Shown piece after piece: positions 1 through 32,332 of a stretch of 32,332 nucleotides of DNA (within the stretch, counting starts at the first letter, position 1; each line of letters opens with the position of its first letter). A program made the position numbers and the translations under genes. Under the pieces are notes generated by a model that was given only the letters and a program-made list of their open reading frames with translations, was not told where the DNA came from and did not search any database. Location of the stretch: positions 1-32,332 of the forward strand of contig JAJDUK010000001.1 in assembly GCA_022826665.1 (NCBI GenBank), given 5' to 3'. Origin of the DNA: Alphaproteobacteria bacterium (GTDB lineage: Bacteria; Pseudomonadota; Alphaproteobacteria; UBA828).

Positions 1-108
1 GTCGCCAAGACGACCTTCCAGCGCCGGGCCCTCACCGACCTCTTCGAACCACCGCCTGACACACCGCAAGCCCATGACCAACTCCAAATCCCCTTCGCCA
101 AAATCTAA
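1..108 (+). CDS. 3' end of an unidentified gene (partial)
   Basis: Frame 1 is open from the window edge for 35 codons and stops with TAA at 106-108. The visible tail is mixed polar/hydrophobic with a Pro-rich stretch (EPPPDTPQ). I do not recognise the family. A transposase tail is possible because mobile-element debris is present elsewhere in the window, but nothing here proves it. It runs convergently towards the dioxygenase gene. Confidence 0.25.
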   Translation, partial: VAKTTFQRRALTDLFEPPPDTPQAHDQLQIPFAKI

Positions 109-152
109 ACCGGACAGCAATGGGTCAAGCCCGGCCATGACGTAGGAGGGGC

Positions 153-168
153 ACCTCGTCGACGAGGT
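153..168. other. 16-bp perfect palindrome between convergent genes
   Basis: The sequence ACCTCGTCGACGAGGT is fully self-complementary. It lies in the gap between the plus-strand partial gene (stop at 108) and the 3' end of the minus-strand dioxygenase (stop at 196). It could be part of a bidirectional terminator or a protein-binding site. There is no T-run, so a Rho-independent terminator is not well supported. Confidence 0.35.
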
Positions 169-195
169 CAAACGTCTCGATTGGGGCACTATGGC

Positions 196-1107
196 TTAGC
201 CCGCTGCGGCCTGGGGCTCCTGCTCCTCGCCCTGCTGCAGCGCGAAGATCGAGGTGTAGCCGCCCGACCAGTCCGGCGGCAGAAGGCAGGGCCTCGGGTC
301 GAAGTGGATCCAGCGCGGGCGCTCGCCCCGCACCAGCTCCCCGTTATGGGTCGAGGGGTAATTGTAAGCCGTCACCGGCAGCGCGTCGGCGGACGAGAAG
401 GCGTTGAGCAGCAGCGGCCGCGAGCGCGCCGGGTGGGCGTTGGGCTTGGAGCCGTGGATCATGCGGCAGTGGTGCACCGTCACCGAGCCCGCCGGGCCCT
501 GGAGATAGACCGCCTTCTCCACCGGCACCCGCAGGAGGTCCTGCTCGCTGATGGCACCGGCCCAGCAGTCGTTCCCGTCATAGAGGTCGAACAGCTCGCC
601 CTCGTGCGCGCCGGGGATCACGCCCATGGGCCCCATGGTCTCGTCCACGTCCTCCAGATAGACGCCGATGGTGAGCACGCTGTAGTTGGTGTGGGGCCAG
701 TACTGGATGTCCTGGTGCCACTTCACTTCCTCGCCGCCGCCCGACCATTTGAAGTTGAGCTTGGAGTGGTGGAACATCACGTTGGGCCCGAGCAGGTCCT
801 CGGCCAGGTCGGTGATGCAGGAACGGCTTGCGAAGCGCCAGTAATCGGGGTGCTGCGCCACCGGCTGGTTGAGGCGCCTGAGCCGAGGCGCTGTCGCGCA
901 ATGATCGGATTCCAGGTCGAACCTGTCGTCCGAGACGGCCCGGCTCCGGCTCTCGTCGATAAAGTGCTCGCTCAAGTCCCGCAGCGTGGCGAGCCAGTCC
1001 TCCGGCACGAAGCGTTCCAGCAGCAGGTAGCCGTCACGGAAGTACGCCTCCCGCTGCGCATCGGTCAGCACCTTTGGAGAATGGGCGAGCACCTGCTCCG
1101 GGGTCAT
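196..1107 (-). CDS. Phytanoyl-CoA dioxygenase (PhyH) family protein
   Basis: A 303-residue Fe(II)/2-oxoglutarate-dependent oxygenase of the PhyH family. These cytosolic enzymes hydroxylate an unactivated carbon while converting 2-oxoglutarate and O2 to succinate and CO2. The metal facial triad is visible: H131-x-D133 in WHQDIQYW and the distal H218 in the HGSKPN motif, with R228/R230 placed to bind the 2-oxoglutarate carboxylate. The length is normal for the family. I chose the ATG at 1107 because GAGAGG lies about 7 nt upstream. An in-frame ATG at 1161 would add 18 residues of weak character. The substrate cannot be deduced; relatives act on lipids, ectoine and many small metabolites. The gene follows the LuxR-type regulator on the same strand, with a 47-bp repeat in the gap, so co-transcription is possible but unproven. 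Confidence 0.85.
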   Translation of the reverse strand: MTPEQVLAHSPKVLTDAQREAYFRDGYLLLERFVPEDWLATLRDLSEHFIDESRSRAVSDDRFDLESDHCATAPRLRRLNQPVAQHPDYWRFASRSCITDLAEDLLGPNVMFHHSKLNFKWSGGGEEVKWHQDIQYWPHTNYSVLTIGVYLEDVDETMGPMGVIPGAHEGELFDLYDGNDCWAGAISEQDLLRVPVEKAVYLQGPAGSVTVHHCRMIHGSKPNAHPARSRPLLLNAFSSADALPVTAYNYPSTHNGELVRGERPRWIHFDPRPCLLPPDWSGGYTSIFALQQGEEQEPQAAAG

Positions 1108-1203
1108 GGCGGCGCCTCTCGTCCGAATGAGCCGTGCCGCCATGGTGTCACGAGCCGGCATTCCCCGCCAGTCGCGGTTTGCACGGTGCTGCCATCACGC
1201 GGC

Positions 1204-1250
1204 GGAATGGAACGAACGAGCCAGTTAATCCGGGACTTTCACTCATGCGG
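1204..1250. repeat. 47-bp direct repeat, copy 1
   Basis: This copy matches 14315-14361 in the same orientation at 44 of 47 positions; the core reads AACGAACGAGCCAGTTAATC. It lies between the dioxygenase and LuxR genes, 22 nt beyond the LuxR stop codon. It may be the end of an insertion sequence or a small mobile repeat. No terminal inverted partner is visible nearby. Confidence 0.7.
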
Positions 1251-1272
1251 CAGCCCCCGTGCACGTGCGTCC

Positions 1273-2424
1273 CTAGTCCTTCGTCTTCGGCAGGCTCGAC
1301 AGTGCAAGGACCGCCTGCGTCACCTCGAATTGCCGCGATCCCCCGAGCTTGGCGAATATGTGCTTGAGGTGCGTGCGCACGGTGCTGTATCCGCGACCGG
1401 TTCCCGCAGCAATCTGGTGCAGGGTCTGGCCCTGGGCGAGCATCACCGCAATCTCGGTCTCCGTCGGCGTGAGCCCCAGCATCGCCTCGACCAGATCCGG
1501 CTCGATGCGCGCCCGGCTGACCGGGTCGACGATCAGCACGAGCGCGGCCACGCGCCGGGAGCGATGGTCCGCGTCCCGGCTCGACACCGGCTTTACGTGC
1601 AGCGCCAACCTCGGCAGCGGCGATTGTCGCCTCAACAGCATCGAGCCGCTCACGCCCTGTTCGAGACGGTGCGGCAACGCCCCGGCCAGCAGCTCCTGGA
1701 GCCTTTCGTCGTCGTCCGGCCAGGTGGCGTGCAACTCTTCGTCCGCGTCGGACAGCCCGTCGTTTCGGCGGAGCAGGTCCCGCGCGCCGTCGTTGGTCTC
1801 CACGATCCGCCCGCGCCGGTCGAGCTGGACGACCCCGGTGCGGGTGTTGGTGAGGAGTTCGGTGACCGACGCGCCGAGTGCGCCCGCATCCACCAGTGCG
1901 GAGCGTACCCGAACGTACTGGCGCAGGTGGGGAAGAACCCGCGCGACCATGTCGAGCCCGGACGCGGCCCAGCCGCTCGAGTCGATCGGATTTCCCACTC
2001 CCCAGAGGATGCGTGAACCGCCGGGACCGTCCAGGCGCACGTTCAGGCCGTTCTCGTACTCGAAACGCGGCGCCGCCTCGTTGTAGGCGATCGACGTCCT
2101 GCGCTCCTCTTCGTTGAACAGATTGGCAAAGTGAACGATTTTGCTGTCCGGGAGCTGCCTCCATCGCGGGAGGCTTTCGTCCACGGCGTAGTAGGTCCGA
2201 AGGTACTCTTCTAGCCATGGTGCGCGATCTTCCCCGCGAAGGTAGGTCTTTGCGAAGAAGAACCGGATGTCGTCCGCGGGGAACCCGTCCTCGAACGTCA
2301 GAAAGTTACCCCTCGCCCCGCAGGCCTCCTCGATGAGCGCGGAGGCGTGCGGCCAGTGGGCGTCGTCGAGCATGGCCTCGTTGAGTGAGTCCACGATCCG
2401 TTCGAATGCATCGGGCTCGCGCAT
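1273..2424 (-). CDS. LuxR-family transcriptional regulator
   Basis: 383 residues. The C-terminal ~65 residues form a LuxR/GerE helix-turn-helix: LTPTETEIAVMLAQG, then LHQIAAGTGRGYSTVRTHL with HIFAKLG after it, which is the usual tetrahelical DNA-binding pattern. The N-terminal ~310 residues are not an acyl-homoserine-lactone domain that I can recognise. A middle part (around residues 205-300, TRTGVVQLDRRGRIVETND) resembles a PAS fold, so it probably senses a small ligand or redox signal. The start at 2424 is an ATG with only a weak purine-rich upstream sequence. It lies upstream of the dioxygenase gene on the same strand and is a candidate regulator of it. Two direct repeats at 2591-2614, upstream of its start, could be its own binding site, but this is inference. 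Confidence 0.85.
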   Translation of the reverse strand: MREPDAFERIVDSLNEAMLDDAHWPHASALIEEACGARGNFLTFEDGFPADDIRFFFAKTYLRGEDRAPWLEEYLRTYYAVDESLPRWRQLPDSKIVHFANLFNEEERRTSIAYNEAAPRFEYENGLNVRLDGPGGSRILWGVGNPIDSSGWAASGLDMVARVLPHLRQYVRVRSALVDAGALGASVTELLTNTRTGVVQLDRRGRIVETNDGARDLLRRNDGLSDADEELHATWPDDDERLQELLAGALPHRLEQGVSGSMLLRRQSPLPRLALHVKPVSSRDADHRSRRVAALVLIVDPVSRARIEPDLVEAMLGLTPTETEIAVMLAQGQTLHQIAAGTGRGYSTVRTHLKHIFAKLGGSRQFEVTQAVLALSSLPKTKD

Positions 2425-2590
2425 TTTACCCGCACGCTATCGATATCGTCGTTTCGATCGGCCCCGTCCGGTTCTGCTCCGATGCCGCCCCCGGCGCCCG
2501 TGCGGCCCTGCGGCGACGGTGCCACTCATGGCGGATACGCAAGGGCTGCGGACGTGATTCGCGACGCAACGTCGTTCACCGTCACTCGTC

Positions 2591-2614
2591 AACTGCAGTA
2601 ACCCAACTGTAGTA
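2591..2614. promoter_or_regulatory. Two direct AACTG(C/T)AGTA repeats upstream of the LuxR gene
   Basis: AACTGCAGTA at 2591-2600 and AACTGTAGTA at 2605-2614 are spaced by 14 bp. Each contains a near-palindromic ACTGYAGT. They lie about 167-190 bp before the LuxR start in the otherwise gene-free stretch 2425-2811. A binding site for the neighbouring regulator is possible. Apart from these repeats and the leader described separately, I see nothing else in 2425-2811. Confidence 0.3.
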
Positions 2615-2811
2615 GGCAGAATTGGTCGCGCAATCCACCAAATGGGGGATGCCGCGCGCTCCTCCTCGCTGCGGCAGGCTGTCCCGCCGCGCGACGATCC
2701 ACCTGCGCTCCGGCTGTTGATGGCGGCGGAACAGCGCTCTACGCGGAGCGGCCAGACGGCCCCGAAAGGCCCGTCTGGCGGCTTCCGACGTCGAAGCGGT
2801 GCAGGGTATGC

Positions 2812-2959
2812 GCGCCCGGATTAGAACGGCGCCCGAAGGGCATACCTACTCATAAGTTTTTTTGCCAATCTCCCTCAAACGGGGGACGCACAAACGCGCC
2901 CGACTCGCCTAACCTTCTCGCAAAGTGGGAGGGAAACGCGGTCGGAGAGGAGGCACGTC
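2812..2959 (+). promoter_or_regulatory. Duplicated leader, copy A (upstream of autotransporter 1)
   Basis: About 148 bp closely similar to 6425-6570 upstream of the second autotransporter. Both begin GCGCCCGGATTAGAACGGCG and end at a GTG start. Shared elements are a GCCC-GAA-GGGC mini-hairpin, a T-rich stretch, a CCCTC-aaac-GGGGG hairpin (2872-2885) and the block CCCGACTCGCCTAACCT. Copy B has CCCTC-aaac-GAGGG, so the stem keeps five pairs with a U-A to U-G change. The leader probably carries the promoter and a 5' untranslated structure. Confidence 0.6.
2948..2953 (+). promoter_or_regulatory. Ribosome binding site pointing to a GTG start at 2960
   Basis: AGGAGG sits 6 nt before GTG at 2960, an ideal arrangement. 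The matching codon is also the start of the paralogue (GTG at 6571). By contrast, the GTG at 3088 that begins the long reading frame has no purine-rich sequence upstream. This site therefore decides that the natural start is 2960, which is out of frame with the body of the gene at present. Confidence 0.7.
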
Positions 2960-3016
2960 GTGCACCGCTATAGCAGCGTGTTTGTTCCTCTTGATTCTTT
3001 CGGCGCGGGCAAGAGC

Positions 3017-3041
3017 GGCCCGGCCCGGCCCGGCCCGGCCC
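3017..3041 (+). repeat. Pentanucleotide tract (GGCCC)5, candidate phase switch
   Basis: Five perfect tandem GGCCC units lie between the GTG at 2960 and the signal-peptide coding part of autotransporter 1. With five units the GTG start is out of frame with the long frame (128 nt apart). Loss of one unit gives 123 nt (41 codons), and gain of two units also restores the frame. The long frame itself has a TGA at 2992-2994, upstream of the tract. Confidence 0.75.
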
Positions 3042-3087
3042 GCGGAGTCCTTCCGGGGCTGCGCGCGGACACTGCTCCGGCGCGGCG

Positions 3088-6000
3088 GTGTGCGCGCTCG
3101 CACGCCGGGGCTTCTGCGCCGCAGCCGGAATTCTGCTGGCCTTCGCCGCGCTCTGCGCGGTGTCCATACAGGCGGAGGCGCAGAGCACGGTCCTTGTATC
3201 CAATACCGGGCGAGCAGATAACGGCTCCCGCGATCCCGGCTCTAATGACTATGCCCAGCCCTTCCGAACGGGGAGCAATACCGATGGGTACACGCTCGAC
3301 AGCATCGTGCTGGACTTCAACAGCGCGCCTTCCAGCAACAGATTGACCATCACGGTACGCGAGCACGACTCTGGCGACCCGAGCGGAACGGTGCTGTACA
3401 CGCTGACGAACCCCGCATCGTTTTCGAGCGGGCTGAACGAATTCTCCGCACCGTCGGATGCCTCCCTCGACGCAAACACCACCTATTGGGTGGTGGCGAG
3501 CTACTTCTTCAGCACCGGAGGCCCGACTTGGTGGAGAACGTTGCTGAGCACCGGCATCGACCCGGGCAACGCGGCCGGTTGGCGCATTAACCAGAGATAC
3601 AAGCAAGCTAACAGGGGCACCTCGTCTTGGTCGGCAGGAGGAGGAGCGCGCGCGTTCCAGATGCAGGTCAAGGGCAGGGCCAAAACATCCGTCACAGCGA
3701 TGCTCGGGTCGCCCGAGTTCTACGTCCAGGAGCACGCGGACTACTACGCGGACCTGACCTACAGGTTCGACCTCACGCTTACCGAGGCGGTGAGCACCCC
3801 GCACCACGAGATGCGCGATCACGCCTTCGAGGTGACGAACGGGCGGATGGTCAAGGCGAAGCGCATCGGCGGAGACAGCGCCCACTGGCGCATGACGGTG
3901 CTCCCCATCGAGGCTCGGGAGCCCGTCACCGTCCGGCTGCGGGGCAACCGGCCCTGCAGTGCGCGGGGCGCGCTGTGCACCGGGGGCGGGGGCCGGATCA
4001 CCAATTCGCCGGAGCTGACCCTGCACTACGAAACCCTCACGATGAACACCGCCATGCTGCCGAGCGTCTCGATCGAGAACACGACGGCGAGAGAGAACGA
4101 CGCGTATCTGGCCTTCGACGTGCGCCTGTCGAAGCCGGCGAAACAGACCATCGCGGTCGACTTCGAGACCGTGTCTGGCGGCACCGCCACCGAGGGCGCG
4201 GACTACTGGAGGTCACGCCACAGAATCCTCTTCCGGCCGGGGGAGAGCGAGAAGCCGGCCGCCGTCGAGCTGATTGCGGATACCGTGAGCGACGACGGCG
4301 AGACGGTGTTGGGCGAAATCAGCAACGCGCGGGTCATCGCGGCAGCGGGGCCCGAGTTCGGAGGCGTGACGATCACGGATGCGCAGGCGACGGGCACCAT
4401 CAACGCGGCCGCGACCACGATGACGGCGGTGCCGGACGTGGACATCCGAATCCTCGATACCACCGGGAACGAGGGCGACGGCGGGATGGACTTCCCGGTG
4501 CGGCTCTCGCGGAGGCTGTCCGACTACGTCTGCTACGACTTCGAGACCCTGACCACGGGCACGGCGGTCCTGGGGGACGACTACCTCGCACGCCCGAAGT
4601 CGACGCAGTGGATGTGGCCCAGGACCACCGAGCAGGAACAGTTCGTGTGGATTGTGGACGACAACGTCAACGACAACGGCGAGACGGTGAAGGTGAAGAT
4701 CAGCAACGCGCGGCTGTGCAACGACGCGTCGCGGACGATCACTATCGCCAGAGGGGAGGCGACGGGGACCATCTACAACTCCGATCCGCTGCCGCAGGAA
4801 TGGATTGCGCGCTTCGGGCGGACGGTGGCGGACCAGGTGATCGATGCGGTGGAGGGGCGGATGACGGCCTCCCCCGCTCCTGGGGTCGAGGTGAGCGTCG
4901 CCGGGGAGCGGATCGGCGGCGGCGCGGCGGCGGCGGACGAGGTGGATGCGCGCAAGGCGGAGTCGCGGCTCGCGGCGCTGTCGGCGTGGTTCCGGGGCGA
5001 GGAGGAGCGGGAGAGCGCGCACGGGTTCCAGTCGCGCGCGGTGACGGGCCGGGAGATCCTGACCGGCACGTCGTTCGCGTTCACCGAGGGCTCGGCGGAG
5101 CGCGGATTCGGCGCCCTGTGGGGCCGAGGCGCGGTCTCCAGCTTCGACGGGCGCGAGGGCGCGCTCACGCTCGACGGCGAGGTCGAGAGCGCGATGCTGG
5201 GCGCCGACTGGTCCCTGGGCCGGTGGATGGCGGGCCTTGCGCTCGCGCATTCCCGCGGCGAGGGCGGCTACCGCTCGGCGCAGGGCGGTGGCGAGGTCTC
5301 GTCCACGCTCACCGGCGTCTATCCCTACGGGCGCTACGACGTGAGCGACGTGCTCTCGCTCTGGGGCGTGGTGGGTCTGGGCCGGGGCTCGCTCACGCTG
5401 ACGCAGGAGGGGGCGGACCCGATCGAGACGGACATGGACCTCACCATGGCGGCGCTCGGCGGTCGCGGGGTTCTGGTGGCGGCGCCGGCCGACGGCGGCC
5501 TGGAGCTCGCGGCGACCTCGGATGCCGTGCTGGTTCGGACCTCGTCGGACGAGGTGCGCGGCAGCACGGGCAACCTTTCTGCTGCGGAGGCTGACGTGAC
5601 GCGGCTGCGGCTGGGCCTTGAGGGCACCTGGTACGGGCTCGGGTCGATCGTGCCCTCCTTCGACATCGGCGTGCGCCAGGACAAGGGCGATGCGGAGACA
5701 GGCTTCGGGGCGGACATCGGCGCGGGCCTCGCCTGGAGCGACCCGGCGAGCGGCATCGAGGCAGCGGTGAACGTCAGGGGCCTGCTGACTCATGACGACG
5801 GCGACTTCAAGGAACGGGGCTTCGCGGGCTCGCTCGCCTGGGATTCGGACCCGGAGTCCGATCTGGGTCCGTCGCTGACGATCAGCCAGACGGTGGGCGG
5901 AGCAGCGACGGGCGGGCTTGAATCGCTGCTCCGGCCGAACAGCGCTGAAGCGCTGCTTGGCGCCGACGACGAGGGCGACGATCTGCGCAGCCGCCGCCTG

Positions 6001-6357
6001 GAGGCGCGGCTCGGCTACGGCTGGCCGTCGTTCGGCGGGCGCTACACGACGACGCCAGCGCTCGGCTTCGGGCTCACGGAGGCGGAGCGTGAAGTGAGCC
6101 ACAGCTGGCGGCTGGCCGAGACGCGGCGCACGGGCCTCGTCTTCGGCCTCGACCTGGAGGCGTCCCGCCGCGAGAGCGTGCGCGGAGACGTCGGGCCTGC
6201 GCACCGGGTCCTGTTCGGCCTCGGCTGGCAGCTGGAAGGCCTGCGCAGAGACGGTGCGTCCTTCGGGCTCCGTCTGGAGACCGCGCGCGGCGACACCGCC
6301 AACGACAACGTCCGGCCCGAGACCGTGATCGGCATCCGGCTGACGACGACGTGGTAG
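3088..6357 (+). CDS. Autotransporter 1: choice-of-anchor R-like, Calx-beta and beta-barrel protein
   Basis: The long frame encodes 1089 residues. The order is a signal peptide (hydrophobic AAAGILLAFAALCAV, cleavage after AEA), then an N-terminal domain with the NTGR...GYTLDSIVLDF...NTTYWVV pattern of the choice-of-anchor R type. Two Calx-beta-like repeats follow (SGGTATEGADY, DDGETV; then TTGTAVLGDDY, DNGETV). A conserved linker contains PQEWIARFGRTVADQ, and the last ~430 residues alternate as an autotransporter barrel ending LTTTW. The protein should be exported by Sec and anchored in the outer membrane with the passenger at the surface. The coordinates use GTG 3088, the only start in this frame after the TGA at 2992. 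The better start by ribosome site and paralogy is GTG 2960, separated by a frame change at (GGCCC)5. If in frame, the product would be about 1130 residues. A sequencing error in the GC-rich tract is the main alternative. Confidence 0.85.
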   Translation: MCALARRGFCAAAGILLAFAALCAVSIQAEAQSTVLVSNTGRADNGSRDPGSNDYAQPFRTGSNTDGYTLDSIVLDFNSAPSSNRLTITVREHDSGDPSGTVLYTLTNPASFSSGLNEFSAPSDASLDANTTYWVVASYFFSTGGPTWWRTLLSTGIDPGNAAGWRINQRYKQANRGTSSWSAGGGARAFQMQVKGRAKTSVTAMLGSPEFYVQEHADYYADLTYRFDLTLTEAVSTPHHEMRDHAFEVTNGRMVKAKRIGGDSAHWRMTVLPIEAREPVTVRLRGNRPCSARGALCTGGGGRITNSPELTLHYETLTMNTAMLPSVSIENTTARENDAYLAFDVRLSKPAKQTIAVDFETVSGGTATEGADYWRSRHRILFRPGESEKPAAVELIADTVSDDGETVLGEISNARVIAAAGPEFGGVTITDAQATGTINAAATTMTAVPDVDIRILDTTGNEGDGGMDFPVRLSRRLSDYVCYDFETLTTGTAVLGDDYLARPKSTQWMWPRTTEQEQFVWIVDDNVNDNGETVKVKISNARLCNDASRTITIARGEATGTIYNSDPLPQEWIARFGRTVADQVIDAVEGRMTASPAPGVEVSVAGERIGGGAAAADEVDARKAESRLAALSAWFRGEEERESAHGFQSRAVTGREILTGTSFAFTEGSAERGFGALWGRGAVSSFDGREGALTLDGEVESAMLGADWSLGRWMAGLALAHSRGEGGYRSAQGGGEVSSTLTGVYPYGRYDVSDVLSLWGVVGLGRGSLTLTQEGADPIETDMDLTMAALGGRGVLVAAPADGGLELAATSDAVLVRTSSDEVRGSTGNLSAAEADVTRLRLGLEGTWYGLGSIVPSFDIGVRQDKGDAETGFGADIGAGLAWSDPASGIEAAVNVRGLLTHDDGDFKERGFAGSLAWDSDPESDLGPSLTISQTVGGAATGGLESLLRPNSAEALLGADDEGDDLRSRRLEARLGYGWPSFGGRYTTTPALGFGLTEAEREVSHSWRLAETRRTGLVFGLDLEASRRESVRGDVGPAHRVLFGLGWQLEGLRRDGASFGLRLETARGDTANDNVRPETVIGIRLTTTW
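4768..4860 (+). repeat. Conserved linker-to-barrel segment, copy 1
   Basis: This 93-bp, 31-codon stretch matches 8221-8313 in the paralogue at 88 of 93 bases, with the last 45 bases identical. It encodes the linker containing PQEWIARFGRTVADQ between the last Calx-beta repeat and the barrel. It is far more alike than the passenger regions upstream, which suggests recent duplication or gene conversion. Confidence 0.75.
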
Positions 6358-6403
6358 AGGGCGGCTGCAGGGCAAGACGCTCAGCCATTCCGGTGCTCGC
6401 GAG

Positions 6404-6418
6404 CCCCAATTACTGGGG
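6404..6418 (+). terminator. Small hairpin downstream of autotransporter 1
   Basis: CCCCA-attac-TGGGG forms a 5-bp stem with a 5-nt loop, 46 bp after the stop codon and just before leader copy B. No T-run follows, so it is at best a weak or Rho-assisted terminator. Confidence 0.3.
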
Positions 6419-6424
6419 GAGCGG

Positions 6425-6570
6425 GCGCCCGGATTAGAACGGCGCCCGAGGGGCATGTCTGCCCAGAACTTTATTTGCCGATCTCCCTCAAACGAGGGAC
6501 ATACAAACGTGCCCGACTCGCCTAACCTCCTCGCACAAAATACGAAACGCGGTCGGGGAGGATATGCGTC
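6425..6570 (+). promoter_or_regulatory. Duplicated leader, copy B (upstream of autotransporter 2)
   Basis: This is the homologue of 2812-2959, about 146 bp long. It includes the CCCTC-aaac-GAGGG hairpin at 6485-6498 and a GGGGAGG ribosome site before GTG 6571. The similarity continues into the first ~20 codons (GTGCACCG...GATTC.TTCGGCGCGGGC), where most changes fall in third positions, showing that the GTG is a true coding start in both copies. Confidence 0.6.
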
Positions 6571-9294
6571 GTGCACCGTTACAGTCGCAGCGAGTCTGTT
6601 CCCTTCGATTCATTCGGCGCGGGCGAGGACGGTGCAGGGCACGACACGGCGGCCGCCGCGGCGGTAAACGGGCAGCCAGCGCCGGCGCCCCGCGGCGACC
6701 GGTATGGCGTACTGCGCCTCGCTGCCGCGTTGGTGCTCGCGTGCGTGGCGCTCCTGGCGATACCCATGGCGGCCCACAGCGGGCCCAACGACGCGACGCT
6801 GCATCATTTCGAGCTCAGGGATAGTTCCAACAAAGTTCTCCCGCCCGTCAGGCCGTTCGACCCGACCGTGGCCAGACACTATGTGTACTACACCACATTC
6901 GACAGCATCGTGAATCTGACAGCGCTCCCCACGAACGGCGACGCCACCATCAGGTTCACCAGGCGACCCATTGTTCTCCAGCCGGCACTGCAGGGGGTGA
7001 AGGGCACGTACTACGTGCCGTACGGCGAGAACCGCTGGACCGTGGTGGTGACGTCCGCGAACGGCCGGTCCACCCGGCAGTACTCGATGTATACTCGGCG
7101 ATTTGGGCCCGAACACGATCCATTCCGAACGGGCGACGCCCGTTCCCGGGACGCCTCTCTGGCATCGTTCACGGTCGGAAAACCTGGAGACCAAAGCAAG
7201 ACCCAGGCCGTACCCCTCAGAACGAACCTGTCCGTGGAGGACCTCCAGCCGGCGAGGAACCGCACCTACACCGTCACGGTGCCGCACGACCGGGAGACGG
7301 CGTGGGTGCGTGCGACGCCGACCGCCGACGATGCCACGGTGGCCTACAGGCGCGGCGGATCTCCGCTGGATAGAGAAAACTTCGATCTCGACTATGGAGA
7401 GAACCGTATTCGGATCACGGTGACGCCCGACAACCGGCGCTGGGCGCGCGTTCACCGCCTCAAGATCATCCGCGAGCACCCGCCCGAGTATTCGAATGCG
7501 CTGACCGCGACCCTCACCGACCTCGGGATCGAGACCGAAGCGCAACAGGGACTGCTCGCCCGCACCTTCGAGCTCGCACTGAGCGAGCCCGTCCGGATGC
7601 CGGTCTCGGAGCTGAAGAACCATGCGCTGAGCGTGAACGGCGGAACGTTGGGCAAGGTGACACGCGTCGGCGGCACGTCGCGGCTCGTCAACGGCAATTG
7701 GGTGGATTACACCGACCGCTGGCGGATCCGGATCGTTGTTAAGCAGGGTGGGACCCTGACCGTCGCTGGGAACCGGGCCTGCCAGCTCGACGGGGCGCTG
7801 TGCACCGACGACGGGCGGCAGCTTGAGGGCACGCTCTCGGAGACGTTCGCCGGGGCGGTCGTGCTCAAGGCGTCCATCGAGGGTCCGGCCGAGGGCGGCG
7901 ACGAGGACGACGGCAGGATCGACTTCGAAGTCTCGCTCTCGCGCGAGCCGCAGAAGCTGGTGCAGGTGCGGTTCCGGACCATCGACAGCGGCGCGAACGC
8001 CGGCACCGCCACCCCGAACGTGGACTATCTGCCGGCGGACTACACGCTGGAGTTCGGGCCCGGCGAGACCACCAAGACGGCCCCGGTCGCGCTCTACGAC
8101 GACACCATCGACGACACCGGCGAGACCGTGATGGTGGAGATCTCGGACGCCCGCATGATCCTCAACCGCAACGGGAGGAGCCGTGCGATCTCCATAGCGG
8201 CGCCGAGGCGGGTGAGCGGGACCATCTACAACTCTGATCCGATGCCGCAGGAATGGATCGCGCGGTTCGGGCGCACGGTGGCGGACCAGGTGATCGATGC
8301 GGTGGAGGGGCGGCTGCGCACGGCGCCCTCGGCCGGGGTGGAGATCGGCCTGGGCGGTCAACGCATAGGTGTTGCGTCGCCTGCGGCGGGATCGCGCTCC
8401 GGCGAGAATTCCTCTGGGGTTGAAAATCCCGGCTCCGGCGCGGCTTTGACTTCGCTGTCCGGCGGCGCGGCCGAGGCCGAAGAGGCGGCGCGGCTCGTGG
8501 CGATGGCGGAGTGGCTGAACGGGGAGACGCAGGAAGAGGACGCGTCGCACCCCGGGTCCTGGTCGATGACCCCGCGCGAGCTGTTGCTGGGCTCGTCCTT
8601 CTCGCTGGCGGCGGAGACGGACGGCGGCGGTTTTGCCGGGCTTTGGGGCCGGATGGCGCAGACGCGCTTCGCGGGCCGCGAGGGAACGCTCGGCCTGGAC
8701 GGCGACGTGACCACGGCGCTTCTCGGCGCGGACTACGCCTGGGACCGCTGGACGACGGGCCTGGTGCTCTCGCACAGCACCGGCGAGGGCGGCTACCGGG
8801 GCGGGAGTTCCGGCGAGATCGAGGCCGGTGTGACGGCGCTGACGCCCTGGGCGGGCTACGCGCTAACGGAGCATCTGTCGGTGTGGGGCGCGGCGGGCTA
8901 CGGCTCGGGCGAGCTGACGCTGACGCAGGCAGACGGGACGGCGCTGAAGACCGACCTCGGGATGACGCTGGCGGCGGCCGGCGCGCGCGGCACGCTGATC
9001 GGCGGCGGCGGTCCGCGGCTCGATGCGGTGGCGGATGGAGAGGTTGTCCATAATGACGATGTCACCTGGGCGCAGCTCGGGGACCAGCACCCTCTCGACA
9101 TAGGTTTCGAAGGCCAGGCGGTTGATCGGCCCGTCGAGCACGAAGGGCGCGATCATGCCTCTCAGCGTGAGCCCTGCGACGAAGGTCGAGGTCTTTCAGT
9201 GGCCGTGCGGCTGGCCCATGCGCAGGCGCTGCCCCTTGAGCGCGCGGCCCATGGGTACGGGCCATGTTGGTCGTGGCCCAGGTCTCGTCGATAA
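6571..9294 (+). CDS. Autotransporter 2: cadherin-like/Calx-beta protein with truncated barrel
   Basis: The open frame has 907 codons. A ~42-residue N-terminal extension (SVPFDSFGAGEDG) precedes the hydrophobic export signal LRLAAALVLACVALLAIPM. Two cadherin-like beta-sandwich repeats follow (roughly residues 65-305, each with FDP...Y.V and YGENR.TV motifs), then a lone Calx-beta domain (NAGTATPNVDYLPADY, DDTGETV) and the conserved linker with PQEWIARFGRTVADQ. Next comes the first half of an autotransporter barrel homologous to autotransporter 1 (GLWGRM...LGADYAWDRW). Homology to the paralogue ends near 9040. The last ~85 codons read antisense through an IS630-type remnant and are not barrel-like. 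About 260 C-terminal residues of barrel, including the terminal aromatic residue, are missing, so the product should not insert properly in the outer membrane. It is probably a pseudogene or a reservoir of passenger sequence. Confidence 0.75.
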   Translation: MHRYSRSESVPFDSFGAGEDGAGHDTAAAAAVNGQPAPAPRGDRYGVLRLAAALVLACVALLAIPMAAHSGPNDATLHHFELRDSSNKVLPPVRPFDPTVARHYVYYTTFDSIVNLTALPTNGDATIRFTRRPIVLQPALQGVKGTYYVPYGENRWTVVVTSANGRSTRQYSMYTRRFGPEHDPFRTGDARSRDASLASFTVGKPGDQSKTQAVPLRTNLSVEDLQPARNRTYTVTVPHDRETAWVRATPTADDATVAYRRGGSPLDRENFDLDYGENRIRITVTPDNRRWARVHRLKIIREHPPEYSNALTATLTDLGIETEAQQGLLARTFELALSEPVRMPVSELKNHALSVNGGTLGKVTRVGGTSRLVNGNWVDYTDRWRIRIVVKQGGTLTVAGNRACQLDGALCTDDGRQLEGTLSETFAGAVVLKASIEGPAEGGDEDDGRIDFEVSLSREPQKLVQVRFRTIDSGANAGTATPNVDYLPADYTLEFGPGETTKTAPVALYDDTIDDTGETVMVEISDARMILNRNGRSRAISIAAPRRVSGTIYNSDPMPQEWIARFGRTVADQVIDAVEGRLRTAPSAGVEIGLGGQRIGVASPAAGSRSGENSSGVENPGSGAALTSLSGGAAEAEEAARLVAMAEWLNGETQEEDASHPGSWSMTPRELLLGSSFSLAAETDGGGFAGLWGRMAQTRFAGREGTLGLDGDVTTALLGADYAWDRWTTGLVLSHSTGEGGYRGGSSGEIEAGVTALTPWAGYALTEHLSVWGAAGYGSGELTLTQADGTALKTDLGMTLAAAGARGTLIGGGGPRLDAVADGEVVHNDDVTWAQLGDQHPLDIGFEGQAVDRPVEHEGRDHASQREPCDEGRGLSVAVRLAHAQALPLERAAHGYGPCWSWPRSRR
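8221..8313 (+). repeat. Conserved linker-to-barrel segment, copy 2
   Basis: Partner of 4768-4860. There are five base differences in 93, and only one changes the protein (CTG Leu versus ATG Met). Confidence 0.75.
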
Positions 9295-9389
9295 AGACCA
9301 GGCGCGCCGGATCAAGCGCAGTGGCTTAAGCCCTCGGCCACCGCCGCCAGGACCCGAACCCGAGGATCAAGGGAAGGCGCTTTCGACAT
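9042..9389 (-). mobile_element. Decayed IS630-family transposase remnant
   Basis: Read on the minus strand, an ATG at 9389 opens with MSKAPSLDPRVRVLAAVAEG, the typical N-terminus of IS630-type transposases. After about 23 codons the sequence jumps to the DDE region (LDPARLVFIDETWATTNM), so roughly 110 residues including the helix-turn-helix are deleted. A frame change follows, and a TGA replaces the expected Trp codon in HGH-stop-KTSTF. The frame then continues with PFVLDGPINRLAFETYVE and DIVIMDNLS, which carries the second catalytic Asp. It ends near 9042 where autotransporter 2 homology begins, so the final catalytic Glu is absent. The element cannot encode active transposase. It explains how autotransporter 2 lost its barrel end. 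Confidence 0.8.
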
Positions 9390-9415
9390 GTCTGCCGGCC
9401 TCCCTCCCGGCAGAC
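9390..9415. other. 9-bp-stem hairpin beside the IS630 remnant
   Basis: GTCTGCCGG and CCGGCAGAC are perfectly complementary around an 8-nt loop, immediately upstream of the transposase start on its strand. It may be an IS-associated regulatory hairpin or a relic of the element's end. No T-run is present. Confidence 0.4.
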
Positions 9416-9439
9416 AGTGTGAAGCACAAACCAGACGTT

Positions 9440-9640
9440 TTGGAAATCCATTTCAATTCAGTTAGATAGGATTGCACTCTAGCGGAGCCATCCCGTACCG
9501 TGCGGAGGATTGCGCGAGATAACATGCCGCAAGGCTTCCCAAATCATAGCGAATATGAGTTAGCAGTATATCCATATAATATATGTTTATGCGGTATATT
9601 AATACAGTATTAGCTATACTAAAACATAATATTGAACACA
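9440..9640. promoter_or_regulatory. AT-rich island upstream of autotransporter 3, with nested dyad
   Basis: A sharp drop in GC compared with the flanks, densest from 9540 to 9640. It contains the 13-bp perfect inverted repeat TAATAC-A-GTATTA (9600-9612), framed by GTATA (9594-9598) and TATAC (9615-9619). The island probably contains the promoter of autotransporter 3 and a binding site for a regulator or a nucleoid protein. No gene is visible in 9416-9850 apart from a possible N-terminal extension of that gene. Confidence 0.45.
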
Positions 9641-9850
9641 TTGACTCGTCTCGGGCCGGTTCGGGAGACGGCGGCGAGGCGCAAATCGGGAAGAGCCCAT
9701 CGACAGGAACCCATGCGCCGGGGGCGTTCGGCGGGGAGTGGCTGGACGGTGGATGAGGCGGGCTCCATACTTTTCCGATGGTGGACTAATCCTGCGGGCT
9801 CCAACCACGCCGCCGGAACCGTCGCCAGGCGGTCGCAGGTAAGGCGAGAC

Positions 9851-12800
9851 GTGCCGCCTGGGTTCGCCCTTCGCGCGTTCGATACCTTCGGCACGGACCG
9901 GCCCGGAAAACGCAGGCGGGGTGGTCAGCGCCGGATTTGCCATGCCACCGCAGGCCTGCTGCCGGCCCTCGCCACACTCATTCTCGGCGCGGGAAACGCG
10001 GTGGCTCAGACCCCCGTGTGCAGCAATACTCCCGGCGCCGGCGAGAGAATCGAATGCACCGAGGACGCCAACTCCACCGACGACATCGATATTATTGTCG
10101 AAGGCGTCGACATCGATACCATGTTCGACGGGATGGGCTTCGATACCGAGGGACTCCACGGCATCCATGCCGAACATGCCGGAAACGGAAATATCGGCAT
10201 CATCGTCAGACACGAATTCGACGATCAGGACTTAACGCTCACTCTCAGCACCATCCACACGGATGGCCAGGAGGACCACGCCGTCTGGGGTCACCATACA
10301 GGCACCGGAGATATTAACATCGACAGTTACGGCACGGTGGGAACGGCGGGCCCGGCGACGTCGGGCACCGGATCTCATGGTCTCTACGCGCTCCATGAAG
10401 GCACCGGAGACACGGAGATCTTGTCTCGATCCTTTGAAATCGTCGTGACGGGCAATAGATCCATAGGCATCTACGCCCATCATCAAACAGGCTCCTCCGG
10501 TGACATCTATGTTTTCCACAAAGGAACGATCAAGTCGAAGGGTGAAAGAGGGGAGCACGGCATCCATGTATCTCATCGCGGCACGGGTCAGGCCGGGATC
10601 GATGTAGAAAGGTCCCGAATCGAGACGAACAGCACACGTGGCGCCCGCGGCGTCTATCTTTGGCATAGCGGCGCAGCCACTGGTGACAGCATCATCACGG
10701 CGTCAGACGGTACCAGGATCACCACGGAAGGCCGCAGTGCTCACGGCGTCTTCATCGACCACGGAGGCACCGATATAGACGGAGATTCAACCGATCTCGT
10801 TCTTGAGGTGTCTTCCGCCAACTCTTCCAACGTGATCCTCGTACCCACAGAAATTACTACTATGGGCGATAACGCCTACGGCGTCCGCGGCTACCGACGG
10901 AATGGCACGGGCGACGTCGAAATCGACGTCCTTGATACCGTCATCGAGACGAGCGGGAACACCGGCCGCGGGATCGACGCCTACCATACCGCCGACGGCA
11001 ACATCGAGGTCTACGTCGAAGACAGCAGCATCGAGACGGCGGGGTATCTGGCCGTTGGCATTCGTGCCCGGTTGCAGGATACCACTGCGGTGGGCGAGGG
11101 CTTCGATGGCATCGGCGACATCGAAGTCGATACCCGGAACCTCGACATCACGACGACAGGGACGGGCATCTATCGAGAAATCGGCACCCTGTCCCACGGC
11201 ATTGAATCCATCCATGAAGGCATCGGAGACAACAATGTCGATCTGACGGGCGGGTCCATTTCGACGGCGGGCTTATATTCCTACGGGATATATGGCGTTC
11301 ACCGCGGCGATGGCGACATCGCCATCACTACAGGGGGCGGGCACACCGTCACCACGACGGGCGACAATGCCCACGGCATCGTGGCCTATCATTACGGTGT
11401 CGCCGACGAGGATTACGCCGACACCTCCAACGTCATCGGCATCACCGTCGGCGGCAGCGTCGAGGCCACCGGGTCGGGTGCGCACGGCGTGTTGGTGGGC
11501 ACGGTCAATGCGGACGGAAATGCCGAGCGCGTCGCCGCCGTAGGTATGGACGGCTACCTTCTGCAGACCGTCACGGTGAACGACAGCGTGCGTGGCGGCT
11601 CCGGCGAGGGAGTGGGCATATTTCTCGCAGGCGGCGGCAAAATCTACATCGGGCCGCAGGGAACGGTGGGCGCCGATTCCGGCATCGCGATCCGCGCTTC
11701 AGGGGACACGCCGGCTGAAGATGAGGAAGACCCGTCCATCAAGCCCAGGCTCTACGTCGATATGAATCTCGACGGCCGCCGGGTAGCGGACGTCATTGGC
11801 GACGACTGGATCATCAACGACGGCGGCGAGACCACCATCGTCGTCAACGACGTGACGCTGCATGAAGGGGCCACGGGCGTTGTCCAGGACGGGAACGGCA
11901 ATCCAATCAAGGTTGCGAACGGTGCCTACGACATCGCGATAAGAAAAGACGGGCTTACCGTCGATACCGGCGCGGATCCGTGGACGTTTTCTCAAAGGTC
12001 CGAGAGCACCATCGCGGATCGGGACTTTTCCGCTGGTGATTTCATCGAGCCATCTCCTCCACCGCCACCGCCACCGCCTCCTCCCCCGCCTCCTCCTCCG
12101 CCACCACCACCGGAACCAGAGCCCGAGCCTGAGCCCGAGCCGGAACCAGAGCCTGAGCCCGAGCCGGAACCAGAGCCCGAGCCTGAGCCGGAACCAGAGC
12201 CCGAGCCGGAACCAGAGCCAGAGCCCGAGCCGGAACCAGAGCCAGAGCCAGAGCCCGAACCGGAGCCAGAGCCCGAGCCCGAACCGGAGCCAGAGCCCGA
12301 GCCCGAACCGGAGCCAGAGCCCGAGCCCGAACCGGAACCACAGCCCGAGCCCGAGCCAGAACTCGAGCCGGAGCCCGAGCCAGAACCCGAGCCTGAGCCT
12401 GAGCCCGAACCGGAACCCGAGCCTGAACCTGAGCCAGAGCCTGAACCGGAACCAGAGCCCGAACCGGAACCTGAGCCAGAGCCCGAGGAACCCATCTTCA
12501 TAGAGCAGTACGCCCCCCGGGCTGCGGTTTACGAGTCCCTGCCAGGTTTCTTGCTGCGTTTGAACGGCAGGGCCGATGTCGAAGGGGAGCGGGTGCGTTC
12601 TCCAGATTCGCCACTCTGGCTCCAGCTTAGAGACGGGACGGGTTCTTATGAGGTCGAGCGCTCCACCGTGGGTGCGGAATATGACTTTCGCCGCTTTGAG
12701 TTAGCGATCGGAATGGACTTCAAGCTGCATGAAGCCCTCACCGGCTCGATCGCGGTACGGCAGGTCTCGGGCTCGGCCGATGTATCCTCACCGGTCGGCG

Positions 12801-13408
12801 GTGGCACGATCGACGCCACGGGCAAAGGACTGTCGGCAGGTCTTTCCTGGGAGGGGCCAGACGGTCTCTACGGCAATGGCCGTCTCTCGGCGACCTGGTA
12901 TGACGTGGACGTCGCGTCCGACAGTCGCGGCAATCTCAAGGCGGGCATCGACGCTTCCATTCATACCCTCGATGTCGAGGCCGGCCGACGCTTCGCATTG
13001 AGCGAGAAGACGGGTCTGACGATCCGCACTTGGTTGCATCGCTCGGAGGCATCCGTAACTCGCTTCACGGACGTCCTGGGTTCCCGGGTCTCGGTAATCG
13101 ACGCGGAGCATCTGAAGGGTGCAATCGGCGGGATCGTCGAGACCGACCTGGCGTGGAGCCCCTTGGGAAAGGGCCTCTCGCTGCACGGCTTGCTGGATGT
13201 GGAGCAGACGCTTAGCGGCGGCGAGACGGCAGTCCTTGTGTCGGGAGAGGAGCTGAGATCGAAGTCTCCGGACACCAGGGCACTGCTAGGCGTGGGTGGA
13301 ACTTATCGTTGGGACCGCGCCACGCTGCAGGGCGGCCTCCAGATGCACGGTGTGGGTTCGGGGGATGTCGAGTATTCCGGTAGCCTCGTTCTCCGGATGG
13401 CGTTCTGA
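9851..13408 (+). CDS. Autotransporter 3 with His-rich repeated passenger and (Glu-Pro) linker
   Basis: 1185 residues from GTG 9851, which has AAGG 6 nt upstream. The frame stays open to a TTG at 9632 and an ATG at 9713, so the start is uncertain. The signal peptide is [20 protein letters not shown] with the hydrophobic core continuing to a cleavage site after AVA. The passenger, up to about nt 11,560, has around 14 beta-helix-like repeats of the form [H/Y]-G-[I/V]-x-[A/V]-x-H-x-G-x-G-D-[I/V], for example [15 protein letters not shown] and [15 protein letters not shown]. Next come 19 prolines, 62 Glu-Pro dipeptides (one Gln, one Leu variant), and a ~300-residue autotransporter barrel ending VLRMAF with the terminal Phe expected for BAM recognition. 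It is a surface protein, probably an adhesin. The barrel is unlike that of autotransporters 1 and 2, so it is a separate lineage. Confidence 0.85.
12056..12484 (+). repeat. Poly-Pro (19) followed by (Glu-Pro)62 coding repeat
   Basis: Codons 12056-12112 encode 19 consecutive Pro; 12113-12484 encode 62 Glu-Pro dipeptides, with one Gln and one Leu replacing Glu. Synonymous codons alternate in blocks (GAGCCC, GAACCA, GAGCCG), typical of expansion by 6-bp multiples that keep the frame. The product is an extended, strongly acidic stalk between passenger and barrel. Confidence 0.9.
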
Positions 13409-13609
13409 TGGCTCTGTTGCGAGTATCGGCCGGCTTGGTGAACTAACCCGCGCGGCGTGGCTGCCAGCAAGTCTCGCCATGAAGCGGGCCGAAAGGAGCG
13501 CGCGGCGCGACGCCGGTTAAGGATTTGGTCCGCGGGAGCGTTGCATTCGAGATACGCCGCGAGCAGGAGGGCGGTACCGTCAGCCTGCAGCTCTTCGTCC
13601 GCGACGCGA

Positions 13610-13850
13610 CGCATCTTGCGGGCGGTCGCCTTCACCACGCTCGAGGTGCCCGGAAGGCCGCGGTTGAGCTCTTCGGCGAACTTGCCCGAGGTGCGGTCGT
13701 TGGCGCTCCACGACCGTCGGGTCGTGGACGCTGCGGTGCAGCATGGTCGCGACCGGAGCAAAGAAGGCGAAGGCCACGAAGGCCAGCAACGGCAGCACCA
13801 GCGCCAGCGCGACCAGGCGACGGCGGGCGCGAAGGCGGTTGGGGCTGGGG
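13610..13850 (-). pseudogene. Fragment of polyamine-type ABC transporter permease
   Basis: Read on the minus strand from about 13850, the sequence encodes a basic stretch and a transmembrane helix (RLRARRRLVALALVLPLLAF, then VAFAFFAPVATMLHRSVHDP). This is typical of the N-terminus of PotB/PotC-like permeases. After a frame change it continues with RTSGKFAEELNRGLPG and KATARKM, which resemble the region after the first helix. The middle is missing and the rest of the permease is absent, so it is a dead fragment. The fragment abuts an FG-GAP fragment at 13850. Downstream on the same strand a short open stretch (MRRVADEELQADGTALLL) is unrecognised. Confidence 0.55.
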
Positions 13851-14314
13851 AACCCGCCTCGCCGACTTCGACAACGACGGCCACCGGGATCTGTTCCTCA
13901 CCAACGGCTGGTTCGGCGCATACGTCGAGGACGCAGACGGCGAGGAGCGGGAGATCACCGCGTTCCACGAGGGCCCGTCGCGGCTCTTCGTGGCCAACGG
14001 CGACGGCATCTTCACTGAGCGCGGCGAGGCGCTGGGCATCCGCCATTCGGGCCAGGGACGCGGCGTCGTCTGCGCCGACTACGACGGCGACGGCCGGGTG
14101 GACATCCTCATCGCCAACCACAGCGCCGCACCCACGGTCTATCGCAACGTCTTCGAGAGACGCCACCACTGGCTTGCAATCGACCTCGCCGGCCGGCACG
14201 CCAACCCGAACGCCGTCGGCGCGGGTCACGGTGCGGACGGCCTCGGGCGACCAGGTGCAGGAGGTGCGGCTCGGGACCGCCTACCTCTCCCAGTCGCCGG
14301 CAGCGCTGCACTTC
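13851..14314 (+). pseudogene. FG-GAP/ASPIC (CRTAC1-like) protein fragment
   Basis: The plus strand encodes two FG-GAP/EF-hand-like motifs (ADFDNDGHRDLFLTNG and ADYDGDGRVDILIANH), separated by the spacing seen in CRTAC1/ASPIC-UnbV proteins. The linker YRNVFERRHHWLAIDL leads to the ASPIC domain. Near 14218-14226 the frame breaks: the ASPIC part (RVTVRTASGDQVQEVRLG, AYLSQSPAALHFG) lies in another frame, consistent with a 2-nt deletion. The domain is then cut after LHFG, exactly where the 47-bp repeat begins. The 5' side joins the permease fragment. These proteins are normally several hundred residues longer and secreted. Confidence 0.65.
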
Positions 14315-14361
14315 GGAACGGAACGAACGAGCCAGTTAATCCGGAACTTTCACTCATTCGG
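14315..14361. repeat. 47-bp direct repeat, copy 2
   Basis: Matches 1204-1250 at 44 of 47 positions in the same orientation. It truncates the ASPIC domain on one side and lies 17 nt beyond the RpiR stop codon on the other. Together the two copies bracket the autotransporter region. Confidence 0.7.
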
Positions 14362-14378
14362 ATTGCACAAGTTTCAGA

Positions 14379-15254
14379 TCATTCGCTCCAATATTCACCC
14401 ATGTTTCGGCGCGAACGCTCCGCATTTTCCACGTTCTCGGCGACCGAGCGTTCGTCGCGCGCCGCGATCATACCGACCAGCAGTTCCACGAGGGCAGTGG
14501 CGCCAACGTGAGACGGGAAAATGTTCGGGCTGTGGACCGAGATCAGCAGGATGTCATCCGCACTCGCGGCCAAGGGCGACGTGCGCCGGTCAGTGACGCC
14601 GATGACCCGAACACCCGCTTCCCGAGCGTGCCGGGCGACCTTGATGGATTCGGCCGCGCAAGGCTCGACGGCGATGCAGACGACGACATCGCCGGGCGCC
14701 AAGGCTCCCAACAGTTGAAAGTACTTGGCGCTCTTGGGCACCAGCAGGTGCCAGTTGTGAAACCCTGTGGCCGCCACATGGTGAAGGTAGTTGGCGGATG
14801 ACTCGGATGTGAGCATCCCGATCACGAGCACGCTGCGCGCGTCCGCCAACGCCTGCACCGCCCGCTCCAGGGCAGCGCGGTCGATGTGGTCGAACAAGGT
14901 ATGGATATTGGTCAGCGCGGCCTGTTGAAAGGCGTTGAGATCGTGGTCGAATTTGTCTTCGCGGGCGACCACATGTACTTGGCCACCCTGAAGGGAATAA
15001 CCCGTCGTCTGGTCGTTGATACTATCGCGGAAGAGTGCTCGAAACTCTTCGTAAGTGCGGAAGCCAAGCTCCTTGGCGAGCCGGTTCATGGTGCTTGGAG
15101 GCACCCCTGCCCTCGCCGCCAACCGGCGCATGGAGAACGTGGCAACCTCGCTCGGATGCTCCATGATATAGGCGGCAGACTTCTTGAGCTGACGACTGAG
15201 CCTGGGATAAGCCCGTGTCAGGATGTCGATTCCTTCGCCGAATTCCACGCGCAT
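14379..15254 (-). CDS. MurR/RpiR-family transcriptional regulator
   Basis: 291 residues. The N-terminal ~80 residues are an RpiR helix-turn-helix (YPRLSRQLKKSAAYIMEHPS, then FSMRRLAARAGVPPSTMNRL and AKELGFRTYEEFR). The C-terminal half is a SIS sugar-phosphate-binding domain (VLVIGMLTSESSANYL, PGDVVVCIAVEP, VRVIGVTDRRTSPLA). Such regulators control sugar or amino-sugar phosphate pathways in response to a phosphorylated ligand. ATG 15254 is chosen because GGAG lies 6 nt before it; a TTG at 15266 is less likely. It is divergent from sucCDAB-lpd across a 513-bp gap, so it could regulate itself or that operon. The real target is unknown. Confidence 0.88.
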   Translation of the reverse strand: MRVEFGEGIDILTRAYPRLSRQLKKSAAYIMEHPSEVATFSMRRLAARAGVPPSTMNRLAKELGFRTYEEFRALFRDSINDQTTGYSLQGGQVHVVAREDKFDHDLNAFQQAALTNIHTLFDHIDRAALERAVQALADARSVLVIGMLTSESSANYLHHVAATGFHNWHLLVPKSAKYFQLLGALAPGDVVVCIAVEPCAAESIKVARHAREAGVRVIGVTDRRTSPLAASADDILLISVHSPNIFPSHVGATALVELLVGMIAARDERSVAENVENAERSRRNMGEYWSE

Positions 15255-15767
15255 CGCTATCTCCAAACGACCGTGTCAGCGAACCGCATGGAACTCCACC
15301 CCCGGCGCTCCAACATCGCCAACCAACCAACGCGTCTCCTCCACAGCGACTGCCGGACATCGATCTTGCGCATCCGTCCCGTCGTTGATGCTTCGAGCGC
15401 GCATACCATTCTGTTCGATCAAGCGCATAAGCCTTGTTCCGAGAGTCTCTAATTCGGTAGATTTGTCAATATAAATCGGAGTATTTTGAAAAAATAATAT
15501 AACGATTCCTGAAATACATGAATTTGTTCGTGAGACAAAGCAAAAACTAAAACGCGTGATGCACGGGCATAAGTTCGAAAGTTTGAATGGACCGGAAATC
15601 GTCGCGCTGCCACGGTAGACTGCGCCGAACCAAATTCCGGCGGGGCACCCCACGACCGGAACGCGTCCCCGTTCGGGTCCCTTTCACGCCGGCCGTCGCG
15701 ATAGCCGGGGCGGGCGGGGCAGTGCTATAAGGGCGCGCCCTCGATCCTCGCGCGGCGGGACGGCCCC
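15255..15767. promoter_or_regulatory. Divergent intergenic region between rpiR-type gene and sucC
   Basis: No convincing gene. The part from 15455 to 15590 is AT-rich for this genome and must contain promoter and operator elements. A minus-strand TTGACA (15469 down to 15464) has no good -10 at 16-18 bp. A CTATAA at 15725-15730 is a possible -10 for sucC without a clear -35. I cannot assign sites with confidence. Confidence 0.35.
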
Positions 15768-16937
15768 ATGAACCTCCACGAATATCAGGCCAAGCAGGTG
15801 CTGGCAGGGTTCGGCGTGCCGGTGCCGCGCGGCGTGCCGGTGCTTGCGCCAGATGGAATCGAGGCCGCCGTAGACGAGCTCGGCGGCCCGGTCTGGGTGG
15901 TCAAGGCGCAGATTCACGCCGGCGGGCGCGGCAAGGCGGGCGGGGTCAAGGTGTGCAAGGACCGCGACGAGGCGATTGCGGCGGCCAACGGCATGTTCGG
16001 CAAGGTGCTCGTCACCCATCAGACCGGACCGGCGGGGCGCGAGGTGCGCCGAGTCTACCTGGAGGAAGGCGCCGATATCGCCCACGAGTACTACCTTGGC
16101 GCCGTGGTGGACCGGGAGAGCGGGCGCGTCGCGCTGATCGCCTCGCGCGAGGGCGGGGTCGAGATCGAGGCGGTTGCGGCCGAGACCCCGGAGGCGATCG
16201 TGACCGTGCCGGTCGATCCCGCGAGCGGCTTCCAGCCCCACCACGCGCGCAGCCTCGCCTTCGGTCTCGGGCTCTCCGGGGAGGCGGCGAAAGCGGCGGG
16301 CAGACTGGCGCGCGCGGTCTACGATGCGGTGCTCGGCACCGATGCCAGCCTGGTGGAGATCAACCCCCTGATCGAGACGAGCAAAGGCGCACTCGTCGCC
16401 CTCGATGCCAAGGTGAGCATCGACGACAACGCGCTCTATCGGCAACGGGAGATTGCCGAACTGCGCGATCCGGACGAGGAAGACCCGGCCGAGCGCGCCG
16501 CCGGCGAGCACGGGCTGAGCTACGTCAAGCTCGACGGCAACATCGGCTGTATGGTCAACGGCGCGGGCCTCGCCATGGCGACGATGGACATCATCAAGCT
16601 GCATGGCGCTGAGCCCGCCAACTTTCTCGATGTCGGCGGCGGCGCCACCCGCGAGCGGGTCACCGAGGCCTTCAAGATCATCCTCTCCGACCCCAACGTG
16701 CGCGGCATCCTGGTCAACATCTTCGGTGGCATCATGCGCTGCGACGTGATCGCCGAAGGCATCGTCGCCGCCGCGCGGGAAGTCGCGCTCGAACTCCCCC
16801 TTGTGGTCCGGCTGGAGGGCACCAATGTGGAGAAGGGCAAGGCGATCCTGGATGGCGCAGGGATCGACCTGATCGCGGCCGACGACCTCGGCGATGCGGC
16901 GGCAAAGGTGGTCCAGGCAATAGGGCGAGCGGGCTGA
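15768..16937 (+). CDS. sucC: Succinyl-CoA synthetase (ADP-forming) subunit beta
   Basis: 389 residues, the standard length. With SucD it converts succinyl-CoA + ADP (or GDP) + Pi to succinate + ATP (or GTP) + CoA in the TCA cycle. It opens with [20 protein letters not shown], the family signature, followed by the ATP-grasp core ([19 protein letters not shown]) and VEINPLI. The C-terminal ligase domain has [14 protein letters not shown] and [13 protein letters not shown], which contacts the phosphohistidine loop. It is the first gene of the five-gene cluster. Its TGA shares one base with the sucD ATG, so translation is probably coupled. Confidence 0.97.
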
Positions 16938-17832
16938 TGGCGGTCCTCGTCGATCGCGACACACGGGTGATCTGCCAGGGCCTCACCGGCGCCCAGGGCA
17001 CCTTCCACTCGGAGCAGGCGATCGCCTACGGCACGCGCATGGTGGGTGGCGTCACCCCCGGCAAGGGCGGCGGCACCCACCTCGACCTGCCGGTGTTCGA
17101 CACCGTGGCGGAGGCCCGCGCCGCCACCGGCGCCGACGCCTCGGTGATCTACGTGCCGGCGCCCTTCGCGGCGGACGCAATCCTGGAGGCCATCGACGCC
17201 GGGATCGGCCTCGTGGTCTGCATCACCGAGGGCATCCCGGTGCTCGACATGGTGCGGGTCAGGCGGGCGCTCGTCGGCTCGGGGACCCGCCTCATCGGCC
17301 CCAACTGCCCCGGCGTCATCACGCCTGACGAATGCAAGATCGGCATCATGCCGGGCCACATCCACCGGCGCGGCCGGGTCGGCATCGTCTCGCGCTCCGG
17401 CACGCTCACCTACGAGGCGGTGGGGCAGACCACCGCTGCAGGATTGGGTCAATCGACCTGCATCGGCATCGGCGGCGATCCGGTCGCCGGCACCGACTTC
17501 ATCGACTGCCTCGCCCTCTTCGCGCGCGACGACGAGACCGAAGCCATCGTCATGATCGGCGAGATCGGCGGCAGCGCGGAGGAGAAGGCCGCCGACTTCG
17601 TGCGTGCCGAAAAACTCGCCAAGCCCATCGTCGGCTTCATCGCAGGGCTCACGGCGCCGCCCGGCCGGCGCATGGGCCATGCCGGGGCCATCATCTCGGG
17701 CGGCAAGGGCGGCGCCCAGGACAAGATCGAGGCCATGCGCAGTGCCGGCATCACGGTGACGGAATCGCCGGCGGCCATCGGCACCACGGTGCTCGACGTG
17801 CTGAACGGCCGCCGCCGCGCAGGGCACGCGGC

Positions 17833-17836
<4 letters not shown>
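16937..17836 (+). CDS. sucD: Succinyl-CoA synthetase subunit alpha
   Basis: 299 residues. This is the CoA-binding subunit that carries the phosphorylated histidine. The N-terminal Rossmann-like CoA-binding domain starts [20 protein letters not shown]. The middle contains [10 protein letters not shown], and the active-site His is H248 in [15 protein letters not shown]. It overlaps sucC by one base at its start and overlaps sucA by four bases at its end (ATGA). The alpha-beta partners are therefore made in equal amounts from one message. Confidence 0.97.
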
Positions 17837-21974
<4,138 letters not shown>

Positions 21975-21998
21975 TCCCCATGTCCGGCCGGAGCCGCC

Positions 21999-23400
<1,402 letters not shown>

Positions 23401-23402
<2 letters not shown>

Positions 23403-23439
23403 AGCGTTTCCGTTTCACACGAAAACGCTCTAGAATTTT
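23401..23439 (+). terminator. Terminator-like hairpin after lpd
   Basis: AGAGCGTTT (23401-23409) pairs with AAACGCTCT (23423-23431), followed by AGAATTTTG. The stem overlaps the lpd stop codon. Similar AGAGCGTTTCCGTTT elements recur in alphaproteobacterial intergenic regions, so it may be both a repeat element and the operon terminator. Confidence 0.65.
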
Positions 23440-23452
23440 GTCGCTCACGGCA

Positions 23453-23543
23453 GCCGGCCTACGGCCGGCGCCTCCGCGAGGGCGCCGCATAAGCGGCGGG
23501 CCGCAGTCGCGGCCTGTCGCGAGTTCGTCACGAACGAACTCGC
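23453..23543. repeat. Run of three further hairpins between lpd and the hyuB-type gene
   Basis: GCCGGCC/GGCCGGC (23453-23469), GGCGCC/GGCGCC (23467-23486) and GCGAGTTCGT/ACGAACTCGC (23519-23543, 10-bp stem, 5-nt loop) follow the terminator without any gene between. This looks like a composite repetitive extragenic element. Confidence 0.5.
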
Positions 23544-23575
23544 TCCGGGCGAGTTTTAGGGGAGCAGATTGAGAC

Positions 23576-25915
23576 ATGAATACCGGCCCACAGGTCGCAA
23601 CCATGCGGCGCATCAGCGAGATGACGGAGACCAGCTTCGACGGCGTGGCCAAGCCCTACGTCCCGCCGCGCGAGCTCAGCATCTCCGACAAGCTCACCCT
23701 CCACCGCGACTGGGAGACCCAAATCGATCCCGTCACCTACGAGGTGATTCGCCACAATCTCTGGAACATCAACGAGGAGCACGGCGCCACGATCCAGCGC
23801 ATCTCCGGCTCGCCGGTCGCGATCTACGCGCTCGACCTCAACCCCTCGATCCTCACCGAGGACGCCGAGTTCGTCTATTTCGGCCCCTACATGCAGTACA
23901 TGTCGGGCGTCACCGACACGCAGGTGAAGTGGATTCTGGAGAACCGCAGCGACAATCCCGGCATCCGCGAGGGCGACATGTTCCTCGCCAACGACCCCTG
24001 GGTCGGCGCCGCGCACCAGATGGACGTGATGGTGATTTGCCCGGTGTTCTGGGAGGGCGAGCTCTTCTGCTGGATCACCAACTGCCTGCATCAGTACGAC
24101 ATCGGCGGCATCACGCCGGGGAGCTTCTGCCCCGCTGCCGAGAGCGCCTTCGACGAAGGGATTCTCATCCCGCCGGTGAAGATCGTCGAGAACGACGTGG
24201 TCCGCCGCGATATCGAGGAGCTTTACCTGCGCTCCTCGCGCAAGCCCGAGATGGTGGCGCTTGATTTCCGCGCGCAGCTCGCCGGCAACATGAGCGCGCG
24301 GGAGCGCTTGCTGCAGCTCGTCCGCCGCTATGGGCCGCGCACGGTCAAGGGCGTGATGAAGCGCATCATCGACAATGCCGAGACCGCCTTCCTCGCCAAG
24401 CTGGAGCGCTTGCCCGACGGCGCCTGGAGCGACCGCACCTATGTCGAGGCCTGCCGGCCGGGGGACCGGCGCACCCACCGGGTCCAGATCACCGTCACCA
24501 AGAAGGGCAGCCGGCTGATCTTCGACAACGACGGCACCGCGCCGCAGGACGGCGCCATGAACGCGACCTATTCTGGCTGGCGCGGCTCGGTCATGGTGGC
24601 GATCAACGAGCTGCTCGCGTGGGACCAGTATTTCGCGGTGGGCGGCGCGCTCAGGCACATCGACTTCGACCCGACGGCAGGCACGCTCAACTGCGCGGAC
24701 TTCCCGGCCAGCGTCTCGACAGCGCCCACCCAGTCCATGGAGATATCGCTCTACCCCGCCTACAACGCGATCTCCAAGATGCTCTTCTCGGACAAAGAGC
24801 TGCGCGGCGACATCATGGGCATCGGCGGCACCAGCCAGTGGCCGGCGACGCTCTTCCGCGGCATCGACCAGTGGGGCGAGCGCTACGGCTACCTGTTGAT
24901 CGACCCCATCGGCGGCTCCATCGGCGCCTTCGCCCACGCCGACGGCATCAACACCGGCGGCCAGGCGCGCACGCCGATCTGCCAGCTCCCCAACGTGGAG
25001 CACAACGAGCAGAACTTCCCGCTGCTCGTGCTCTACCGCAAGGAGCTGCCGGATTCCGGCGGCGCCGGTCGGTACCGCGGCGGGCTTTCCGCCGAGACCT
25101 GCTTCATCCCCCACAACACCGAGCGCATCACCCAGGACACGCTGTCGTCCGGCAACGCGACACCCACCTCGACGGGGATGATGGGGGGCTTCCCGTCCAC
25201 CACCAACGCTTACCAGTTCATCCGCGAGAGCGACATCCTGGAGCGCATGGCCGAGAGCCGCCTGATCGACGACTATTCGCAGGTCTCAGGCCGGCCCGAG
25301 CATCTGGAGCTCAGGCAGGAGAACTTCGACCAGCACCCGGCGGATGTATACGCGGTGCGCTGGTCCGGCGGCGGCGGCTTTGGCGATCCCATGCGGCGCG
25401 ATCCCGCGAAGATCCAGCACGACCTCCTGCACCAGAACGTCACGCCGGACGCCGCGCGGGCGATCTTCGGCGCCGTGCTGGGCGAGGACGACACCACCGT
25501 CGATGTCGAAGCGACCGCGCGTAACCGCGCCGCCATCAAGGCCGATCGGCTCGCGCGCCTCACCAATGGCGCGACGCCTCAGCCTGAGCGCAACGGCGAC
25601 CTCCGCCTGCGTGCGACCGATTCCCTCGACGTGCGCGAGGATGCTTCAGGCGCCTATTGGGCCTGTGGCGACTGCGGGACGTCGCTCGGCCCGCTCGATG
25701 CCAACTACAAGGACGCCTGCCTGCAGGACGTGCGGCCGGTCTCGGAGTCGAACCCGCTGATCGGCGATCCTTCTCTCTTCGTCGACGATCCCGTCGAGTT
25801 CCGGCTGTTCTGCTGCCCCGGCTGCGGCGCGCAGATCGAGAACGAGATCGCCGTCGCCACCGATCCGATCCTGCGCGACATTTCGATCGCCATCCCGGCC
25901 GCACACGATGGCTGA
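23576..25915 (+). CDS. HyuB/acetone carboxylase alpha-like protein with C-terminal zinc-ribbon domain
   Basis: 779 residues. The body (about 40-620) belongs to the hydantoinase B/oxoprolinase family, close to acetone/acetophenone carboxylase alpha subunits: DPVTYEVIRHNLWNINEEHG, then GDMFLANDPWVGAAHQMD, SGGAGRYRGGLSAE and SGGGGFGDP. Residues ~690-779 carry C697-x2-C700 and C746/C747-x2-C750 around a spacer (DACLQDVRP). This resembles the separate small gamma subunit of acetone carboxylase and probably binds a metal. Family members couple ATP use, normally with a HyuA-type partner, to carboxylation or ring opening. No HyuA gene lies in the window. The start at 23576 has GGGGAG about 12 nt upstream; later ATGs at 23602 or 23621 are possible. 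It overlaps the aminotransferase by 8 nt, so the two are co-translated. The substrate is unknown. Confidence 0.85.
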   Translation: MNTGPQVATMRRISEMTETSFDGVAKPYVPPRELSISDKLTLHRDWETQIDPVTYEVIRHNLWNINEEHGATIQRISGSPVAIYALDLNPSILTEDAEFVYFGPYMQYMSGVTDTQVKWILENRSDNPGIREGDMFLANDPWVGAAHQMDVMVICPVFWEGELFCWITNCLHQYDIGGITPGSFCPAAESAFDEGILIPPVKIVENDVVRRDIEELYLRSSRKPEMVALDFRAQLAGNMSARERLLQLVRRYGPRTVKGVMKRIIDNAETAFLAKLERLPDGAWSDRTYVEACRPGDRRTHRVQITVTKKGSRLIFDNDGTAPQDGAMNATYSGWRGSVMVAINELLAWDQYFAVGGALRHIDFDPTAGTLNCADFPASVSTAPTQSMEISLYPAYNAISKMLFSDKELRGDIMGIGGTSQWPATLFRGIDQWGERYGYLLIDPIGGSIGAFAHADGINTGGQARTPICQLPNVEHNEQNFPLLVLYRKELPDSGGAGRYRGGLSAETCFIPHNTERITQDTLSSGNATPTSTGMMGGFPSTTNAYQFIRESDILERMAESRLIDDYSQVSGRPEHLELRQENFDQHPADVYAVRWSGGGGFGDPMRRDPAKIQHDLLHQNVTPDAARAIFGAVLGEDDTTVDVEATARNRAAIKADRLARLTNGATPQPERNGDLRLRATDSLDVREDASGAYWACGDCGTSLGPLDANYKDACLQDVRPVSESNPLIGDPSLFVDDPVEFRLFCCPGCGAQIENEIAVATDPILRDISIAIPAAHDG

Positions 25916-27299
25916 CGCTCTGCCCTCTCACGCGCCCTCCAATGCGCACGCCGAACTGATGGCGCGGGATGCCGCGCGCGTCTACGGCTGGCGATACCAG
26001 CCCGCAATCCAGTTCGAGCGCGGCGAAGGCATCTGGCTCTACGACGTCGACGGCAAGCGCTATTACGACCTGACCGCCGGCATGATGTGCAACGTGCTCG
26101 GCCACTGCCACCCCGAGCTGGTGGAGGTCATGCGCGCGGAGGCCGGCAAGCTCTGGCACGAGAACTCGTGGTACTCCAACCCCCATCTCGTGCGCTTCGC
26201 CGAGCGCATCGCCTCCACCCTGCCCGACGGCCTCGAGGTCGTGAACTTTGCGGTCACGGGCTCGGAGGCGAACGAGGTCGCCATGCGCATGGCGCTCGCG
26301 GTCACCGGCAAGCACGACATCCTCTCGGTGATCCGGGGCCTTCACGGCGGCAGCCTCGCGGTCGAATCCGTGACCACCATCGGCGGCGCCCGGCGGCGCC
26401 ATCTCGGGCCCCTGCTGGCGCCCGCCAACGCGCCCGCGATCTACGCGCCCTTCTGCTACCGCTGCCCGATCAACCTCGAATACCCCGCCTGCGACGTGGC
26501 CTGCCTCACGCAATCGCGCGAGCTGATCGACCACGTCACCTCGGGCGACATCGCCGCGGTGCTGGCGGAGACCATGCTGGTCGCGGGCGGCATGGTGGTG
26601 CCGCCGCCCGAATGGCTGCCCCGGCTCAAGCAGCTCGCGGAGGCCGAGGGCGCGTTGCTAGTTCTGGACGAGGCCCAGCTCGCGCCGGCGCGCACGGGCA
26701 AGCTCTGGGGCTTCCAGCACTACGACGTGACCCCGGACATCGTCACCTTCGCCAAGGGCATGAGCGCAGGGCTTGCGATCTGCGGCGCGGTGACCACGCG
26801 GGAGATGGCGGAGCAGGCGCGGGGCAAGGCGGGGCTCCCCTGGGCCGGCACCTATTCCGGCGACCCGCTGCCGGCTGCCGTCGCCGACAAGCAGCTGGAG
26901 ATCGTGCTGCGCGACAGGCTGGACGAGCGCGCCGCCGCCATGGGCCAAGTGCTGCGCGCCGCGCTGGAGCGCCTGCGCGACGCCCACGCGGTGATCGGCG
27001 ACGTGCGCGGCCAGGGGCTCTACCAGATGCTCGACATCGTGAGCGACAGGGAGACCCGCACGCCCGACCCCGCCATGGCCGAGCGCATCCGCCTCAATGC
27101 GGCGTTGGGCGGCGTGATCGTGATCTGCGTGAAGAATTTCTTACGCATCTGCCCACCGCTCACCGTGACCGAGGCGGAGATCGAGGCCTTCACCGAGTGC
27201 CTCGACCGCGCCGTCCGCCGCGCGCTGGACGGCCACCCGAAGGACGTGGATTTCCGCGCCTCCAGCTCCCTCGCCATGGGAGGCGTCGCCGCCCAATAG
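25908..27299 (+). CDS. Class-III PLP aminotransferase, dialkylglycine decarboxylase-like
   Basis: 463 residues, fold-type I PLP enzyme. The PLP lysine is K283 in VTFAKGMSAG and the cofactor Asp lies in LVLDEAQ. Overall sequence tracks dialkylglycine decarboxylase: NVLGHCHPELVEV, SGDPLPAAV, IGDVRGQGLY and PPLTVTEAEIE with the preceding Arg of LRICPP. Compared with that enzyme, the Gln of the SGQMS motif (Q52) is M59, the Trp of SWHG (W138) is L145, and the SSGG serine is replaced (VAGG). These residues set the decarboxylation pocket, so simple transamination of another substrate is more likely. A C-x2-C-x8-C-x3-C segment (C183, C186, C195, C199) is also seen in many class-III aminotransferases. 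It overlaps the upstream hyuB-type gene by 8 nt, implying one pathway. Confidence 0.85.
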   Translation: MADALPSHAPSNAHAELMARDAARVYGWRYQPAIQFERGEGIWLYDVDGKRYYDLTAGMMCNVLGHCHPELVEVMRAEAGKLWHENSWYSNPHLVRFAERIASTLPDGLEVVNFAVTGSEANEVAMRMALAVTGKHDILSVIRGLHGGSLAVESVTTIGGARRRHLGPLLAPANAPAIYAPFCYRCPINLEYPACDVACLTQSRELIDHVTSGDIAAVLAETMLVAGGMVVPPPEWLPRLKQLAEAEGALLVLDEAQLAPARTGKLWGFQHYDVTPDIVTFAKGMSAGLAICGAVTTREMAEQARGKAGLPWAGTYSGDPLPAAVADKQLEIVLRDRLDERAAAMGQVLRAALERLRDAHAVIGDVRGQGLYQMLDIVSDRETRTPDPAMAERIRLNAALGGVIVICVKNFLRICPPLTVTEAEIEAFTECLDRAVRRALDGHPKDVDFRASSSLAMGGVAAQ

Positions 27300-27409
27300 T
27301 CCGCGCGACACGCGCCCGGCGCACGTTCCGCGCGACGCAGACCATGACCGTGCCCGGAAAACCGGGCTAAGCTCTGCCCCTAGACCGAACGGGTTGAGAG
27401 ACTGCCGTC

Positions 27410-28816
27410 ATGCGGCCGCTTCGGCCTGCAATAGTGCTGCTTTGCCTCTGTCTGTGGCTCTGCCTCGCCGGCGCAGCAGCGACGCCGGCGCTGGCCGCCG
27501 ACGACGACCTCGACGCGGCGCTTGACCGCGTTATCGCAGTACGCGGGCTCGAGCCCTTTGAGGCGCCGCCGCTGGTGGTTACGCCCAAGTTCCGCCTGGG
27601 CCAGCTGCTCTTCTTCGACCCGATCCTCAGCGGCACGCGGGACGTGGCCTGCGCCACCTGCCACCTGCCGGGCCGCGGCACGTCCGACGGCGTGGCGCTC
27701 TCCTTGGGCGTGCGCGCCGTCGGCCTCGCGGAGCAGCGCCGCGCGCTCGACACCGAGCGGGTACACCCGCGCAACACGATGGATATCTGGAATCGCGGCC
27801 ACCCGAGCGTGCGCAACATGTTCTGGGACGGGCGGGTGAGCGAGATCGAGGCACCGGTGAGCCGCTTCCAGACCCCGATGATGGATTACCTGCCGGATGG
27901 GATCGAGAGCGTGCTGGCCGCGCAGGCGCTCTTCCCGCTCGCCGGCGAGGAGGAGATGCTGGGCCTCCCGCACGACCGCTCGGCGCCCGACCTCCCCGGC
28001 GGCCACGGCGACAAGCCCAACGAGATCGCCCAGGCGGCGGCGGGCTTCGACGAGTTCGAGCCGCAGCGCTTCGTCGCGGTCCACGACGCGCTGATGCGCC
28101 GGTTGCTCGGCCAGGCCGGCACGCCGCTCGCCGACTGGCAGATCGCCTACCGCCGGATCATCGCCTCCGCCTATCCCGATATGCTGCTCGGCGCCGTCAC
28201 CATGGGCGACCTCGCCAACGCCCTCGGCCACTTCCAGGAACTCGCCTTCGTCACGCAGGAGACGCCGTGGGACCGCTATCTCGCCGGCGAGAAAGACGCG
28301 CTCGACGCCGCGGCGAAACGCGGCGCGCTGCTCTTCTACGGCAAGGGCCGCTGCGTCGCCTGCCACAGCGGCCCGCTCTTGAGCGACTTCCAGTTCCACT
28401 CCCTCGCCGTGCCCCAGATCGGCCCAGGTATCGACGAAAGCGGCGACGACCGCGGCCGCTACGAGGCAACGCGAATCCCCCGGAACCTGTACCAGTTCCG
28501 CACACCGCCGCTCCGCAACGTCACGCTCACCGCGCCCTATTTCCACAGCGGGGCCGTCAAGAGCCTGGCCGACGCCATCGCTCTCCATCTCGCCCCGCCT
28601 GCCGCGGCGCGAAACGAGTCCGCGGCCGACGCGCTGCGGCGCGAGAGCTTTTCGCCCAAGCTCAGACGCGGCATCGCGCTTACCGAAGACGAGCGCGCGA
28701 GCCTCCTCGCCTTCCTCCACAGCCTGGAGGACGCCCAGGCCGATAGCCGGGCCCTCATCGTCCCCGAGAGCGTGCCGAGCGGCTTGCCCGTGCCAGCGCT
28801 GGACGCCGATGGCTGA
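27410..28816 (+). CDS. Di-haem cytochrome c peroxidase/MauG-type protein
   Basis: 468 residues with a Sec signal peptide (IVLLCLCLWLCLAGAAATPA, cleavage near LAA). Two c-type haem motifs are present: C81-ATCH85 and C315-VACH319, about 230 residues apart, as in bacterial di-haem peroxidases and MauG-like proteins. The segments KFRLGQLLFFDPILSG, RNTMDIWNRGHPSVRNMFWD and TPPLRNVTLTAPYFHSGAV are family signatures. The protein is periplasmic and would reduce peroxide or oxidise a partner protein. The position, 110 bp after the aminotransferase and before aprMBA, does not give a clear role. The ATG at 27410 fits the signal peptide; no strong ribosome site is seen. Confidence 0.9.
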   Translation: MRPLRPAIVLLCLCLWLCLAGAAATPALAADDDLDAALDRVIAVRGLEPFEAPPLVVTPKFRLGQLLFFDPILSGTRDVACATCHLPGRGTSDGVALSLGVRAVGLAEQRRALDTERVHPRNTMDIWNRGHPSVRNMFWDGRVSEIEAPVSRFQTPMMDYLPDGIESVLAAQALFPLAGEEEMLGLPHDRSAPDLPGGHGDKPNEIAQAAAGFDEFEPQRFVAVHDALMRRLLGQAGTPLADWQIAYRRIIASAYPDMLLGAVTMGDLANALGHFQELAFVTQETPWDRYLAGEKDALDAAAKRGALLFYGKGRCVACHSGPLLSDFQFHSLAVPQIGPGIDESGDDRGRYEATRIPRNLYQFRTPPLRNVTLTAPYFHSGAVKSLADAIALHLAPPAAARNESAADALRRESFSPKLRRGIALTEDERASLLAFLHSLEDAQADSRALIVPESVPSGLPVPALDADG

Positions 28817-28832
28817 CCGGCGTACCGGCCTT

Positions 28833-28846
28833 TGTAACCGGTTACA
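28833..28846. promoter_or_regulatory. LacI-family-type operator upstream of aprMBA
   Basis: TGTAACCGGTTACA is a perfect 14-bp palindrome with the central CG typical of LacI/GalR-family operators. It lies 83 bp before the aprM start in the only sizeable gap (28817-28929) before the operon. A partial second half-site TGTTAC occurs at 28856-28861. It probably controls aprMBA; no LacI-type gene is in the window. Confidence 0.6.
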
Positions 28847-28929
28847 TGGGATATATGTTACCCTTCCACCGGATGAATCGATACAGTCGCGCCCGGCGTT
28901 GAACGGAACAGGCCGACCGGGGGAATAAC

Positions 28930-29706
28930 GTGTTCACCAGTAATCCCTTTGCCGTGCTTTCGGAGTCCATACCGTCCTCCGCGATACAGGCCTACGTGGG
29001 TGTCATGATCGCGTTGGTCGTGGCCGGCACCCTGTTCGACGTCTGGCACAAGGGGAGCGCCGCCTATTTCTTCGCAAGTTGGCGGAACTCACGGGGCAAG
29101 GGCACGCAGCGCGTCGGCGGCGGGAAAATACTGTCGCTGGCGATCCAGACCGCCTTGGTGGAGGTCCTGACCTCTGCCGAATTCGGTCTCGGGCGCCGCC
29201 GGGTTGCCCACCTGCTGACCATGTACGGCTTCCTGCTCTACGTCGTGACCACCGTTGTCATGGTGTTCTGCCCCGCCGCGGCGACGCCCGCCGTCCTGCC
29301 CCAGTTGTGGATCGCGGGCGCCTTGCTGGTCTGCCTCGGCGGCTACTGGTTCTGGTTCTTCATCCGGGTCGACGTGTCGGCCGAGGGCCACACACCCTTC
29401 CGCATCATGCGCGCCGACCTGTTCGTCCTCTCGCTTCTCGCCACCACGTCCCTGGGGCTGATCTGGGCCGCGCTGCAGTCGGTCGAGAGCTGGGGGACGT
29501 ACATCGTTCTCGTCCTCTACCTCATCGCCACGACGGTGCTGTTCGGCTCCGTTCCGTGGTCAAAGTTCTCGCACATGTTCTTCAAGCCGGCGGCGGCCTT
29601 CGAGAAGCGGGTCTCGGAGGCGGCCGGTTCGCGGAGCAACCTGCCGGCCCCCGCCGACGAGCCCGAAACGCTCGGCATTGCCCGCGAACGCCCCCGCCAC
29701 TACTGA
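28930..29706 (+). CDS. aprM: APS reductase-associated membrane anchor AprM
   Basis: 258 residues, GTG start. Five hydrophobic helices are visible at about residues 20-38, 93-113, 124-145, 163-182 and 190-208. The soluble C-terminal tail is Pro/Ala-rich. Conserved-looking histidines near helix ends (H40, H94, H215) could hold haem, as in related electron-transfer subunits, but this is inference. It is directly upstream of aprBA, the gene order of sulfur-oxidising bacteria where AprM tethers APS reductase to the membrane and links it to the quinone pool. By sequence alone it is a generic membrane protein; the context makes the call. The gap to aprB is 44 nt. Confidence 0.8.
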   Translation: MFTSNPFAVLSESIPSSAIQAYVGVMIALVVAGTLFDVWHKGSAAYFFASWRNSRGKGTQRVGGGKILSLAIQTALVEVLTSAEFGLGRRRVAHLLTMYGFLLYVVTTVVMVFCPAAATPAVLPQLWIAGALLVCLGGYWFWFFIRVDVSAEGHTPFRIMRADLFVLSLLATTSLGLIWAALQSVESWGTYIVLVLYLIATTVLFGSVPWSKFSHMFFKPAAAFEKRVSEAAGSRSNLPAPADEPETLGIARERPRHY

Positions 29707-29750
29707 TCGGCCCACCATCGGTCTTCGATTAGAGGAGAGTACCGAACCCC

Positions 29751-30212
29751 ATGCCGACCTTCGTCTACATGACCCGATGCGACGGCTGCGGCTACTGCGT
29801 CGACATCTGCCCGTCCGACATCATGCACATCGATAAGACCTACCGGCGTGCCTACAACATCGAGCCCAACATGTGCTGGGAGTGCTACTCCTGCGTGAAG
29901 GCGTGCCCGCAGCACGCCATCGACTGCCGCGGCTACGCCGACTTCGCCCCCATGGGGCACAGCGTTCGAGCGCTGAGGGAGGAGGCGAAGGGCACCATTT
30001 CCTGGAAGATCAAGTTCCGGGACGGTGAGGAAAAGGACTTCGTCTCCCCGATCCGGACTACGCCGTGGGGCTCGATCAAGTCGCCGGCCGACTACGAGGC
30101 GCCCACCGCCGAGGCGATGAAATCGCAGGAGCTGGCGCACGAGCCGGACGCGCTCAATATCGAGGCGCTGCCCGCGATGGCGCCGGAGCGCTTCAAGCAG
30201 GGACTCCTCTAG
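29751..30212 (+). CDS. aprB: Adenylylsulfate reductase beta subunit
   Basis: 153 residues, the electron-transfer subunit of APS reductase. Two [4Fe-4S] motifs are visible: C10-x2-C13-x2-C16-x3-C20 (RCDGCGYCVDICPSD) and C42-x2-C45-x2-C48-x3-C52 (MCWECYSCVKACPQHA). The tail after residue ~75 is the AprB extension that embraces AprA (ISWKIKFRDGEEKDFVSPIR). In oxidisers the enzyme makes APS from sulfite and AMP; in reducers it works in reverse. AGAGGAGAG precedes ATG 29751. The TAG stop overlaps the GTG of aprA by one base. Confidence 0.96.
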   Translation: MPTFVYMTRCDGCGYCVDICPSDIMHIDKTYRRAYNIEPNMCWECYSCVKACPQHAIDCRGYADFAPMGHSVRALREEAKGTISWKIKFRDGEEKDFVSPIRTTPWGSIKSPADYEAPTAEAMKSQELAHEPDALNIEALPAMAPERFKQGLL

Positions 30213-32056
30213 TGGGTCTGTTCTCGCGCCGCAAGACGGTCTTCGTCGACGCGGACATCCTCGTCATCGGTGGCGGCATGGCCGGCTGCGGGGCGACCTA
30301 CGAAGCCGGCTACTGGGGGCGCGACCTGAAGGTGGTCTGCGTCGAGAAGGCGAACATCGAGCGCAGCGGCGCCGTGGCCCAGGGCCTCTACGCGATCAAC
30401 TGCTACATGGGCATGCAGTGGGACGAGAATCAGCCCGAGGACCACGTCCGCTACGCCCGCAACGACCTCATGGGCCTGGTGCGGGAAGACCTGGGCTACG
30501 ACATCGCCCGCCACGTCGATTCCACGGTGCACAAGTTCGAGGAGTGGGGCCTTCCCATCATGCGGGACCCGGAGACCGGGCGCTATCAGCGGGAAGGCAA
30601 GTGGCAGATCATGATCCACGGCGAGAGCTACAAGCCGATCGTCGCCGAGGCCGCGCGCAAGGCCGCGGCCGAAGTCTACAACCGGATCATGGTGACCCAC
30701 CTGCTGACGGACCGGACCAAGCCCAACCGCGTCGCCGGCGCGGTCGGGTTCAACGTCCGCAGCGGGGAATTCTACGTCTTTCGCGCGAAGGCCGTCATCG
30801 TCTCCGCCGGCGGCGCGTCGCACATCTTCAAGCCGCGTGCGGTGGGCGAAGGCATGGGGAGGACCTGGTACGCGCCCTGGAGCAGCGCGTCGGCCTACGC
30901 GCTGCCGATCCTCGTCGGCGCCAAGATGACCCAGATGGAGAACCGGATCGTCCTCACCCGCTTCAAGGACGGCTACGGGCCGGTCGGCGCCTATTTCCTC
31001 CACCTCAAGACCTACACCGAGAACGCCTACGGGGAGGAGTACGAGTCCAAGTGGTACGACCAGACCAAGGCGCTGGTGGGCGACTACATCGACATGCACC
31101 CGGTGCCAACGTGCCTGCGCAACCACGCCTTCTTGGAGGAGGTCAAGGCCGGGCGTGGCCCCATCCGCATGGTGACGAAGGAGGCCTTCGCCGACCCTCA
31201 CAAGGAGCAGATCGGCTGGGAGAATTTCCTGGGCATGACCATCGGGCAGGCGGTGGTCTGGGCCTCTCAGAACATCGATCCCAAGCACACCAATCCGGAG
31301 CTGACCACGTCCGAGCCCTACGTCATGGGCTCGCACGCCACATGCTCGGGCGCCTGGGCGAGCGGCCCGGAAGACTGCGCGCCGGCGGACTACCAGTGGG
31401 GCTACAACCGGATGATGACGGTGGACGGGCTGTTCGGCGCCGGCGACACCATCGGCGGCTCCGCCCACAAGTTCTCTTCGGGGTCCTACACGGAAGGCCG
31501 GATCGCCGGTAAAGCGGCGGTCAACTACGTCAACGACCTCAAGGGCGAGCAGCCGCAAGTCAGCGAGAAGGAGTACGAGGACCTCAAGACGGTCATCTTC
31601 CAGCCCCTGGAGACCTACCGGGTCAATCGCAACGAGATCGTCGCGGGCACGGTCTCGCCCAGCTACATCCTGCCGATCCACGGCCTCCAGCGTCTCGAGA
31701 AGATCATGGACGAGTACGTCGGCGGCATCAGCGCCCATTACACGACGAACGAGCCCATGCTCACGCGCGGGCTGGAGCTGCTCGGCATGCTCAAGGAGGA
31801 CCTCGACCACCTCGGCGCCGAAGACCTGCACCAGCTGCAGCGGGCGTGGGAACTTCACCACCGGGTGCTCGCCTCGGAGGCCGTGACCCATCACACGATG
31901 TACAGGACGGAGACGCGGTGGCCGGGCTACTACTATCGGGGCGATCATCCGAAGCTGGATGACGCCGACTGGCACTGCTTCACCCTGTCCCGCTACGATC
32001 GTGACTCTGGCGAATGGGCCATGGAGAAGGCCCCCATCTACCACATCGTGGATTAG
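30212..32056 (+). CDS. aprA: Adenylylsulfate reductase alpha subunit
   Basis: 614 residues from GTG 30212 (TAGTG overlap with aprB). This is the FAD subunit that catalyses the interconversion of sulfite + AMP and APS. The N-terminal dinucleotide fold is ADILVIGGGMAGCGATYEAG, and AprA-specific stretches are SGAVAQGLYAINCYMG, THLLTDRTKPNRVAGAVGFN and GLFGAGDTIGGSAHKFSSGS. The length is close to that of other AprA proteins. The frame is open upstream to 30065 but that part is aprB in another frame. No sat (ATP sulfurylase) or dsr gene is in the window, so the direction of the reaction cannot be shown; the aprM partner favours the oxidative direction. Confidence 0.96.
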   Translation: MGLFSRRKTVFVDADILVIGGGMAGCGATYEAGYWGRDLKVVCVEKANIERSGAVAQGLYAINCYMGMQWDENQPEDHVRYARNDLMGLVREDLGYDIARHVDSTVHKFEEWGLPIMRDPETGRYQREGKWQIMIHGESYKPIVAEAARKAAAEVYNRIMVTHLLTDRTKPNRVAGAVGFNVRSGEFYVFRAKAVIVSAGGASHIFKPRAVGEGMGRTWYAPWSSASAYALPILVGAKMTQMENRIVLTRFKDGYGPVGAYFLHLKTYTENAYGEEYESKWYDQTKALVGDYIDMHPVPTCLRNHAFLEEVKAGRGPIRMVTKEAFADPHKEQIGWENFLGMTIGQAVVWASQNIDPKHTNPELTTSEPYVMGSHATCSGAWASGPEDCAPADYQWGYNRMMTVDGLFGAGDTIGGSAHKFSSGSYTEGRIAGKAAVNYVNDLKGEQPQVSEKEYEDLKTVIFQPLETYRVNRNEIVAGTVSPSYILPIHGLQRLEKIMDEYVGGISAHYTTNEPMLTRGLELLGMLKEDLDHLGAEDLHQLQRAWELHHRVLASEAVTHHTMYRTETRWPGYYYRGDHPKLDDADWHCFTLSRYDRDSGEWAMEKAPIYHIVD

Positions 32057-32148
32057 AGCCGTATCCCACCGGACGGACTCGTGCCCAGTTGCGGCACGTT
32101 CGGGTCTCCGCTCGTCGCGCAAGCCGAGGCTCCCCCTCCTCACCCCGG

Positions 32149-32177
32149 CCCTCTCCTCCCCCGAGGGGAGGAGAGGG
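32149..32177. terminator. 13-bp-stem hairpin downstream of aprA
   Basis: CCCTCTCCTCCCC and GGGGAGGAGAGGG are perfectly complementary around a 3-nt loop, 93 bp after aprA. No T-run follows. The sequence looks like the common extragenic CCCTCTCC...GGAGAGGG repeat and may act as a transcription stop or mRNA stabiliser. Beyond it, to the window end at 32332, I see no gene. Confidence 0.5.
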
Positions 32178-32332
32178 AGAACGGGCGGCGCCGTCTACGT
32201 TCCCCCTACGACCTCCCGGGCCGCAGGCCAGGCCGGCGCGACTGCGCCGCGCGCGGATGCGCGTAGGCAAGCGAGCGGAGCGAGCGCCCGCCGACTGAGG
32301 GAAATGAACAAGTTGGGAGGGGGACAGGGGGA

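Follow-up and report, generated by a model that had tools for sequence, protein, structure and literature searches.

Can five tandem GGCCC units, lying between a well-marked start and the signal peptide of an autotransporter gene, act as a phase switch that is OFF in the assembled copy? The gene lies in the window analysed here, a stretch of 32,332 bp that forms an entire contig (C36) of a 4.6-Mb draft genome (G000; 106 contigs, estimated contamination 4%). One housekeeping-type protein encoded in the window shows 92–96% identity to its counterparts in the MAGs RHO3_bin_58 (Rhodospirillales bacterium), CO36404bin_6 (Alphaproteobacteria bacterium), and jk18x27bins.25, which correspond by their matching hits to the congeners G007, G006, and G004 and whose isolate names suggest an origin in sponge metagenomes. 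The gene under study is the first in a row of three autotransporter genes. Its ORF runs from GTG 3088 to 6357 and encodes a choice-of-anchor R domain, Calx-beta domains, and a PF03797 barrel. The signal peptide (recognized by eye), the Calx-beta passenger, and the C-terminal PF03797 domain lie in one chain, as in type Va (classical) autotransporters. The features of the locus are the following:

2823–2959, forward strand: upstream and 5′ region common to the first gene and its paralogue (alignment, ~80% identity), presumably the promoter with the 5′ UTR
2948–2953, forward strand: Shine-Dalgarno (SD) sequence AGGAGG, with a 6-nt spacer to GTG 2960, read from the sequence
2960–3015, forward strand: putative GTG start and leader VHRYSSVFVPLDSFGAGKS..., homologous to the leader at GTG 6571
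3016–3042, forward strand: slippage-type tract (GGCCC)5, a 27-bp perfect period-5 run, (CGGCC)5.4 with 100% match
3043–3087, forward strand: post-tract leader, in the autotransporter frame only at a unit number of 1 modulo 3 (e.g., 4 or 7), by frame arithmetic
3088–3183, forward strand: signal peptide VCALARRGFCAAAGILLAFAALCAVSIQAEAQ, recognized by eye; a possible alternative start, GTG 3088, has no SD
3199–3675, forward strand: choice-of-anchor R domain (NCBIfam NF041539, E 8.9e-26)
4063–4383, forward strand: Calx-beta domain (PF03160), the better of two stretches
5119–5712, forward strand: autotransporter beta-domain (PF03797, above cut-off in a six-frame genome scan); the ORF closes at 6357
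6571–9294, forward strand: paralogue with the same leader, no tract, and an in-frame start; a DDE transposase remnant cuts its barrel short

The sequence-only reading had placed five GGCCC units between the start and the signal-peptide frame, and five complete units are indeed found at 3017–3041, within the perfect tract. Recomputing the distance from GTG 2960, which has AGGAGG 6 nt before it, to the signal-peptide frame at GTG 3088 again gave 128 nt; because 128 modulo 3 is 2, the two are out of frame with five units. As assembled, the frame read from GTG 2960 stays open for 128 codons and then meets a stop. A stop at 2992 interrupts the autotransporter frame, in which GTG 3088, lacking an SD, is the only candidate start ahead of the passenger. 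Changes of −1, +2, −4, or +5 units restore the frame and no change leaves it out, in agreement with the earlier statement that one unit lost or two gained would join GTG 2960 to the signal peptide.

The tract is not a product of chance. In 1.68 Mb of other sequence from the same genome, sampled according to contig position, irrespective of content, there were no tandem repeats with a unit of 4–12 nt, at least three copies, and a length of at least 20 bp. In a 1.41-Mb part of this control, period-5 runs reached at most 17 bp, against 27 bp in the window, and their counts dropped by ~3.5-fold per base, from which a 27-bp run is expected, by extrapolation, ~1e-5 times per genome. A single (GGCCC)5 is present in this genome, and the rest of a 289-genome sample of the class contains no other. 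Homopolymers of at least 11 nt were also present in the controls (one in a LysR/LuxR region, one in a phage-like gene immediately after an ATG, and one in a contig-end artefact) and are irrelevant to the finding. In the second of these, C11 at 4471–4481 of L292 (G000:C24) directly follows ATGACAGTA in a phage-like gene cluster, and that ATG is out of frame with the next ORF, through either slippage or sequencing error. At the end of contig C29, C14G13 and other homopolymers (8762–8830 of L297) look like an assembly artefact.

The paralogue offers an internal comparison. It had been proposed that its GTG 6571 is the same start, and in the alignment this GTG is homologous, in frame, and followed by no tract. 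It had also been argued that the first ~20 codons are coding, since they are conserved between the copies with third-position changes. The conservation was seen, and the third-position argument turned out to be weak, because only 4–5 of the 11 leader substitutions (the range depends on gap placement) fall at third positions; in the leaders, substitutions are flat by codon position, with no third-position bias significant by eye, and this counts against a switch. Nor is the conservation specific to coding sequence, as it extends ~135 bp upstream of the start. A better sign is the pattern of indels, the sole one in the leader being of 3 nt and those upstream of 2 and 4 nt, which mildly favors a coding leader. 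The barrel of the paralogue is interrupted by the remnant of a DDE_3-type transposase (PF13358, E 4e-6, slightly below the cut-off; 8866–9325, reverse strand), and this copy is thus probably dead, although its leader is in frame. Outside these two tandem copies, the leader and upstream DNA were found nowhere in the eight genomes of the genus. Protein searches of genome contigs and viral contigs revealed no relative of the window autotransporter, and the nearest match in a congener is only ~52% identical over the barrel.

Searches by protein homology, and not by repeat, led to three further large surface-protein genes in the same genome, each with a long non-triplet repeat that separates an SD-bearing start from the signal peptide:

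G000:C49: (GAGCC)16, in frame, fn3 domains
G000:C10: (GAGAGCC)11, out of frame, complete barrel at the C-terminus
G000:C73: (GGTCGCCG)11.8, in frame, complete barrel at the C-terminus

Together with the window copy, which like C10 is out of frame, these genes show an enrichment of non-triplet repeats between the start and the signal peptide of large surface-protein genes, and bring the number of such leaders in this genome to at least four. The leaders of C49 and C10 are 90% identical before the tract and have a different repeat unit at the same site. After the tract, their alignment contains 42 substitutions and no indels over 300 bp, whereas four 1-nt indels occur in the 250 bp before the start, which indicates a constraint on the frame immediately after the tract. 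An SD with an ATG or GTG and an open frame no more than 200 nt upstream was found for all four tracts (three independent leaders) versus 6% of random positions, giving a joint chance of ~2e-4 for the three independent leaders. Two observations count against a switch: the five units of the window tract are few compared with the 11–16 of the sister loci, and in-frame starts lacking an SD are present downstream of all four tracts. In C73, a near-perfect palindrome, ATCCGgACTTGaCAAGTgCGGAT (3632–3654 of L090), lies just before the octanucleotide array and is a possible operator.

The GAGCC unit also occurs outside this genome, where its arrays are rare. Within the genus, only this genome and the congener G005, out of eight, contain (GAGCC)4. 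In G005, two contigs, C79 (at its end, L188) and C142 (at its start, L189), are broken inside (GAGCC)n. An ORF for an Eco57I/N6-type methylase runs into the array at the end of C79, suggesting a phase-variable DNA methyltransferase whose two halves, on C79 and C142, would form one gene. In the class sample of 289 genomes, (GAGCC)5 was found in only one other genome, G208, which belongs to another family. There, the arrays lie at the broken ends of contigs C3 and C166 (L334 and L344), an open frame continues into a signal-peptide-like N-terminus, and the sequence before the array has ATCCGGACTTGACAA in common with the C73 leader. No Pfam family was assigned to the short ORF after the G208 array. 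The autotransporters sampled from seven congeners had almost no comparable tracts, a further point against a switch, although these are fragmented assemblies prone to break at such repeats.

We consider that the window tract is probably a simple-sequence contingency locus acting at the level of translation, in which slippage would set the frame and the assembled copy would be OFF. The perfect non-triplet tandem repeat, at the 5′ end of the coding sequence, is beyond chance, gains or losses of units bring the ORF that follows into or out of register with a credible SD-bearing start, and the gene classes concerned are those of surface structures (a Calx-beta autotransporter here, fn3/Calx-beta proteins at the sister loci) and, in the congener, an Eco57I-type methylase. 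Translation would begin at GTG 2960 and continue across the GGCCC units into the signal-peptide and autotransporter sequence, while slipped-strand mispairing would vary the unit number and, with it, the frame. With the five units assembled, the predicted product is an out-of-frame short peptide of ~128 residues (OFF); with four or seven units, the full Calx-beta autotransporter would be made behind a leader of 41 or 46 residues (ON) and would be displayed by the ON cells. Because none of the three frames is closed within the repeats (GPARP, SRAEP, etc.), every state would cross the tract, and the outcome would be decided after it. The phase switch proposed from the sequence alone has thus gained support from three sister genes with 5-, 7-, and 8-nt repeats in both frame states, and from the lack of such repeats in the 1.68-Mb control, with switching itself inferred. 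Since the sister loci recur and the control is free of such repeats, translational phase variation of a set of surface proteins is the best reading.

Among the other explanations, the one that would leave the repeats a role of another kind places the starts downstream of them (GTG 3088 in the window, ATG 680 in C49, GTG 1356 in C10, and ATG 3790 in C73), so that the repeats, in the 5′ UTR or promoter, would tune expression by their length and not by the frame, as the hmw1A and hmw2A heptamers of Haemophilus do. In-frame starts do follow every tract, TATAAT immediately precedes the GAGCC tract in both C49 and G208, and TTGACA is found in C73 and G208; these motifs, however, are off the usual 16–18 nt spacing. 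The downstream starts all lack an SD, whereas the upstream ones have it, the paralogue has no start that matches GTG 3088, the post-tract leaders of C49 and C10 are free of indels, and RNA from the 5′ region of the window copy folds no better than shuffled sequences (z 0.25). We regard this explanation as unlikely, though still alive for C49 and G208, as TATAAT adjoins their GAGCC tracts.

A little less likely again is that the true tract has four units, or that another indel closes the frame, and that the gene is simply ON, the fifth unit having arisen in a GC-only repeat through faulty sequencing or assembly. The draft state of the genome, with its 106 contigs and 4% estimated contamination, and the pure G+C composition of the tract would favor such an error, and with one unit fewer the leader length resembles that of the paralogue. 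On the other hand, a 27-bp tract fits easily inside a short read, the sister loci are real tracts of this genome in both frame states, and a tract of four units would still be a candidate for slippage; an error of this kind is possible for the window copy alone. It is very improbable that the gene in the window is in decay and its frameshift fixed, comparable to the paralogue broken by the transposase remnant. The paralogue is truncated and the assembled state is out of frame, as decay would have it, but the passenger frame is open across 1089 codons without a stop, which makes an old null unlikely, the domains and barrel are intact, and the sole lesion coincides with the slippage-type tract.

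Beyond the window, translational switching may extend to a whole repertoire, and here we lean, by a modest degree, towards the following: large Calx-beta/fn3 surface proteins of a sponge-associated genus would be phase variable through slippery leaders between the start codon and the signal peptide, in which the unit at a homologous site could be exchanged (GAGCC in one paralogue, GAGAGCC in the other) with the switch kept, and GAGCC would also serve in a congener's DNA methyltransferase gene and, in another family, ahead of a product that looks secreted.

One of the closest parallels is opa of Neisseria, in which a CTCTT pentanucleotide in the signal-peptide coding region sets the frame by the unit number modulo 3. 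As in opa, a pentanucleotide coding repeat is located near the 5′ end of a gene for an outer-membrane protein and the unit number modulo 3 determines the frame. Unlike in opa, the tract lies before and not inside the signal peptide, its unit is pure G+C, the product is an autotransporter instead of an 8-strand Opa barrel, the host is an alphaproteobacterial sponge associate, and switching is inferred from sequence. In Pfam and NCBIfam, only Calx-beta, choice-of-anchor R, and autotransporter domains were matched, with no homology to Opa/OmpA-like 8-strand barrels; the window locus would work like opa, yet it is no member of Neisseria Opa.

In Haemophilus influenzae, 7- and 8-mers are also in use among the non-tetranucleotide SSR loci, and (GACGA)4 of hsdM is reported to switch at a high rate, comparable to the rates of far longer tetranucleotide tracts (PMC2651432). 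In hsdM, as in the window, a short pentanucleotide tract lies within an ORF, and switching was measured there at four units; five units or more is the cut-off for pentanucleotides in a survey of the Neisseria phasome (PMC5953494). The SSR loci of H. influenzae differ from the window locus in belonging to restriction-modification and LPS genes, to which the methylase of G005, with its GAGCC array, is a nearer analogue. The heptanucleotide repeats of hmw1A and hmw2A sit in the promoter and act on transcription (PMC2651432). They resemble the heptamer of C10 in their association with a large surface protein, there a secreted adhesin, and differ in the level of action, since here the frame arithmetic and the upstream SD-bearing start favor translation.

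SSR phase variation has been studied mainly in mammalian pathogens and commensals, and a limited search of the open-access literature found no report of it in sponge symbionts. The mechanism is already known, while the lineage and the repertoire are new. The set of candidates described here, in an alphaproteobacterium associated with sponges, suggests that bacteria living with invertebrates hedge their surface too, perhaps against phage or host phagocytes.

The third autotransporter gene of the row (9632–13408) has a leader of ~100 residues ahead of its signal peptide and a Pro/Glu (PEPEPE) stalk of ~125 residues, which is encoded by in-frame hexamer-type repeats at 12059–12487.
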